Source: Frigoribacterium sp. Leaf263 (GTDB lineage: Bacteria; Actinomycetota; Actinomycetes; Actinomycetales; Microbacteriaceae). From it: 64,000 nt of DNA. Position numbers and translations under genes: made by a program. The stretch covers positions 201,297 to 265,296 of the forward strand of contig NZ_LMMO01000003.1 of assembly GCF_001422285.1 (NCBI RefSeq), written 5' to 3'. The notes under the pieces are model-generated. The model was given only the letters and a program-made list of their open reading frames with translations, did not search any database and was not told the origin of the DNA. This document shows positions 1 through 64,000 of the stretch, one piece after another (the stretch's first letter is position 1; each line of letters opens with the position of its first letter).

Positions 1-82
1 CTTCCCGCTCGATCGTCGCGGAGCGCATCGCGTAGCAGCCGTCGTCCAGATCCGGGAGGCGCGCCACGAGTAGATTGAGCAT
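1..82 (-). CDS. possible 5' end of a divergent gene (partial)
   Basis: Read on the minus strand, an open frame runs from ATG at 82 (or GTG at 67) to the window edge without a stop. It encodes about 27 residues with no recognisable motif. If real, it is a gene diverging from the adenosine deaminase gene with almost no space between them. The plus strand is also open here in one frame, ending at TAG 71-73, so a same-strand upstream gene is equally possible. Only sequence to the left can decide. Confidence 0.2.
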   Translation of the reverse strand, partial: MLNLLVARLPDLDDGCYAMRSATIERE

Positions 83-83
83 C

Positions 84-1208
84 ATGAGCGCACCGGACAA
101 GGACTACCGCATGCCCGACGGCGGGCCGAAGATCGCCTCCCTCCCGAAGGTGTCGTTGCACGATCACCTCGACGGGGGACTCCGACCGGAGACGATCGTC
201 GAGCTCGCCGCCGAGAGCGGGTTCGATCTGCCGGTCTCGGGCGGGGCCGACGCTCTCGACCGCTGGTTCGTCGAGTCGGCCTCGGCGGGCAACCTCCCCG
301 ACTACCTCGCCACGTTCGACGTGACCGTCGGCGTGATGCAGACCGCGGAGGCCCTCGAGCGGGTCGCTCGCGAGTTCGTCCTCGATCTCGCGGCCGACGG
401 CGTGGTGCACGCCGAGGTCCGCTGGGCCCCCGAGCAGCATCTGCGTGGCGGCCTCTCCCTCGACGACGCCGTCGCGGCCGTGCAGTCGGGCGTCGACGAC
501 GCCGTCGACCAGCTCGCCGACGAGGGGCACGAGCTGTCGGTGGGGCAGATCCTCACCGCGCTCCGACACGAGAACCGGTCCCTCGAGATCGCGACCCTCG
601 CGGTGCGGCACCGTGAGACGGGCGTCATCGGCTTCGACCTCGCCGGGCCCGAGGAGGGGCACCCGGCAGGAGGACACCGCGCGGCCTTCGACCTCCTGGC
701 GCGCGAGTTCTTCCCCGTGACGGTGCACGCCGGCGAGGCGGACGGCCTCGACAGCATCCGGGGCGCGCTCCTCGACGGGCGGGCGCTCCGCCTCGGCCAC
801 GGTGTGCGCATCGCCGAGGACATCCGCGTGGTCCGCAACCGCGGGGATCAGACGACCGTCGAGCTCGGGCCGATCGCCTCGTGGGTCCGTGACCGCGAGA
901 TCGCGCTCGAGCTGTCGCCGCAGTCGAACCTGCAGACCGGTGCGATCTCCGCCTGGGGCTCCGACCTCGACGACCACCCCTTCGACCTGCTGTACCAGCT
1001 GGGCTACCGGGTCACGGTCAACACGGACAACCGCCTCATGAGCGCGACCAGCCTCAGCCGCGAGCTGGCGCTGCTCACGCAGGCCTTCGACTACTCGCTG
1101 TCCGACCTCCAGGCGTTCCAGCTCAACGCCGCCGCCGCGTCGTTCCTGCCCCTCGAGGACCGCGACGATCTCGCGGATCGCATCGCACGCGGCTTCGAGG
1201 GGGTCTGA
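84..1208 (+). CDS. add: adenosine deaminase
   Basis: Zinc-dependent deaminase converting adenosine (and deoxyadenosine) to inosine in cytosolic purine salvage. From ATG 84 the protein has 374 aa. Metal ligands are in HDHLDGG (H26, H28) and in VHAGE (H215, with catalytic E218); the C-terminal NTDNRLMS motif carries D315. SPQSNLQTG is also typical of the family. Three starts are possible: TTG 75, ATG 84 and ATG 111. ATG 111 has the best ribosome site (AAGGA, 7 nt upstream), so the true protein may be 9 residues shorter. The PTS EIIA gene begins 2 nt after the stop, indicating one transcript, and nucleoside phosphorylase lies nearby on the other strand. Confidence 0.93.
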   Translation: MSAPDKDYRMPDGGPKIASLPKVSLHDHLDGGLRPETIVELAAESGFDLPVSGGADALDRWFVESASAGNLPDYLATFDVTVGVMQTAEALERVAREFVLDLAADGVVHAEVRWAPEQHLRGGLSLDDAVAAVQSGVDDAVDQLADEGHELSVGQILTALRHENRSLEIATLAVRHRETGVIGFDLAGPEEGHPAGGHRAAFDLLAREFFPVTVHAGEADGLDSIRGALLDGRALRLGHGVRIAEDIRVVRNRGDQTTVELGPIASWVRDREIALELSPQSNLQTGAISAWGSDLDDHPFDLLYQLGYRVTVNTDNRLMSATSLSRELALLTQAFDYSLSDLQAFQLNAAAASFLPLEDRDDLADRIARGFEGV

Positions 1209-1209
1209 C

Positions 1210-1656
1210 ATGGCGCTCCCCGCGCTGCCGGACAGCGCGATCGTCATCGCGTCGCCGGTCGACGACTGGCGCGCCGCCGTCGGCGTGGTCGGCGCCGCAC
1301 TCGTGGCCTCGGGTGCCGCGCTCGAGGGCTACGGCGACGAGATGGTCCGCATGATCGACGAGCACGGCCCCTACGTGGTCATCGCGCCGGGGCTCGCCCT
1401 GGCTCACGCTCGCCCGGGCGACAGCGTGGTGCGCGACGGCCTCGCCGTGGTGACCCTCGCCGAACCCGTCCCCTTCGGCCATCCGCACAACGATCCCGTG
1501 TCGGTCGTGCTGGGGCTGGCGCTGCCGACGGTCGGCGCCCATCTCGAGTCCGTCGCCGATCTGGCGAACATCTTCAACGACGCGTCCGTCATCCCCGCGC
1601 TGGCGGCGGCCACGACGGCCGACGAGATCCGGCGTCTCATGGGCGTCCCGGCCTAG
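1210..1656 (+). CDS. PTS EIIA component (fructose/mannitol/ascorbate type)
   Basis: Cytosolic phosphocarrier of a sugar phosphotransferase system, 148 aa, a normal length for a single EIIA domain. The phosphorylated histidine is expected to be H66 in PGLALAHAR, which matches the PG-x-A-x-x-HAR signature of the mannitol/fructose-type EIIA fold; ascorbate (UlaC-like) EIIA is the closest guess. It starts 2 nt after adenosine deaminase and is followed 27 nt later by a small EIIB. No membrane EIIC is present, so the transported substrate cannot be named. A nucleoside or pentose link is only suggested by the neighbouring gene. Confidence 0.85.
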   Translation: MALPALPDSAIVIASPVDDWRAAVGVVGAALVASGAALEGYGDEMVRMIDEHGPYVVIAPGLALAHARPGDSVVRDGLAVVTLAEPVPFGHPHNDPVSVVLGLALPTVGAHLESVADLANIFNDASVIPALAAATTADEIRRLMGVPA

Positions 1657-1683
1657 ACCCGGTACCGACACGAAAGCGAACTG

Positions 1684-1956
1684 ATGAAGATCGTCACCAT
1701 CTGCGGAGCCGGCATCGGCAGCAGCGGAATCCTCAAGGTCAACGCCGAGCGCGTCCTGGCCCGACTCGACATCGAGGCCGACGTGGTCGCCGCCGACGTC
1801 GGCTCGATCCGGGATGTCGCCGACGACGCGCAGGTCATCCTGACCTCCGCCGAGTTCGTCGACGCGATCGGCAGCACCTTCGCGGACGTGATCGTGATCG
1901 TCAACCACTTCGACCAGCAGGAGCTCAGCGAGAAGCTGCAGAAGTCGTTGGGCTGA
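1684..1956 (+). CDS. PTS EIIB component (ascorbate/galactitol-like)
   Basis: A 90-aa single-domain EIIB that would pass phosphate from EIIA to the sugar at the membrane EIIC. The N-terminus reads MKIVTICGAGIGSS; C7 in the CGxGxGSS loop is the expected phosphocysteine, as in UlaB/GatB-type proteins. It is the last gene of the deaminase-EIIA-EIIB unit and is followed by a strong hairpin. No EIIC is visible downstream, so the permease must be upstream of the window or elsewhere. Confidence 0.85.
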   Translation: MKIVTICGAGIGSSGILKVNAERVLARLDIEADVVAADVGSIRDVADDAQVILTSAEFVDAIGSTFADVIVIVNHFDQQELSEKLQKSLG

Positions 1957-1975
1957 GCGCCCCTCGGCGCCTCTG

Positions 1976-2018
1976 ACACGGGCACGACCGCGGGAACCCC
2001 TGCCGGTCGTGCCCGTGT
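1976..2018. terminator. bidirectional hairpin terminator
   Basis: Perfect 15-bp inverted repeat: left arm 1976-1990 and right arm 2004-2018 (CGGTCGTGCCCGTGT), with a 13-nt loop. It sits between the converging EIIB and mutase genes. There is no clear T-tract, as is usual in very GC-rich genomes. Confidence 0.75.
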
Positions 2019-2023
2019 GGTGC

Positions 2024-3706
2024 TCAGGACAGCAGTTCGCGCATCCCGGCGTCGAGGTCCGCGACCGAGGCCTCCGCCGTCGCACGGCGGGCTGCCGCGT
2101 CGCCCTCGGCGCTCGACGAGTCGATGTAGACCTTGAGCTTCGGCTCCGTCCCGCTCGGCCGGACGATGACCCGCGAGCCGTCGGTCAGCCAGTACCGCAG
2201 GATGTCCCCGGCGGGGAAGCCGCCGAAGCCGTCGCGGAAGTCGTCGATCCGGTCGACCCGATGCGAGCCGATGGCGGCCGGGGGAGCTGCACGGAGACGG
2301 GCGGTCAGGGCGCCGATCGTGGCGAGGTCGTCGACGCGGATCGAGACCTGCGCGGAGGCGTAGGCGCCGAACCGCTCGTCGAACGCCACCAGGTGCTCCG
2401 AGAGGCTCGAACCGGCGGTGTGCAGTTCCGTCGCCAGGGCGAGCAGATCGACCGCGGCCGAGATGCCGTCCTTGTCGCGGACGACGTCGGGATCGACGAG
2501 ATAGCCGAGGGCCTCCTCGTAGCCGTAGAGGAGACCGCCGACCCGCGAGACCCACTTGAAGCCGGTGAGGGTGTCGGCGTAGTCGAGTCCGTAGACGCGA
2601 GCGATCTCGCGGAGCGCCGGAGACGAGACGATGCTCGCCGCGAGCGTGCCGTCGAGGTCGGCGGCCCGAGCACGTTCGGCCGCGCGCCAGCCGAGGACGG
2701 CGCCGACCTCGTTGCCGCTGAGTCGGCGCCATCCGCCGTCGGACGGGATGGCGACGGCGAGGCGGTCGGCGTCGGGATCGTTGGCGATGATGAGGTCGGC
2801 GCCGACGCGGTCGGCGGTCGCGAACGAGAGATCCATCGCGCCCGGCTCCTCCGGGTTGGGGAACGCCACGGTCGGGAAGTCCGCGTCGGGTGCGCTCTGC
2901 TCGCTGACGGGGATCGGCTCGGCGAAGCCCGCGGTCGCGAACACGCGGCGGGCGACCTCCCAGCCGACGCCGTGGAGGGCCGTGTAGACGACGCGCGGCT
3001 GACGGCCCGTCGGTGCGGTGCCGGCCACGGCAGCGGTCAGCCGGACGTACTCCATGACGAGATCGTCGCCGGCCTCGCTGAAGTCGGTCGAGCGGGGGAT
3101 GCCGTCGGCGGACGACCTCGCGGCCTCCTCGATGCGATCCGCGATCTCCCCGTCGACGGGGGAGACGATCTGCGATCCGGCGTCGACGCCGCCGAGGTAG
3201 ACCTTGTAGCCGTTGTCCTGGGGCGGGTTGTGACTCGCCGTGACCATCACGCCCGCGCTGACGTCGAGGTGACGGACGGCGAACGCCAGGACGGGGGTCG
3301 GCAGGGCCCGCGGCAGGATCGTGGCCCGCACCCCCGCCGCGGCCATGATCTCGGCGGTGTCGCGCGCGAACACGTCGGAGTTCTTGCGCCCGTCGTAGCC
3401 GATGACGATGGAGGGCTCGGTCTCGCGCCCTGTCAGGAACGCCGCGAAGCCCGCGGCCGCCTGGGCGACGAGGACGCGGTTCATGCGACGCGGCCCGGCT
3501 CCGAGGGCGCCGCGGAGACCTGCCGTTCCGAACTCGAGCCTGCCGTCGAACCGGTCGGCCAGATCAGCAGTCGCGTCGACGTCGCCCTCCCGCGCCCGCA
3601 CGATGAGCGAGTCGAGCTCGTCACGCGTCTCGGGGTCGGGATCCTGGTCGCGCCACGCGGTCGCCGCCTCGAGGAGCGCGTCGCCCGTGAGCTCCGCCGC
3701 GGTCAC
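2024..3706 (-). CDS. phosphohexomutase (phosphoglucomutase/phosphomannomutase, long type)
   Basis: Alpha-D-phosphohexomutase superfamily protein, 560 aa, moving phosphate between C1 and C6 (or C5) of sugars. Visible family motifs are the substrate-entry start EFGTAGLRG, the active serine loop TASHNPPQDNGYK (S158) and the metal loop DPDADR. The C-terminal phosphate-binding loop RPSGTEPKLK is also present. The length fits the PGM2/PmmB subgroup, some members of which act as phosphopentomutase. Its GTG start overlaps the stop of purine nucleoside phosphorylase by 4 nt, so conversion of ribose-1-phosphate is a plausible role. Supplying glucose-1-phosphate for the surface-sugar genes is the alternative. 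Confidence 0.88.
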   Translation of the reverse strand: MTAAELTGDALLEAATAWRDQDPDPETRDELDSLIVRAREGDVDATADLADRFDGRLEFGTAGLRGALGAGPRRMNRVLVAQAAAGFAAFLTGRETEPSIVIGYDGRKNSDVFARDTAEIMAAAGVRATILPRALPTPVLAFAVRHLDVSAGVMVTASHNPPQDNGYKVYLGGVDAGSQIVSPVDGEIADRIEEAARSSADGIPRSTDFSEAGDDLVMEYVRLTAAVAGTAPTGRQPRVVYTALHGVGWEVARRVFATAGFAEPIPVSEQSAPDADFPTVAFPNPEEPGAMDLSFATADRVGADLIIANDPDADRLAVAIPSDGGWRRLSGNEVGAVLGWRAAERARAADLDGTLAASIVSSPALREIARVYGLDYADTLTGFKWVSRVGGLLYGYEEALGYLVDPDVVRDKDGISAAVDLLALATELHTAGSSLSEHLVAFDERFGAYASAQVSIRVDDLATIGALTARLRAAPPAAIGSHRVDRIDDFRDGFGGFPAGDILRYWLTDGSRVIVRPSGTEPKLKVYIDSSSAEGDAAARRATAEASVADLDAGMRELLS

Positions 3707-4536
3707 AGGGCGGCCACGATGCGGGCGAGCAGGTCGCTGATGACGGGCTCGGCCTCGCGACCGGCCTCGAGCACCTCCTGGTGGCTGAGCGGGGTCGTCT
3801 GGATGCCCGCCGCGAGGTTGGTGATGAGGGACATCCCGAGGATCTCCATGCCCGCCTGTCGAGCGGCGATGGCTTCGAGCGCCGTCGACATGCCGACGAT
3901 GTGACCGCCGATGGCCTTGGCCATCTGCACCTCGGCCGGGGTCTCGTAGTGGGGGCCGCGGAACTGCGTGTAGACGCCCTCGTCGAGGGAGGGGTCGATC
4001 GAGCGGGCGATCCCGCGCAGCCGGGCGGAGTAGAGATCCGTGAGATCGATGAACGTGGCGCCCTCGAGGGGCGAGTCGGCGGTGAGGTTGATGTGATCGC
4101 TGATCAGGACGGGCGTGCCCGGCTTCCAGGTCTCGCGGATGCCCCCGGCGCCGTTGGTCAGGATCATCGTCGTGGCGCCGGTCGCGGCGGCCGTCCGGAC
4201 GCTGTGGACGACGCGTCGGACGCCGTGGTCCTCGTAGTAGTGCGTGCGGGCGCCGATGACCAGGGCGTGCTTGCCCGACGGGAGCAGGATGCTGCGGATC
4301 GAGCCGGTGTGGCCGACGACGGCCGACGCGCTGAATCCGGTGATCTCGGTGGCGGGGATGTCGGCGACCGTCTCGCCGATCAGGTCGGCGGCCTTGGCCC
4401 AGCCGCTCCCGAGCGTGAGGGCGATGTCGTGCCGGTCGACGCCGGTCCTCTCCGCGATCTCCGCCGCAGCGGTACGGGCGACCTCGAAGGGGTCGGCGGA
4501 GCGGTCGTCGAGCGGGTGCGTGGGTGTCTCGGACAT
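3703..4536 (-). CDS. purine nucleoside phosphorylase
   Basis: Trimeric-type PNP, 277 aa, cleaving purine nucleosides with phosphate to free base and (deoxy)ribose-1-phosphate in the cytosol. Motifs in order: phosphate loop LGSGW, VGHTGS, RTHYYED, LTNGAGGI, FRGPHYETPAEV, GMSTALEAIAA, and SLITNLAAG with the base-binding asparagine. ATG 4536 is chosen because a TAGAGT box (4544-4549) lies 7 nt upstream, which suggests a leaderless message. It overlaps the mutase start by 4 nt, so both form one unit for nucleoside breakdown together with the nearby deaminase. Confidence 0.92.
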   Translation of the reverse strand: MSETPTHPLDDRSADPFEVARTAAAEIAERTGVDRHDIALTLGSGWAKAADLIGETVADIPATEITGFSASAVVGHTGSIRSILLPSGKHALVIGARTHYYEDHGVRRVVHSVRTAAATGATTMILTNGAGGIRETWKPGTPVLISDHINLTADSPLEGATFIDLTDLYSARLRGIARSIDPSLDEGVYTQFRGPHYETPAEVQMAKAIGGHIVGMSTALEAIAARQAGMEILGMSLITNLAAGIQTTPLSHQEVLEAGREAEPVISDLLARIVAAL

Positions 4537-4543
4537 GCCCACC

Positions 4544-4549
4544 ACTCTA
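4544..4549 (-). promoter_or_regulatory. -10 box (TAGAGT) for purine nucleoside phosphorylase
   Basis: TAGAGT on the minus strand ends 7 nt before ATG 4536, the spacing expected when transcription starts at the start codon. No -35 element was identified. Confidence 0.45.
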
Positions 4550-4604
4550 GAGTCTGCGACCCGGCCGCTCGGCCTGACCCGCGCCTCCTCGGCTCCGCGA
4601 CCCC

Positions 4605-6362
4605 TCAGTCGATGCTGAGCAGGACGTGACCCGACGAGACCGTCTGGCCGACGGTCGCGTCGATGGCGGAGACGACGCCGTCGCGGTGGGCCGTGACGGG
4701 CTGCTCCATCTTCATGGCCTCGAGCACGAGCACGAGATCGCCCTTGACGACCTGCTGCCCCTCGGTGACGGCGAGCTTGACGACCGTCGCCTGCATGGGC
4801 GAGGTCACCGACGAGCCCGTGGCGGTGACGACGCCCGCACGCGACGCTCCCCGTCGCTTCGGAGCGGTCGCCGGAGGCGCGGTGCGGGCGCCGAGACCGG
4901 CGGGCAGCGACACCTCGATGCGCTTGCCGGCCACCTCGACGACGACGGTGGTGCGCTCGTCGTCCGTGCGCGGGGTGCCGGCCTCGCCGCTCCAGGCGGG
5001 GATGGTGTTCTCGAACTCGGTCTCGATCCAGCGGGTGTAGATCGAGAAGGGGGCGCCGTCGGCGGGTGCGAACGCCGGGTCGTCCACGATGACGCGGTGG
5101 AAGGGCAGCACGGTGGGGAGGCCGGCGACCTCGAACTCGGCGAGGGCGCGGCGCGACCGCTCGAGGGCCTCGTCGCGGGTGGCGCCGGTCACGATCAGCT
5201 TGGCGAGCAGCGAGTCGAAGGATCCGCTGATCTCGTCGCCGGCCTGGACCCCGCTGTCGACGCGGACGCCGGGCCCGCTGGGGGCCGTGAACACGTGGAC
5301 GGGACCCGGGGCGGGCATGAACCCGCGGCCGGCGTCCTCGCCGTTGACCCGGAACTCGAACGAGTGCCCGCGGGCGATCGGGTCGTCGTAGTCGAGCACG
5401 CCGCCCTCCGCGAGCCGGAACTGCTCGCGGACGAGGTCGATGCCGGTGATCTCCTCGGACACGGGGTGCTCGACCTGCAGCCGGGTGTTGACCTCGAGGA
5501 ACGAGACCGTGCCGTCCTTGCCGATCAGGAACTCGCACGTGCCGGCGCCGACGTAGCCGACCTCGCGGAGGATCGCCTTGGACGACTCGTACAGCTGCGT
5601 CGTCTGCTCGTCGGTCAGGAACGGAGCCGGGGCCTCCTCGACGAGCTTCTGGTGGCGGCGCTGCAACGAGCAGTCGCGGGTCGAGACGACGACGACGTTG
5701 CCGTGCTCGTCGGCGAGGCACTGCGTCTCGACGTGCCGCGGCTGGTCGAGGTACTTCTCGACGAAGCACTCGCCGCGTCCGAAGGCCGCGACGGCCTCGC
5801 GGGTGGCCGAGTCGAACATCTCCGCGACCTCGTCGCGGGTGCGGGCGACCTTGAGGCCGCGTCCGCCGCCGCCGAAGGCCGCCTTGATGGCGACGGGGAG
5901 ACCGTGCTGGTCGACGAACTCGAGCACCTCGTCGGCCCCGGACACGGGGTTCAGCGTGCCCGGCGCGAGCGGGGCGCCGACGCGCTCGGCGATGTGCCGG
6001 GCGGAGACCTTGTCGCCGAGCTGCTCGATGGCCTCGGGCGACGGGCCGATCCAGATCAGGCCGGCGGACTGCACGGCGCGGGCGAAGTCGGCGTTCTCGG
6101 CGAGGAAGCCGTACCCGGGGTGGACCGCGTCCGCTCCGGAGCGACGTGCGACGGCGAGGATCTTGTCGATCACGAGATACGTCTCGGCGCTGGTCGTCCC
6201 GTCGAGGGCGTACGCCTCGTCGGCGAGTCGCGCGTGCTGCGCATCGCGATCCTGATCGGCGTAGACAGCGACGGAGCCGATGCCGCTGTCACGCGCGGCC
6301 CGGATCACCCGGACGGCGATCTCTCCACGGTTGGCGATGAGGACCTTGCTGATACGCGGCAT
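4605..6362 (-). CDS. accA3: acyl-CoA carboxylase alpha chain: biotin carboxylase plus biotin carrier
   Basis: Alpha subunit (585 aa) of an acetyl/propionyl-CoA carboxylase; it carboxylates biotin with ATP and bicarbonate to feed fatty-acid synthesis. N-terminal biotin carboxylase domain (about 1-445): [13 protein letters not shown], the ATP-grasp glycine loop [10 protein letters not shown], and [15 protein letters not shown] flexible Ala/Pro-rich linker follows (about 480-515). The C-terminal biotinyl domain carries EAMKMEQP with K551 as the biotin site. A TATGCT box lies 8 nt upstream of ATG 6362. The matching beta and epsilon chains are at 11.9-13.8 kb and the ligase that biotinylates it at 13.9 kb. 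The symbol is by analogy with the mycobacterial gene. Confidence 0.93.
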
Positions 6363-6453
6363 AGTCCCTCAGCATATTGGGCGACCCTCACCCTTCTTTG
6401 GATGACGTGCACAAAAAGGCCCCGGAGGCGCGTGACGGGTCCTACAAGGCCGA

Positions 6454-7131
6454 TCAGCCCGCCGACGTCCAGAGTTGGTGCCAGGGCACCCCGAATCCCC
6501 GCACCATCGAGCGCAGCTCGGGCAGCGAGAGCCCGACGACGGCGCTCGGCGTCCCGTCGATCCGGGTGATGAAGGCCGCCGCGCGCCCGTCGATGGTGAA
6601 CGCCCCCGCGACCTCGAGCGGTTCGCCGGTCGCCACGTAGGCGGCGAGCTCGTCGGGGTCGAGGTCGTCAGCGAATGTGAGCTCGGCGCTCGCGACCCGC
6701 CCCGCGCCTCCCTCGGGGAACGCGTCGTCGCGGCGGGGTGCGCCGCCCCGGTGGTCGATCAGCCAGTGCCCCGACCAGAGGATGCCGTGGCCGATCTCGG
6801 CCATGCGTCGCCAGCGCTCGAGCGCGATGAGGGGGTCGTGCGGCTTCCCGTGCACCTCGCCGTCGAACTCGAAGGCGGAGTCGCCGCCGAGCACCAGACC
6901 GTCGAGGGCGCCCCCGTCGAGGCGGGTGTCGAGCACGGCCTCGGCCTTCGCCCGTGCCAGCAGCGCCACGGTCTCGGGGGCGGTGAGCGCACGCCCCGCC
7001 TCGGTCTCGGCGATAGCGACCGCGGCGTCCTCGTCGACGCCCGGGCTGATGAGGACGGGCTCGATGCCGGCAGCGCGCAGCAGCGACAACCGGGCCGGGG
7101 AGGTGCTCGCCAGGTAGAGGGGTACGGTCAT
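6454..7131 (-). CDS. maf: Maf-family nucleotide pyrophosphatase
   Basis: Predicted house-cleaning nucleoside triphosphate pyrophosphatase (225 aa) that hydrolyses non-canonical or selected NTPs to NMP. N-terminal LASTSPARLSLLR is the Maf substrate loop. GGDSAFEFDGEVHGKP carries the catalytic Asp and Lys, and EVAGAFTIDGRAAAFI is the usual C-terminal motif. A short insertion (PRRDDAFPEGG) sits in the variable mid-region. ATG 7131 faces the RNA methyltransferase start only 26 bp away. The accA3-maf adjacency is conserved in actinobacteria. Confidence 0.9.
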   Translation of the reverse strand: MTVPLYLASTSPARLSLLRAAGIEPVLISPGVDEDAAVAIAETEAGRALTAPETVALLARAKAEAVLDTRLDGGALDGLVLGGDSAFEFDGEVHGKPHDPLIALERWRRMAEIGHGILWSGHWLIDHRGGAPRRDDAFPEGGAGRVASAELTFADDLDPDELAAYVATGEPLEVAGAFTIDGRAAAFITRIDGTPSAVVGLSLPELRSMVRGFGVPWHQLWTSAG

Positions 7132-7157
7132 GCCGACCAGCCTGTCAGACTCGTCGC

Positions 7158-8399
7158 ATGGGAGACATGCTGGGCCGAGAGGTCGAACTGGACGTGACGG
7201 GCATCGCACACGGGGGGATCTCGGTCGCACGGCTCGACGGGCGCGTCGTGTTCGTGTCCGACACGCTGCCGGGCGAGCGCGTCGTCGCGCGCATCACCGA
7301 GGACCGCAAGAAGTCGTTCTGGCGGGCCGAGACCGTGGCCGTCACGACGCCGAGCGAGCACCGCCGACCGCACGTCTGGTCGGCGGCGGCGCTCGAGGTC
7401 GACCCCGCCCAGCGCGCCGGAGGAGCGGAGTTCGGTCACATCGAGCTGTCGCACCAGCGGGAGCTCAAGCGGCAGGTGCTCCGGGACGCCCTGACCCGCA
7501 CGGGCGGGCTCGACGCCGAGCGGTCCGACGTCGAGGTCCGCGCGCTGCCCGGCGACGACGAGCGCGGCGGCACCGGCTGGCGCACCCGCGTGCGGCTGCA
7601 CGTCGACGCCGACGGTCGCACCGGCCCCTACGCGGCCCGATCGCACACGGTCGTCCGCGTCGACGACCTGCCGCTCGCGACCCCCGAGCTGGTCGAGGCC
7701 GCCCCGCTCGGCGACTCGTTCCCGGGCGAGGCCCATGTGGACGTCCTGGCCCCGAGCGTCGGCGGCGCTCGACTCATCATCGGCGACCAGTCCCGCACGA
7801 CGATCTACGAGACCGTCGGCGACCGCGAGTTCCGGCTCGACGATCGCGGCTTCTGGCAGGTGCACCGCGAGGCCGCCTCGACTCTCACCACCGCGGTGCA
7901 GCAGGCGATCCGACCCGACCTCTTCGATCCGAAGGCCGCGAACCTCGACCTCTACGGCGGCGTCGGTCTGCTCGCGGCGGCCGTCGGTGACGCCTTCGGC
8001 CCCGGGACGCGCATCACGAGCGTCGAGAGCGACGAGCGCGCCACCGAGCACGCGTCCGAGAACCTGGCCGACTGGCTCGGGGCGTCGGCGGTCACCGGGC
8101 GCGTCGAGCGGTGGATCCGTCAGACGGCCGCGCAGGCCGGTGCGCTCGAACGAGGTCGTCACAGCGCCTCGACGATCGTCCTCGACCCGCCGCGCTCGGG
8201 TGCGGGGCGCGAGGTCGTGACCGAGATCGCCGGTCTCGGCCCGGCGCAGATCGTGTACGTGGCCTGCGATCCGGTGGCCCTGGCCCGCGACATCGCGCTC
8301 TTCCGCGACCACGGGTACGACGTCGACGCCCTGAGCGCGTTCGACCTGTTCCCGAACACGCACCACGTCGAGACCGTCGCCCGACTCGTCCGGGTCTGA
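7158..8399 (+). CDS. TRAM-domain 5-methyluridine RNA methyltransferase (TrmA/RlmD family)
   Basis: SAM-dependent uracil-C5 RNA methyltransferase, 413 aa. The N-terminal TRAM domain (about 1-62) binds RNA. The Rossmann core has LDLYGGVGLLA (SAM loop), VESD, LDPPRSGAG, nucleophile C370 in YVACDP and the general base E405 in THHVE. The iron-sulfur cysteines of E. coli RlmD-type enzymes are missing: the expected CGGC reads AGGA near residue 89. The target RNA is therefore uncertain. ATG 7158 is taken because a CAGACT box lies 6 nt upstream; ATG 7167 is an alternative. It is divergent from maf. Confidence 0.87.
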   Translation: MGDMLGREVELDVTGIAHGGISVARLDGRVVFVSDTLPGERVVARITEDRKKSFWRAETVAVTTPSEHRRPHVWSAAALEVDPAQRAGGAEFGHIELSHQRELKRQVLRDALTRTGGLDAERSDVEVRALPGDDERGGTGWRTRVRLHVDADGRTGPYAARSHTVVRVDDLPLATPELVEAAPLGDSFPGEAHVDVLAPSVGGARLIIGDQSRTTIYETVGDREFRLDDRGFWQVHREAASTLTTAVQQAIRPDLFDPKAANLDLYGGVGLLAAAVGDAFGPGTRITSVESDERATEHASENLADWLGASAVTGRVERWIRQTAAQAGALERGRHSASTIVLDPPRSGAGREVVTEIAGLGPAQIVYVACDPVALARDIALFRDHGYDVDALSAFDLFPNTHHVETVARLVRV

Positions 8400-8518
8400 T
8401 CGGCCCGGGAGGCGCCCGTCGGGGCGACTCCGGCGGCGGGGCGGTACCGCCGGTACGATGTCCGACGTGCACGCCCGGGATCTCAGGGACCCGGACGCAC
8501 GTCGAGCGAAGGAACACC

Positions 8519-9223
8519 GTGTCAGAGACAGTGACGGATCCGAACACACCCGCCCCGACGACGTCGCCCGTGCGGGTCGCGATCGTCGACGACCACGAGT
8601 CCGTGCGTCTGGGCATCCAGGCGGCCTGTCAGAACGAGGGCTTCGAGGTCGTGCTGACGGCCGCCGGCGTGCAGGATCTCGTCGAGAACCTCGCAGGTCG
8701 TGAGGTCGACGTCGTGGTCCTCGACCTCTCGCTCGGCGACGGGTCGACGGTCACCGAGAACGTGAAGCGGGTGCAGGCGACCGGCTCGGCCGTGCTCGTG
8801 CACAGCATCGCCGACCGCGTCGCGTCGGTGCGCGAGGCCCTGGCCGCCGGGGCCGCCGGCGTGATCCCGAAGTCGTCCGCGACCAAGACCGTGATGGCGG
8901 CCGTCGCGACCGTCGCCCGGGGCGACGTGCTCAACAACCTGGAGTGGGCGAGCGCGATCGACGCCGACCGCGACTTCGCCAAGGCCCAGCTCGGGCGTCG
9001 CGAGCGCGAGATCCTGCACCTCTACGCCTCGGGTCTTCCGCTCAAGCTCGCGGCGCAGCAGCTCGGCATCGGCTACTCGACGGCGCGCGAGTACCTCGAC
9101 CGCATCCGCGTGAAGTACGTCGAGGTCGGCCGCCCGGCGCCCACCAAGGTCGACCTCCTCCGTCGAGCGGTCGAGGACGGCATCCTGCCGGGCCTCGACG
9201 CGGACGGCGGGGATGGCCGCTGA
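8519..9223 (+). CDS. NarL/LuxR-type response regulator
   Basis: Two-component DNA-binding regulator, 234 aa. Receiver domain (about 18-135): acidic pair D24/D25, phosphoacceptor D69 in VVVLDLS and conserved K118 in VIPKSS. C-terminal LuxR-type helix-turn-helix (about 155-225) with LGRREREILHLYASGLPLKLAAQQLG and a shortened recognition region. GTG 8519 is supported by GAAGGA 6 nt upstream; a TACGAT box (8454-8459) is a likely -10. Its end overlaps the sensor kinase start by 11 nt, so the pair is cotranscribed. Targets are unknown. Confidence 0.9.
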   Translation: MSETVTDPNTPAPTTSPVRVAIVDDHESVRLGIQAACQNEGFEVVLTAAGVQDLVENLAGREVDVVVLDLSLGDGSTVTENVKRVQATGSAVLVHSIADRVASVREALAAGAAGVIPKSSATKTVMAAVATVARGDVLNNLEWASAIDADRDFAKAQLGRREREILHLYASGLPLKLAAQQLGIGYSTAREYLDRIRVKYVEVGRPAPTKVDLLRRAVEDGILPGLDADGGDGR

Positions 9224-10469
9224 CCCGGCTCACGCCGGGCCGACACCACCGCTTCGTCCGTCACGCAACCCGATCAGCCGCGCGCTCCTCGAGAAGGTCG
9301 TCGGGCGCGTCGTCGGTGCCGCCGGCATCGTGTTCGGCCTGCAGACCGTCCCCGCGATGCTCGCTCAGATCGGCTCGATGCAGAGCGCCTGGGCATGGAT
9401 CATCGGGGCGTCGGTCTTCGGGGGCTTCATCGCCGTCGCCGTCGCGAGCGTGGTCGTCCGCGGTGCCGAGACGGCGGCCGCCTTCGTCGCGGTCTCGTAT
9501 CTGATCGCGCTGATCACCTGGCCTCTCGCCGTCACCGACCCGAGCGTCGTGCAGACCTCGGTGCCGTGGCTCTGGTATCTCTGCACCGTGGCGACGGCGG
9601 CCGCCGCCTACGCCTTCACGGCCTGGATCGCGGTCGGCTACCTCTTCGCGGCGCCTCTGGTCTACGGGCTCATCCGCCTGACCCCCTCAGGAGGCGCGGT
9701 CTCGTTCGCGCACGCCACCCTCGACGCGACCTACGCCGTGCTGCTCGGGGGAGCCGTGCTCATCCTCGTCGTGATCCTGCGTCAGGCCGCGGCGAACGTC
9801 GATGGCGCGCAGGCGCTGGCCGTGGCCCGGTACTCGTCCGCCATCCGCGAGCACGCGACGGAGCTCGAGCGGGTTCAGGTCGACGCCATCGTCCACGACA
9901 GCGTGCTGACGACGTTCATCCAGGCCGCCCGCGCCTACTCGCCGGAGGAGCGCGTGCTGGCGACGAACATGGCCCGGAACGCCATGGCGCATCTGGCGTC
10001 GGCCGCGGCTGCGACGCCGTTCGACGAGTCGACGACGTCTCTCGAGTCGATGCGCGACCGGCTGGTCACGGTCAGCGCCGAGATGGGCGTCGCCGTCGAC
10101 CTCCGCGCCGAGGGGATCGGGGGCCGCTCGGTCCCGTCGGCCGCGGCGGAGGCCCTCTACAGCGCGGCCGTCCAGGCGTTCGTCAACAGCTCGCAGCACG
10201 CCGGCGACGATGCGGGCGTCCGTCGGTGGATCCGCCTCGCGGCCGGGCCGGAGGGCGGCGCCATCATCGAGGTCGGCGACACGGGGCGGGGATTCGACCC
10301 GTCGGGCGTTCCGGGTGAGCGGCTCGGGGTCCGGGTCTCGATCGTCGAGCGCCTCGGCAACGCCGGCGGGCGGGCGTGCATCGACTCGCGGCCCGGGGTC
10401 GGCACGGTGGTCCGGCTGCTCTGGCCGAGCGGCGAGATCACTCCGCCCATGCCGGGGTCGCTGTCATGA
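9213..10469 (+). CDS. membrane sensor histidine kinase
   Basis: A 418-aa kinase expected to phosphorylate the preceding response regulator. The N-terminal half (about 35-195) has roughly six hydrophobic segments without a large extracellular loop. H228 in VHDSVL is the likely phosphorylated histidine, in a DesK/NarX-like helical domain. The ATPase domain keeps an N-box (N325 in FVNSSQHAG) and a G1 box (D356 in GDTGRGFD), and ends with GVRVSIVERLGNAGG. It overlaps the regulator by 11 nt and the next gene by ATGA. The signal is unknown. Confidence 0.87.
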   Translation: MAADPAHAGPTPPLRPSRNPISRALLEKVVGRVVGAAGIVFGLQTVPAMLAQIGSMQSAWAWIIGASVFGGFIAVAVASVVVRGAETAAAFVAVSYLIALITWPLAVTDPSVVQTSVPWLWYLCTVATAAAAYAFTAWIAVGYLFAAPLVYGLIRLTPSGGAVSFAHATLDATYAVLLGGAVLILVVILRQAAANVDGAQALAVARYSSAIREHATELERVQVDAIVHDSVLTTFIQAARAYSPEERVLATNMARNAMAHLASAAAATPFDESTTSLESMRDRLVTVSAEMGVAVDLRAEGIGGRSVPSAAAEALYSAAVQAFVNSSQHAGDDAGVRRWIRLAAGPEGGAIIEVGDTGRGFDPSGVPGERLGVRVSIVERLGNAGGRACIDSRPGVGTVVRLLWPSGEITPPMPGSLS

Positions 10470-11515
10470 GGGTGCGGGTCCCGCGGTGGCTCATCGTCTC
10501 GCTCGCGGCCGTCTTCTCGTGCTACCACCTCGTGCTGGCGGCCGTCTCGCTCGACCGCTTCGACGATCCGTGGCCCGTGGCGGCCTGCATGATCGCCTAC
10601 GCCGCGGCGACCGTGGCGGCGCTCTGGCCGAGCAGGCTCTCGGCGATGCCGGTCTGGATCGCCTCGTTCGCCCTGGCGGTCAGCATCGTCATCCCGCTGC
10701 AGATCACGTCTCAGCTCGATTCGGGTGACGAGAACGGGTACGCGACCTGGTACGTGGCCGCCATCGGAACACTGATGGTCATCGTCGCCACCCGTCGACG
10801 GCAGGCCTTCGCCTGGCTCGGGGTGGGCTTCATGGCGCTGCACGGAGCGGCGTGGAGCGGTTTCGACACGCTCGCGGACCTCGGCGTCATCGGCAGCGTC
10901 GTGTGGGTGGCCTTCGCCGCCTGGATGTCGTCGGCGCTGACGCGGGCGAGCCGCGAGACGAGGGAGTTCATCCTCGCGGAGCACGAGGCCGCCGACTGGC
11001 AGGCCGCTCAGGAGGCGCACGTCAACGAGAGGCAGTACCGCCTGCTGCAGACGGGCCGGACGGCGCGGCCGATGCTCGCCGCCATCGTCACCCAGGAGGG
11101 GGACCTGACACCCGAGCAGCGGCAGGAGTGCCTCAACCTCGAGGGGGCCATCCGGGACGAGATCCGCGGGCGGCGACTGCTCGACGACGACGTGCGGCGC
11201 GAGGTCATGTCGGCCCGACGGCGGGGGGCGGTCGTGAGCCTGCTCGACGAGGGCGGCCTGGACGACGTCCACGGGACGGATCTGCAACGGATCCACCGCA
11301 CTCTCGCCGAGGCGCTGCGCGGATCGTCGGCGGATCGGATCATCGTCCGCACGGTGCCGGGGGGCGGCGACCACGCCGTGTCCGTGGTCGGACTGGGGTC
11401 GCCGGACCCGAGCTCGAGCGCGCTCGGGCGAGGGGTGGCGAGCGAGGCGGACGAGGACGACGACGACGACGAGGTCCAGCTCTGGCTGCAGATCCCCCGG
11501 ACCGGCTCCGACTGA
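10466..11515 (+). CDS. membrane protein resembling a degenerate histidine kinase
   Basis: A 349-aa protein starting at the ATGA overlap with the sensor kinase. Five to six hydrophobic segments (about 8-165) resemble a sensor input module. The cytosolic part has a helical stretch (about 170-235) and then an alpha/beta segment with QRIHRTLAEALRGSS that recalls the ATPase fold. No phosphorylatable His-Asp pair, N-box or G1 motif is visible. The C-terminus carries an acidic run (EADEDDDDDE). It probably modulates the regulator-kinase pair; that role is inferred from operon position only. Confidence 0.7.
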   Translation: MRVRVPRWLIVSLAAVFSCYHLVLAAVSLDRFDDPWPVAACMIAYAAATVAALWPSRLSAMPVWIASFALAVSIVIPLQITSQLDSGDENGYATWYVAAIGTLMVIVATRRRQAFAWLGVGFMALHGAAWSGFDTLADLGVIGSVVWVAFAAWMSSALTRASRETREFILAEHEAADWQAAQEAHVNERQYRLLQTGRTARPMLAAIVTQEGDLTPEQRQECLNLEGAIRDEIRGRRLLDDDVRREVMSARRRGAVVSLLDEGGLDDVHGTDLQRIHRTLAEALRGSSADRIIVRTVPGGGDHAVSVVGLGSPDPSSSALGRGVASEADEDDDDDEVQLWLQIPRTGSD

Positions 11516-11539
11516 GTCGGTCCGTGCCACCGGGGAAAG

Positions 11540-11722
11540 CAGAAGGGCCGGACGTGAGTCCGGCCCTTCGCAAGATTTCGGATCAGGGCGGCAACCCGAA
11601 TGCCGCCCTGACCCGCCCCCGAATGAGAACCCGCTTACCCTAGTTGGTTCTCAAACGGTGGTGCGACTCGAAGAGTTACACCTAGCACGACCAATGATGC
11701 CCGCCGGAACCCGAAGTGCAAA
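11540..11722 (-). ncRNA. candidate structured small RNA
   Basis: On the minus strand three successive perfect hairpins run from about 11653 to 11542, the last being terminator-like. About 70 nt upstream, TGTCCCCC (11734-11741) directly adjoins a TAAATG box (11728-11733); the same arrangement occurs in front of rmlB. Transcription would start near 11722 and give an RNA of about 180 nt. No known RNA family was recognised, and the strand is not certain. Confidence 0.3.
11542..11569. terminator. hairpin terminator after the two-component operon
   Basis: Perfect 12-bp stem: 11542-11553 (GAAGGGCCGGAC) with 11558-11569, closed by a GTGA loop. It lies 26 nt after the stop of the kinase-like gene. 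On the minus strand it could also end the putative small RNA of this gap. Confidence 0.75.
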
Positions 11723-11871
11723 GTCGACATTTAGGGGGACAACCAGGGGACGATAGCTCCGTCTACCCCTGTTCGGGTGGGCAGCGCTGAGCGGATCGGA
11801 CCGGGGACCGACCCCCATGGCGTCTCCGCCCCGGGGGACAAGAGGTCCACCGAGCACGTCTCCGGTGGTCG

Positions 11872-12141
11872 TCAGCCCGAGAAGGAGCGCCACTGGCCGG
11901 GCCCCGAGGTCGACGGCCCCCGGGGTCGGCGTCGCGATCGGGACCAGGCGGACTCGGTCGCGGGTGCGGCGCGGACCGCCCGCTCGGCCTCGGCCTCGAC
12001 CGCGCGCGCGGCCAGGACCGCCGCGACGGCCGCCAGCTCGGCGTCGGTCGGACGGCCTGAGACGACGCGCAGCACCTCCGACGCGGATCGGTCGTCGTGC
12101 CGATCGTCCTCGTCGGGCAGAGCCGCGTGACGGCCGGTCAC
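11872..12141 (-). CDS. accE: acyl-CoA carboxylase epsilon subunit
   Basis: Small accessory subunit (89 aa) that stabilises or activates the actinobacterial alpha-beta carboxylase. The family hallmarks are visible: [21 protein letters not shown] near residues 23-43, a charged Ala/Glu helix, and the C-terminal W-x-x-S-x-R-x-R-x-P ... [13 protein letters not shown] 12141 overlaps the beta-subunit stop by 4 nt, placing it last in the accD-accE operon. It is short and easily missed. Confidence 0.88.
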
Positions 12142-13763
12142 AGGGGGATGTTCCCGTGCTTCTTGGGCGGCTGCACGGCCCGCTTCGTGCGGAGCGCGCG
12201 AAGGGCCTTGACGACGGCCACGCGGGTGGCGGACGGCTCGATGACGCCGTCGAGCTCGCCTCGCTCCGCGGCCAGGAACGGGCTCGCCACGTTGTAGGTG
12301 TACTCCTTGGCCAGTCGGCTCCGGACGGCGGCGACGTCCTCGCCGGCGGCCTCGGCGGCCTTGATCTCGTTGCGGTACAGGATGTTGACGGCGCCCTGGC
12401 CGCCCATGACGGCGATCTCCGCGGTCGGCCAGGCGAGGTTGATGTCGGCCCCGAGCTGCTTGGATCCCATGACGATGTACGCCCCGCCGTACGCCTTGCG
12501 CGTGATGACGGTCACGAGCGGCACGGTGGCCTCGGCGTAGGCGTAGAGCAGCTTGGCGCCGCGGCGGATGACGCCGGTCCACTCCTGGTCGGTGCCGGGC
12601 AGGTAGCCGGGGACGTCCACGAGCGTCAGGATCGGGATGCCGAAGGCGTCGCAGAAGCGGACGAAACGGCTGGCCTTCTCGCCCGCCTCGATGTTGAGGG
12701 TGCCGGCCATGGCCGACGGCTGGTTCGCGATGATGCCGACGGAGCGGCCCTCGACGCGGCCGAAGCCGATCACGATGTTCGGCGCGAAGAGGGGCTGCAC
12801 CTCGAGGAACTCGCCGTCGTCCACGACGTGCTCGATGACGGTCATCACGTCGTACGGCTGATTGGGGCTGTCGGGGATCAGGGTGTCGAGCGCCCGGTCG
12901 TGGTCGGTCGTCTCGAGCTCGACGGTCCGCTCGAAGACCTGAGGCTCGGAGAGGTTGTTGTCGGGCAGGTACGACAGCAGCGACCGGGCGTAGTCGAGAG
13001 CGTCGTCCTCGTCGCTCGCGAGGTAGTGCGAGACCCCGCTGACCTTGTTGTGGGTCAATGCGCCGCCGAGCTCCTCGAAGCCGACGTCCTCGCCGGTGAC
13101 GGTCTTGATGACGTCGGGCCCGGTCACGAACATGTGGCTGGTCTTGTCGACCATGATGACGAAGTCGGTGAGCGCGGGGGAGTACACCGCGCCTCCTGCC
13201 GCCGGGCCCATGATGAGCGAGATCTGCGGGATGACACCCGAGGCCGCCGTGTTGAGGCGGAAGATCTCGCCGTACTTGCCGAGCGCGACGACCCCTTCCT
13301 GGATGCGGGCCCCGCCGGAGTCGAGGATCCCGAGGATCGGCACACCCGTCTTCAGGGCGAGCTCCATGACCTTGATGATCTTCTCGCCCGCCACCTCGCC
13401 GAGCGAGCCGCCGAAGATCGTGAAGTCCTGGCTGTAGACGGCGACCTGGCGACCGTGGATGGTGCCGGTGCCGGTCACGACGGCGTCGCCGTAGGGGCGC
13501 TTGGCCTCCATGCCGAAGGCGTGGGTGCGGTGACGGACGAACTCGTCCAGCTCGACGAACGAACCGGGGTCGAGCAGCTGATCGATGCGCTCGCGCGCCG
13601 TCTTCTTGCCCTTCGCGTGCTGCTTGGCGACGGCGGCCTCGCCGCTGGCCGTCACGGCCTCGTGGTATCTCGCCCTGAGGTCGGCCAGTTTGCCTGCCGT
13701 GGTGTGCAGGTCGGGCTGGGCGCTGGCGGTCGTCTCGGGGGAGGGCGTCGTGTCGGAGGTCAC
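12138..13763 (-). CDS. accD: acyl-CoA carboxylase beta subunit (carboxyltransferase)
   Basis: Carboxyltransferase (541 aa) transferring CO2 from biotin to acetyl- or propionyl-CoA. Two crotonase-fold halves are present, with oxyanion-forming glycines in [15 protein letters not shown] (N-half) and [15 protein letters not shown] (C-half). The length matches AccD5/PccB-type chains. GTG 13763 is chosen over GTG 13772 because TAGAGT (13771-13776) lies exactly 7 nt upstream and would overlap the earlier start. It overlaps accE by 4 nt and diverges from birA. Substrate choice cannot be read reliably from sequence; propionyl/acetyl are the usual substrates. Confidence 0.93.
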
Positions 13764-13770
13764 GAGCCTC

Positions 13771-13776
13771 ACTCTA
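13771..13776 (-). promoter_or_regulatory. -10 box (TAGAGT) for accD
   Basis: TAGAGT on the minus strand, 7 nt before GTG 13763. The geometry predicts a leaderless accD-accE message. Confidence 0.5.
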
Positions 13777-13866
13777 CTGATCGCTCCGTCTCGAGCCGTT
13801 GGAGGTTTCCACGCGTGCGAGGGGTCGACGATGGTGGGTTCCGTGCACCGTCCGGGTTCGTCCGCC

Positions 13867-13872
13867 TAGGCT
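13867..13872 (+). promoter_or_regulatory. -10 box (TAGGCT) for birA
   Basis: TAGGCT ends 6 nt before GTG 13879; no Shine-Dalgarno sequence lies between them, so the message is probably leaderless. Confidence 0.5.
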
Positions 13873-13878
13873 GTCGCG

Positions 13879-14658
13879 GTGACCTTCCCCCTCAGCTCGG
13901 CGCTCGCCCCGACCTTCGAGCACGTCGAGACGACCGGGTCGACCAACGCCGACCTCGTCGATCGCGAGCCCGCTCGGCACGGCGACGTCGTCGCCACCCT
14001 CCGCCAGACCGCGGGGCGGGGTCGCCTCGACCGCTCGTGGGTCGCGCCGACCGATCAGACCCTCGCCGCCAGCGTCCTGCTCGACCCGAGCGGGCTCGTC
14101 GCGGAGTCCCGCGGCTGGGTGCCCCTGCTCGCCGGTGCGGCGATGCGCGCCTCCCTGGCGTCCCTGGTGGCGGAGACGGGGGGCGTCGTGGGGCTGAAGT
14201 GGCCCAACGACGTCCAGATCGACGGTCGGAAGGTCTGCGGCGTGCTGGCCCAGGCCCGGTCCGACGGCGGGATCGTCGTCGGCGTCGGGGTGAATCTGAC
14301 CGTGCCGGCCGACCGGCTGCCGACCGCGACCGCGACCTCCCTCGTCCTCCACGGGGCGGAGGGCGACGCGCTGACGCTGGCCGATCGCGTGCTCTCGTCG
14401 TTCCTCGCCGACCTGCTCCCCGCGTTCGACGCCCTGGTCGCGGCAGGGGGCGACGCGCGGGCGTCGGGGCTCCACGCCCGCGCCGAGGCGGAGTGCTCGA
14501 CGCTCGGACGCGACGTGCGGGTGGAGCTGCCGGGCGGCGCGGATCTGCACGGGATCGCCGTGGGGCTCGACGGCGTCGGCCGGCTGATCGTCCGCCCCGC
14601 ATCCGGCGACGACGTGGCGGTGTCCTCGGGCGACGTCACCCATCTGCGCTATGAATGA
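13879..14658 (+). CDS. birA: biotin-[acetyl-CoA-carboxylase] ligase
   Basis: Biotin protein ligase (259 aa) that activates biotin with ATP and attaches it to the carrier lysine of AccA3. Motifs: TTGSTNADL, the biotin/AMP loop RQTAGRGRLDRSW, LKWPNDVQIDGRKVCGVL and GVGVNL. There is no N-terminal helix-turn-helix, so it is the monofunctional class that does not act as a repressor. It diverges from accD and overlaps the PH-domain gene by 8 nt. Confidence 0.93.
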   Translation: MTFPLSSALAPTFEHVETTGSTNADLVDREPARHGDVVATLRQTAGRGRLDRSWVAPTDQTLAASVLLDPSGLVAESRGWVPLLAGAAMRASLASLVAETGGVVGLKWPNDVQIDGRKVCGVLAQARSDGGIVVGVGVNLTVPADRLPTATATSLVLHGAEGDALTLADRVLSSFLADLLPAFDALVAAGGDARASGLHARAEAECSTLGRDVRVELPGGADLHGIAVGLDGVGRLIVRPASGDDVAVSSGDVTHLRYE

Positions 14659-15202
14659 CCCCATGAGCTCCGTCGACCCGCAGACGCCCGAGGTCGTCGT
14701 GGCGAGGCTCAGGCCGCACGCCCGGGTCATGTTCTGGCCGAGCGTCGCCCTGCTGGCCGTGTGCGCGGGGGCGGGCTATCTCGGTGGCCGCTTCGAGGCC
14801 GACTGGCAGAACCAGCTGGTGCTCGCCCTCGCCGGGCTCGCGATCGTGCTGCTCTGGCTGGTGCCTCTGCTCGTCTGGATGGGGCGGCACTACGTCATCA
14901 CGACGAGACGGATCATCCTGCGGCGGGGTCTCCTGGTCAGGACGCGTCAGGAGCTCCTGCACAGTCGCGGCTACGATCTCACGGTCAGGAAGAACGGCGT
15001 GCAGAGCCTGTTCCGCAGCGGCGACGTGCTGATCAACAGCGGCCTCGATCGGCCGATCGTGTTGTGGGACGTGCCGGGCGCGGACCTCGTGCAGTCGACG
15101 CTTCACGACATGATGGAACAGAACACGGACTTCGTCGCCCGGCGACGTCACCACGACCAGTCGGCCACGGCCGACGGGTCTGCCCTCGGGAACGGCGACT
15201 AG
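14651..15202 (+). CDS. membrane protein with bacterial PH (DUF304-type) domain
   Basis: A 183-aa protein with two hydrophobic segments (about 25-45 and 55-78) followed by a bacterial pleckstrin-homology-like domain (about 80-160) marked by YVITTRRIILRRGLL. It overlaps birA by 8 nt, the same order as the birA neighbour in mycobacteria. The biochemical role is unknown. ATG 14663 is an alternative start. Confidence 0.8.
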   Translation: MNDPMSSVDPQTPEVVVARLRPHARVMFWPSVALLAVCAGAGYLGGRFEADWQNQLVLALAGLAIVLLWLVPLLVWMGRHYVITTRRIILRRGLLVRTRQELLHSRGYDLTVRKNGVQSLFRSGDVLINSGLDRPIVLWDVPGADLVQSTLHDMMEQNTDFVARRRHHDQSATADGSALGNGD

Positions 15203-15239
15203 ACCCGTTCCGCCCCACGAACGACAAAAGGTGTCACCA

Positions 15240-16544
15240 ATGCGTATTTCTGTGATCGGTTGCGGCTACCTCGGCGCCGTGCACGCGGCCTGCATGGCCG
15301 AGCTCGGACACGAGGTCGTCGGCATCGACGTCGACGAGCACAAGGTCTCCGAGCTGGCCGCGGGTCGCGCCCCGTTCTTCGAGCCCGGGCTCCCGGAGGT
15401 CCTCGGACGCGCCCTCGAGTCGGGCCGCCTCCGGTTCTCGACCGACCTGGCCGACGCCGCCGGGGCCGAGGTCCACTTCGTCGCCGTCGGGACCCCGCAG
15501 ACCAAGGGCAGCCACGCCGCCGACCTCACCTACGTGAACGCGGCCGTCGAGGGGCTGCTGCCCCACCTCTCGGACGGCGACCTCGTCGTCGGCAAGTCGA
15601 CGGTTCCCGTCGGGACGGCCACGCGCCTCGCCGACGTCGTCCGCGCCTCCTCGGGGGCCGACCTGGCCTGGAACCCCGAGTTCCTCCGCGAGGGGTTCGC
15701 CGTGAAGGACACCCTCACCCCCGACCGCTTCGTCTACGGCGTGGCTCCCGGGGAGGCCGGAGAGCGCGCCACCGCGCAGCTCGACGAGGTGTACTCCACC
15801 GCCCTCGCCGCCGAGACCCCCCGCCTGGTCACCGACTACGCGACCGCCGAGCTGGTGAAGGTCTCCGCGAACGCCTTCCTGGCGACGAAGATCTCGTTCA
15901 TCAACGCCATGGCCGAGGTGGCCGAGGCCACCGGCGCCGACGTGACGCAGCTCGCCGACGCGATCGGCTACGACGCGCGGATCGGCCGCCGCTTCCTCAA
16001 CGCCGGTATCGGCTTCGGAGGCGGCTGCCTGCCGAAGGACATCCGCGCCTTCCAGGCTCGCGCCGACGAGCTCGGCCTCGACTCGCTCGCGTTCCTCGCC
16101 GACGTCGACGCCATCAACCTCCGCCGTCGGGACCGCGTGGTCGCGCTCGCCGAGCAGCTCGTCGGCGACGTCTCCGGAGCCCGGGTGGCCGTCCTGGGTC
16201 TCGCGTTCAAGCCGAACAGCGATGACATCCGCGACTCGCCCGCCCTCGACGTCGCCCGTCGCCTCCGCGCCGCCGGCGCCGTCGTCACCGCCTACGACCC
16301 CGAGGCGAACCACACCGCGTCGCGCATCGCCCCCGAGCTCGACTACGTCGACGACGTCGAGTCCGCCCTCCGCGACGCGGACGTCGCCCTGGTGCTGACC
16401 GAGTGGACCGAGTTCCGCGAACTCGACCCCGCCGTGGTCTCGGGTCTCATGGCGCACGCTCGGGTCGTCGACGGTCGCAACACGCTCGACGTCGCCGCCT
16501 GGCGCGGCGCCGGCTTCGACTACCGGGGGCTCGGCCGCCCCTGA
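15240..16544 (+). CDS. ugd: UDP-glucose 6-dehydrogenase
   Basis: NAD-dependent oxidation of UDP-glucose to UDP-glucuronate, a precursor for acidic surface sugars; 434 aa. Rossmann loop VIGCGYLGAVHA at the N-terminus, the middle domain AELVKVSANAFLATKISFINAMAE, catalytic C263 in GGGCLPKD and the C-terminal UDP-binding domain with GLAFKPNSDDIRDSPA. ATG 15240 is preferred over GTG 15231 because AAAAGG lies about 9 nt upstream. The 3' end overlaps the convergent gtrA gene by 25 bp. Confidence 0.92.
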   Translation: MRISVIGCGYLGAVHAACMAELGHEVVGIDVDEHKVSELAAGRAPFFEPGLPEVLGRALESGRLRFSTDLADAAGAEVHFVAVGTPQTKGSHAADLTYVNAAVEGLLPHLSDGDLVVGKSTVPVGTATRLADVVRASSGADLAWNPEFLREGFAVKDTLTPDRFVYGVAPGEAGERATAQLDEVYSTALAAETPRLVTDYATAELVKVSANAFLATKISFINAMAEVAEATGADVTQLADAIGYDARIGRRFLNAGIGFGGGCLPKDIRAFQARADELGLDSLAFLADVDAINLRRRDRVVALAEQLVGDVSGARVAVLGLAFKPNSDDIRDSPALDVARRLRAAGAVVTAYDPEANHTASRIAPELDYVDDVESALRDADVALVLTEWTEFRELDPAVVSGLMAHARVVDGRNTLDVAAWRGAGFDYRGLGRP

Positions 16545-16981
16545 TCGATCACTCCGACGCGCTCGGGATGGAACACCCAGAGCTTGTAGAGCGTGAATCG
16601 GAAGACCGAGCCGAGGGCCAGGCCGATGACGTTGGTCGACAGATTGTCGGCGGCGGCCGACGTGAAGCCCAGGAGGTAGTGCGACACCCCGAGGCAGGCC
16701 AGGCCGATGAGCAGCCCGCCGAGGGCGACGGCGAAGAACTCCAGGGCCTCGCGGAGGGCGTGGCTGCGCCGGGTCGCCCGGAACGTCCAGTACCGGTTGC
16801 CGAGCCAGACGACGACGATCGCGATGACGCCGGAGGCGACCTTGGCGAGGATCGGGCCGGCTTCGACCCGGTCGGGCTCGAAGACCGTCGCGCGGAAGAG
16901 GTTGAACAGGCCGAGGTCGACGACGACCCCGAGGGCGCCGACGGTCCCGTAGCGGGCGAGCTGCAGAGCGAGCCGGCGCAT
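16520..16981 (-). CDS. GtrA-family membrane protein
   Basis: Small polytopic protein (153 aa) with four hydrophobic helices and the GtrA ends: RYGTVGALGVVVDLGLFNL near the start and FRFTLYKLWVF near the end. GtrA proteins are linked to membrane translocation of lipid-linked sugars. In actinobacteria the gene sits beside purK, as here. ATG 16981 follows CGAGG by 6 nt; TTG 17005 is an alternative. It overlaps ugd tail to tail by 25 bp. Confidence 0.87.
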   Translation of the reverse strand: MRRLALQLARYGTVGALGVVVDLGLFNLFRATVFEPDRVEAGPILAKVASGVIAIVVVWLGNRYWTFRATRRSHALREALEFFAVALGGLLIGLACLGVSHYLLGFTSAAADNLSTNVIGLALGSVFRFTLYKLWVFHPERVGVIDQGRPSPR

Positions 16982-17100
16982 GCGCCTCCTCGAGGATTCG
17001 GCCAAGATGGGGAGGGCTCGACGAGCCCCGAAGATCGTACCGCCGCCCCGTCGACCCGGCCCCCCGCCGGATCGAGGGGCGCCAGCACCGAGGAGAGACC

Positions 17101-18228
17101 ATGGCCTACCGCGTCGGAGTGATCGGAGGCGGCCAGCTCGCCCGGATGATGGTGCCCCCGGCCGTCCACCTCGGGATCGACATCCGCGTGCTCGCCGAGG
17201 TCGAGGGCAGCTCCGCCCGTCTCGCGGCGACGGGGGTCGGCGACTACCACGACGTCGCGACGGTGATCGACTTCGCCCGCGACGTCGACGCCGTGACCTT
17301 CGATCACGAGCACGTGCCGCAGGACGTCCTGGCGGCCCTCGTCGCGGCGGGCGTCGCCGTCCACCCCTCGCCCGAGGCGCTCGCCGTCGCGCAGGACAAG
17401 ATCGTGATGCGCCGCCGACTGACCGAGCTCGGCCTGCCGGTTCCCGACTGGGACGCCGTCCGCGACACGGCCTCGCTCGACGCGTTCCTGGCCGACCACG
17501 GCGGCCGTGCGGTGGTCAAGACGGCTCGGGGCGGCTACGACGGCAAGGGGGTCCGCGTCGTCCGGGCCGCCCACGAGGCCGATGACTGGTTCGCGCAGCT
17601 CGCCGAGGGCGAGGCGCTCCTCGTCGAGGAGCTCGTCGAGTTCCGTCGCGAGCTCGCGCAGTCGGTCGCCCGCCGGACGAGCGGCGAGATCGTCGCATGG
17701 CCGCTGGTCGAGAGCATCCAGCGCGACGGCGTGTGCGCCGAGGTGATCGCCCCGGCGCCGGGGAGCGCCGGACGCCTGGCCGAGACCGCCGAGGCCCTCG
17801 CCCGCACGATCGCCGAGCGGCTCGGCGTGACCGGTGTGCTGGCCGTCGAGCTCTTCGAGACCGTCGACGACCGTCTCCTCGTCAACGAGCTCGCCATGCG
17901 CCCGCACAACACGGGGCACTGGACCATCGACGGATCGACGACCAGCCAGTTCGAGCAGCACCTCCGCGCCGTCCTCGACCTGCCGCTCGGCGACACGAGC
18001 GCGCACGAGCCGTGGAGCGTCATGGTGAACGTGCTCGGCGGCCCCCGCGAGGGCTCGTTGGCCGACCGGCTCCCGGCGCTGATGGCCCACCAGCCGGCGG
18101 TCAAGGTGCACGACTACGGCAAGGACCCTCGACCGGGTCGCAAGGTCGGCCACGTCACCGCGACCGGTGACGACCTCGACGAGGCCACCTACCGGGCGCG
18201 CGCCGGTGCGGCGTTCTTCGAGGGCTGA
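17101..18228 (+). CDS. purK: 5-(carboxyamino)imidazole ribonucleotide synthase
   Basis: ATP-grasp enzyme of de novo purine synthesis that carboxylates AIR to N5-CAIR (375 aa). Motifs: GVIGGGQLARMM, the ATP-binding VVKTARGGYDGKGV, VEELVEFRRELA and NELAMRPHNTGHWT. Start ATG 17101 has GAGGAGAG upstream. purE follows after 16 nt. Confidence 0.95.
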   Translation: MAYRVGVIGGGQLARMMVPPAVHLGIDIRVLAEVEGSSARLAATGVGDYHDVATVIDFARDVDAVTFDHEHVPQDVLAALVAAGVAVHPSPEALAVAQDKIVMRRRLTELGLPVPDWDAVRDTASLDAFLADHGGRAVVKTARGGYDGKGVRVVRAAHEADDWFAQLAEGEALLVEELVEFRRELAQSVARRTSGEIVAWPLVESIQRDGVCAEVIAPAPGSAGRLAETAEALARTIAERLGVTGVLAVELFETVDDRLLVNELAMRPHNTGHWTIDGSTTSQFEQHLRAVLDLPLGDTSAHEPWSVMVNVLGGPREGSLADRLPALMAHQPAVKVHDYGKDPRPGRKVGHVTATGDDLDEATYRARAGAAFFEG

Positions 18229-18231
18229 CGC

Positions 18232-18237
18232 TATCCT
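18232..18237 (+). promoter_or_regulatory. -10 box (TATCCT) for purE
   Basis: TATCCT begins only 4 nt after the purK stop and ends 7 nt before GTG 18245. It suggests an internal, leaderless promoter for purE and the LCP gene in addition to readthrough from purK. Confidence 0.45.
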
Positions 18238-18244
18238 CTAGCTC

Positions 18245-18786
<542 letters not shown>

Positions 18787-18790
<4 letters not shown>

Positions 18791-20130
18791 GTGCGACGCT
18801 GCCGGTCCGCCACCCCGACCTCGGGTCGGAGACGTTCATGACGAAGCGGGCCTGGGTGCTCGTCGTCCTGAACGTGCTGGTGCCCGGCTCGGCGCAGGTG
18901 CTCGCCGGCAGCCGACGCCTCGGCCGGATCGGGCTGGCGTCGACGCTCGTCTTCTGGGGCGTGGCCGTCGTGTCGGTCCTGCTCGCGCTCTTCTACCGAC
19001 GTCCGCTGATCGAGATGGCGACGAGCGTCGTCGCTCTCACGGTCGTCCAGCTGTTCCTGATCTACTTCGCCGTGCTGTGGGTGGTCCTGACCCTCGACAC
19101 GCTGCGCCTGGTCCGCATCATCCGCACGACGCCGACCTCGCGCGGGTTCCTGGCCGGCGCCATGGCGCTCCTGCTGTTCGCGACGGTCGGACCGGCTGCG
19201 TGGGGGGCCTATCTCTCGGGCGTGCAGCATCGGCTGCTGAACGACCTCTTCACGTCGCAGGCGCAGGCCGCCGATCCCGTCGACGGTCGCTACAACATCC
19301 TCCTGCTCGGCGGCGACGCCGGGGCCGACCGCACGGGGCTGCGCCCCGACAGCATCTCGGTGGCGAGCATCGACGCCGAGACGGGCGCCGCGACGCTCAT
19401 CGGGATCCCGAGGAATCTCTACAACGCCCCGTTCTCGGAGGGATCGCCCTTGTGGGGCGTCTACCCCGACGGCTACTCGTGCGGCGACGACTGCCTCGTC
19501 AGCTATCTCTACACCTACGGCGAAGAGCACCCCGAGCTCTATCCGGACGCCGAGGAGCGGGGCTCGAACGCGGGCGTCGAGGCTATGCGCGACGCCGTGT
19601 CCGGTGTCACGGGGCTGACCCTGCAGTACTACGTGCTGATCGACATGGAGGGATTCGCTCAGCTGATCGACGCGCTGGGCGGCATCCAGGTCGACAACAC
19701 CGAGGGGCGGCTGCCGATCAACGGCGGCGTCGACGCCGCCGGGCAGCCGATCAACGTCGAGGGCTGGATCGAACCGGGCGAGCAGACCCTCGACGGGTAT
19801 CACGCCCTCTGGTACGCACGCGCCCGGCACGGCTCGGACGACTACCACCGCATGGCGCGTCAGCGCGAGGTGCAGCAGGCGCTGCTGACGCAGTTCCAGC
19901 CGGCGACGGTGCTGGCGAAGTTCCAGTCGGTGGCGGCCGCCGGAGTGCAGACCGTCGACACGGACATCCCGCGGGGCGCTCTGGGTGCGTTCGTCGAGCT
20001 CGCGCTGAAGACCAAGGGGCAGGAGATCGCCGACCTCGAGATCGTCCCGCCGACCTACGACAACGTGTACCCGGACTTCGGCGTCATCCGCGCCGACGTC
20101 GCGGCGGCCACGGCGTCGGCCGGGGGCTGA
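18787..20130 (+). CDS. LytR-CpsA-Psr (LCP) family cell-wall ligase
   Basis: Membrane enzyme (447 aa) that moves lipid-linked polymer onto peptidoglycan. The N-terminal 160 residues hold about four hydrophobic helices, more than the single anchor of classical LCP proteins. The extracellular LCP domain (about 175-375) has [29 protein letters not shown] and [18 protein letters not shown], with the conserved arginines that bind the polyprenyl pyrophosphate. GTG 18787 overlaps purE. It stands at the border of the glycan island and is the probable attachment enzyme for its product. Confidence 0.9.
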
Positions 20131-20158
20131 TCGACGACCGGACGTCCCGCGCGCGGAC

Positions 20159-20193
20159 GAAGGGCCCCCGCGGGTGATCCGCGGGGGCCCTTC
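20159..20193. terminator. bidirectional hairpin terminator
   Basis: Perfect 15-bp stem: 20159-20173 (GAAGGGCCCCCGCGG) with 20179-20193 and a 5-nt loop, between the converging LCP and glycosyltransferase genes. Confidence 0.8.
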
Positions 20194-20204
20194 TGCGCGC
20201 GTCG

Positions 20205-21344
20205 TCAGAGATCGGCGTGCAGCTGCCAGACCTTGTCGGCCGAGTCGGTCCAGCTGAAGGCATGCGACCGATCGAGTCCGACCACGCCGAGACGCGTGCT
20301 CAACTCGACGTCGTTGACCACCTGGAACATGGCCTGGGCCAGCCTCCCGGGGTAGCCCTCCGGATCATCGCGCGCGACGATCACGGCGGCGTCCGCCGCG
20401 ACCTCGACGAGGGCGGGGGTGTCCGAGATCACCGTCGGGGTGCCGAGGCTCAGCGCCTCGACGACGGGCAGCCCGAAGCCCTCGGCCAGACTCGGGAAGA
20501 CGAAGACGGAGGCGCGCTGCAGCAGGACGGCGAGCTGGGCGTCCGAGACGAATCCGAGCGAGCGCACGCGCCCCTCCGGCAGACCCTCTCGCGCGACGAT
20601 GTCGGCGATGCTGACGTCCCCCCACCCGTCGGGGCCCACGATGAGCAGCGGGATCTCGGGTGCGTCGGCGTGCCCCATCGCCTGGATCAACGGCTCGATG
20701 CCCTTGCGGGGCTCGAGCGTGCCGACGCTGAGCGCGTAGGCGGGAGGCAGATCGAGGGCGTCGGCGAGGGCGTCGGCATCGGTCGGCACCGCGAGGTCGC
20801 TGCTCACGGCGCCGCCGATCACGCGCAGCCGGTCGCCGAAGTCGAAGCGCTCGGCGAGGTCGTCCGCGACCGCGTGGGTCGGGACGACGACGGCGTCCGC
20901 GAAGCGGTGAGCCCGCCGCGCCATCGCCTTGTGCCAGCGGACGCCCCGCGGGGTGAGGGTGTGCGGATGCGTCCACGGGACGGTGTCGTGGATCGTGACC
21001 ACGGTCTGCGTCGACGGTTCGAGCGAGCGGTCGTGCCGCGAGAGCGGCGCGAGGAGGCTCGTCGAGTGCACCATGCCCCGGCCCGGCAGGCCGACGAGGC
21101 CGGACTGCCACGCCAGCGACAGCTCGCGCCGGCCGAGGGGGGCCTTGGCGAGACCCGCGAGCCCGGGGAGGAGGTCGTCGATCCGGTCGTAGTCGGCCTG
21201 AGGATGCGCGGCGACGACCGCCTCGACGTCGCACCCGCGCGGGGCCGTCGCGATCAGACCGCGGGTGAGCTCGACGGTGTAGCGGCCGATGCCGCCGGGC
21301 ACCGGCGCGAGGATCTGGTCAACGACCACTCGAAGCGTCGTCAT
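20205..21344 (-). CDS. glycosyltransferase family 4
   Basis: GT-B retaining glycosyltransferase, 379 aa, cytosolic or peripheral, probably adding a sugar to the rhamnose-containing polymer. Acceptor half: PVPGGIGRYTVEL. Donor half: VGTLEPRKGIEPLI, IVGPDGWG, RVRSLGFVSDAQLAVLL and FPSLAEGFGLPVVEAL (E-x7-E donor motif). ATG 21344 overlaps the rmlD end by 26 bp, so it is third in rmlB-rmlD-GT. The exact sugar is unknown. Confidence 0.87.
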   Translation of the reverse strand: MTTLRVVVDQILAPVPGGIGRYTVELTRGLIATAPRGCDVEAVVAAHPQADYDRIDDLLPGLAGLAKAPLGRRELSLAWQSGLVGLPGRGMVHSTSLLAPLSRHDRSLEPSTQTVVTIHDTVPWTHPHTLTPRGVRWHKAMARRAHRFADAVVVPTHAVADDLAERFDFGDRLRVIGGAVSSDLAVPTDADALADALDLPPAYALSVGTLEPRKGIEPLIQAMGHADAPEIPLLIVGPDGWGDVSIADIVAREGLPEGRVRSLGFVSDAQLAVLLQRASVFVFPSLAEGFGLPVVEALSLGTPTVISDTPALVEVAADAAVIVARDDPEGYPGRLAQAMFQVVNDVELSTRLGVVGLDRSHAFSWTDSADKVWQLHADL

Positions 21345-22209
21345 CGGACGAGAAGACCCCCTTCGCAGCGGCGTCGCGGAGGGCGGCGTCCCAGGGGCGC
21401 AGGGGTTCGAGACCCGCTGCGGCCCAGGCGTCGTGGCCGAGCACGCTGAACGCCGGGCGCGGTGCCGGGCGGACGAAGCTCGAGCTGTCGGTGGGCGTGA
21501 CGCGCTCGGGGTCGAGGCCGGCGTTCTCGAAGACCGCACGGGCGAAGTCGTACCAGCTGGCTCGACCCGAGCTGGTGCCGTGGTAGACGCCGGCGGGGGC
21601 GTCGGCGTCGACGAGACGGACGATCTGCTCGGCGAGATCCGTCGTCCAGGTGGGCTGACCCACCTGGTCGGCGACGACGCTGACCGTGTCGTGGGTGGCG
21701 GCGAGCCGCAGCATGGTCTTGGCGAAGTTGCCGCCGTGACGCCCGTAGAGCCACGCCGTGCGCACGACGTAGGTGCCGTCGGGGTTGGCCTCGCGGGCGA
21801 GACGCTCGCCCTCGGCCTTGGTGCGTCCGTAGGCGCTCACCGGGGCCGGCGGGGTCGACTCGGAGTACGGCGACGTGGCCGAGCCGTCGAAGACGTAGTC
21901 GGTCGACACCTGGACGAGCCGGGCCCCCGAGGAGGCGGTGGCCTCGCCGAGGATGCCGGCTGCGGTCCCGTTCACCGCGAGCGCCGCCTCCTCGTCGGTC
22001 TCCGCCGCGTCGACCGCCGTGTACGCGGCGGCGTTGATGACGACGTCGTGACCCTCGACGGCCGCGAAGACGGCGTCGCGGTCGGTCACGTCGAGGTCGG
22101 AGCGACCGAGCACGGTGACCTCACGTCCGAAGAGCGCTTCGAGCAGGTCGGAGCCGAGCATGCCTCGTGCCCCGGTGACGAGGTACCGGCGGTTCTGGGG
22201 CGTGCTCAC
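21319..22209 (-). CDS. rmlD: dTDP-4-dehydrorhamnose reductase
   Basis: Last step of dTDP-L-rhamnose synthesis, NAD(P)H reduction of the 4-keto group; 296 aa. Motifs: VTGARGMLGSDL, STDYVFDG with YGRTK (catalytic Tyr-Lys), and RTAWLYGRHGGNF. GTG 22209 overlaps the rmlB stop by 4 nt. Its partners rmlC and rmlA are 13 kb away. Confidence 0.95.
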   Translation of the reverse strand: MSTPQNRRYLVTGARGMLGSDLLEALFGREVTVLGRSDLDVTDRDAVFAAVEGHDVVINAAAYTAVDAAETDEEAALAVNGTAAGILGEATASSGARLVQVSTDYVFDGSATSPYSESTPPAPVSAYGRTKAEGERLAREANPDGTYVVRTAWLYGRHGGNFAKTMLRLAATHDTVSVVADQVGQPTWTTDLAEQIVRLVDADAPAGVYHGTSSGRASWYDFARAVFENAGLDPERVTPTDSSSFVRPAPRPAFSVLGHDAWAAAGLEPLRPWDAALRDAAAKGVFSSDDDASSGR

Positions 22210-23192
22210 GACAGGGCCGCGCGCTCTTTGAGGGGCTCCCACCACTCGCGGTTGTCGCGGTACCACTGCACGACCTCGGCGAGACCCTCGGAGAAGGGGA
22301 CGCGGGGCTCGTAGCCGAGCTCGTCGCGGATCTTGGAGATGTCGACGGAGTACCGCAGGTCGTGTCCGAGGCGGTCCTGGACGCGGTCGACGTACGACCA
22401 GTCCTTGCCCGTCGACTCGAGCAGCATCTCGGTGAGCTCGCGGTTGGTCAGCTCGGTGCCGCCGCCGATGTTGTAGATCTCGCCGGCGCGTCCGTCGACG
22501 AGGACCATCGCGATTCCGCGCGTGTGGTCGTCGACGTGCAGCCAGTCGCGGATGTTGTTCCCCTCGCCGTAGAGGGGGACGTGCCGATCGTCGATGAGGT
22601 TCGTGACGAACAGCGGGATGACCTTCTCGGGGAAGTGGAAGGGGCCGTAGTTGTTGCTGCAGCGCGTGATCGACACGTTGAGGCCGTGCGTGCGGTGGTA
22701 GCTCCGGGCGAGGAGGTCGCTGCCGGCCTTCGAGGCCGAGTAGGGCGAGTTCGGCTCGAGCGGGCGGTCCTCGGCCCACGAGCCCTCGGCGATCGAGCCG
22801 TAGACCTCGTCGGTGGACACGTGCACGAAGCGCTTCAGGTCGTTGCGCAGAGCGGCGTCGAGCAGCTGCTGCGTGCCGAGCACGTTGGTCTCGACGAAGA
22901 TCGAGGCGTCGCGCACCGAGCGGTCGACGTGCGATTCGGCGGCGAAGTGGACGACGGCGTCGACGTCGGGGAAGAGCGTGTCGAGGAGGGCGCCGTCGCG
23001 GATGTCGCCCTTGACGAACGTGTACCGCGGGGAGTCGGCGACGGAGGCGAGGTTGGCCTCGTTCCCCGAGTAGGTCAGGGCGTCGAGGACGACGACCTCG
23101 GCGCCCTCCAGTCCCGGATAGGCGTCTTCGAGGGTGCGGCGGACGAAGTTCGAGCCGATGAAACCGGCGCCGCCGGTGACGAGGATTTTCAC
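22206..23192 (-). CDS. rmlB: dTDP-glucose 4,6-dehydratase
   Basis: Second enzyme of the dTDP-rhamnose pathway (328 aa): NAD-dependent dehydration of dTDP-glucose. Motifs: VTGGAGFIGSNFVRR, HFAAESHVDRS, STDEVYGS, YSASKAGSD (catalytic Tyr-Lys) and NIGGGTELTN. GTG 23192 has AAGGA 5 nt upstream. A TAAGAT box at 23230-23235, abutting TGTCCCCC, is the likely promoter. Confidence 0.95.
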   Translation of the reverse strand: MKILVTGGAGFIGSNFVRRTLEDAYPGLEGAEVVVLDALTYSGNEANLASVADSPRYTFVKGDIRDGALLDTLFPDVDAVVHFAAESHVDRSVRDASIFVETNVLGTQQLLDAALRNDLKRFVHVSTDEVYGSIAEGSWAEDRPLEPNSPYSASKAGSDLLARSYHRTHGLNVSITRCSNNYGPFHFPEKVIPLFVTNLIDDRHVPLYGEGNNIRDWLHVDDHTRGIAMVLVDGRAGEIYNIGGGTELTNRELTEMLLESTGKDWSYVDRVQDRLGHDLRYSVDISKIRDELGYEPRVPFSEGLAEVVQWYRDNREWWEPLKERAALS

Positions 23193-23335
23193 ACTGTTCC
23201 TTGTGGGTCGGTCGCGGAAGGGTCAATCGATCTTAGGGGGACAGGTCGTCCGCAGCGCCGTCGGAGGTCTCCCGTCCTGTCTGTCCCCCTTTCTGCCGAA
23301 CCCTGGTCGGGGGGTGGTTCGGGGGACAAATCCGT
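23193..23335. promoter_or_regulatory. divergent control region rmlB / vanY with three GGGGGACA copies
   Basis: Contains GGGGGACA at 23236-23243 and 23321-23328 and its complement at 23282-23289. On the minus strand TGTCCCCC directly adjoins TAAGAT (23230-23235), a -10 candidate for rmlB. The third copy ends 8 nt before the vanY GTG. The same word adjoins a -10-like box at 11728-11741. Confidence 0.5.
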
Positions 23336-24253
23336 GTGACGGTTGATGACATGGACATCTGCGACGCACCGGCCGACACGGCTCATCCCGCCGTCCGGTC
23401 CGTCGACCGGCGTCGCCTGCTCGCGTTCGCCGCGGTCGCCGCCGGGGGAGCCGCGCTGACGACGCTCGACGCCCGACCCGCGATGGCGGCCGCCAACCTC
23501 GGCGAGTCGACCGACGGCGTGACCACCGTGGCGCAGGCCCTGGCCGCGGCGCAGGCGTCGTCGTGGGGCGGCTTCGCCAACGGGAAGATCCCGACGTCGG
23601 CGCTCACCCCCATCGTGACCACCGTGGCCGGCTCGGGTTATCTGCGCTCGGACGCCGCCCGCCAGTACCTCTCGATGAGCCTCGCGTTCTCCCGCGCGGT
23701 CGGGCGCCCCCTCATCATCACCGAGGGCTACCGCACGTACGCCCGGCAGCAGGACTACTGGAACCGCTACCAGAACGGCACGGGCAACCTCGCCGCCTAC
23801 CCCGGCACCTCGAACCACGGCTGGGCCATCTCGTGCGACTTCGGGTCGGGCGTCGAGACGGCCGGAACCACGGCCAAGCGATGGATGGACGCGAATGCGC
23901 CGTCGTACGGATGGAAGCCGACCGGCAACGGGTTCTCGCGCCCCGAGCCCTGGCACTTCGACTACGTCGGCGCCTGGGTGGGGAACGCGGGCTCGGCGGC
24001 ACCCAAGGTCGGCACCGGCGACGTGGTGGTCCTGCGGAGCACGCAGGCCATCGGGTCGAGGCCGGCCGGGTACACGGCGCTCCTCGGCATCCGCAGCCTC
24101 CGACACCTCTCGACGATCGACATGATCAACTCGATGCGGGTCGTCGCCACCCCCTACTTCGAGGTCAACGCCGCCGTCTTCACCAGCATCATGGCGTCCC
24201 TGTCGATCCCCACGAGCGCTCTCGTCGAGAACGCCGACTACTGGCGTCGTTGA
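23336..24253 (+). CDS. Tat-exported D-alanyl-D-alanine carboxypeptidase (VanY type)
   Basis: Zinc carboxypeptidase expected to trim peptidoglycan stem peptides outside the membrane; 305 aa. Residues 24-52 form a twin-arginine signal (DRRRLL, hydrophobic core, AMAA cleavage region). The VanY domain (about 95-215) has EGYRTYARQQ, SNHGWAISCDFG (H161, D168) and PWHFDYV (H207), the metal ligands of the M15 fold. A separate C-terminal domain (about 228-305, VVLRST ... LRHLSTIDM ... YWRR) is repeated as the stand-alone gene at 24296. GTG 23336 is the start used; ATG 23351 is possible. Confidence 0.87.
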   Translation: MTVDDMDICDAPADTAHPAVRSVDRRRLLAFAAVAAGGAALTTLDARPAMAAANLGESTDGVTTVAQALAAAQASSWGGFANGKIPTSALTPIVTTVAGSGYLRSDAARQYLSMSLAFSRAVGRPLIITEGYRTYARQQDYWNRYQNGTGNLAAYPGTSNHGWAISCDFGSGVETAGTTAKRWMDANAPSYGWKPTGNGFSRPEPWHFDYVGAWVGNAGSAAPKVGTGDVVVLRSTQAIGSRPAGYTALLGIRSLRHLSTIDMINSMRVVATPYFEVNAAVFTSIMASLSIPTSALVENADYWRR

Positions 24254-24295
24254 CGCCCCGCCTCTCCTGAACCCCTATCACCCGAGGACACACCC

Positions 24296-24526
24296 ATGCT
24301 CATCCTCCGTTGCACCGACACGCTCAGCGGCGTCGGCCGCGGCTACACGTGCCTCGTCGACGTCCGCACCCTGCGGCACCTGTCGACGTCGGCCATGGTC
24401 TCGTCGCTCAAGTCCATCGGCGTCACCTACCGCGAGGTGAACAGCGTCGGCTTCTACAACGTGCTCAGCTCGATGTCGGTGCCGAAGGCCGCCGTCAAGA
24501 AGTCGGCCGACTACTCCGGTCGCTGA
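24296..24526 (+). CDS. 76-aa stand-alone copy of the VanY C-terminal domain
   Basis: Small protein aligning over nearly its whole length with residues 230-305 of the preceding VanY: LRHLST and NSxxF match, followed by SxMSVP against SLSIP, and both end SADY or NADY plus a short tail. It has no signal peptide, so it should stay in the cytosol unlike its exported relative. ATG 24296 has GAGGA 7 nt upstream. The 3' end overlaps the convergent acetyltransferase gene by 16 bp. No function is known; partner, inhibitor or wall-binding roles are open. Confidence 0.75.
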   Translation: MLILRCTDTLSGVGRGYTCLVDVRTLRHLSTSAMVSSLKSIGVTYREVNSVGFYNVLSSMSVPKAAVKKSADYSGR

Positions 24527-25110
24527 GCCTCGGGGCCGAGGCCCCGGATCACGCGTGCGGGGACGCCGCCGACGAGCGTGTCGGCCGGCACGTCGCGGAT
24601 GACCACGCTGCCGGCGGCGACGACGCTGCCGTCGCCGATCGTCACACCGCCGAGGACCGTCACGTCGGCGCCGATCCAGCAGCCGTCGCCCACCACGATG
24701 GGTTCGGTGCGGCCGCGGCCGGCGCGCCCCGTGGGGTCGCCGAGATCGTGCGTCTCGGTCACGAAGCGGGCGAAGGGCCCCACCGACACTCCGGCGCCGA
24801 TCGTGGTCCGAGGGCGGATGTACACGTCGCGGTTGAGGAACGTGCCCTCGCCGATGGTCGCCGGGCCGAAGATGCGGGTGCCGTCGAGCACGCGGCAGCG
24901 AGCCCCGACGGCGACACGGGCGCGGTCGGTGCCGAAGAAGTCGACTCCGTCGCCGATGCGGGCCTCGGAACCGACCTCGACGTACGGGGGGATGCCGCTC
25001 CCCGCCGGCGGCGCAGCGGCGGCGACGGCGTTCTCGAGAGCCGCCACCCGCTCGGCGAGGAGGTGCGCTCGGGTGACGGCACGCACCCACCGGCTCAACG
25101 TCTGCATCAC
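24511..25110 (-). CDS. hexapeptide-repeat O-acetyltransferase
   Basis: Left-handed beta-helix acyltransferase (199 aa), likely using acetyl-CoA to acetylate a sugar or serine-like group in the glycan. After an N-terminal amphipathic helix (1-35), hexapeptide repeats run from about 43 to 190 (VEVGSEARIGDG, TIGEGTFLNRDV, VVGDGCWIGADVTVLGGVTIG). TETHDLGDP holds the probable catalytic His, and the GGVPARVIRG end is typical. GTG 25110 has TAGAGT exactly 6 nt upstream. Confidence 0.87.
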   Translation of the reverse strand: MMQTLSRWVRAVTRAHLLAERVAALENAVAAAAPPAGSGIPPYVEVGSEARIGDGVDFFGTDRARVAVGARCRVLDGTRIFGPATIGEGTFLNRDVYIRPRTTIGAGVSVGPFARFVTETHDLGDPTGRAGRGRTEPIVVGDGCWIGADVTVLGGVTIGDGSVVAAGSVVIRDVPADTLVGGVPARVIRGLGPEAQRPE

Positions 25111-25116
25111 GAGCCC

Positions 25117-25122
25117 ACTCTA
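25117..25122 (-). promoter_or_regulatory. -10 box (TAGAGT) for the hexapeptide acetyltransferase
   Basis: TAGAGT on the minus strand, 6 nt before GTG 25110, within an unusually AT-rich TAATAGAGT. A leaderless message is predicted. Confidence 0.5.
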
Positions 25123-25193
25123 TTATCGACCTGCGGCGATCCCGCCGAACCCACCGACGGGCACCACGGGACCGAGCCCGCACGAGGAGAAGA

Positions 25194-25982
25194 ATGCGCC
25201 ACACCCCCTTGCTCGGCCGACGCACGACGGTCGTGACGATGGCGACCGCGGCCCTGGCCGTCGCCGTGCTCGCGGGCGTCGCGCTGGCCGGCCCGTCCGA
25301 GTCGCCGCCAGCCGTGGCAGCGACCCCCGAGGCGCCGTCGCAGAGCGATGTCGCGGTCGGGGGCGACACGAGTCCTCGGACGACGCCCGCCCGGGTCGCC
25401 TATCTCGGCGACTCGTACACGGTCGGCACCGGTGCCACGAGCGCGGCCGAGGGCTGGGTCTCGCTCCTCGACGACGTCTTCGGCTGGCAGGGCATGAACC
25501 TCGGATGCGGAGGGTCGGGATACGTCTCGCCCGGCGGATCGTGCGGAGAGACCTACGACGAGCGCATCGCGGACGTCGTCGCGTCGCGCCCGGACGCCGT
25601 CGTCGTCTCGGGCGGTCTCAACGACGCGCGGAGCACCGACGACCTCAACGAGCTGAAGATCGAGATCGACAAGACATTCGCCGACCTGCGCGCCGCGCTC
25701 CCCGATGCCGAGATCGTCGCCGTGTCGCCGATCTGGGGCGCGGGGCGGACCCCGCCGACCATCACGATCATGGGCGCGGTCGTGCAGACGGCGGTCGCGA
25801 AGGTCGACGGCACGTTCCTCGACATCGGCCAACCGCTCTACGCCCGACCCGACCTCATGATCGACGACGGCATCCACCCCAACGACGGCGGTCACCGCGC
25901 CATCGCCGAGGCGGTCGCCGAGGCGCTCGTCGAGGTCGCCGTCGCGCGTGACGACGCCGAGGCCGAGGTCCCCGCGTCCTGA
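25194..25982 (+). CDS. exported SGNH/GDSL hydrolase
   Basis: Secreted or lipid-side esterase, 262 aa. Residues 1-43 form a signal or anchor sequence (RR near the start, long Ala/Val core). An Ala/Pro/Ser-rich linker precedes the SGNH domain: block I YLGDSYTVG (Ser), block II glycine in GCGGSGY, block III GGLND, and block V DGIHPND (Asp, His). It may remove acyl groups added by the neighbouring acyltransferases. ATG 25194 has GAGGAG upstream. Confidence 0.88.
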   Translation: MRHTPLLGRRTTVVTMATAALAVAVLAGVALAGPSESPPAVAATPEAPSQSDVAVGGDTSPRTTPARVAYLGDSYTVGTGATSAAEGWVSLLDDVFGWQGMNLGCGGSGYVSPGGSCGETYDERIADVVASRPDAVVVSGGLNDARSTDDLNELKIEIDKTFADLRAALPDAEIVAVSPIWGAGRTPPTITIMGAVVQTAVAKVDGTFLDIGQPLYARPDLMIDDGIHPNDGGHRAIAEAVAEALVEVAVARDDAEAEVPAS

Positions 25983-26032
25983 CGTCCGGGGCGCCCGCGC
26001 CACGGCCGACGAGGGGGCGCCGCGGTGCGGGT

Positions 26033-26038
26033 TATGAT
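26033..26038 (+). promoter_or_regulatory. -10 box (TATGAT) for the acyltransferase gene
   Basis: TATGAT, a near-consensus box, ends exactly 6 nt before GTG 26045 with no ribosome site between. Confidence 0.55.
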
Positions 26039-26044
26039 CTTGCG

Positions 26045-28147
26045 GTGTCAGTCCAGACCCCCGATCGTGCGCCCGTCTCACCAGGCCCCTCGGGAGGACG
26101 GCGCGAGGCCGGCGTCCGAGCCTCCCCGTCCGGTCTCCGACCCGAGATCCAGGCTCTGCGCGCGGCGGCCGTCCTCGTCGTGGTCCTCTACCACCTCTGG
26201 CCGGCACGCCTGCCCGGCGGATTCGTCGGCGTCGACATCTTCTTCGCCATCTCGGGCTTCCTGATCACCGGCCACCTCATGCGGGAGGTGCACAAGACCG
26301 GCCACGTGCGGCTGGGTCAGTTCTGGGCCCGTCGCGCCCGGCGCCTCCTGCCCGCCTCCCTGACGGTCCTCGTCGTGACCGCCGTCACGGTCCTCGTGGC
26401 CGTGCCGCAGTCGCTCTGGCAGCAGTTCCTCCGCGCCGTCATCGGCAGCGTCCTCTACGTGCAGAACTGGGTGCTCGCCTCGGACTCGGTCGACTACCTC
26501 GCGGCCGACAACGTCGAGACGCCCGTCCAGCACTTCTGGTCGCTCGGGGTGGAGGAGCAGTTCTACGTGGCGTGGCCGCTGCTCATCGCCCTCGCCCTGC
26601 TGCTCACCCGCGGGGGCACGATCGCGGTGCGCCGACGCGCCGTGCTCGGGCTTCTCGTGCTCGTCTTCGTCGTCTCGCTCGGGCTGTCCGTCTGGCTCAC
26701 CGCCACCGACCCCGCCAGCGCCTACTTCGTCACGCACACGCGGGCGTGGGAGTTCTCCGCCGGCGGCATCCTCGCGATCGTCGCCCCCGACGTCGTGCGG
26801 GCGAACGATCGCGCCCGCACCCTCCTGGCCTGGCTCGGCTGGGGCATGATCACCGTCGCCGTGCTCACCTTCACCGGCGCGACGCCGTTCCCGAGCTACA
26901 CCGCCCTGCTCCCCGTCGTCGGCAGCCTCCTGGTCATCTCGGCCGGCAGCCCCGACGGTCGCTGGTCGCCGACGCCCCTGGCCGAGTTCGGACCGGTGCG
27001 CCTGCTCGGGGACGTCTCGTACTCCCTCTACCTCTGGCACTGGCCCCTCATCGTGCTGACCCCGTTCGTGCTGGGTCGCGACCTCGACAGCGGGGTCAAG
27101 GTGATCATCCTCGTGCTGGCGATCGCGCTCGCCTGGTTGTCGAAGGTCGTCATCGAGGATCCGGCCCGCACCGCGAAGGCGCTCACCCGACGCCCGCCGC
27201 GCTGGACCTTCGGAGCCGTCGCGGCGGGCATGGTCCTCGCCCTCATCGTGCCGACGGTCGGCATCGTGCAGGCCCGGGCGGTCGCGGCCGAGAGCGCCCG
27301 CGAGACGCAGTCGCTGCTCGCGGGCGGCGTCGAGTGCTTCGGAGCCGCTGCGTTCGCGGGCGACGGGGACTGCGTCAACCCCGAGCTCGGAGACACCCTG
27401 GTCCCGGCCACGGCAGCGGTCTTCGACGACACCGGCGGAGCGTTCGACTGCTATCGGCCGCAGGGCTCACCCGATCTCTCGCCGTGCCACTTCGGGTCGG
27501 ACGCCGCCGACGCGCCGCGCGTCGCGATCGTCGGCGACTCGCATGCCGCGATGCTCGTCCCGGGTCTCGCCGAGCAGGTCGACGAGCTCGGCTGGAGTCT
27601 CGACGTCTACGTGGGCTGGGGCGGCTCCTGGGTCGACCCGTCGACGGTGGGCCCCGGTCCGCAGCGCGAGTACTCCTCCGCCGTCGACACGGCTCTGCAG
27701 GGCGGCGACTACGACGTGGTGCTCGCCACGGCGCGGCGCGACCCCGCCGAGTCGGCCTCGACCACCGAGCGCCGGGTCGCGGCGACCGAGACGGTGTTCC
27801 GCCAGGCGCGCGACTCGGGGACCCGCGTCGTCGTGGTGCGGGACAACCCGACGATCACCCAGGACGCGCTCGACTGCGTGACGCAGGCCCCCGCAGGCTC
27901 CGACACGGGCTCGTGCGCGGTGACGCAGCAGGACGGCTACGCCGGCACCGACGACCTCGTCCGCGCCGCGGAGGCCACGGGGGCGGACGTCGTCGACCTC
28001 GGCGCGTACTTCTGCCGTGACGGTTCGTGCCCGATCGTCGTCGGCAACGTCATCGTCTACCGCGACCAGCACCACATCACGGCGACCTTCAGCAAGACGC
28101 TCGCCCCGTACCTGGTGCAGCGCGTGCAGGCCCTGGTCTCGGCATGA
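26045..28147 (+). CDS. OafA/acyltransferase-3 membrane protein with C-terminal SGNH domain
   Basis: Polytopic O-acyltransferase (700 aa) that acylates cell-envelope sugars from the cytosolic acyl donor. N-terminal AT3 domain (about 30-420, roughly ten or eleven helices): LRAAAVLVVVLYHLWP with H50, GGFVGVDIFFAISGFLI, RRARRLLPA, and SYSLYLWHWPLIV. C-terminal extracellular SGNH-like domain (about 470-690): VGDSHAAM (S499) and DQHHIT near the end with the probable His. Such fusions modify peptidoglycan or O-antigen-like chains. It overlaps the next gene's first possible ATG. Confidence 0.9.
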   Translation: MSVQTPDRAPVSPGPSGGRREAGVRASPSGLRPEIQALRAAAVLVVVLYHLWPARLPGGFVGVDIFFAISGFLITGHLMREVHKTGHVRLGQFWARRARRLLPASLTVLVVTAVTVLVAVPQSLWQQFLRAVIGSVLYVQNWVLASDSVDYLAADNVETPVQHFWSLGVEEQFYVAWPLLIALALLLTRGGTIAVRRRAVLGLLVLVFVVSLGLSVWLTATDPASAYFVTHTRAWEFSAGGILAIVAPDVVRANDRARTLLAWLGWGMITVAVLTFTGATPFPSYTALLPVVGSLLVISAGSPDGRWSPTPLAEFGPVRLLGDVSYSLYLWHWPLIVLTPFVLGRDLDSGVKVIILVLAIALAWLSKVVIEDPARTAKALTRRPPRWTFGAVAAGMVLALIVPTVGIVQARAVAAESARETQSLLAGGVECFGAAAFAGDGDCVNPELGDTLVPATAAVFDDTGGAFDCYRPQGSPDLSPCHFGSDAADAPRVAIVGDSHAAMLVPGLAEQVDELGWSLDVYVGWGGSWVDPSTVGPGPQREYSSAVDTALQGGDYDVVLATARRDPAESASTTERRVAATETVFRQARDSGTRVVVVRDNPTITQDALDCVTQAPAGSDTGSCAVTQQDGYAGTDDLVRAAEATGADVVDLGAYFCRDGSCPIVVGNVIVYRDQHHITATFSKTLAPYLVQRVQALVSA

Positions 28148-28161
28148 CCGCCGACGCCGGG

Positions 28162-28167
28162 TACGCT
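28162..28167 (+). promoter_or_regulatory. -10 box (TACGCT) for the GT-B gene
   Basis: TACGCT ends 6 nt before GTG 28174; supports this start over ATG 28144. Confidence 0.4.
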
Positions 28168-28173
28168 CGTCCT

Positions 28174-29277
28174 GTGGTGAGCACCCTCGAACCCCGACCC
28201 GTCGTCACCGTGTTCCCCTTCTGGGAGCAGAACCCGTACCTCAACATGGCGTACCTCGCCATCGCCGCCGACGGATTCGTCGTCGCCCGTCAACGCGAAT
28301 ACGACGAGCTGCTCGACAGCATCGACCGGAGGGTCGACGGCGACCTGGTCCACCTGCACTGGACGGGCGTGCTGCTCGAGGCGGCACGTGACGAGCAGGA
28401 GGCGCGCGAACGCCTCGAGCGGTTCGAGAAGACCATCGAGGCGGCGCAGGCGCGGGGCGTCCTGCTCCTCTGGACGGTCCACAACAAGCTGCCCCATGAG
28501 CTCGCCCACCCGGAGTCCGAGCGCGCGCTCGTCAGGTTCCTGGCCGATCGGGCCGACGTCGTGCACGTCCTCTCCCTGGCCACGCTCGGCGAGGTGGCCG
28601 ACGTGTCGCCCATCGACCCGGCCAAGGTCGAGCTGATCGAGCACAGCAGCTACGACGGCTTCTACGACTCGGGTGTCGAACGGGTCGACGCCCGCGAGAA
28701 GCTCGGCGTGGGGCCGGACGAGACCGCCGTGCTCTTCTTCGGGCAGGTCCGCGCCTACAAGGGCGTCGACGTCCTGATCGACGCCTTCGCGCAGGCGTCG
28801 GCTCGGCGCGACGACCTCACGCTGCTCGTCGCCGGACGCACGAGAGAAGAGGACCGCGCCATCGTCGAGCCGCTGCTCTCCGACGGAGTCCGAGCCATCA
28901 CGCACTTCGGCTTCGTGGCCGACGGCGCGGTGGCCGACTGGCTCGTCGGCGCGGATGTGATGGTCCTGCCGTACTCGAGCATCCTCAACTCGGGCAGCAT
29001 GCACCTCGCGTCGACGTTCGGTCTGCCCGTGTTGCTCCCGTCGTTCCCGCACCTCGTCGCGGGGTACGGCGATCAGGCGTGGGTGCACTTCTACGACGCC
29101 GACGGCGGTGCCGAGGCGCTCGCCGAGGCGCTGAGCGTCTTCAGGGCGTCCGACGACGATCGTCGCGCCGCCCGCGAGTACGCCCGCGCCTACACGCCCT
29201 GGGACATGGCGAACAGGTTCCTCGACCTCTACCGGCGGCTGCGGCCCCGCGCCGAGGCGGTCACGACCTCGAGCTGA
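28174..29277 (+). CDS. GT-B glycosyltransferase (paralogue A)
   Basis: Family-4-like glycosyltransferase, 367 aa, closely related to the gene at 32298. N-terminal half: VTVFPFWEQNPYLNMAYLAI and the HLHWTGVLLEA motif; a tryptophan-rich WTVHNKLPHE follows. Donor half: LFFGQVRAYKGVDVLIDAF, PYSSILNSGSMHLASTFGLPVLLPSFPHL. GTG 28174 gives an N-terminus like its paralogue; ATG 28144, overlapping the acyltransferase stop, would add ten residues. It overlaps the pyruvyl transferase gene tail to tail by 17 bp. Donor and acceptor are unknown. Confidence 0.85.
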   Translation: MVSTLEPRPVVTVFPFWEQNPYLNMAYLAIAADGFVVARQREYDELLDSIDRRVDGDLVHLHWTGVLLEAARDEQEARERLERFEKTIEAAQARGVLLLWTVHNKLPHELAHPESERALVRFLADRADVVHVLSLATLGEVADVSPIDPAKVELIEHSSYDGFYDSGVERVDAREKLGVGPDETAVLFFGQVRAYKGVDVLIDAFAQASARRDDLTLLVAGRTREEDRAIVEPLLSDGVRAITHFGFVADGAVADWLVGADVMVLPYSSILNSGSMHLASTFGLPVLLPSFPHLVAGYGDQAWVHFYDADGGAEALAEALSVFRASDDDRRAAREYARAYTPWDMANRFLDLYRRLRPRAEAVTTSS

Positions 29278-30241
29278 TCGGGCGGTCGTCCTCGTCGCGC
29301 TCCGGCGCGAAGCGATGCGGCTCCGGTGGGCGCCCTGACCGGGCGAGCCAGGCGCCGAGCACGGCGGCCGCGTCCTCAGGCCGTCGTGGTGCCGGGTCGA
29401 CGGCTGCCGCGGGGGGTCTCGGCGACGGGACCCGCGCCTCCTCGGCTGGGGCTCCGCCCGTCGACCAGAGGTCGAAGGGGAAGCACGCTCTGAGCGCGCC
29501 GAGGTCGACGACGGCGGGGCCGGGACCGTCGGACGCCAGCGCCGCGGAGACGTCGCCTGAGGGGAGGGCGCCCGGTCGACCGGTGCCCGCGTAGTGATCG
29601 GCGTACTTGAACGGATGCTCGGCGTCCGAGACCAGGGGGCGGGCATCGACTCCGAGCGCGTCGGCGACCACCAGCGCATGCAGCGACGAGGCGACGACGA
29701 CGCGACTCCCGGCGATGGCCGCGACCACCTCGGAGACCGGCCCCGTCGGATCGACCGCCCGGGGGTCGTCGCGGAACGCCGACCGGTCGTTCAGGTTCGG
29801 GACGATCGTGACGTCCCGCCGCGGACGCCTGGCCGCGCGATCCGGGAGATCGGGGAACGCATCGGAGACGAGGAGGCCCGGGTCGCCGAGCGCAGGACCG
29901 ACCGGCACGCCGAGCCCCTCCAAGACGGCCTTGGTCAGCGGTCCGCGGACGGCGCGCACGTCGAGGCTCGTGGGGTCGATCAGCCGGAGCGGCATCTTCC
30001 CGTTGACGCCGGCGCCCCAGACGACGTCACCGGGGCGGGAGAGATGCAGGATCGAGCCGACGGCGACCAGACGGGCCCGGCGACGTGCGACGACCGGGAC
30101 GCTCCCCACCAGCGCCCGCACGATGAGCGGCCCGAGCAGGTCGCCGAAGTTCCCGACCCGCCGGGACCCGGACGGGCCGAGTCGAACCGGATCCCAGCGG
30201 ACCACCGACACGCCCCGGACGACGCTGTGGTGGTCGGGCAC
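29261..30241 (-). CDS. polysaccharide pyruvyl transferase family protein
   Basis: Predicted to add ketal-linked pyruvate from PEP to a sugar of the surface polymer (326 aa). Motifs: RRVGNFGDLLGPLIV, VWGAGVNGK, VRGPLTKAVLEGLG, ALGDPGLL, VVASSLHALVVADALGV and FKYADHYAGTG. The last 75 residues are Pro/Arg-rich and look disordered. GTG 30241 starts 6 nt after the upstream GT2 stop. Pyruvylation is a common feature of wall polymers that bind SLH-like proteins; none is seen here. Confidence 0.85.
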   Translation of the reverse strand: MPDHHSVVRGVSVVRWDPVRLGPSGSRRVGNFGDLLGPLIVRALVGSVPVVARRRARLVAVGSILHLSRPGDVVWGAGVNGKMPLRLIDPTSLDVRAVRGPLTKAVLEGLGVPVGPALGDPGLLVSDAFPDLPDRAARRPRRDVTIVPNLNDRSAFRDDPRAVDPTGPVSEVVAAIAGSRVVVASSLHALVVADALGVDARPLVSDAEHPFKYADHYAGTGRPGALPSGDVSAALASDGPGPAVVDLGALRACFPFDLWSTGGAPAEEARVPSPRPPAAAVDPAPRRPEDAAAVLGAWLARSGRPPEPHRFAPERDEDDRPISSRS

Positions 30242-30247
30242 GGAGCG

Positions 30248-32170
30248 TCAGCGGGGCTTGAGCGCGCCGAGTCGGCGGCGCACGCGGGCCAGGGCCTGGT
30301 CGACGCGGCGGACCTCGGGGGCGGGGACGACGATCGTCCACGCCTCGTCGCCCGTGGCGGGGAGCGGCGCGGTCAGCTCGGAGGGGTCGTCGACGGGCTC
30401 GTCGGTGCTCTCGGCATCGACGGCCTCGGCGCCCGCCGGGTCGATCGTCGTCGTGGCCGTCGTCGTGGCCGTCGTCGTGGCCGGGAGGACCACGGGGGTC
30501 TCGACCGGAGTCGGGATGAATCCGTTCGTCGATCGCTCGCCCGGCAGGGCCTCGCGAGCCAGCCGGTACTGCACGTGCTCGTCGTCGATCCGGGCCGCGA
30601 GGTAGAGCCGCCACGAGCCGGGACCGCCGGCGACCTCGGCCGGCAGGTCGACGACCGTGCGACCGCTGCCCACGGGCAGAGCGAGGACGGGACCCTCGAC
30701 CTGGGCGCCCGTGACGGTGTGCACGAACAGGAGGCGGGTCGAACCGAGATCGACGGCGTCGCCGACCGGCCCCCGGACCGTCTCGACGACGAGACGGTCG
30801 CCGTCCACGCGCACGTCGCCCCGGACGGATGCGACGAAGGCGGCCCAGACGCGCAGGGCCTCGGGACGCCCCTTCGTGCCGAGACGGAGCAGCGGCTCGA
30901 CGCTCCGCCAGTCGGTGTGCTGTCGGATGGGCCGTCCGTGGCGTCGCCCGAGACGGTGGAAGAAGTCGGTCAGGGCGGTGATCTCGTCGTCGCTCGAGGT
31001 GGGCAGCGCACGCGAGAGCGGATGCGCGACGTGATCGAGGAAGATCCGGGCGACGATCTCGGTGTCGTCGGGGACCCTCATGTACATCTCGTTGCTGAGA
31101 TCGAGGGCCTCGGCCAGGGCCGCGGAGTCGACGTGCTCGCCGCCGTCGGTGCGACCGGAGTACTCGGGGAGGCGCAGCGCCAGATCGAGACGGCCGTTCG
31201 CCATCAGCAGGAACGCGCGCCTCGCCGAGTCGCCCAGACGATCGAGCTGCTGGCGCGTCGCCAGCGAGAGCAGGCCCCGCAGCGCCGCGGCGAGCCGTTC
31301 GAGGTCGTCGGGGTCGGCGTCCACGTCGCGGGTCTGGAGATAGCCCCGCAGATGGACCCAGCCGTCGGCGAACAGGAACACGTCGAAGTACTCCTGGATC
31401 ACGTGCAGATATCGCGTACCGACGACGATGCGGGCGCACTCGAGCTCCTGCTCGAAGTAGCTGAGCACGCCGGTGAGGCGGGTGGCCTGCCGGGTCATCG
31501 ACTGGGTCCCGGGGCGGTCGCGGTAGAGGTAGACGACCTTCGGGACGATCGAGACGCCGCGGGCGCTCGTCACGGCGCGGGTCATGGGCACGATGTCGTT
31601 CGAGCGGGCCGCCTGAGGGAAGGTGATCCCGGTCTCGAGCCAGAAGTCGAGGCGGAACATCTTGTGCCAGATGGCGCGGTTCCGGAGCAGGGCCGGCAGG
31701 TCGACGAGCGTGACGCCGGACCGGGGCCGGACGAACAGCCTCGACCGCTTCGTGTGCGAGACCGTGGCGCCCGAGCGGAACTTCAGGAAGTCGCCGACCG
31801 CCATGTCGTCGCCGGACTCGCGGAGGGCCTCGACCATCCGCCGGTAAGAACCGCGGGGCACGAGGTCGTCGCCGTCGGCGAAGACGAGGAACTCCCCGAC
31901 GGCGAGATCGACGCCGCGGTTGCGGGCGTGCGCGCCGCCCCGCCGCGGCGGGGCCGTGATGAGCCGGAGGCGCGGGTCGCCCTGGGCGACGGAGAGGATG
32001 CGCTCGACGGTGTCGTCGGTGGAGTGGTCGTCGACGACGATGACCTCCATCGAGTCGACGTCCTGGTCGAGGATGCTCTTCAGGCACTGCTCGATCCAGG
32101 GTCCGACGTTGTGCACGGGGACGACGACCGACAGCTCGACGACGTCGGGCCCGGTCTCGGCGGTTGTCAC
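30248..32170 (-). CDS. glycosyltransferase family 2 (paralogue A) with long C-terminal region
   Basis: A 640-aa protein. The GT-A domain (about 10-230) has VVVPVHNVGPWIEQCL, VVDDHSTDD and the DGDDLVPRG metal/donor site. IWHKMFRLDFW and RSNDIVPMT recur almost unchanged in the paralogue at 33343. The rest is predicted helical, then a beta-rich segment and a Pro/Thr-rich stretch (about 555-610) encoded partly by a 12-bp tandem repeat. GTG 32170 has AAGGA 8 nt upstream; TATCGT (32222-32227) is a likely -10. Resembles teichoic-acid type GT2 enzymes; the sugar is unknown. Confidence 0.87.
   Translation of the reverse strand: MTTAETGPDVVELSVVVPVHNVGPWIEQCLKSILDQDVDSMEVIVVDDHSTDDTVERILSVAQGDPRLRLITAPPRRGGAHARNRGVDLAVGEFLVFADGDDLVPRGSYRRMVEALRESGDDMAVGDFLKFRSGATVSHTKRSRLFVRPRSGVTLVDLPALLRNRAIWHKMFRLDFWLETGITFPQAARSNDIVPMTRAVTSARGVSIVPKVVYLYRDRPGTQSMTRQATRLTGVLSYFEQELECARIVVGTRYLHVIQEYFDVFLFADGWVHLRGYLQTRDVDADPDDLERLAAALRGLLSLATRQQLDRLGDSARRAFLLMANGRLDLALRLPEYSGRTDGGEHVDSAALAEALDLSNEMYMRVPDDTEIVARIFLDHVAHPLSRALPTSSDDEITALTDFFHRLGRRHGRPIRQHTDWRSVEPLLRLGTKGRPEALRVWAAFVASVRGDVRVDGDRLVVETVRGPVGDAVDLGSTRLLFVHTVTGAQVEGPVLALPVGSGRTVVDLPAEVAGGPGSWRLYLAARIDDEHVQYRLAREALPGERSTNGFIPTPVETPVVLPATTTATTTATTTIDPAGAEAVDAESTDEPVDDPSELTAPLPATGDEAWTIVVPAPEVRRVDQALARVRRRLGALKPR
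30446..30482. repeat. three tandem 12-bp units inside a GT2 gene
   Basis: Unit CGTCGTCGTGGC repeated three times, encoding an Ala-Thr-Thr-Thr type run in the C-terminal linker. A likely length-variable low-complexity tract. Confidence 0.7.
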
Positions 32171-32297
32171 GGGAGATGTCCTTCCGGACCGCGCTCGGTC
32201 GCGCGCGGATGATCCGGATCGACGATACCAGGGGGCCGCGCCGTGGCCGGGGGCGGCCCCTGCCTTAGAATCGTGAGCCGACGCCCGAGGAGGACCC

Positions 32298-33353
32298 GTG
32301 AGCGACCGATCGACCGGCACCGCCGTGGTGTTCCCCTACTGGCCCGAGAACCCCTTCCTGAACATCGCCTACCTGGCGCTCCGGGCCGACGGGTGGACGA
32401 TCGACGAGCAGCGCGAGCTCGGCTCGTTCCTCGACGCCGTCGCCGCGGGCCGTGCCGGCGACGTCGTCCATCTGCACTGGACGTCGCTGCTCGTGCAGAA
32501 CGCCGCCGACGAGCGCGAGGCCGATCGCCGACTCGCCACGGTCGTCGATGCGCTGACCGAGGCGACCGCGCGCGGCGTCCGGCTGATCTGGACGGTCCAC
32601 AACCGCCTCCCGCACGACTGCCCGTGGCCTCGGCACGAGATCGAGCTCAGCCGCGCCCTCGTCGGTCTCGCCAGCGCCGTCCACGTGATGTCGCCGCAGA
32701 CCCGCGAGGTCGTCTCCGACGTCTACGACATCCCCCTCGACAAGCAGGCCGTCATCGCGCACCCGAGCTACGAGGGCCTCTACGACCAGGCGTGGACGCG
32801 TGCGGAGTCGAGGGCCTCCTTCTCCCTCGAGCCGGACGAGAAGACCGTCCTGTTCTTCGGGCACATCAAGCCGTACAAGGGCGTCTCGACGCTGCTCTCG
32901 GTCATCGGCTCGACCGGTGCGACGCTGCTGCTGGCCGGTCACGCGTCGCACGCCGACCGGGTGACGACCGAGGGGCTCGTCCCCGAGGGGGCGAGGGTCC
33001 ATGCGCGGTACGGCTACGTGCCCGACGACGACGCGGGGCGGTGGTTCGCCGCCGCCGACGTGCTCGTCGTGCCGTACGCCGCGATCCTCAACTCGGGCAG
33101 CATGCACCTCGCGGCGACCTTCGGGCTCCCCGTCATCGTGCCCGGGTTCCCGCACCTCGTCGAGCAGTTCCGCGACGAGCCCTGGGTGCGGTTCTCCGAC
33201 CCCGACGGCGGAGAGCGGGCGCTCGCCGCGGCGATCGACGACTTCGTCCCGTCCGACGACGTCCGCGCCGCCGCGCGCCGGTACGCCCTGCGCTACACGC
33301 CGTACGCCATGTCGACCGACATGCTCGACCTGTACGACTCGCTCAGCGTCTGA
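32298..33353 (+). CDS. GT-B glycosyltransferase (paralogue B)
   Basis: A 351-aa relative of the gene at 28174: AVVFPYWPENPFLNIAYLAL, HLHWTSLLVQN, WTVHNRLPHD, LFFGHIKPYKGV, PYAAILNSGSMHLAATFGLPV. GTG 32298 follows GAGGAGG by 4 nt; a TAGAAT box lies at 32266-32271. It runs divergently from GT2 paralogue A and overlaps GT2 paralogue B by 11 bp at the 3' ends. Probably adds a sugar in the same polymer as its paralogue. Confidence 0.86.
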   Translation: MSDRSTGTAVVFPYWPENPFLNIAYLALRADGWTIDEQRELGSFLDAVAAGRAGDVVHLHWTSLLVQNAADEREADRRLATVVDALTEATARGVRLIWTVHNRLPHDCPWPRHEIELSRALVGLASAVHVMSPQTREVVSDVYDIPLDKQAVIAHPSYEGLYDQAWTRAESRASFSLEPDEKTVLFFGHIKPYKGVSTLLSVIGSTGATLLLAGHASHADRVTTEGLVPEGARVHARYGYVPDDDAGRWFAAADVLVVPYAAILNSGSMHLAATFGLPVIVPGFPHLVEQFRDEPWVRFSDPDGGERALAAAIDDFVPSDDVRAAARRYALRYTPYAMSTDMLDLYDSLSV

Positions 33354-35073
33354 GGCGCGCCGCCTGCGCGCGGCCGCGACGCACGAGCGCCCCCGCGACG
33401 CGGCGGGCGAGGCGTGACCTCGTGATGAACGCGAGCTCGGAGTCCGCGCCGTCGGCCTGGGACACCACGACGGGCACGAGTGCGCCGTCCGGCCGCTGCA
33501 CGGCACCCTGCGAGACCAGGGCCGGCACGTCGACGCCGGCGTCGCCGAGGGGCACCCGGATCTGCGCGCTCCACCGGCCGGGCGTGCGGCGGACGCGACG
33601 GGGGAGCGGCGCCGTGACCGGGCGTCCGGCCTCGAGGTCGACCCACGCGGCGATCTCGCCCCCGTCGTGGCGGAGCACGATGCTGAGAGCACCGGCGCCG
33701 CTCGCTCGGACGACCGGGTCGGCCCCCTCGAACTCCACGACGTCCACGCGTCGTTCGCGCAGCGTCGTCGCCAGCTCGGCGAGGTCGTCCCATCGACCGT
33801 CGCGGGCGAGACGGAGCACCGCGGCCGACTGCGGCGACACCCGCTCGGTCGGCAGTCGCCCGCTCGCGGCGACCGCGGCCTCCCGTGCCTCAGGCGACGG
33901 CGTCCCCGCGAGGCGGACGAGATGCGGCACCACGCGACGGTCGATCACGGCGGCTCGCGTCGCGTCGTCCGCCGGGGCGTCGAGCAGGGCGACGAGATCG
34001 AGGGCGCGGTCGAGCGAGGCGGCCGCCTCGGCCGCCTCCTCGGGCACGGCGTCCGTCGACCCCGGCACGTCGGGGACCGACCAGAGCAGGTCCGCCCGAC
34101 CGGCCGAGACGATTCGGTAGAGCAGACGCTGGGTGCGCCCGAGCCGTTCCACGAGCGCCCGGGGCGCCGCGTCCACGATGGCGCCCACCGAGCCGCCGAG
34201 CGAACGGCCGCTCTCGACGTCGATGTCGAGGGGGCCCTGCGTCATGAGCTTCTTCAGGTGGACCCAGCCGTCGTTGACGAGCACCATCGAGAAGTACTCG
34301 TCCACGACCGCGTCGCGTCCGTCGGCCGTCACCAGGGCAGCGCACCGCGCCTCCTGGGCGAAGTAGCTGAGGGTCCCCGTCAGCTGGCCCGCCTGACGGG
34401 TCATCGAGCCGTGTCCGGGGCGGTCGCGGTACGCGTACACGACGTCGGTGACGACGGAGATCGAGGAGGCGCGGGTCAGCATGGTCGTCATCGGCACGAT
34501 GTCGTTCGACCGCGGCACGGCCGGGAACCGCATGTCGAGCGCGCGCCACTGGTCGAGGCGGAACATCTTGTGCCAGATGGCCCGGAACCTCAGCAGCGAC
34601 GGCACGTCGCCGAGGGTCGCCCCGCTCCGATCGGCGCCGAAGGCGGCGAAGCCCGCCGAGGGACGCCAGGTGCTCCGGGCGTCGAACTTCAGGAAGTCGC
34701 CGACGGCGAGGTCGTCGCCCGACGACTCGAGGGCTCCGACGAGGGCGGCGTAGGCGCCCCGGGGCACGAGGTCGTCCCCGTCGGCGAAGACGAGGTACCG
34801 CCCTCCGGCGTGGGAGACGCCGAGGTCGCGGGCGGCCGCCCCGCCGCGCTCGACGGCCTCGAGCACCCGGAAGCGCGGGTCGGCGGCGGCGTGGCGGCGG
34901 GCGACGTCGAGCGAGTCGTCCTGCGAGTGGTCGTCGACGACGATGACCTCGAGGTCGACCCGCTGAGCCGCGATCGTGTCGAGGCACTCGGGCAGCCAGG
35001 TCCCGACGTCGTGCACGGGGACGACGACGGAGAGCAGGGGGCTGGGCGATTCGGCTGGCGTCTCGGTCGACAC
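33343..35073 (-). CDS. glycosyltransferase family 2 (paralogue B) with long C-terminal region
   Basis: A 576-aa paralogue of the gene at 30248. GT-A domain (about 12-225): VVVPVHDVGTWLPECL, VVDDHSQDD, LVFADGDDLVPRG, IWHKMFRLDQW, RSNDIVPMT and YRDRPGHGSMTRQAGQLTGTLSYF. The C-terminal half is helical then beta-rich, with no named domain recognised. GTG 35073 has AAGGA 7 nt upstream; TAGCAT (35132-35137) is a likely -10. It diverges from rmlC. Confidence 0.87.
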   Translation of the reverse strand: MSTETPAESPSPLLSVVVPVHDVGTWLPECLDTIAAQRVDLEVIVVDDHSQDDSLDVARRHAAADPRFRVLEAVERGGAAARDLGVSHAGGRYLVFADGDDLVPRGAYAALVGALESSGDDLAVGDFLKFDARSTWRPSAGFAAFGADRSGATLGDVPSLLRFRAIWHKMFRLDQWRALDMRFPAVPRSNDIVPMTTMLTRASSISVVTDVVYAYRDRPGHGSMTRQAGQLTGTLSYFAQEARCAALVTADGRDAVVDEYFSMVLVNDGWVHLKKLMTQGPLDIDVESGRSLGGSVGAIVDAAPRALVERLGRTQRLLYRIVSAGRADLLWSVPDVPGSTDAVPEEAAEAAASLDRALDLVALLDAPADDATRAAVIDRRVVPHLVRLAGTPSPEAREAAVAASGRLPTERVSPQSAAVLRLARDGRWDDLAELATTLRERRVDVVEFEGADPVVRASGAGALSIVLRHDGGEIAAWVDLEAGRPVTAPLPRRVRRTPGRWSAQIRVPLGDAGVDVPALVSQGAVQRPDGALVPVVVSQADGADSELAFITRSRLARRVAGALVRRGRAQAARLRR

Positions 35074-35194
35074 GGCGCGGTCCTTTCGTCGACGGCCGGG
35101 AGGCGCTCCCCGAGCCGGTGGGCCGCCCGCCATGCTAGTCGCGACGGCCCGACCGGCCGCCCGGCGACCTGGCGGCCGCCTGGACCGCTTCGTC

Positions 35195-35200
35195 TAGACT
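35195..35200 (+). promoter_or_regulatory. -10 box (TAGACT) for rmlC
   Basis: TAGACT ends 7 nt before GTG 35208, without a ribosome-binding site; a leaderless rmlC-rmlA message is likely. Confidence 0.5.
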
Positions 35201-35207
35201 CTGAGCC

Positions 35208-35822
35208 GTGCAGATCCGTGAGTTGAGCGTCCCCGACGCGTACGAAGTGACCCCCCGCCAGTTCGACGACGACCGCGGGACGTTCCTCGAGTGGTACCGG
35301 TTCGACCAGCTGGAGGAGGCGACGGGCCGCTCCATCGACCTGCGTCAGGCCAACACCTCGGTGTCCAAGCGCGGCACGGTGCGCGGCGTCCACTTCGCGG
35401 ACGTCCCGCCGAGCCAGGCCAAGTACGTCACGGCCACGCACGGCGCCGTGCTCGACTTCGTCGTCGACATCCGGGTCGGCTCGCCGACGTTCGGGCAGTG
35501 GGACTCGGTGCGGCTCGACGACGTCGACCGTCGCGCGATCTTCGTCTCCGAGGGGCTCGGTCACTGCTTCGTCGCCCTGACCGAGGGCGCCACCGTCAGC
35601 TACCTCGTGACCGACGTGTACCAGCCGACCCGCGAGCACGGCATCGACCCGCTCGACGAGGCCGTCGCCCTGGCGTTCCCCGACGAGGCCGGCGAGCTCC
35701 TGCTGTCGCCGAAGGACACCGACGCCCCGACGCTCGCCGAGGCCGCCGCAGCCGGGCTGCTGCCGACCTGGGACGCCGCGCGCGCCTACTACGACACCCT
35801 GCGGACGGGAGCCGGACGATGA
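35208..35822 (+). CDS. rmlC: dTDP-4-dehydrorhamnose 3,5-epimerase
   Basis: Third enzyme of the dTDP-rhamnose pathway (204 aa). Cupin fold with [21 protein letters not shown] (catalytic His), [17 protein letters not shown] and the [11 protein letters not shown] strand. Translationally coupled to rmlA by an ATGA overlap. Confidence 0.94.
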
Positions 35823-36679
35823 AGGGCATCATCCTCGCCGGCGGCAGCGGGACGCGCCTCTGGCCGATCACCAAGGGCATCTCGAAGCAGCTGATGCCGA
35901 TCTACGACAAGCCGATGGTGTACTACCCCCTCTCGACGCTGATGATGGCCGGGATCAACGAGGTGCTCGTCATCACGACCCCCGAGTACAACGACCAGTT
36001 CCGGGCGCTGCTCGGCGACGGGTCGCACCTCGGCATGACCATCGAGTACGCGGTCCAGCCGTCGCCCGACGGTCTGGCGCAGGCCTTCGTCATCGGCGAG
36101 GACTTCATCGGCGACGACAGCGTCGCGCTCGTGCTCGGCGACAACATCTTCCACGGGACGGGTCTCGGCTCGAGCCTCCGCCAGAACGCCCAGGTCGACG
36201 GGGCGACGATCTTCGCGTACCACGTGTCCGACCCGACCGCCTACGGCGTCGTCGAGTTCGACGACGACTTCACGGCCGTGTCGATCGAAGAGAAGCCCGC
36301 GGCGCCGAAGAGCAACTACGCCGTGCCCGGTCTGTACTTCTACGACAACGACGTCGTCGGCATCGCGAAGACGATCGAGCCGAGCGCGCGCGGCGAGCTC
36401 GAGATCTCGACCGTCAACGAGCGCTACCTCGAGGCGGGCCGCCTGCGGGTGCAGGTGCTCGACCGCGGCACCGCCTGGCTCGACACCGGGACCTTCGAGT
36501 CGATGATGCAGGCGAGCGAGTACGTCCGCGTCATCGAGGACCGCCAGGGCTTCAAGATCGGATGCGTCGAGGAGATCGCCTGGCGCGCCGGGTGGATCGA
36601 CGACGCCCAGCTCGAGGCCCTCGCCGCGCCGCTGGCCAAGAGCGGCTACGGCGTGTACCTGAGGCGACTGCTGGCCTGA
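35819..36679 (+). CDS. rmlA: glucose-1-phosphate thymidylyltransferase
   Basis: First enzyme of the dTDP-rhamnose pathway (286 aa): dTTP plus glucose-1-phosphate to dTDP-glucose. N-terminal nucleotide loop [18 protein letters not shown], then [27 protein letters not shown] and the [16 protein letters not shown] site. It is the short RmlA type. ATG 35819 overlaps the rmlC stop. Confidence 0.95.
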
Positions 36680-36692
36680 GGCGACTCGCCGG

Positions 36693-36716
36693 CCCGACGG
36701 GCTGAAGCGCCCGTCG
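36693..36716. terminator. hairpin after rmlA
   Basis: Perfect 9-bp stem (36693-36701 CCGACGGGC with 36708-36716) and a 6-nt loop, 14 nt after the rmlA stop. It may separate rmlCA from the next glycosyltransferase on the same strand. Confidence 0.5.
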
Positions 36717-36762
36717 GCGCGGGAGCGCCCGCCCGAGCGACGAACGACCACGAGGAGCACCG

Positions 36763-38649
36763 ATGAGCGTCACCACGAGGGTCAAGGGCGTTCTCGGCAT
36801 GGCGCGTCGTCCGCGAACGGCCCTGGTGAGGATCGCCTCGCCTCTGACCCGTCGGGCGGCGGAGCGCAACCGGCTCGCCGACGAGCTCGCCGTGCCCCGC
36901 GACGAGCTCGACGCCGGTGTCGTCAGCGTCCTCCTCACGGTGCGGCAGGATCATCTGCACGTCGCCCAAGATCGCGTCGACCGGCTCCGGCGGGCGTTCC
37001 CCGAGGGTGCGACCGAGATCGTCGTCTCGCCCTACCTGGTGCCCGAGAGGGCCCCGCTCGTGCGCTGGCGCGCTCCGGCACTCGTCGGCGCCCGGTGGGT
37101 GGCGCCGACGCTCGCGCCGACGTGGGACGCGGCCTACACGAGGGGGATCCCCGTGCTCGGCGGGGTCACCGCTCTCGTCGTCGACGCCGCGATGGAGATC
37201 GAGCCGGCGGTCGTCCGCGGGCTGCTCACGGCTCACGCCGAGCGGGGCGGGGTCGTCCAGGCGGTCGTGCAGAGCAAGGACGACGTCGTGGTCAGCGCGG
37301 GAGCCGTCCGGCACCGGGCCGACGACGCGGTCGAGTCGCTCTTCCGGGGATTCCCGCTCGAGGACGTGCTCCTCGCCACCGACGTGCGGGTGTCGGCGGC
37401 CGACCAGCCCGTCTTCGCCGTCGCGACGGCCGAGCTCCGCCCGGCTCCCCGCACGCGGCACGAGGCGACGGCCGTCGCGGCCGTGACGGGTCGCGTCGCC
37501 GGGGGCACGACGTTCGTGGCGGCGGGCCGGCTCAACCGCGTCGGCAAGGTGCAGCGCGGCGTCGAGTCGCCGGACGACGCCGAGGCGATGTCGTTCCTCG
37601 TCGCCGACGGCCGGGCCGCGCGGGTGCTCGAGAGCGCCGGCCTCGTCGTCGACCCCGCCCTCCCGCTGCGCGCGGACGACGGCGCCACGACGGTCGGGGG
37701 AGGACGCATCGACCCTCGCTTCGAGGTCGTCGAGGGTCTTCCGCGTCTCCGCTGGTCGATCAAGATCGCGGCCAGCGCCGGTCCCCTGGGCGACACCTGG
37801 GGTGACGTGTACTTCGCCGACGATCTGGCCGACGAGCTGCGGGCGCTCGGTCAGCGTGTGGTCGTCGACCGCCGGCACTCGCACCGCCGCCCGGTCTCCG
37901 AGGGCCTCGACGACGTCTCGCTCGTGATCCGCGGGCTCGGCGCGCCGGAGCCGCGCCCCGACACGACGAGCCTCCTCTGGGTGATCAGCCACCCCGACCA
38001 GGTGACCGCCGACGAGATGGCGCCGTACGACCGCGTCTTCGCGGCGTCCTCGGCCTGGGCCGCGGCGACCGCCGGTCGCACCGAGATCCCGGTCGAGCCC
38101 CTCCTGCAGGCCACCGATCCGGCCCGCTTCCACCCGGGGGAGCCCGACCCGCAGCTGACCTCCGACGTGCTCTTCGTGGGCTCGACGCGCGGGGAGTTCC
38201 GCCCTCTCGTGAGAGGCGCGGTCGCGGCCGGTGCCGACCTCGCCCTCTACGGCGGGGGCTGGGCCGACCACGTCGACCCCCGGTACGTCCGCGGGCCGTT
38301 CCTGCCCAACGACCGCCTGTCGGCGGCCTACCGCAGTGCCCGTGTCGTCCTGAACGATCACTGGGCCGACATGGCCGCCGGCGGATTCATCAGCAACAGG
38401 CTCTTCGACGCCGTCGCCTCGGGAGCCCGCGTCGTCTCGGACTCCGTCGACGGGATCTCCGAGCTGTTCGGCGACAGCGTCGTGCAGATCGGCGCCGACG
38501 CCGACCTGACGGAGGCACTCGACCCGACGTGGCCGTGGCCGACCGACGCCGAGCGGCACGCGAGGGCGGCGGCCGTGGCCGCGGAGCACTCGTTCGCCCA
38601 TCGCGCGCGGACCCTCCTCGAGGCCGCCGTCGCCGTCCGCGGGCGCTGA
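36763..38649 (+). CDS. large glycosyltransferase with CgeB-like C-terminal domain
   Basis: A 628-aa protein. The N-terminal 310 residues resemble a GT2 fold that has lost its clear DxD motif (VSVLLTVRQDHLHVAQDRVDRL, then an Ala/Val-rich region). From about 328 a shared segment begins (LRWSIKIAASAG ... GQRVVVDRRHSHRRP) that also closes the gene at 39765. The C-terminal domain (about 465-620) looks like Glyco_trans_1_2/CgeB: LFVGSTRGEFRPLV, LYGGGWADHV, AARVVLNDHW-type and NRLFDAVASGARVVSD. Probably a glycosyltransferase of the polymer; donor unknown. Confidence 0.75.
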   Translation: MSVTTRVKGVLGMARRPRTALVRIASPLTRRAAERNRLADELAVPRDELDAGVVSVLLTVRQDHLHVAQDRVDRLRRAFPEGATEIVVSPYLVPERAPLVRWRAPALVGARWVAPTLAPTWDAAYTRGIPVLGGVTALVVDAAMEIEPAVVRGLLTAHAERGGVVQAVVQSKDDVVVSAGAVRHRADDAVESLFRGFPLEDVLLATDVRVSAADQPVFAVATAELRPAPRTRHEATAVAAVTGRVAGGTTFVAAGRLNRVGKVQRGVESPDDAEAMSFLVADGRAARVLESAGLVVDPALPLRADDGATTVGGGRIDPRFEVVEGLPRLRWSIKIAASAGPLGDTWGDVYFADDLADELRALGQRVVVDRRHSHRRPVSEGLDDVSLVIRGLGAPEPRPDTTSLLWVISHPDQVTADEMAPYDRVFAASSAWAAATAGRTEIPVEPLLQATDPARFHPGEPDPQLTSDVLFVGSTRGEFRPLVRGAVAAGADLALYGGGWADHVDPRYVRGPFLPNDRLSAAYRSARVVLNDHWADMAAGGFISNRLFDAVASGARVVSDSVDGISELFGDSVVQIGADADLTEALDPTWPWPTDAERHARAAAVAAEHSFAHRARTLLEAAVAVRGR

Positions 38650-38664
38650 CCGGGCCGACCCGGG

Positions 38665-39768
38665 TCAGCCTCGGCGGACCGCCGAGCCGAGACGGTCGGC
38701 GATCCTGACGATGCGGCGATCACGGAAGGCCGCCAGCTCGGCGTCCTTCGCGGCGAGGGCGCCCTGCAGACGCCGCCGCTCCTCCGCCCAGCGCACCTTG
38801 CTCGCCTCCAGCACCGCCTGGCCGTCGAGCTCGATCATGAGGTTGTGCAGACCCACGGCGCGCAGCTCGGCGACCTCGTCGTCGGGGATGACGTCGTCGG
38901 CGGCGAGTGCCGCGGGGCTCGTGGGGCGGGGCAGGGAGGCCAGCGCGGTGGCCAGCGAGTCGTCTCGGACGAACTCGTCCGAGACGGAGTCGAGGAGGCG
39001 CGGGTCGGGCTGACGGATCAGATACGCCGGCAGCAGACGGTCCTGTTCGAGACGGGCGAAGTCGCGCATGCCGTGGTGATTCGGGCTCGGTTTCAGATCG
39101 GGGTTGGCCCGGTACGACAGGCCGGCGATGCGGACCTTGTGCTCGAACTGCGCCCACGAGCGCCAGGGGAGATGCAGCACCTCGAGTTCGAGACCGGCCG
39201 GCGGGCGCCCCGTGCTCGTGATCGACACGTAGTGGTTCCCCTGGCGCACGACGACGTCGGGGGATCCGACGTGGATGGCGTTCGGCGTGGGCTGCGCGTG
39301 GACCCCGACCGCCTTGAGAGCGGCCTCGCTGCGGTGGTCGCGGTAGACGAGCCGGTCGATGCCGGCGCCGCTCCGGGCGGGGTGCCCGACCATGTTCGTG
39401 ACCGGCACGGGGAACGACTGGAGGGCGACGGGCATCCGGGCGAAGACCTCGCGCAGGGTCAGCTCCGGGTCGAGCGGGCGGAGGAACTCGTCGGCGTCGG
39501 CGTTGACGACCCAGTCGGCCCCGTACCGCGTGTGGGCCTCACGGGCCATCTTCGTGACGACGTCGCCCTGCTGCTTCTTCTGCACCGGGTCGTGGTGCAG
39601 CACGATGCGCCCGTCGTCGGCGTACCGCTGGAGGATCTCGGCGGTGCCGTCGAGTGAGCCGTTGTCGGTCACGATGACGACGTCGACCCCCTGTGCGAGG
39701 TGGAACTCGAGCATCGACTCGACGATGTCGGCTTCGTCTCGGACCATCATGGTCATGGCGAGGGTCAC
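38665..39768 (-). CDS. glycosyltransferase family 2 / GT92-like
   Basis: A 367-aa protein. The GT domain (about 1-240) begins TLAMTMMVRDEADIVESMLEFH, then VIVTDNGSLDGT and WVVNADADEFLRP, the acidic donor site of the Glyco_tranf_2_4/GT92 group. NHYVSI and HLPWRSWAQFEHKV follow. The C-terminus is a probable coiled coil (about 325-360). GTG 39768 overlaps the upstream gene's stop by 4 nt, so it is cotranscribed with the large GT2. Confidence 0.85.
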   Translation of the reverse strand: MTLAMTMMVRDEADIVESMLEFHLAQGVDVVIVTDNGSLDGTAEILQRYADDGRIVLHHDPVQKKQQGDVVTKMAREAHTRYGADWVVNADADEFLRPLDPELTLREVFARMPVALQSFPVPVTNMVGHPARSGAGIDRLVYRDHRSEAALKAVGVHAQPTPNAIHVGSPDVVVRQGNHYVSITSTGRPPAGLELEVLHLPWRSWAQFEHKVRIAGLSYRANPDLKPSPNHHGMRDFARLEQDRLLPAYLIRQPDPRLLDSVSDEFVRDDSLATALASLPRPTSPAALAADDVIPDDEVAELRAVGLHNLMIELDGQAVLEASKVRWAEERRRLQGALAAKDAELAAFRDRRIVRIADRLGSAVRRG

Positions 39769-42260
39769 AGGGCGTCCTTCCGGGCCCGGTCGAGCGCGAG
39801 CTCGACGAGGCGGTCTGTCTCGGTCTCGACGTCGGCGCCGGCGGTCACCGGGACGACGATGTGGTTGATGCGGGTGACGATGGCGTCGAGCGGGGTGCTC
39901 CGGCTGCGCCAGAGGATGGCGAGCGCACCCGGCTGCGGGCTGACGACGACGTCGCCCTCGATGGTGAGGGTCACGTCGTCGAGGTGACCCGACGGGCGGT
40001 AGTGGTCGCCTCGACCGTCGACCACGACCTCCTGCCCCCGCCGCTCGAGTGCCGCGACGAGTCGGGTCACCAGGGCGTCGCGCCCCGGATCCGCCGCGGT
40101 CGTCGGGGCGTGCGTCTTGATGGCCCAGCGCAGGCACGGCGCACCGGTGTCCGGGCCCGTGGCGACGAGGCGGCGCGGGCGCACGACGATCGGATACGCG
40201 CGTCGGAGCTGCCGGTGCTCGGCGGGCGGCGTCGACTCGAGGTGGGGCGCCGCGAAGCCGTAGGCCGCGTACCGATGCAGATCGGAGTCGGGGTAGGCGC
40301 CCTGCCACCTCTCGTCGAAGAGCGCGCGGTTGACGGTGTTCGTCACCTTGCGACCCGTGCTCTTGCTCTCGTGGTGCTCGACGACGGCGGCGAGCTCGAC
40401 CTCGTGGTGCGCGCCGGGGCGGAGGGCGCCGGCCCGCAGGCACAGGTCGACGTCCTCGAGTCCGTTGGTGAAGCGCGTGTCGAAGCCCTCGAGCTCGACG
40501 ACGTCGGAGGCCCTCAGCAGCATGGCGGCCGCCGTCACCGCGCTGAACCGCGTGACGCCTCCGCGCAGAGCGTCCTCGCGGGGGTGCCCGGCCAGCAGAT
40601 GCCAGGGCAGGATGCGGTCGCCGCCGAAGAACGTCCCCGCCGTCTGCACGGTCCCGTCGGGGTACAGCAGGAGCGGCTGAACGGCCACCGTGGTCGGATC
40701 CGACCGGAGGCGCGCCACCAGCCGGTCGAGCGCCTCCGGCTGGACGACGGTGTCGTTGTTGAGGAACAGGACGTCCGCCCCCGTCGAGCGCGCGAAGGCC
40801 AGATTCGAGCCGAGGGCGAAGTTGAGATTCTGCGGGGCGCGGATCACGACGACCCGGTCGTCGTCGACGTACCGGGACGTGAGGATGGTCGAGACCGAGC
40901 GCCGGGACCCGTTGTCGACCACGACGACCTCGACGTCGCGCCCTCCGGCCGTGGCGAGGACGGCGTCGACGGCCCGGATGGTCATCGACCAGTCCTCGTA
41001 GGTGGGCATGCAGACCGAGAGGCGGTCGGCGACCCGGTCGCCGAGAGCGGCGCGCTGGGCGGGCCAGTCGACGAGGCGGCGCTCGATGACGTGCTTGTCC
41101 CAGACGCGGGGGTCGTCGGGCGTCGTCGGCAGGCCCGGTCGCGCGGGGGCCCGGTGGCGCACCTGCGAACCGGCGACCGGGACCACGGGCGCGGCCGCGA
41201 GCAGGCGCAGGACGAGGTCGAACGCGTGCCCTCCGCCCAGGGTCGTGTCGACGGGGCCGATGGAGCCGAGGGTCGCGCGGGGGATCAGCAGGGCGCCCAG
41301 CGGCACGACGTCGCCGAGCACGAGGGACGACTCGACCGAGGCTCCGGCGGAGCGGTCGACGCCGGGTCCGCTGATCGTGTTGGTCGACCGGGAGACCGCC
41401 AGCGAATCGGGAGCGGCGCCGAGCGCCGTCGCCATGAGGCGCAGGTGGGGTGGGGCCCAGCGGGTGCCGACGGGCAGGAAGGCCACGAGCGCCGCCGAGC
41501 CCGCCGCCGCGCCGGCGTCGAGGGTCTCGCCGTGGCTGCCGCTGTCGATGTCGAGGACGGTGATGCGCGCGTCGCGTTCCGCGAACGCCCGGGCGGTGGC
41601 CAGGGTCTCACCGGGGTGCGGATCGGCGACCACGACGGCTCGCCACGACGGGTGCGTCTGCGCGACGAGGAGATCGAGGCGGTGCGTGAGGTCGGCGGGG
41701 TCGTCACCGGACGGGACGACGACGTCGAGGGGCTGGTCGGGGGCTGCGCCGGGCGCGGCCGTGGGCGACGGGGTCTCGGTCATGGCGGCCGCGTCGGTGA
41801 GGTCCCGGAGCCGGCCGGTGGCGGCCAGGACGGCGTCGCGGTGTCGGGCCGCGCGCGACGACGGATCGGCCAGGGCCTCGTCGGTCGCCGCGCGGACGGC
41901 CTCGACGGGGGAGGCGTCGGGTGCGACCGCCCAGAACGGTCCCGGTGAACGCTGACCCCGCGGGTCGAGCAGCTGAGCGTCGAAGGGCGACCCGTCGTCG
42001 TGCGCGGCGAGGAGCCACTCGGGCTCGACGAACGGGTTGAGGGAGACGTCGGCGCCCTCGGGACGCTCGAGGTGGTGGCGGAGCGCGTCGAGATCGGAGG
42101 AGAAGGTCCGGCCGGTCTGCAGCTCGTAGTAGCCGCGGTCGAGAACGCCGGCCCGGTCGAGGCGGCGGGCCCAGGATTCGCGGCGGGCGAGAGCGGCGGC
42201 CGACGAGCGCCGGAGCGCGCCGGTCAGGCGGTGCAGGGCGGATGTCCGTGTTCCGATGAT
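39765..42260 (-). CDS. large multi-domain glycosyltransferase, apparent AUC start
   Basis: The frame containing ATG 41783 stays open for another 159 codons upstream, with coding-like GC-rich third positions, but has no ATG, GTG or TTG until a TGA near 42293. At 42260 an ATC stands 7 nt after a perfect GGGAGG (42268-42273); a TACCAT box lies at 42310-42315. Read from there the protein has 831 aa. The N-terminal segment has RAGVLDRGYYEL and NPFVEPEWLLA, as in other polysaccharide glycosyltransferases. A first GT2-like half follows, then a second GT2 domain (LSVCMPTYEDWSMTI, VVDNGSRR, LFLNNDTVVQPE, EDVDLCLRA). The tail shares a CgeB-like segment with the gene at 36763. If AUC is rejected the protein starts at 41783 (672 aa). 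Confidence 0.75.
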   Translation of the reverse strand: MIGTRTSALHRLTGALRRSSAAALARRESWARRLDRAGVLDRGYYELQTGRTFSSDLDALRHHLERPEGADVSLNPFVEPEWLLAAHDDGSPFDAQLLDPRGQRSPGPFWAVAPDASPVEAVRAATDEALADPSSRAARHRDAVLAATGRLRDLTDAAAMTETPSPTAAPGAAPDQPLDVVVPSGDDPADLTHRLDLLVAQTHPSWRAVVVADPHPGETLATARAFAERDARITVLDIDSGSHGETLDAGAAAGSAALVAFLPVGTRWAPPHLRLMATALGAAPDSLAVSRSTNTISGPGVDRSAGASVESSLVLGDVVPLGALLIPRATLGSIGPVDTTLGGGHAFDLVLRLLAAAPVVPVAGSQVRHRAPARPGLPTTPDDPRVWDKHVIERRLVDWPAQRAALGDRVADRLSVCMPTYEDWSMTIRAVDAVLATAGGRDVEVVVVDNGSRRSVSTILTSRYVDDDRVVVIRAPQNLNFALGSNLAFARSTGADVLFLNNDTVVQPEALDRLVARLRSDPTTVAVQPLLLYPDGTVQTAGTFFGGDRILPWHLLAGHPREDALRGGVTRFSAVTAAAMLLRASDVVELEGFDTRFTNGLEDVDLCLRAGALRPGAHHEVELAAVVEHHESKSTGRKVTNTVNRALFDERWQGAYPDSDLHRYAAYGFAAPHLESTPPAEHRQLRRAYPIVVRPRRLVATGPDTGAPCLRWAIKTHAPTTAADPGRDALVTRLVAALERRGQEVVVDGRGDHYRPSGHLDDVTLTIEGDVVVSPQPGALAILWRSRSTPLDAIVTRINHIVVPVTAGADVETETDRLVELALDRARKDAL

Positions 42261-42373
42261 CTTCTCGCCTCCCGCGGCCGTGGCCGACGTCGGTCAGTGT
42301 TCTCGCTCGATGGTACCGACGGCGGTGCGGCCGTCGACTCGCGCCCGCCCCGACCCGGCGGACGCCGTCGTCG

Positions 42374-43228
42374 TCAGCCCAGGCGGGTGCTGAGGGTCGC
42401 CCGGACGCGCAGACCGATGCGCACGAGACCTCGGACGGGGGCCCAGAGCGGGCCCGGGTAGCGCGTCGCCACGAAGCGGGCCGCGCTCTCGTGGTGCGCC
42501 CGGACCATCGCCGCCTGGCGCGTCGTGGTCGAGTGGGCGCCGACGTGCATGATCTCGGCCGACGGCCGGTACCGCCGTCGCCATCCGGCCTGACCGAGGC
42601 GGAAGCAGAGGTCGACGTCCTCGAAGTACATGAAGTAGCGCTCGTCGAAGCCGCCGACCTGCTCGAAGGCCGAACGGCGCAGGAGCAGGCAGGCCCCGCT
42701 CAGCCAGTCGACGTCGCGGGGCTCGACGGCCGTGCTCGTCTGCAGGTAGTGACGCGACCACGGGTTGCCCGGCCAGAGGCGGACGAGCAGGGCGTGGCCG
42801 ATCCCGTCCGTGAACGACGGGAACTTGCGGGCGGAGGGGTACGTGCTGCCGGCGGCGTCCGCGATGTGCGGCCCGACGGCGGCGACGTCGTCATGGCGGT
42901 GCAGCTCGTCGAGCAGCTCGTCGACGGACCCCCGGCCGAGCTCGACGTCCGGGTTGGCGACGAGGATCCACTCGATCTCGGGAGCGAGACGGGCGCAGGC
43001 GGCGTTCACCGCGCCTCCGTACCCCTTGTTGTCGTCGAGCAGCAGCACGGTGGCGTCGGGTCGCCGCTCGCGGAGCAGCTCGGGAGCGCCGTCGGTCGAG
43101 CCGTTGTCGGCGACCACGAGCGTCAGCGGATCGGCGGACGACGCGGCGATGCTGGCGGCGAACCGTTCGAGGTAGTCGCCCGACTCGTACGACACGGTGA
43201 CCACGGCCACGCGGGGTGTCTCGTTCAC
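42374..43228 (-). CDS. rhamnosyltransferase-like GT2 (WbbL type)
   Basis: GT-A glycosyltransferase (284 aa) of the WbbL group, which transfers rhamnose to a lipid-linked sugar. Motifs: VVTVSYESGDYL, VVADNGSTDG, NKGYGGAVNAA, LVANPDVEL, DWLSGACLLLRRSAFEQVGGFDERYFMYFEDVDLC and HVGAHSTTTR. GTG 43228 has AAGGGA 5 nt upstream and overlaps the stop of the GT4 gene. With rml genes present, dTDP-rhamnose is the likely donor. Confidence 0.87.
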   Translation of the reverse strand: MNETPRVAVVTVSYESGDYLERFAASIAASSADPLTLVVADNGSTDGAPELLRERRPDATVLLLDDNKGYGGAVNAACARLAPEIEWILVANPDVELGRGSVDELLDELHRHDDVAAVGPHIADAAGSTYPSARKFPSFTDGIGHALLVRLWPGNPWSRHYLQTSTAVEPRDVDWLSGACLLLRRSAFEQVGGFDERYFMYFEDVDLCFRLGQAGWRRRYRPSAEIMHVGAHSTTTRQAAMVRAHHESAARFVATRYPGPLWAPVRGLVRIGLRVRATLSTRLG

Positions 43229-44379
43229 GGTGTTCCCTTCGCGGCGGCCTGATAGACGTCGTCGTGCACGGTGGCGCACCGCGTCCAGGTGAACTCGGCT
43301 GCCCGCGCGAGGCCCCGTGACCGACGGGCGGCCCGGTCGACTCCCGGAGCGGCGACGCGCTCCAGGGTAGCCGCGATCTCCGGGGCCGAGACACCGGTGT
43401 AGTCGACGGCGTCGCCGCCGACCTCGGCCAACGACAGGCGCTCGGTGGTGACGACGGGCGCGCCGCAGGCGAGGGCCTCGATGACCGGCAGGCCGAATCC
43501 CTCGCCGAGGCTCGGGTAGGCGACGCACTCCGAACCGCCGAGGTAGGCGGCGAGCTGCTCGAGCGGCAGGTAGCCGGGCACGACGATGCGCTGCAGGCTC
43601 GGGGCGGCGGCCACGGCTCCGTCGGTCTCGGAGTCCCAGCCCCTGGCGCCGGCCACGACGAGAGTCCAGGGGCGCTCGCCGCGGGCGACCCGGCTCGTCG
43701 AGAACCGCGAGACGGCCTCGATCAGCGACGGGACGTTCTTGCGCGGTTCGATCGTTCCGAGGAACGCGACGTACGGCTCGTCGCCGAGCCCGAGATCGGC
43801 GCGGAGTCGATCGACCTCGGCCGCGGCGGGTTCGCGGAAGACGTCCCGATCGACGCCGAGGGGCGCGACCCTGAGGAGGCGCGGGGCGCGCCCGACCAGC
43901 CGCGCGAGCTCGTCGGCGGTCGCCTGACTCGGGGTGATGACGGCGTCGGCCAGACGGAGCGCCAGCCGGGTCCAGAGCCGGAAGAACCGGGCCTTCATGG
44001 GGATGTGCCACTGGGGGTCGCTGAAGAACGTGGCGTCGTGGAGGGTCACCACGCGGCGACGACCGCTCAGCAGCGGCAGCGTGTAGTGCGGGGAGTGGAT
44101 GACGTCGACGCGGAGCCGGCGGGCCAGGAGGGGGAGGCCGAGCTGCTCCCAGGCGAGACGGACTGCGGTGCGTCGGAGCGCGGCGGGCGCGCGATGGACG
44201 ACCGCGTGCGGAGCATGCGCCTCGAACCAGTCGGCCTGCGGCCCGGGCTTGACCACGACGTGCAGTTCGACGCTGCCGGAGCGGAACGATCCGACGAATC
44301 CCGTGACGTAGCGACCGACACCGCCGAGGTCGTCGGGGACCGCCGTCGCGTCGACCAGGGCACGGATGTGAGTGGACAA
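43225..44379 (-). CDS. glycosyltransferase family 4
   Basis: GT-B glycosyltransferase, 384 aa from TTG 44379. Acceptor half: DLGGVGRYVTGFV, DVIHSPHYTLPLL, TLHDATFFSDP and ITPSQATADEL. Donor half: FLGTIEPRKNVPSLI, VPGYLPLEQLAAYLG and YPSLGEGFGLPVIEALACG. No good ribosome site precedes the TTG, so the start is uncertain. It is related to the GT4 at 20205, forms an operon with the WbbL-type gene, and diverges from the ABC exporter. Confidence 0.86.
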   Translation of the reverse strand: MSTHIRALVDATAVPDDLGGVGRYVTGFVGSFRSGSVELHVVVKPGPQADWFEAHAPHAVVHRAPAALRRTAVRLAWEQLGLPLLARRLRVDVIHSPHYTLPLLSGRRRVVTLHDATFFSDPQWHIPMKARFFRLWTRLALRLADAVITPSQATADELARLVGRAPRLLRVAPLGVDRDVFREPAAAEVDRLRADLGLGDEPYVAFLGTIEPRKNVPSLIEAVSRFSTSRVARGERPWTLVVAGARGWDSETDGAVAAAPSLQRIVVPGYLPLEQLAAYLGGSECVAYPSLGEGFGLPVIEALACGAPVVTTERLSLAEVGGDAVDYTGVSAPEIAATLERVAAPGVDRAARRSRGLARAAEFTWTRCATVHDDVYQAAAKGTP

Positions 44380-44482
44380 AAGGTCGAAGGTGCTCCGGCT
44401 AGGATTGCGATCTGATTCGGCCAGTCTAAGCTAGCCGAGTTTTGCAGGCGTGAACTTCGCCTCCCGTCTCGCAAGGATCTCC
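44380..44482. promoter_or_regulatory. divergent promoter region, GT4 / ABC exporter
   Basis: Contains a 7-bp inverted repeat CGGCTAG (44396-44402) / CTAGCCG (44431-44437) with a 28-nt spacer. Inside are TAAGCT on the plus strand (44427-44432) and TAGACT on the minus strand (44424-44429), both usable as -10 boxes. The region is more AT-rich than its surroundings. Confidence 0.4.
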
Positions 44483-45319
44483 ATGACGTACTTCCAGGAA
44501 CTCTGGTCCTCCAGAGAGCTCCTCTTCAATCTCACCAAGCGTGAGATCACGGGGCGCTACAAGAGGACCGTCCTGGGGCAGCTCTGGTCGTTGCTGAACC
44601 CGCTCGCCTCGATGCTCGTCTACACGTTCGTGTTCAGCATCATCTTCCGGAACGATCCCGGGCCGGGCGATCCGAGCGGGATCGACGCCTACTTCATCTG
44701 GCTGCTCTGCGGTCTGCTGCCCTATCAGTTCTTCTCCAACGCCGTGAACAGTGGCATGGGGGCCATCTGGTCGAACTCGGCGCTGGTCAAGAAGGTGTAC
44801 TTCCCCCGGACGACGCTGGTGCTCTCCTCGAGCGCCGCCTCGGGCTTCAACTGGAGCGTCGAGATGGGGATCCTGGTGATCGCCCTCCTGATCGTCGGCG
44901 GTCCGGGCGTCCTCGTGTTCCTCCCCGTCGTCCTGCTCTTCATGGCGCTCATGCTGATCTTCGCGACGGGTCTCGGGCTCATGCTCGCCGTCGTCAACGT
45001 CTACTTCCAGGACACGCAGCACCTCATCGGCATCGCCCTCCGACTCCTCATGTACCTGAGCCCGGTCGTCTACCCCCTGACCCTGGTCATGAACGCGAGC
45101 GACAACCTCGGGCCGCTCTTCGGCTCGGTGACGTTGTTCGACCTGTACCGCCTCAACCCCGTCGAGCGCTTCATCTCGGCGTTCCGCACGCTGCTCTACG
45201 ATCAGCGGCTGCCCGAGCTCGACGACACCCTCTTCTGCCTCGGCTACGCGGCGGTCTTCGTCGTCCTGGGCCTGTGGATCTTCCGGAAGAACGAGAAGAA
45301 ATTGGCAGAACTGCTGTGA
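44483..45319 (+). CDS. wzm: polysaccharide ABC exporter, permease (Wzm-like)
   Basis: Six-helix ABC-2 type permease (278 aa) that moves lipid-linked polysaccharide across the membrane. Signature start ELLFNLTKREITGRYKRTVLGQLWSLLNPL; AYFIWLLCGLLPYQFF; VYFQDTQH; YLSPVVYPL; and the YRLNPVERFISAFR C-terminal motif. ATG 44483 has AAGGA 5 nt upstream and is preferred; GTG 44450 would add 11 residues. It overlaps its ATPase partner by 4 nt. Confidence 0.92.
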   Translation: MTYFQELWSSRELLFNLTKREITGRYKRTVLGQLWSLLNPLASMLVYTFVFSIIFRNDPGPGDPSGIDAYFIWLLCGLLPYQFFSNAVNSGMGAIWSNSALVKKVYFPRTTLVLSSSAASGFNWSVEMGILVIALLIVGGPGVLVFLPVVLLFMALMLIFATGLGLMLAVVNVYFQDTQHLIGIALRLLMYLSPVVYPLTLVMNASDNLGPLFGSVTLFDLYRLNPVERFISAFRTLLYDQRLPELDDTLFCLGYAAVFVVLGLWIFRKNEKKLAELL

Positions 45320-46053
45320 GCGAACCCGCCGTCACCGTCAACAACGTGTCGAAGAAGTTCCGACTGTTCAAAGAGAACAACCGGACCCTCAAGTCGACCG
45401 TCATGCGCGGTCGCCGCGTCGTCGGCGAGGACTTCTGGGCCGTGCGCGACGTGAGCTTCGACGTGCCGAAGGGGTCCACCTTCGGACTCATCGGCCGCAA
45501 CGGCTCGGGCAAGTCGACGCTGCTGAAGTGCCTGGCCAAGATCCTCTCGCCCAACGAGGGCTCCATCGAGTACAACGGTCGCCTGGCCGCCATGCTGGAG
45601 GTCGGCTCCGGTTTCCACCCCGAGCTCACGGGACGTGAGAACGTCTACCTCAACGGGTCGATCCTCGGGCTCAGCCGCAAGGAGGTCGCCGCCCGCTTCG
45701 ACGAGATCGTCGACTTCTCCGAGATCGGCGACTTCATCGATCAGCCCGTGAAGAACTACTCGTCGGGCATGTACGTGCGCCTCGGCTTCTCGGTGGCCAT
45801 CACGGTCCGACCGGACATCCTCGTGGTCGACGAGGTGCTCGCCGTCGGAGACAGCGCGTTCCAGCGCAAGAGCCAGGACAAGTTCAACGAGCTCCGCGAC
45901 GGTGGGCGCACGGTCATCCTCGTGACCCACTCGATGGCGAACATCAGGCGCATGTGCGACCAGGTCGCGTGGATCGACAAGGGCCAGCTCGTCCACGCCG
46001 GCGCGGTCGACGAGGTCGCGCCCGCTTACGAGGACTTCATGAAGAGCCGCTGA
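45316..46053 (+). CDS. wzt: polysaccharide ABC exporter, ATPase (short Wzt-like)
   Basis: ATP-binding subunit (245 aa) of the exporter. Walker A GRNGSGKST, Q-loop region EVGSGFHPELTGRENVYLNG, signature YSSGMYVRLGF, Walker B ILVVDEVLAVGD and switch His in VTHSM. The protein stops after the nucleotide-binding domain, so it lacks the C-terminal carbohydrate-recognition domain of the E. coli O8/O9a Wzt. This is the form seen in galactan or teichoic-acid type exporters. Confidence 0.93.
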   Translation: MSEPAVTVNNVSKKFRLFKENNRTLKSTVMRGRRVVGEDFWAVRDVSFDVPKGSTFGLIGRNGSGKSTLLKCLAKILSPNEGSIEYNGRLAAMLEVGSGFHPELTGRENVYLNGSILGLSRKEVAARFDEIVDFSEIGDFIDQPVKNYSSGMYVRLGFSVAITVRPDILVVDEVLAVGDSAFQRKSQDKFNELRDGGRTVILVTHSMANIRRMCDQVAWIDKGQLVHAGAVDEVAPAYEDFMKSR

Positions 46054-46080
46054 CCCGCCGACGGCGCGTCACCTGCTCCG

Positions 46081-46114
46081 ACGATGCGGGCGGCCGGGAG
46101 GCCGCCCGCATCGT
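46081..46114. terminator. bidirectional hairpin terminator
   Basis: Perfect 15-bp stem (46081-46095 ACGATGCGGGCGGCC with 46100-46114) and a GGGA loop, between the exporter operon and the convergent GT2 gene. Confidence 0.85.
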
Positions 46115-46121
46115 CGTCCCG

Positions 46122-47087
46122 TCAGCGGCTGATGAGGCTCCGGCGCGCCGATGACGACAGCACGGACCGCCGGTTCCACCGCCGCCGGGTCGCGAGGTCG
46201 CGGGGGAGCGCTCCCACGGCGGAGGCCAGCCCTCGACGGACCGCGCGGGCAGTGTCTCTCGAGCCGCGGCCCAGCGAAGCCGAGACGCCGAGACGCGCCG
46301 TGCGGACGATGGTGGCCGCCCAGGCCCGGAGAACCACGCTCGGAGGGGCGTAGCGGGTCGCGACGACGAGCCGGTTCCGGGTGTTCTGCCGGACGAACAG
46401 CGGGCTCCCCTCGACCGTGCTGTGGGCGTGCCGATGCAGGACGGTCGCCTCGCGCTCGTACTCGATCGCCCATCCGGCGAGTCGGAGCCGCCAGCTGAGG
46501 TCGGTGTCCTCGTAGTAGAGGAACAGCGTCGGGTCGAACCCGCCGACGTCGTCGAGCGCCGTCCGCCGCAGGGCGGCCGCTCCGCCGCAGAGTCCGAAGA
46601 CCTCCCGGGGCGAGCCGGATCCCTCGTCCTCCGCGCGGAGCCAGTCCCGGTCGCGTCCGTTCCCCGACGCCGTGATCTCGACGCCGGTCGAATTGATGAG
46701 CCGGACCCCGTCCGCCCGCGGCTCGAGCAGGAGGAGACGCCCCGTGACGGCGCCCAGAGAGGGGGAGCCGAGGAGGCGCGCGACGGCGGCGTCGACGAAC
46801 CCGGCCACCAGGGTCGCATCGTTGTTGAGCAGCACGACGACGTCGCCGTCGGAGGCGGCGATGCCGGCCTGCACCCCGCCGGCGAAGCCGAGGTTCTCGC
46901 CGGTGCGGACGACCGACGCCCCCGGGGCGGCGTCGCGGGCGACGACGAGGGAGTCGTCCCGAGAATCGTTGTCGACGAGGACGATGCGGACCTCGTGCTC
47001 GCTCCGATGCGCGACGACCGACCGGAGGCAGTCCCCGACGACCTCGGCCCCGTTCCAGTTCACGACCACCACGTCGACCGTCGTCAT
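46122..47087 (-). CDS. glycosyltransferase family 2 (WbbL/rhamnosyl type)
   Basis: A 321-aa GT-A enzyme: VDVVVVNWNGAEVVGDCLRS, VLVDNDSRDDS, ENLGFAGGVQAG, VLLNNDATL, FGLCGGAAALRRTALDDVGGFDPTLFLYYEDTDLSWRLRLAGW and HRHAHSTVEGS. ATG 47087 has GAGAGG 7 nt upstream; TATCGT (47126-47131) is a likely -10. Transcribed alone on the minus strand. Donor sugar unknown; rhamnose is plausible. Confidence 0.87.
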   Translation of the reverse strand: MTTVDVVVVNWNGAEVVGDCLRSVVAHRSEHEVRIVLVDNDSRDDSLVVARDAAPGASVVRTGENLGFAGGVQAGIAASDGDVVVLLNNDATLVAGFVDAAVARLLGSPSLGAVTGRLLLLEPRADGVRLINSTGVEITASGNGRDRDWLRAEDEGSGSPREVFGLCGGAAALRRTALDDVGGFDPTLFLYYEDTDLSWRLRLAGWAIEYEREATVLHRHAHSTVEGSPLFVRQNTRNRLVVATRYAPPSVVLRAWAATIVRTARLGVSASLGRGSRDTARAVRRGLASAVGALPRDLATRRRWNRRSVLSSSARRSLISR

Positions 47088-47292
47088 GCGCGCGCCTCTC
47101 CTCGGCCGCGGGGCGCGGCGGATCCACGATACCGGGCGCTCGTGCGCGGCCGGGGGCGGCCGACGAGCGCGACGGCCGTGGCGCGACGGTGCCCGCGCAG
47201 CCCCGACTGCTACGGTGGCCGACGGCCCGGGCGAGGTCGTCCCTCCGCCCGGCAGCACGTCGGCTCCCCGCCGACGAGAGGGAGACGACACC

Positions 47293-49005
47293 ATGGCGAA
47301 GCTGAAGACCCGCACGAAGACCGAGACCGCCGACGCGTCGTCGGCTCTCCCCGAGCGGACGACGTGGCGCTCGCGAGTCCCCGAGCTCGGCCCGGACGCC
47401 GTGGTCGTCGTCGTCGTCGACGCCGACCAGACCCGTCTCGTGTCGGATGTCGTCGATCTGTTCCCGACGGCCGACGTCCACGTCGTCCTCCCCGGCCCCG
47501 ACGTGCCCCGACCCGACATCGGCCGGGTCGTCTGGCACTCCGCCCCGGGCAACGACGCGCTCGGCCCCCTGCTCGAGCGGATCGGGACGCTCGACGCCTT
47601 CGTGTTCCTGCGCCGCGTCCGGGTCGAGGCCGCGCTCGCGACCTGGGGCCGCTCGTACCTCCACCTCGCGGACGGGGGCACCTTCGTCCTGGCGAGCGTC
47701 GACGGCACCAGCGCCTCGGCCACGACGGCGCTGGACCGCCTCGCCACCATCCGCGACGGCGAGATCGACGGCATCAGCCGCGAGGAGACCGAGGCGGCCC
47801 GGTCGACACGCGACATGACGGCGACGCCCGACGGCATCGTCTTCACGAAGAGCGGCTCGCACCAGCTCAAGGTGGGCGAGCACCGAGCCGACGACGTGCT
47901 GCCGCAGCGGCTCCCGTCTCTCGGGCTGGTCGAGCTCGACCGGCTCCCGTCGACGGTCGTGACGGCGACCGGCGGGGCCGTCGTGTCGCATCGCAGCACC
48001 GCCCCCCAGTCGGTGCTGAGCGCCGAGTACGAGGTGCCCGAGCTGCCGCTCCGGCACTACGGAGCCCCTGTCGTGCTCGGACAGCGACTCGTGACCCGCG
48101 TCGGGCAGACGCTCCTGCCCGGTTCCTTCAAGTCGCCGTTCAAGAAGGAGGTCGCACCCGAGATCGGGCGCAACCCCACCCCGAACTTCGCCGCGGTCGG
48201 CGAGTCGTCGCCGCGCAGGCTGGAGGGCGCCTACTACGACCTCCGCTGCGCCTGGCCGGGTCAGTACGGGCACGTCCTCACCGACACCGTCGGCAAGCTC
48301 TGGGGCTGGGCCGAGGCGAAGCGCGCCGTCCCCGGGCTGAAGGCGATCTACCGGCTCGCGCCGAAGACGACGGAACCCGGGTTCGAGCGCGACCTGTTCC
48401 GCGCCTTCGGCATTGCCGACGACGACGTCGAGTGGGTCCGCGACGACGTCGAGGTCGAGACGCTCGTGGCGGCCACCACGATGTGGGAGAAGGACTACCC
48501 CCACTACGCGCACCCGGGGCTGCGTGACGTCTGGGCGACCCTGCGCGGAGCCCTCGTCGCTCCCGGCGCGTCGAAGACGCCGAAGATCTTCGTGACGCGT
48601 CCCGCCGACCTCGAGGCGCGGAACTGCCGGAACGCCGTCGAGGTCGAGGAGCACTTCGCCCGACGCGGATTCACCGTCGTGCGGCCCGAGACGCTGAGCC
48701 TCGCCGAGCAGGCCACCCTCTTCGCCGGAGCCGAGGTCGTCGCGGGCTTCGGAGGGGCCGCCATGTTCAACGTCCTCTTCGCCGCCGCGCCGCGGGCCGT
48801 GCTGCTGCTCGCCCACGAGTCGTACCTGGCCAAGGACGAGCAGCTGTTCGGGCTGCTCTCGGGCGCGCAGGTCCACTGCTTCTGGAGCGCCGCCGACGTC
48901 CCTCGGGTCGAGGGGAGCTGGGATCCCGCAGCGTCGAAGTCCGCCTGGGAGTTCGACTTCGCTCGCAACCGGGGCGACCTGGACGAGCTGCTCGCGACGC
49001 TCTGA
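47293..49005 (+). CDS. glycosyltransferase family 61-like protein
   Basis: A 570-aa protein. The C-terminal half (about 310-560) carries the DUF563/GT61 pattern: EGAYYDLRCAWPGQYGHVLTD, IYRLAPKT, KIFVTRPADLEARNCRNAVEVEEHF, and AGAEVVAGFGGAAMFNVLF. The N-terminal 190 residues resemble a methyltransferase-like or donor-type alpha/beta fold without clear motifs (VVVVVVDADQTRLV, FVFLRRVRVEAAL). ATG 47293 follows GAGGGAG by 8 nt. It precedes a secreted repeat protein on the same strand, separated by 156 bp. Confidence 0.78.
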   Translation: MAKLKTRTKTETADASSALPERTTWRSRVPELGPDAVVVVVVDADQTRLVSDVVDLFPTADVHVVLPGPDVPRPDIGRVVWHSAPGNDALGPLLERIGTLDAFVFLRRVRVEAALATWGRSYLHLADGGTFVLASVDGTSASATTALDRLATIRDGEIDGISREETEAARSTRDMTATPDGIVFTKSGSHQLKVGEHRADDVLPQRLPSLGLVELDRLPSTVVTATGGAVVSHRSTAPQSVLSAEYEVPELPLRHYGAPVVLGQRLVTRVGQTLLPGSFKSPFKKEVAPEIGRNPTPNFAAVGESSPRRLEGAYYDLRCAWPGQYGHVLTDTVGKLWGWAEAKRAVPGLKAIYRLAPKTTEPGFERDLFRAFGIADDDVEWVRDDVEVETLVAATTMWEKDYPHYAHPGLRDVWATLRGALVAPGASKTPKIFVTRPADLEARNCRNAVEVEEHFARRGFTVVRPETLSLAEQATLFAGAEVVAGFGGAAMFNVLFAAAPRAVLLLAHESYLAKDEQLFGLLSGAQVHCFWSAADVPRVEGSWDPAASKSAWEFDFARNRGDLDELLATL

Positions 49006-49161
49006 CGGTCGGGCGGCTGGACACCGCGGGATAATTTTGTACCCTGGTCACACAGGGGTGCCTTCGATCGGCGGTGCTCCACGCAGCTACCTCGTCTACC
49101 AGCCATCCCGGGCGCCTCGTGCGCGGCCGTCGACGACGTGACCGACAGATCAGGTAACGAC

Positions 49162-51339
49162 ATGTCTTCATCACGCACCGGGCTCGCGCGCGCGCCTCGA
49201 CCCCTCGGGTCCCGGCTCCTCCGCCTGACCGCGGTGGTCGCGGCCGTCGCGGTCGCCGCCGGCGGTCTCGTGGTCGGCGCTCAGCCGGCACCGGCGGTCG
49301 CCGCCCCCTCCGCGGCATCGGCGACGAGCGCCTCCGGGGCGGACTTCGATCCGGGCTTCATCATCAGCGACGCGAACTTCTACGCGTCGAACGCGATGAC
49401 CGGGACGCAGATCCAGTCGTTCCTCAACAGCAAGGGCGGCTCGTGCACCGGGTCGAACTGCCTCAAGGTCAAGAAGGTGGCCTCGAACACGCGGGCCGCC
49501 GACAAGTACTGCGGGCGGTACGCGGGGGCGTCGAGCGAGTCGACCGCGACCATCATCCAGAAGGTCTCCGCGGCCTGCGGCGTCAGCGCCATGGTGATGC
49601 TGGTGATCCTCGAGAAGGAGCAGTCGCTCGTCACGTACTCGGGCAACCCGTCGAACGAGCGCCTCGGACGCGCGATGGGCTACGCCTGCCCCGACACGAC
49701 GAACGGCGCCTGCGACGCCTCCTACTACGGCCTCTTCAACCAGCTGTACTCGTCGGCGCACCAGATGAAGGTCTACGGCACCAGCAGCTTCTTCAACTGG
49801 TATCCCGTCGGCAAGGTCAGCAACGTGCTCTACAACCCGAACTCGGCCTGCGGCTCGAGCCCCGTCCGCATCCAGAACAAGGCGACCGCGGCGCTGTACT
49901 ACTACACGCCCTATCAGCCGAACGCGGCGGCCCTCCGCAACATGTACGGCACCGGCGACTCCTGCAGCGCCTACGGGAACCGGAACTTCTTCCGTCTCTA
50001 CACCGACTGGTTCGGCAGCACGACCGGCGACGTCAAGCCGTTCGGCAAGCTCGAGGCCGTCTCGTTCGTCAAGGCGGGGACGGCGCGGGTGAAGGGCTGG
50101 GCCATCGACCCCGACACCGCCGACCCGATCGCCGTCCACGTCTACGTCGACGGCCGCTACTCGAAGGCCGCGACGGCCAGCGTCTCGCGAGCCGACGTCG
50201 GCCGTGCGCACCCGCGGTACGGGGCCGCTCACGGGTTCTCGATCGACATCCCCAAGACCACGGCGAAGTCGCATCAGTTCTGCGTCTACGGCATCAACGT
50301 CGGCTTCGGCTCGAACACGCAGCTGGGATGCAGGACGTTCACGATGTCGAGCGACCCGCAGGGCCGTCTCGACGCCGTCACCTCTCCCGCCGCGGGCAAG
50401 GCGACCGTGACGGGGTGGGCCCTCGACCCCAACGCCTCGCGCTCGATCGGCGTGCAGATCTACGCCGACGGTCGCAAGGTCGCCACCGTGACCGCCGATC
50501 GCTCCCGCCCCGACATCGGCCGCGCCTACCCGGACTGGGGACCCGCTCGCGGGTACAGCGCGACCGTGTCGCTGCCTCCGGGCAAGCACAGCTTCTGCGC
50601 CTACGGCATGAACATCGGCGGAGGGCAGAGCGCCCGTCTCGGCCCGTGCAAGACGGCCACCGTCGCCAGCGCCTCCTCGGCCTCCGAGGCGTCGCCGAAG
50701 GGTCGGTTCGAACTGCTCGAGCACCGCTCGGCCGGCCTGCTCTACGCCAAGGGCTGGGCGCTCGATCCCTCCACCTCCGCTGCGACGAAGGTGCGGGTGA
50801 GCGTCGACGGGAAGACCGTCGCCACGGTCAACGCGACGGCGAACCGGCCCGACGTGGGCCGGGCCTACCCGAGCGCCGGGCCCTACCGCGGATGGACGGC
50901 CGTGCTCTCGGGCATGAACCCCGGCACGTACGCGATCTGCGCCACGGCGGTCAACGTCGGCGACGGGAAGGACGTCGCTCTGCCCTCGTGCCGGACGGCC
51001 ACCGTCAGCACGACCTGGCCCCAGGGCCGCGTCGACAACGTCACGAGCACGACGGCCGGACGCGTCGACATCAGCGGCTGGGCTCTCGACGCCGATCTGA
51101 AGACGAAGCCCATCACCGTGGACATCCGCATCGACGGCGTCTCCCGGGGCGTCGTCACGGCCTCGACCGCCCGGCCGGACATCGCCAGGGCGTTCCCCGC
51201 ATCGGGTGCGAACCACGGCTTCACGGCGAACGTCCGCGGAGTCCGGGCCGGTTCTCATGAGGTCTGCGCGGTCGCCCGGAGCGCCGGCGGCGTCGGGGGA
51301 GACACGCCTCTCAACTGCAGGACGGTGACGGTCCGATGA
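49162..51339 (+). CDS. secreted wall-associated protein: lysozyme-like N-domain plus four repeats
   Basis: A 725-aa exported protein. Signal peptide about 1-50 (arginine-rich start, Ala/Val core, Ala-x-Ala region). The N-domain (about 60-285) has FDPGFIISDANFYASNAMT, CGVSAMVMLVILEKEQSLV and NYYTPYQPN-like strings seen in actinobacterial secreted proteins with a probable lysozyme-like fold. E in LEKEQ is a candidate catalytic residue. Four C-terminal repeats begin near 292, 399, 511 and 620, each about 105-112 aa. ATG 49162 is used; GTG 49138 is possible. A wall or glycan-binding role is inferred. Confidence 0.8.
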   Translation: MSSSRTGLARAPRPLGSRLLRLTAVVAAVAVAAGGLVVGAQPAPAVAAPSAASATSASGADFDPGFIISDANFYASNAMTGTQIQSFLNSKGGSCTGSNCLKVKKVASNTRAADKYCGRYAGASSESTATIIQKVSAACGVSAMVMLVILEKEQSLVTYSGNPSNERLGRAMGYACPDTTNGACDASYYGLFNQLYSSAHQMKVYGTSSFFNWYPVGKVSNVLYNPNSACGSSPVRIQNKATAALYYYTPYQPNAAALRNMYGTGDSCSAYGNRNFFRLYTDWFGSTTGDVKPFGKLEAVSFVKAGTARVKGWAIDPDTADPIAVHVYVDGRYSKAATASVSRADVGRAHPRYGAAHGFSIDIPKTTAKSHQFCVYGINVGFGSNTQLGCRTFTMSSDPQGRLDAVTSPAAGKATVTGWALDPNASRSIGVQIYADGRKVATVTADRSRPDIGRAYPDWGPARGYSATVSLPPGKHSFCAYGMNIGGGQSARLGPCKTATVASASSASEASPKGRFELLEHRSAGLLYAKGWALDPSTSAATKVRVSVDGKTVATVNATANRPDVGRAYPSAGPYRGWTAVLSGMNPGTYAICATAVNVGDGKDVALPSCRTATVSTTWPQGRVDNVTSTTAGRVDISGWALDADLKTKPITVDIRIDGVSRGVVTASTARPDIARAFPASGANHGFTANVRGVRAGSHEVCAVARSAGGVGGDTPLNCRTVTVR
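50035..51336 (+). repeat. four tandem protein repeats of about 105-112 aa
   Basis: Units start near 50035, 50357, 50695 and 51022. Each has a GWA(I/L)D core, an R-x-D-(V/I)-x-RA-x-P motif, a (H/Y)GF or RG(Y/W) turn and two cysteines 16-20 residues apart near the end, probably one disulfide per repeat. DNA identity between units is low, so the duplication is old. Confidence 0.85.
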
Positions 51340-51983
51340 GCGGTCGGGGATCGGGCGAGGGCACGGGCCTCGACGACCACGACGCGGAGGACCGCGCTCG
51401 GGGGCGTCAGATCAGGATCTGGGCCGTCGTCTCGGGTGTGGTGCTGGTCGCCGCCGTGGCGATCCTCGTCGCGGTCATGGTCGGGAGCGACGACGGCCCC
51501 GACGCGGCGCCGACGGCTTCGACGACCCCGCCCGTGGCCTCCGCCACCTCGACGCCGAGCGCGGGCGGCGCGGACCCCGCGACGCCCACAGCCACGGCAC
51601 CCGCCGAGCCGAGTGCGACGCCGACCGGCGAGCCGACGCAGCCGGCGGCATCCACACCGCCGCCGACCGGAGGGCAGCAGACTGCGACCGACGTCTTCAC
51701 CCCTCGTCTCGTCTGGGAGCCCAGCACCAGCGCCATCGAGGGCGCGGCCGTCATGGGGTCGATCGTCGAGCAGGGCGGGTCGTGCACCGTCGTCGCGGAG
51801 CGCGGCGGCGAGGTCGTCGAGTCGGAGCCGTTCAGGGCCCAGGCCGACGCGCAGTCGACCGTCTGCGGCGGTCTCACGCTGTCGTCCGAGCGACTCGTGG
51901 CGGGCGACTGGCAGGTGCGGGTCCACTACGAGTCGGCGGACGCCGTCGGCGACTCCGCGCCGACCACGGTGACCGTCGGCTGA
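51336..51983 (+). CDS. single-pass membrane protein with Pro/Thr linker
   Basis: A 215-aa protein of unknown function. A charged cytosolic start (1-28), one helix (about 29-49: WAVVSGVVLVAAVAILVAV), a Thr/Pro/Ala-rich extracellular linker (about 53-117), then a beta-rich domain of about 100 residues with one cysteine pair (SCTVV and TVCGG). It overlaps the repeat protein by 4 nt and so is cotranslated; the two may work together at the surface. Confidence 0.75.
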   Translation: MSGRGSGEGTGLDDHDAEDRARGRQIRIWAVVSGVVLVAAVAILVAVMVGSDDGPDAAPTASTTPPVASATSTPSAGGADPATPTATAPAEPSATPTGEPTQPAASTPPPTGGQQTATDVFTPRLVWEPSTSAIEGAAVMGSIVEQGGSCTVVAERGGEVVESEPFRAQADAQSTVCGGLTLSSERLVAGDWQVRVHYESADAVGDSAPTTVTVG

Positions 51984-52030
51984 CGCCTGACGCTCGTGGC
52001 CTGACACCCGTCGTCGGGTCGTCGACCGAT

Positions 52031-52072
52031 ACGACGAGAGCCGCTCCCCTCGAGGGGAGCGGCTCTCGTCGT
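52031..52072. terminator. bidirectional terminator, 42-bp perfect palindrome
   Basis: Arms 52031-52051 and 52052-52072 are perfect inverse complements with no spacer (centre CTCGAG), leaving a TCGA tetraloop when folded. Lies between the converging 215-aa gene and the large glycosyltransferase. Confidence 0.88.
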
Positions 52073-52083
52073 CTGCGTCGTCG

Positions 52084-54627
52084 TCAGCGCGGCTTGATGA
52101 CGCGGCGCTTCACCCGCGACCACACGGCGTCCACCCCGCCGTGGCGGAGGTAGAACGCGGCGCGCTCGATGTCGTGAGCGAGCCCGTGGCGACGCGGGGG
52201 CCGGCGCGTGATGAGGCTCGCGGCGGAGGTGCGCGGGGCCGGGGCCACGGCCGAGACGACGTGCATCTTGTCGGCCGCCTTGACGGGGTTGCGGCAGAAC
52301 TCGACCAGGGGCGCGAGGGCGTTCTCCCAGACGAACTGCGATCTCACGGCCTCGACGTTCGCGCGCGCGGACGCTGCGGCGGCGTCGTCGTAGAGGACGC
52401 TCTCGAGCGCGGCCGACAGGGCATCCACGTCGAGCTCGGGCACCGCGACCCCGAGTTCGGACGACGCGACGAGGTCGCCGAAGCTGTCGCCCTCGGTGCT
52501 GACGATGGGCAGACCCGTCCACAGGTAGTCGAGGATGCGCGTGCGGAACGAGAAGGTCGTCTCGACGTGGGTGAAGTGGGTCGAGACCCCGGCGTCCGCC
52601 TCGAGGAGGTAGTTCTGGCGATCGTCGTAGTCGACCCACGAGTCGTTGAGGAAGACGTTCTTGTCGAGCACACCCAGCTCACGGGCGAGCTCGCGGGTCT
52701 CGCGGACGATGGCCATCTCGGGCACGTCGGGGTTCGGGTGCTTCGTGCCCATGAAGAAGAGCCGGACGTCGTCATGGCGGGTGGCCAGATCGGCGATGGC
52801 CCGGACGAGCGTCTTCGGGTCGAACCAGTTGTAGAGCCCGCCGGCCCAGACGACGATCTTGTCGTTCTCGCCGATGCCGGGCACGACGCCGCGGAGGGCC
52901 TTGCGGGTGTGGACCGCCGGTGTGCTCGGAAGCCCGAACGGCGCGATGGCGAGCAGCGAGTCGAGCGACTCGTCGCGGCTGTAGTTCCAAGCGTTGATGC
53001 GGCCCATGGCGGCCATCTGACCGAGCCAGAACATCCGCTGACGCTCGGAGGCGCAGAGGAAGAAGTCGCCGAGCCCGATCTGCTTGTTCAGCGAGTCGGC
53101 TGCGCCGAGGATCTGGTCGTCCCAGTCGTCGAGGGCCTTCTCGCGGCCCTGCTCGAGCTGCTCGAGGTGCATGGGGTCGTAGATGTCGACGACGAGCACC
53201 TTCGACGTGCTCTCGAGCACCTCGAACTGCTGCAGGGCGTAGCCCTGGACGATGATGACGTCGGCCCACGCCTCGTGCTTGGTCATCGGCGCGGGGAAGT
53301 GCGGCGAGACGACGTGGATGTCGAAGGGGGCGTCGAGGGGCTCGGCCGTGGTGAGGCTGATGACCCGCACGTCGTGCTCGGCGCTCAGCAGCGTCGCGAT
53401 GTTCCACACCCGGATCGCGGGCCCGGCCATCTTCTTGCCGAACGAGTCGCCCGTGATGATGAGGATGCGCCGACGGGCGCCCGTCGCCCGGGGCTCGCCC
53501 GCGGACCCGGCACCCGGGGCGAACGCGCCGGCGAGGATGTCGAACGAGTTCACGACGGCGTCGTAGCCGTCGAGGTAACGGGGCATGTCGGCGAGCGGGG
53601 TGTCGGTCGTGCCGAACAGGGGCGCCAGCTCGCGGTCGCTGCGGGTGCGCTGCGACTGCAGTTCGCGCCGGGTCGCGGTGAGCGACGGGAGGTCGTCGAC
53701 GAAGGCGTCGAGGGCGAAGAAGCCGGCGGCGCTCGTCTTGGGCATCGCGAGATCGGGCTGCGAATCGTCTCCGGGCACGCGCAGATCGAGCACGCCCGAG
53801 TCGACCCCGCCCCGCGCGAGCGACCGGCGCGCGATGAGGGCCATGGCCCCGGGCAGGACGGTGGCGAGGGTCTCGTCGTCGAGGTTCTTGTAGATCGTGT
53901 AGAGCGCGTTGCGCTCGAGGAGGTAGAGCTCTCGGAAGTCCCCGTAGGACTTCATCGAGGCGTGGTGCTTGTGGTACGCGAGGCTCTTCGGCTGGTATCG
54001 GACGCGCCAGCCGAGGAGGTTGAGACGCCAGCCCAGGTCGACGTCGTCGTAGAACATGAACAGCCGCTCGTCGAAGCCGCCCACCTGCTCGAAGACCTCG
54101 GCGCGGACGAACAGGGCCGCCCCGGTGCCGAAGAGGATGTCGCGGGCCTCGTCGTGGGTGCCGTCGTCGGCCTCGAGGTAGTGGGGCTTGTGGCCCATGC
54201 CGAACCACGCGACGGCGGAGTCGACGAAGTCGATCTTCTCGCCCTCCCAGTCGAGCACCTTCGAGGCGACGGCCGCGATGTCGCGCCCCTGGTGGAACGT
54301 GCCGACGGCCTCGCGGACCCACGAACGATGCGGCCGCGCGTCGTTGTTCAGGAAGGCGACGAACTCGCCGCTCGACTTCGCGACCCCGAGGTTGCTGCCT
54401 CCGGTGAAGCCGAGGTTCCTCTTCGACTTCACGAGCAGGACGTCGCCGTGAGCCTCGCGGATGCGGCGGGCGCTGTCGTCTCCCGATCCGTTCTCGACCA
54501 CCACGATCTCGAGCAGCTCGGCGGGCCAGTCGACGGCCTTCAGCTCGGTGATGCAGGTGATGGTGTCGTCGGCACCACGGAAGTTGACGAGGACGACGGA
54601 GACGACTCCGGGGCGGCGTTCAGTCAC
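52084..54627 (-). CDS. bifunctional GT2-GT4 glycosyltransferase
   Basis: An 847-aa two-headed enzyme. N-terminal GT2 (about 8-290): SVVLVNFRGADDTITCI, VVENGSGDDS, NLGFTGGSNLGVA, AFLNNDARPH, GTGAALFVRAEVFEQVGGFDERLFMFYDDVDLGWRL. A helical linker follows. The C-terminal GT4 (about 425-790) has GDSFGKKMAGPAIRVW, VDIYDPMHLEQ, ASERQRMFWLG, VVWAGGLYNWFDPKTLV and ILDYLWTGLPIVSTEGDSFGDLV. GTG 54627 has AAAGGC 7 nt upstream. It may add two successive sugars of one repeat unit; donors unknown. Confidence 0.88.
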   Translation of the reverse strand: MTERRPGVVSVVLVNFRGADDTITCITELKAVDWPAELLEIVVVENGSGDDSARRIREAHGDVLLVKSKRNLGFTGGSNLGVAKSSGEFVAFLNNDARPHRSWVREAVGTFHQGRDIAAVASKVLDWEGEKIDFVDSAVAWFGMGHKPHYLEADDGTHDEARDILFGTGAALFVRAEVFEQVGGFDERLFMFYDDVDLGWRLNLLGWRVRYQPKSLAYHKHHASMKSYGDFRELYLLERNALYTIYKNLDDETLATVLPGAMALIARRSLARGGVDSGVLDLRVPGDDSQPDLAMPKTSAAGFFALDAFVDDLPSLTATRRELQSQRTRSDRELAPLFGTTDTPLADMPRYLDGYDAVVNSFDILAGAFAPGAGSAGEPRATGARRRILIITGDSFGKKMAGPAIRVWNIATLLSAEHDVRVISLTTAEPLDAPFDIHVVSPHFPAPMTKHEAWADVIIVQGYALQQFEVLESTSKVLVVDIYDPMHLEQLEQGREKALDDWDDQILGAADSLNKQIGLGDFFLCASERQRMFWLGQMAAMGRINAWNYSRDESLDSLLAIAPFGLPSTPAVHTRKALRGVVPGIGENDKIVVWAGGLYNWFDPKTLVRAIADLATRHDDVRLFFMGTKHPNPDVPEMAIVRETRELARELGVLDKNVFLNDSWVDYDDRQNYLLEADAGVSTHFTHVETTFSFRTRILDYLWTGLPIVSTEGDSFGDLVASSELGVAVPELDVDALSAALESVLYDDAAAASARANVEAVRSQFVWENALAPLVEFCRNPVKAADKMHVVSAVAPAPRTSAASLITRRPPRRHGLAHDIERAAFYLRHGGVDAVWSRVKRRVIKPR

Positions 54628-54799
54628 GGACTGCCTTTCAGGCGAGAGCTTTCTGGCGAGAGCGGGAAGGCCCGAGTCTAGCAACGGGGCCGTTCGCGCC
54701 CGGGGGAGTGCGCGGGGCGTCGCCGGCCGAGCTGGGCGTCCGGCGGGGCGCCGGGCGTTAGTCTCGTGCTCGACCCTTCCCGAACCACCGAGGACGACC

Positions 54800-55564
54800 G
54801 TGATCGAACCAGTGAATGCGGCCTGTCTGGCCATCGTGCCCACATACGACGAGGCCGAGAACATCCGCCCCATCGTGGCGCGCATCCTCGAGGCCGTGCC
54901 GACCGCGCACGTGCTCGTCATGGACGACGCCAGTCCCGACGGCACCGGGCGCATCGCCGACGAGATCGCCGCGACCGACGACCGGGTCTCGGTCGTGCAC
55001 CGCACGGCCAAGGAGGGCCTCGGGGCCGCCTACGTCGCCGGGTTCCGCTGGGGACTCGACCGCGGCTACCGGGTGCTCGTCGAGATCGACGCCGACGGCA
55101 GTCACCCCGCCGACCGTCTCCCGGTCATGCTCGAGGCCCTCGACGGCCCGGAGCGTCCCGGGCTCGTCATCGGATCGCGCTGGGTCCGCGGCGGCTCGGT
55201 GGTCGACTGGCCCCGTCGACGGCTGTTCCTCAGTCGCGCCGGCAACCTCTACTCGAGACTCGCCCTGCGCATCCCCGTCCGCGATGCGACGGCCGGCTTC
55301 CGGGTCTACCGAGCCGACGTCCTGGCGGCCATGCCGCTCGAGCGGGTCGCGTCCCGCGGCTACTTCTTCCAGGTCGACATGACGCTCCGCACCCTCGACG
55401 CCGGGCACACCGTCGTCGAGGTCCCGATCGAGTTCCGCGAACGCGAGGCCGGCGTCTCGAAGATGAGCGGGTCGATCGTGCAGGAGGCCATGCTCAACGT
55501 CACGATCTGGGGTCTCCAGCGCGCCTGGCGCCGACTGCGCGGACTGCCGCTGCGCGACGAGTAG
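54800..55564 (+). CDS. polyprenol-phosphate mannosyltransferase (Dpm/Ppm1-like)
   Basis: GT2 enzyme (254 aa) making polyprenyl-phospho-mannose (or a related sugar) for extracytosolic glycosylation. Motifs: IVPTYDEAENIRPIV, MDDASPDGTG, EGLGAAYVAGFRWGL, EIDADGSHPADRLP (metal site), SRWVRGGSVVDWP, DATAGFRVYRADVL and FREREAGVSKMS. No C-terminal membrane helices, as in the catalytic half of actinobacterial Ppm1. GTG 54800 has GAGGA 6 nt upstream; TAGTCT (54759-54764) is a likely -10. Confidence 0.9.
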   Translation: MIEPVNAACLAIVPTYDEAENIRPIVARILEAVPTAHVLVMDDASPDGTGRIADEIAATDDRVSVVHRTAKEGLGAAYVAGFRWGLDRGYRVLVEIDADGSHPADRLPVMLEALDGPERPGLVIGSRWVRGGSVVDWPRRRLFLSRAGNLYSRLALRIPVRDATAGFRVYRADVLAAMPLERVASRGYFFQVDMTLRTLDAGHTVVEVPIEFREREAGVSKMSGSIVQEAMLNVTIWGLQRAWRRLRGLPLRDE

Positions 55565-55604
55565 GCGGTCGGTCCCGGCACCGGATCCGCCCGCCGCGCC
55601 GCGG

Positions 55605-56897
55605 TCAGCTCGGCAGCCGGGAGCGCCAGGAGCGCTTGCGCGCCGCCACGGTCGCGACCGTCACGAAGAGCATGAGGGAACCCTCGAAGAGGACGTAGCT
55701 CTCGGCGAGGGCCGTCACCCCGATGAGCACGAGGACGAGGGCGGGCCAGACGTAGGCGACGATCGGATGCCCGGAGGCGGTCGTCCAGCTGCGGACGAAG
55801 GCGAGCGTCCCGGCCACGACCAGCAGCAGGACGCCTGCCAGCCCGAGTTGCAGCCCCATGTCGTAGAAGGCGTTGAGGCCGGTGGCGTAGGGCCTCCCGC
55901 TCGGCGAGATGACGGTCGAGAACGGGAAGATCTCGCCGGGCCACTGGCCGACGAAGCCCCATCCGGTCACGTCGTGGACGGCAGTCAGATCGCGGATCCG
56001 AGACCAGAGCGCCGTGCGGGTCGAGAGATCCGCGGTGGCGTCCACCGAGTCGAGGAGGCGCGCGCGGGCCGCGTAGGCGATCGTCCCGCCGATCACGACG
56101 AGCGTCCCGAGGATGCCCTGGAGCAGGGGGCGTCGACGCTCGGGAGCCCGTCGGAGCGCGTTGAGCGCGACCCCGGCGACCACGAGGGCGAGCACCGCCA
56201 CGGCGGTCACGGGTGATCGCGCCAACAGCAGCGTGGCGACGGCGACCAGCCCCGAGGCGACGGCCTGGGGTCGGGGGACCGAGCGGGTGAGGAACTCGAC
56301 GGCGAACGTGATGAGGGCGAGCGCGGCCAGGTAGCCGATGTAGTTGCGCGTCCCGGCGATGCCCTGGATGGGCCCGCCGTAGCCGAGGTTCCCCTGGATG
56401 CCGAGGAAGGGGATCGGCTGGTCGATCAGCAGCCCGCTGAACACCTCGAGGGCGAGCGAGGTCACGAGCACGATGCGGAGCGCATCGCCCACGGCGCGCA
56501 CCACCTGGACGAGATCGCGCCCGAGTGCGAGGTAGAGACCGAGGGCGCCGAACGCGGCCGCGTACGCCGCGCCTCCTGCGGTCACCCAGGTGTACTCGCT
56601 CCAGAACACGCTGAGACCCATGAATCCGAACAGGGCGATCAGCGAGACGGGCAGGAGGCCGCGCCACTCGACGTGATGGCGCTGCCCGAAGAGCGAGACG
56701 CCGGCCAGCGCGACGAGGGCCGCCAGGATGGCCACGGAACCGGGCCAGCCCATGAGCGAGCGCACCGACTCGGTGGTGAAGCCGTAGAGCACGATCGCGA
56801 CCGCGAGGGCCTGGCTGAAGTGGCCCCCCGCCGAGAATCCGACCCACGCCGACACGTAGCGGCGGATCGGGTCGCGCTCGTCTCGGGTCGGCCTCAC
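55605..56897 (-). CDS. O-antigen ligase/polymerase-like membrane protein 1
   Basis: Polytopic protein (430 aa) with about eleven hydrophobic helices and a periplasmic-side loop before the last ones. The loop contains STRTALWSRIRDLTAVHDVTGWGFVGQWPG, the pattern of Wzy_C/WaaL proteins (R-x3-W ... G-x-G-F). These join or polymerise lipid-linked glycans outside the membrane. GTG 56897 has CATGAT 6 nt upstream. The related gene at 56935 lies just upstream on the same strand. Confidence 0.83.
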   Translation of the reverse strand: MRPTRDERDPIRRYVSAWVGFSAGGHFSQALAVAIVLYGFTTESVRSLMGWPGSVAILAALVALAGVSLFGQRHHVEWRGLLPVSLIALFGFMGLSVFWSEYTWVTAGGAAYAAAFGALGLYLALGRDLVQVVRAVGDALRIVLVTSLALEVFSGLLIDQPIPFLGIQGNLGYGGPIQGIAGTRNYIGYLAALALITFAVEFLTRSVPRPQAVASGLVAVATLLLARSPVTAVAVLALVVAGVALNALRRAPERRRPLLQGILGTLVVIGGTIAYAARARLLDSVDATADLSTRTALWSRIRDLTAVHDVTGWGFVGQWPGEIFPFSTVISPSGRPYATGLNAFYDMGLQLGLAGVLLLVVAGTLAFVRSWTTASGHPIVAYVWPALVLVLIGVTALAESYVLFEGSLMLFVTVATVAARKRSWRSRLPS

Positions 56898-56903
56898 CGC
56901 ACC

Positions 56904-56909
56904 ATCATG
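56904..56909 (-). promoter_or_regulatory. -10-like box (CATGAT) for ligase 1
   Basis: CATGAT on the minus strand, 6 nt before GTG 56897; weaker than consensus at the first base. Confidence 0.3.
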
Positions 56910-56934
56910 GCAGCACGGCCGTCGGCCCAGCGGG

Positions 56935-58287
56935 TCATGGCCGCAGAGCGCTCGTGGGCTCGGCGACCCGGTCGTGGTCGCTCCAGCCGTGGGCGTCGCG
57001 TCGGGTCACGACGACGACCACGACGAGCAGCGCCCACCCCCATTCGACGATGAGGCGAGACTCCGCGACGCCGTGCACGAGCAGCGCCACGACGAGCAGC
57101 AGCGGCAGCAGGTCGAGCGTCGCCCAGGGAGCCTCGCGTCCGACGCCGAGCATCCGCCGGTCGGTCGCCCACCACCAGGAACGCGCCAGGACGCCGAGGC
57201 AGACGAGGGCGAAGAGGGCGAGCCCGATCCAGCCGAGCTGGAACCACACGTCGAGGTACGCGTCGTGCGCCTGCAGGTAGACGACGCCGTTGCGCTCGGC
57301 GAGATCCGTGAAGGGCGCGGCCCAGGGGATCCAGTAGCTGACCCAGCCCCAGCCGACGACCGGGTGCTGCACGCCGAGATCGACGACGGACGCCCAGATG
57401 TCGGTGCGGCCCGTGAGATCGCTGCTGCGCCCGAGCAGCCCCAGGAGCGGGGTCCGGGCGAGGACGACGGCGACCGCGGCGACGACCACGACGAGGAGCG
57501 TCGCGAGATGGAGACGAGGACGCCGAGGAGGCGCGGTGCGGCGCACCAGCACCACCAGCGCGAGCACGACCGCGACGGCCAGGGCGCTCGCCGCGGTCGT
57601 CGCCGAGCGGGTCAGCAGCAGCGCGGCGATCGCGAGGCCGACTCCGATGGTGCCGATGCGCGAGCTGATGGTGCCGGCCGACCACTGGGCAGCGGTGACG
57701 ATCAGGGCCAGGAGGGCGAGGACGCCGAGGATGTTGCTGTTGCCCTGCAGGCCCTGGATGCGGCCCCCCTCGACGAGGACGTCGCGCGACCAGTAGAAGG
57801 CGTCGGGGACTCCGCCGGAGCAGTCGAGGTAGACGGGGCAGACGGGGCGCCGGACGAACACCGCGACGACGAGCTCGAACAGGAGCGAGAGCCCGACGTG
57901 GAGGCGGAGCGCCCGTCCGAGGGCGGTGACGATGAGGGGCCACGGCAGCGACCAGGCGACCGCCAGCGCGCCGAGCGTGGTCGCCAGGGTCGCCCCGATG
58001 CCGACGGCCGAGGCGGCGGCGTACTGCGACCAGGTGATCGAGACGACGGCCCAGAGGACGAACAGCGCGAGGAGGCGGGGGAGCCGACGGTGATCGGGGC
58101 GGTTGCGCGCCACGACGACCGCGGAGGCGACGACCATCACCGCGCAGGCGAGCCCCCAGCCCCAGAACGTGGTGCCGTTGCGGAGGACGTCGCCGCCGAA
58201 GAGGACCAGGAACGCCAGGGTGGCGAAGGTCGTGCCCTGACGGCGCGGTGCGAGGGCCGCGGGCGCGGTGGCGGTCGTCGTCGTCAT
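56935..58287 (-). CDS. O-antigen ligase/polymerase-like membrane protein 2
   Basis: A 450-aa polytopic protein with about eleven to twelve helices. The Wzy_C-type loop reads LTGRTDIWASVVDLGVQHPVVGWGWVSYW, followed by AHDAYLDVWFQLGWIGLALF with the conserved H-x3-L-type motif. GTG 58293 was rejected in favour of ATG 58287, which has TAGCCT 7 nt upstream. Together with ligase 1 it forms a tandem pair of unequal paralogues. Confidence 0.83.
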   Translation of the reverse strand: MTTTTATAPAALAPRRQGTTFATLAFLVLFGGDVLRNGTTFWGWGLACAVMVVASAVVVARNRPDHRRLPRLLALFVLWAVVSITWSQYAAASAVGIGATLATTLGALAVAWSLPWPLIVTALGRALRLHVGLSLLFELVVAVFVRRPVCPVYLDCSGGVPDAFYWSRDVLVEGGRIQGLQGNSNILGVLALLALIVTAAQWSAGTISSRIGTIGVGLAIAALLLTRSATTAASALAVAVVLALVVLVRRTAPPRRPRLHLATLLVVVVAAVAVVLARTPLLGLLGRSSDLTGRTDIWASVVDLGVQHPVVGWGWVSYWIPWAAPFTDLAERNGVVYLQAHDAYLDVWFQLGWIGLALFALVCLGVLARSWWWATDRRMLGVGREAPWATLDLLPLLLVVALLVHGVAESRLIVEWGWALLVVVVVVTRRDAHGWSDHDRVAEPTSALRP

Positions 58288-58294
58288 GGGCACC

Positions 58295-58300
58295 AGGCTA
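58295..58300 (-). promoter_or_regulatory. -10 box (TAGCCT) for ligase 2
   Basis: TAGCCT on the minus strand ends 7 nt before ATG 58287; this decides the start codon. Confidence 0.5.
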
Positions 58301-58354
58301 GACGACCGGCCACCCCGGTCGGAGCGGCCCGTCGCCCGGCCCGGGAGGGTCCGC

Positions 58355-59551
58355 TCAGACGAACGCCGCCTCGCCGGTGATGGCGCGCCCGACGATGAGG
58401 GTGTTCATCTCCCGGGTCCCCTCGTAGCTGTAGAGCGCCTCGGCGTCGGCGAAGAAGCGGGCGACGTCGTACTCGAGCACGATTCCGTTGCCGCCGAGCA
58501 CCTCGCGTGCGTAGCCGACGGTCTCGCGCATCCGGGCCGTCGTGAACGCCTTCGCCAGCGACGAGTGCTCGTCTCGCTGCGTGCCCTCGTCGAGCATCTG
58601 CGAGCAGCGCATGACCATCGCGATCGACGCCGTGATGTTGCCGATCGACTTCACCAGGAGGTCCTGGACGAGCTGGTGCTTCGCGATCGGCTTGCCGAAC
58701 TGGACGCGCTCGTTCGCGTAGGCCAGGGCCGCCTCGTAGGCGCCGATCGAGTTGCCCACGGCGGCCCAGGCGACCTCCGCCCGGGTCAGCCGGAGCACGG
58801 CCGCCGTGTCGCGGAACGACGTCGCGTGCTGCAGGCGCAGCCGATCGGGGACGCGGACGTCCGTCAGGGTGATGTCGGCGTTCTGGACGATGCGCAGACT
58901 CTGCTTGTCTTCGATCTTGGTCGCCGTGTAGCCCGGGGTGGAGGTGGGCACGATGAAGCCCTTGACCTGTCCGTCCTCGGCGCTCTTGGCCCAGATGACG
59001 GTGATGTCGCTGAACGTGGCGTTGCCGATCCAGCGCTTGGACCCGTTGAGCACCCAGTCGTCGCCGTCGCGGGTCGCGACGGTCCGAAGGCCCTGCGCCG
59101 AGTCGCTGCCCGAGAGGGGCTCGGTGAGTCCGAACGCCCCGACGATCTCGCCGCTGGCCATCCGGGGGAGCCACTCGGCCCGCTGCTCCGGAGATCCGCC
59201 GACGCCGATCGAGCCCATGGCGAGACCGTTCTGGACGCCCACGAAGGTCGCGACGGAGGCGTCGACCCGGGCCAGCTCGAGGGCGACCCAGCCGCGGAAG
59301 ACCGCGCTGTTCTCGAACGGCCGGGTCTCCTCCCACGGCATCCCGAAGAGCCCGAGACCGGCGAGGCCCTTGACGATCTCGTGGGGGAACGTCGCGTCGG
59401 CCCAGTGGCGGTTGACGACGGGCTTGACCTCGGTCTCGAGGTAGGCGCGCAGGTCGGTCAGGACGCCCTTCTCCCGATCCGATAGCTGGTCCTCGAATCC
59501 GAAGAAGTCGCTGGCCAGCGTGCTGAACGGGGTGAGGGTCGTCGCGGACAT
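58355..59551 (-). CDS. acyl-CoA dehydrogenase (glutaryl-CoA dehydrogenase-like)
   Basis: FAD enzyme (398 aa) oxidising an acyl-CoA in the cytosol. N-terminal helical domain FFGFEDQLSDREKGVLTDLRAYLE; middle strands GAFGLTEPLSGSDSAQGL and WVLNGSKRWIGN; and C-terminal QFGKPIAKHQLVQDLL, then YEGTREMNTLIVGRAITG with E377 as the likely catalytic base, placed as in glutaryl-CoA dehydrogenases. ATG 59551 has GGAG 6 nt upstream. In mycobacteria an acyl-CoA dehydrogenase gene lies next to purE; here it is 40 kb away. Confidence 0.92.
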   Translation of the reverse strand: MSATTLTPFSTLASDFFGFEDQLSDREKGVLTDLRAYLETEVKPVVNRHWADATFPHEIVKGLAGLGLFGMPWEETRPFENSAVFRGWVALELARVDASVATFVGVQNGLAMGSIGVGGSPEQRAEWLPRMASGEIVGAFGLTEPLSGSDSAQGLRTVATRDGDDWVLNGSKRWIGNATFSDITVIWAKSAEDGQVKGFIVPTSTPGYTATKIEDKQSLRIVQNADITLTDVRVPDRLRLQHATSFRDTAAVLRLTRAEVAWAAVGNSIGAYEAALAYANERVQFGKPIAKHQLVQDLLVKSIGNITASIAMVMRCSQMLDEGTQRDEHSSLAKAFTTARMRETVGYAREVLGGNGIVLEYDVARFFADAEALYSYEGTREMNTLIVGRAITGEAAFV

Positions 59552-59641
59552 CCGTGCTCCATTGCTCTGTGTCGGGGTTCCGGGCGGCCGGGCCGCCGGG
59601 CTCGGCGAGCCTAGGCACACCTCCCGTCGTCGGCAACGGCC

Positions 59642-59658
59642 TTGGTAGTTTTGACCAA
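59642..59658. promoter_or_regulatory. palindromic operator candidate
   Basis: TTGGT-N7-ACCAA inverted repeat (arms 59642-59646 and 59654-59658) in the gap between the divergent acyl-CoA dehydrogenase and manA genes. It is one of few AT-rich spots there. A second hairpin (GAGGGGG 59691-59697 with CCCCCTC 59706-59712) lies just before the manA ribosome site. Confidence 0.35.
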
Positions 59659-59729
59659 CGCCTCCCGGCTGGCGCCCCCGCCTCTTTGTAGAGGGGGCCC
59701 AAGCTCCCCCTCCGACAAGCAGGTAAAGC

Positions 59730-60896
59730 ATGTTCCTGGCCATCACCAACACCCCCCGCGACTACGCCTGGGGCTCGACCACCGCCATCTCCACGCTGCT
59801 CGGACGACGGCCCTCGGGTCGCCCCGAGGCGGAGCTCTGGCTGGGGGCGCACCCCGGCTCGCCGAGCGTCGTGGTGAATCCGGCCGTCGTGGACGGCGCC
59901 GACACGCTGGCCGACTGGTTCGCCGCCGAGCCCGATCGCGCTCTCGGACGCGGGCGCTCCGAGCTGCCGTTCCTCCTCAAGGTCCTGGCGGCGGACGCCC
60001 CGCTGTCGATCCAGGCCCACCCGACGCCCGAGCAGGCGCGGGCCGGCTTCGCCGCGGAGAACGAGGCGGGCGTCCCGATCGACTCGCCGACGCGCAACTA
60101 CAAGGACCCGTTCCCGAAGCCCGAGATCATCGTCGCCCTCAGCGAGACCTTCGACGCGCTCTGCGGGTTCCGCACCCTCGACGAGACGCTGACCGACATC
60201 GACCGGCTCGATGGCGGCAGCGGCCGTCTCGCGCCGCTCCGCGTCCTCGTCGAGACGTCCCTCGAGACCACCCTCGCCCGTCTGTTCGACGGCTCCGACG
60301 AGTCGTCGCGCATCGTGGCCGACGTGTCGGAGCTCGCCCGCGGGGTGGAGGGGCCCTCGGCGTCGATCTCCACCGTCGCCGACCTCGCCTCCCGCTACCC
60401 GGGCGACCCCGGAGTGGTCATCTCGCTGCTGCTCAACCACGTGACCCTCCGGCGCGGCGAGGCGCTCTTCCTGCCGGCGGGCAACGTGCACGCCTACCTC
60501 GGCGGCCTCGGCGTCGAGCTGATGGCCCCGTCCGACAACGTCCTGCGCGGAGGGCTGACCCCGAAGCACGTCGACGTGCCGGCCCTCCTCGAGGTCCTGG
60601 AGTTCGCGCCCCTGCCCGTCCCGTACCTCCGGCCGGTCGAGACGGCCCGCGGGGTCGAGCGCTTCGACCCGACGGGCGTGGGCTTCGCCCTCCTCCGGGT
60701 GGACGCCGGAGGCACGGGCGCGGTCGTGCAGATCGGCGGACCGAGCATCATGCTCGTCACCGAGGGCGAGGTGCAGGTCAAGGGTCAGGACGGCGTGATC
60801 CGCCTGGCGACGGGGGAGTCCGCCTTCGTGACGCCCGACGAGGTCCGACTGGCCGTGACGGGCGGGGGCACGCTCTACGTCGCGACCCCCGCCTAG
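59730..60896 (+). CDS. manA: mannose-6-phosphate isomerase, class I
   Basis: Zinc enzyme (388 aa) interconverting fructose-6-phosphate and mannose-6-phosphate, feeding GDP-mannose and polyprenyl-mannose synthesis. Motifs: DYAWGSTTAI, WLGAHPGSPS, LSIQAHPTPEQA (zinc ligands Gln, His), KPEIIVALSETFDALCGFR (Glu) and LPAGNVHAYLGGLGVELMAPSDNVLRGG (His). ATG 59730 has AGG about 8 nt upstream. A 7-bp hairpin lies over the leader. Confidence 0.94.
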   Translation: MFLAITNTPRDYAWGSTTAISTLLGRRPSGRPEAELWLGAHPGSPSVVVNPAVVDGADTLADWFAAEPDRALGRGRSELPFLLKVLAADAPLSIQAHPTPEQARAGFAAENEAGVPIDSPTRNYKDPFPKPEIIVALSETFDALCGFRTLDETLTDIDRLDGGSGRLAPLRVLVETSLETTLARLFDGSDESSRIVADVSELARGVEGPSASISTVADLASRYPGDPGVVISLLLNHVTLRRGEALFLPAGNVHAYLGGLGVELMAPSDNVLRGGLTPKHVDVPALLEVLEFAPLPVPYLRPVETARGVERFDPTGVGFALLRVDAGGTGAVVQIGGPSIMLVTEGEVQVKGQDGVIRLATGESAFVTPDEVRLAVTGGGTLYVATPA

Positions 60897-60924
60897 GGCG
60901 GCGGGCCGGGCGCGGGCGTCTGGC

Positions 60925-60930
60925 TAGAGT
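60925..60930 (+). promoter_or_regulatory. -10 box (TAGAGT) for galE
   Basis: TAGAGT ends 6 nt before ATG 60937, with no ribosome site between; probable leaderless start. Confidence 0.55.
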
Positions 60931-60936
60931 TGCCCC

Positions 60937-61896
60937 ATGTCTTGGTTGGTCACCGGCGGCGCCGGCTACATCGGATCCCATGTCGTCCGCGAGTTCGGGT
61001 CGGCGGGTATCGACGCGGTCGTGCTCGACGACCTCTCGTCGGGCATCGAGTCGTTCGTCCCCGAGGGCGTGCCGTTCGTCCGGGGGTCCATCCTCGACCG
61101 CGACCTCGTCTCCGAGACCATCGCCCGGCACGACGTGACCGGAGTCGTGCACGTGGCGGGATACAAGTACGCGGGAGTCTCCGTCCAGCGCCCCCTGCAC
61201 ACCTACGACCAGAACGTGACGGGGACGCAGCGCCTCCTCGAGGCGATGGCGGGCCATGGGGTCGATCGCATCGTCTTCTCCTCCAGCGCCGCCGTGTACG
61301 GCACGCCGCCCACCGAGCTGGTCACCGAATCGACCCCCAAGGCGCCCGCGTCGCCGTACGGCGAGAGCAAGCTCATCGGCGAATGGCTGCTGCGTGATCA
61401 GGCCGTCGCGACGGGGCTCCGACACACCAGCCTCCGCTACTTCAACGTGGTCGGGTCCGGTCACGCCGACCTGTACGACGCGAGCCCCCACAATCTCTTC
61501 CCGCTTGTCTTCGACGCGCTCGCCGCCGGACGGACGCCCCGCATCAACGGCGACGACTACGCCACGCCCGACGGAACCTGCGTCCGCGACTACGTCCACG
61601 TCGCCGACCTGGCCGTGTCGCACGTCGCGGCCGCCCGTCGGCTCGACGTGGGAGAGTCCGTCGAGCCCGCGTACAACCTCGGCTCCGGCGGCGGGGTGTC
61701 GGTCCGCGAGATCATGGACGCCATGCGGCAGGGGACCGGCATCGACTTCACCCCCGAGATCGCGCCGCGGCGGGCGGGCGACCCCGACCGGATCGTGGCC
61801 GACGGGACCCTCGCGGCCCGCGACCTCGACTGGACCATGCGCCACAGCCTGCTCGACATGGTCACGAGCGCCTGGGCGGCCGCTCCTCGCGTCTGA
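60937..61896 (+). CDS. galE: UDP-glucose 4-epimerase
   Basis: NAD-dependent epimerase (319 aa) making UDP-galactose from UDP-glucose for surface sugars. Motifs: VTGGAGYIGSHVV, VVHVAGYKYAGVSVQRP, SSSAAVYG, SPYGESK (catalytic Tyr-Lys), RYFNVVGSG and GTCVRDYVHVADLA. Length matches the bacterial enzyme. It lies between manA and the whiB gene on the same strand. Confidence 0.93.
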   Translation: MSWLVTGGAGYIGSHVVREFGSAGIDAVVLDDLSSGIESFVPEGVPFVRGSILDRDLVSETIARHDVTGVVHVAGYKYAGVSVQRPLHTYDQNVTGTQRLLEAMAGHGVDRIVFSSSAAVYGTPPTELVTESTPKAPASPYGESKLIGEWLLRDQAVATGLRHTSLRYFNVVGSGHADLYDASPHNLFPLVFDALAAGRTPRINGDDYATPDGTCVRDYVHVADLAVSHVAAARRLDVGESVEPAYNLGSGGGVSVREIMDAMRQGTGIDFTPEIAPRRAGDPDRIVADGTLAARDLDWTMRHSLLDMVTSAWAAAPRV

Positions 61897-61992
61897 CGCC
61901 CCGGGGGACCCTCGGTCGCGGTGGAGCCCATCGCGACACGCCGGGGCCCGCTTGACCCTCGATGAGGGGTTCAGGGTTTATTGGGCCCTGAC

Positions 61993-62022
61993 TTGACGTG
62001 GCCGAATTACACCGGTGTAATT
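61993..62022 (+). promoter_or_regulatory. whiB promoter with 18-bp palindromic operator
   Basis: TTGACG (61993-61998), 17-nt spacer and TGTAAT (62016-62021) form a near-consensus promoter. A perfect palindrome AATTACACCGGTGTAATT (62005-62022) covers the -10 box and half the spacer. A protein bound there would block RNA polymerase, so repression is the simplest reading. It is the clearest sigma-70-type promoter in the window. Confidence 0.75.
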
Positions 62023-62072
62023 GACCCCATCGCAGCCGTTCTGGGGGCGACGACGACGAGGGGAGATGTGCT

Positions 62073-62393
62073 GTGACGATGAACGACACCCGTGTCGGAG
62101 TACCCGACGACTGGCACGTCGACCCGGTCCTGCTCGGCGTCCCCGGCGTCCGCAGGGCTCAGTCGGACGACGAGAACCAGCTCGCCTGGCAGGCCGACTC
62201 GCTCTGCGCTCAGACCGACCCCGAGGCGTTCTTCCCCGAGAAGGGCGGCTCGACCCGCGACGCCAAGAAGATCTGCGCGTCGTGCGACGTCAAGACCCAG
62301 TGCCTCGAGTACGCCCTCCAGAACGACGAGCGATTCGGCATCTGGGGCGGCCTGTCCGAGCGGGAACGACGCAAGCTCCGCAAGCAGGCGTGA
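62073..62393 (+). CDS. whiB2: WhiB-family iron-sulfur transcription factor (WhiB2/WhmD-like)
   Basis: A 106-aa redox-responsive regulator. The [4Fe-4S] cysteines are C45, C68, C71 and C77 in the usual C-x22-C-x2-C-x5-C spacing. The turn GIWGG (89-93) and the basic tail SERERRKLRKQA bind sigma factor and DNA. The core LCAQTDPEAFFPEKGGSTRDAKKIC is the form found in WhiB2/WhmD, which controls septation and growth. GTG 62073 has GGGGAG 7 nt upstream; ATG 62079 is a possible start. The position near manA agrees with whiB2. Confidence 0.92.
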   Translation: MTMNDTRVGVPDDWHVDPVLLGVPGVRRAQSDDENQLAWQADSLCAQTDPEAFFPEKGGSTRDAKKICASCDVKTQCLEYALQNDERFGIWGGLSERERRKLRKQA

Positions 62394-62536
62394 CCCGCGC
62401 CTCCTCGGCCTCCCGGCGTGCTCCCCGATACGGGTCGCGCGCCGTCGTCGTCTGCAGGCATAGGTGCCTCACAGGTGCGGTCGGTCCGGCGCGGCGGACC
62501 CTCGGCATGCGGCCGTCGACCTAGGCTGCTCAGGTC

Positions 62537-64000
62537 ATGCATCCGAGAGTCACAGCGATCCTCGTCGCCCCCGGTGGGGCGACCTATCTCGACCGGACCC
62601 TCGAGGGTCTGTCGCGTCAGACGCGACCTCCCGAGGCGCTCGTCGTCGTCGACACGGGCGGCCCCGACTCGCCGGCCGGGCGCCTGTCTCTGAGCGGCGC
62701 GGCGCAGCTCACCAGCGTGCCCTCCGCCCGGACCTTCGGCGAGGCCGTGTCCCACGGCGTGCGCGTGTCGGCCGACGCGGCGAGCGAGCGCTCCGGTGAC
62801 GACGAGTGGCTGTGGTTCCTCGGGCACGACAACGCCCCGGCCGTCGACGCGCTCGAGCGTCTGATGTCCACCGTCGAGGTGGCCCCGTCCGTGGCGATCG
62901 CCGGTCCGAAGCTGATGCGGTGGGACGAGCCCGGGACCATCGCCGAGTTCGGCGAGACGATGACGCGCTACGGCGCCTCGATGCCCCTCGTCGAGAACGA
63001 GCTGGATCAGGGGCAGCACGACTTCCACGACGACGTCCTGGGCGTCGCAGCCGGCGGGATGCTCATCCGGCGCAGCGTCTGGGAGTCCCTCGGCGGCTTC
63101 GACCCGGGGCTCCCGCACGTCGACGCCTCACTCGACCTCTCGGTGCGGGCTCGTCTCGCCGGCCACCGGGTCGTCGCCGTGCCGAGCGCGCAGGTGAGCA
63201 GCGCCGGCAACCCCGAGGACTTCGGGCAGCGGAACGGCGGGCATGCGCGCCGCGCGAGACTGCGGCGGGCCGCGCAGCTGCATCGCCGACTCGTCTACGC
63301 CCCCCTGGCCGCCGTGCCGCTGCACTGGCTCAGTCTCGTCCCGCTGGCGTTCGTCCGCTCCGTCTGGCATCTGCTGACGAAGAACCCCGGCGCCGTCGTC
63401 GGCGAGTTCTCGACGGCGCTGCGCGTGGCCTTCGGCGGAGGCAGGGTCCCGGCGGCGCGCCGGGCGCTGCATCGCAGCCGGACGACGTCGTGGTCGGCGA
63501 TCGAGCCGCTCCGGGCCTCGTACAACCAGGTCCGCGAGCGACGCGTCAACGAACGCGACGCCCTCGTCGCCCGCGGCGAGGACAGCGCCGATCCCCGTGC
63601 CAGCTTCATCGGCTCGGGCGGGCTGTGGGTCGTCGTCGGCACGACGGTCCTCAGCGTCGTGGCGTTCCTCCGTCTGCTCCGTGAGCCGGCGCTCACGGGC
63701 GGGGGTCTGCTTCCGCTCAGCACCAGCGTCGGCGAGCTCTGGAAGTCCGTCGGCTGGGGCTGGCGCGAGATCGGCGCCGGGTTCATCGGGCCGTCCGACC
63801 CGTTCGCCCTCGTGGTGGCCCTGCTCGGCACGCTCACGTTCTGGTCGCCGTCGACGTCCATCCTGGTCGTGTACCTGCTCGCCGCGCCGGTGTCGGCGAT
63901 CGGCACCTTCTTCGCGGCCCGTCGGATCACGTCGCGGCCGTGGGTCCCGGCGGTCGCCGCCGCGCTCTACGCCGTCTCGTCGCCTCTGTTCTCGTCGCTG
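62537..64000 (+). CDS. large membrane glycosyltransferase family 2 (3' end outside window)
   Basis: Open from ATG 62537 to the window edge (488 codons, no stop). GT2 domain (about 5-235): VTAILVAPGGATYLDRTLEGLSRQT, VVDTGGPDS, WFLGHDNAPAVDALERLM, AGPKLMRWD, GVAAGGMLIRRSVWESLGGFDPGLP. Hydrophobic helices follow from about 260, including about 360-380 and 425-485. The type is known in actinobacteria as very long multi-pass glycosyltransferases next to whiB2. TAGGCT (62522-62527) lies 9 nt upstream of the ATG. Confidence 0.88.
   Translation, partial: MHPRVTAILVAPGGATYLDRTLEGLSRQTRPPEALVVVDTGGPDSPAGRLSLSGAAQLTSVPSARTFGEAVSHGVRVSADAASERSGDDEWLWFLGHDNAPAVDALERLMSTVEVAPSVAIAGPKLMRWDEPGTIAEFGETMTRYGASMPLVENELDQGQHDFHDDVLGVAAGGMLIRRSVWESLGGFDPGLPHVDASLDLSVRARLAGHRVVAVPSAQVSSAGNPEDFGQRNGGHARRARLRRAAQLHRRLVYAPLAAVPLHWLSLVPLAFVRSVWHLLTKNPGAVVGEFSTALRVAFGGGRVPAARRALHRSRTTSWSAIEPLRASYNQVRERRVNERDALVARGEDSADPRASFIGSGGLWVVVGTTVLSVVAFLRLLREPALTGGGLLPLSTSVGELWKSVGWGWREIGAGFIGPSDPFALVVALLGTLTFWSPSTSILVVYLLAAPVSAIGTFFAARRITSRPWVPAVAAALYAVSSPLFSSL

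Follow-up and report, generated by a model that had tools for sequence, protein, structure and literature searches.

Where does translation of a large GT2 glycosyltransferase of Frigoribacterium sp. Leaf263 begin? The gene lies on the minus strand of the stretch of DNA analysed here (64,000 nucleotides, hereafter the window), and the initial annotation had pointed out that its frame remains coding for 159 codons before ATG 41783 without any ATG, GTG or TTG; it had proposed that the gene uses a genuine AUC start or that a normal ATG is disguised by a deviating base. Few bacterial genes with starts beyond ATG, GTG and TTG have been characterised, according to PMC5472188. We propose, as the probable answer, that the glycosyltransferase starts at an AUC codon (42260, possibly 42257), that its synthesis is kept low by IF3, and that the translation of the next gene is coupled to it.

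Start region and close orthologues

The features of the locus are collected in Table 1. In the window sequence ATG 41783 is the first in-frame ATG, GTG or TTG, 159 codons past ATC 42260, and the surroundings of the two codons are as the initial annotation had described them, with GGGAGG 7 nt before the ATC, the TACCAT box further upstream, and nothing resembling a ribosome site at the ATG.

Table 1. Features of the glycosyltransferase locus, in window coordinates
Feature	Position	Strand	Remarks
Upstream GT2 gene (PF00535)	42374..43228	-	113 nt intergenic gap to ATC
TACCAT, -10-like promoter hexamer	42315-42310	-	5' end of conserved leader
Leader (predicted 5' UTR)	42261..42309	-	in-frame TGA 42296-42294 inside
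GGGAGG, Shine-Dalgarno sequence	42273-42268	-	7 nt before ATC 42260
ATC ATC, proposed AUC start (42260) and second AUC (42257)	42255..42260	-	
Glycosyltransferase gene	39765..42260	-	831 codons and stop: N-terminal 159 codons, GT2 domain, C-terminal part
ATG 41783, first in-frame standard start	41781..41783	-	no ribosome site
Next gene, GT2-like (PF13704)	38665..39768	-	GTG start overlaps glycosyltransferase TGA by 4 nt (GTGA)

Matches to the protein at E <= 1e-30 were found in 5 of the 16 genomes of the genus, that of the window among them, and the closest orthologues are those of F. faeni NBRC 103066 (75% identity) and Frigoribacterium sp. CFBP 13712 (49%). In these three orthologues, which represent a single genus, with no great distance between the window and F. 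faeni, the protein opens with II(G/N)xRT, encoded by ATC ATC, and the two codons are preceded by GGGAGG in the window and in F. faeni and by GGAG in CFBP 13712. The first in-frame standard start occurs 159, 93 and 46 codons past the first ATC in the window, F. faeni and CFBP 13712, respectively, and no ATG, GTG or TTG start common to the three was found. In both close orthologues, known from separate assemblies, ATC ATC thus occupies the place that corresponds to 42260, and both carry the N-terminal domain encoded upstream of ATG 41783, which supports the first option of the initial annotation, a genuine AUC start. As the AUC has been kept across three species, it has been selected or at least long tolerated, and is no accident of one genome.

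The pairing with the anti-Shine-Dalgarno sequence, computed with a general bacterial 16S tail, amounts to -10.3 kcal/mol before the ATC in both the window and F. faeni, and to -1.7 kcal/mol at best before ATG 41783; the same computation yields -8.2 kcal/mol for infC and values between -2.4 and -7.9 kcal/mol for seven other genes of the cluster. The start region of CFBP 13712 is the weak point of the AUC case. Its Shine-Dalgarno sequence is weaker (-5.4 to -5.8 kcal/mol), and GGAG is separated from the first ATC by only 2 nt and from the second by 5 nt, so that the second ATC is better spaced than the first. This spacing favors the second AUC among the other noncanonical codons near the ATC pair at which translation might conceivably begin, the rest being ACG codons of the leader (2 or 5 codons after the TGA) and CTG codons (8 or 11 codons past the first ATC), all present in frame in the window and F. 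faeni. We nevertheless regard a start at any of these codons as unlikely: initiation at the second AUC would in any case be AUC initiation, and the ACG codons precede the Shine-Dalgarno sequence, in a part of the leader that is not conserved in CFBP 13712. Neither CTG is kept in CFBP 13712, in which the first CTG is found 19 codons in, and both were rejected as candidates.

Of the 57 nt that precede the ATC, 52 are identical between the window and F. faeni, as compared to 24 of 60 (ungapped) just upstream; from the ATC onward, the match is complete over the first 18 nt (18/18). The leader of the GT4 gene, judged by eye, is likewise well kept between the two genomes; therefore, we do not count the conservation of the GT2 leader as special. 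It shows what appears to be a working promoter and ribosome site, and is unremarkable in degree. The TACCAT hexamer is unchanged in F. faeni and corresponds to TAAGAT at the equivalent place in CFBP 13712, and no conserved -35 element was seen by eye. ATCGAG in the -10 region is also common to all three, and in the window (42311-42294) and F. faeni it reads as five codons (ATC GAG CGA ...) followed by TGA, in the frame of the GT2 gene. This short frame is probably just promoter sequence, as CFBP 13712 lacks its stop.

A search of the 16 genomes of the genus with the 76-nt leader returned strong matches only at its own locus and at one site in the genome G005, and among the matches listed there was no sign of a repeated regulatory leader elsewhere, the next match having an E-value of 8e-4 and the weaker ones being short pieces. 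The pattern SD-ATCATCGGAAC with up to three mismatches has matches in all 16 genomes, while the exact ones among the matches listed are those at the GT2 locus and in G005. The computed folds of the leader RNA, compared by eye, revealed no structure common to the window, F. faeni and CFBP 13712.

Coding signal and selection before ATG 41783

The stop-to-stop frame of the gene (42293-39765, minus strand) is opened by TGA 42296-42294 and contains a match to PF00535 (GT2; E 3.6e-27, 95.8 bits against the curated cut-off of 23.3), followed by a C-terminal part for which no Pfam match was found at E <= 0.1. A codon-usage scan of the whole window, which considered stop-to-stop frames from 150 codons upward and comprised 50 ORFs called coding by codon usage, detected a coding signal in 167 codons before the first standard start of the GT2 gene, with a log-odds score of 44.8. 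This is the only one of the 50 ORFs that exceeds 5 log-odds units; the runner-up scores 4.4. At a resolution coarser than one codon, the scan places the onset of coding near 42284, i.e. 8 codons before the ATC. The coding character of the 159 codons before ATG 41783, as well as the lack of ATG, GTG and TTG among them, is confirmed.

The comparison of the window with F. faeni yields dN 0.23 and dS 0.49 for codons 1-90, dN 0.46 and dS 0.62 for codons 91-159, and dN 0.09 and dS 0.59 for codons 401-660, which encode the GT2 domain. The corresponding values for the window and CFBP 13712 are dN 0.43 and dS 1.07 for codons 1-90, and dN 1.06 and dS 0.84 for codons 91-159. For the first 20 codons, dN (0.29) is slightly higher than dS (0.26). 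Within the upstream stretch, constraint acts on the part that encodes the domain and hardly at all on the linker behind it (codons 91-159).

The high dN/dS ratio of the linker, together with a weakly initiating start, is what one would expect of partial loss, and it could be argued that the start was lost in an ancestor and that the gene is a relic, translated poorly or not at all. However, three species whose proteins are 49-75% identical all retain an intact frame, the GT2 domain is clearly constrained, and the leader with its ribosome site has been kept between the window and F. faeni, which makes this scenario very unlikely. It is even harder to believe that translation begins at ATG 41783 and that the 159 codons before it are untranslated or a remnant. 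This ATG is the first standard start, and in F. faeni, too, ATG is found at a distance of 159 codons; yet the codon has no ribosome site, CFBP 13712 has no ATG there, and the stretch before it exhibits the codon usage of coding DNA and encodes a domain found in homologues from other genera. We conclude that ATG 41783 probably encodes an internal Met. Finally, the second option of the initial annotation, a sequencing or assembly error with ATG as the true sequence, has only the great rarity of AUC starts in its favor and is practically negligible, as ATC ATC recurs in three separate assemblies.

More distant homologues

The conserved N-terminal domain extends from W30 to W82, i.e. entirely before ATG 41783, and in the window its start is 26 codons away from the ATC. 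Among 32 loci compared, 25 encode this domain, and 20 of them remain after removal of the window, both close orthologues and their second copies. We assigned starts in seven of these 20 homologues, picked for having a plain start (loci L004, L005, L006, L010, L034, L035 and L038), and found ATG or GTG 27-34 codons before the first residue of the domain; some homologues also possess in-frame standard codons nearer to the domain, which renders their starts uncertain. Two of the seven belong to the same genus (G007, 42% identity, with ATG 31 codons before the domain, and G012, 34% identity, with ATG 27 codons before it), and the other five, with ATG or GTG 29-34 codons before the domain, come from two other genera. 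The additional locus L037 gave a weak match, and no standard codon turned up within 60 codons of it.

In six of the seven homologues the start overlaps the stop codon of an upstream frame of at least 280 codons (as ATGA, GTGA or TGATG), which suggests translational coupling; in L010, the stop of the upstream frame lies 79 nt before the start. The AUC therefore looks like a derived trait of one Frigoribacterium lineage, in which it would have replaced an ATG or GTG that was often coupled to the gene upstream. As the homologues in G007 and G012 start with ATG, the enzyme can do without the AUC.

infC and IF3 in the genus

AUC serves as a start codon in this genus, judging from infC, which has ATC AGC GAT at its conserved start in all 16 Frigoribacterium genomes. 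A survey of the order, in which infC was matched in 56 of 59 genomes and 30 loci were taken, revealed ATC in 26 loci and ATT in 3, the motif not being found in the remaining one. PMC5472188 reports that infC starts with ATC also in Streptomyces. An in-frame standard codon is present somewhere upstream of the ATC of infC in 14 of the 16 Frigoribacterium loci, at differing places. In three of the 16 genomes (L051, L055 and L058) the conserved ATC is preceded, at a distance of 7 codons and ahead of the Shine-Dalgarno sequence, by an in-frame ATG that an annotation program might pick as the start.

We also considered a loosened IF3 specific to the three genomes with the AUC glycosyltransferase. 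This idea was abandoned, as no residue change peculiar to the window, F. faeni and CFBP 13712 was found in the 185 of 209 alignment columns of IF3 that were listed.

Gene neighbourhood

The tested neighbours encode a GT4, a GT2, a second GT2-like protein, a PF13524 glycosyltransferase-like protein, a PF00483 nucleotidyltransferase, an ABC-2 permease and an ABC ATPase. On the basis of this set, the cluster most likely makes a surface polysaccharide exported by the ABC transporter. A homologue of the upstream GT2 gene precedes both close orthologues, and the overlap with the downstream gene is also GTGA in F. faeni and TGATG in CFBP 13712.

The GT4 gene, which precedes the GT2, has peculiarities of its own. 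In CFBP 13712 (L078 / L033) there is no ATG, GTG or TTG in the 20 codons between the upstream stop and the conserved start of the protein, and in the window (TTG 44379) and F. faeni the sole standard codon is a TTG, with GGAG 12-13 nt away. In L088 and L089 (G013 and G015), no standard start occurs in the 25 codons examined of the best GT4 homologue; there, CTG overlaps TGA (CTGA), and a CUG start coupled to the upstream gene is possible. The GT4 genes of some relatives, with no standard start nearby, hint that such starts may be commoner in these clusters.

Proposed mechanism

We propose the following scenario for the AUC start. A promoter near 42310 would give a leader of approximately 40-45 nt, in which the strong Shine-Dalgarno sequence, evident in the DNA and in the computed pairing, would hold the 30S subunit with the AUC in the P site and compensate for the poor pairing of the start codon. 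The fMet-tRNA would mispair at the third base, and by analogy with infC and sigR we infer that IF3 rejects most of these complexes, keeping the output low, and that the output would climb when IF3 is short or less active. The next glycosyltransferase may be translated by coupling via the GTGA overlap, in which case both enzymes would be limited together. It is tempting to extend this picture to a surface-polysaccharide operon placed under IF3 by a conserved AUC, with two coupled glycosyltransferases that follow the supply of the initiation factor and possibly the growth state; we hold this extension only tentatively, with somewhat less than even confidence.

If the scenario is true, a cell-surface sugar pathway is subject to the same start-codon proofreading that controls infC. 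With a conserved AUC on a biosynthetic enzyme, and with infC as a built-in control, the number of genes that respond to IF3 becomes testable in a further genus of Actinobacteria. On the practical side, gene finders that assume ATG, GTG or TTG would call the glycosyltransferase 159 residues short.

Comparison with known systems

In the open-licence literature, we found no report on an AUC initiation codon or on a start codon in Frigoribacterium, only eukaryotic reports on AUC start codons together with IF3, only a chloroplast paper and a review of mRNA decay on infC together with AUC, and, judging by the titles of the best 12 of 3,810 matches, which included sigR, no bacterial glycosyltransferase with a noncanonical start. 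The closest parallels come from genes of other functions. The infC gene resembles the glycosyltransferase in having a conserved AUC (or AUU) start with a good Shine-Dalgarno sequence; however, IF3 controls its own synthesis, whereas the glycosyltransferase serves in biosynthesis and shows no evident feedback on IF3. The pcnB gene of E. coli is another gene, distinct from infC, with a start of the AUN type (AUU), but it is proteobacterial and encodes a poly(A) polymerase. The seven homologues with ATG or GTG share the N-terminal domain with the glycosyltransferase and differ from it in their standard starts. Another close precedent is the Streptomyces sigR gene, whose GTC start with an extended RBS was demonstrated experimentally to be repressed by IF3 (PMC5472188). 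Like the glycosyltransferase, sigR is actinobacterial, overlaps with the gene downstream and has an extended RBS and a noncanonical start that is conserved in the genus and not known beyond it (PMC5472188); unlike the glycosyltransferase, it encodes a sigma factor and uses GTC rather than ATC, and its repression by IF3 is experimental, while that of the glycosyltransferase is deduced by analogy. The glycosyltransferase joins a small known set of genes with noncanonical starts, and the mechanism itself is not new.
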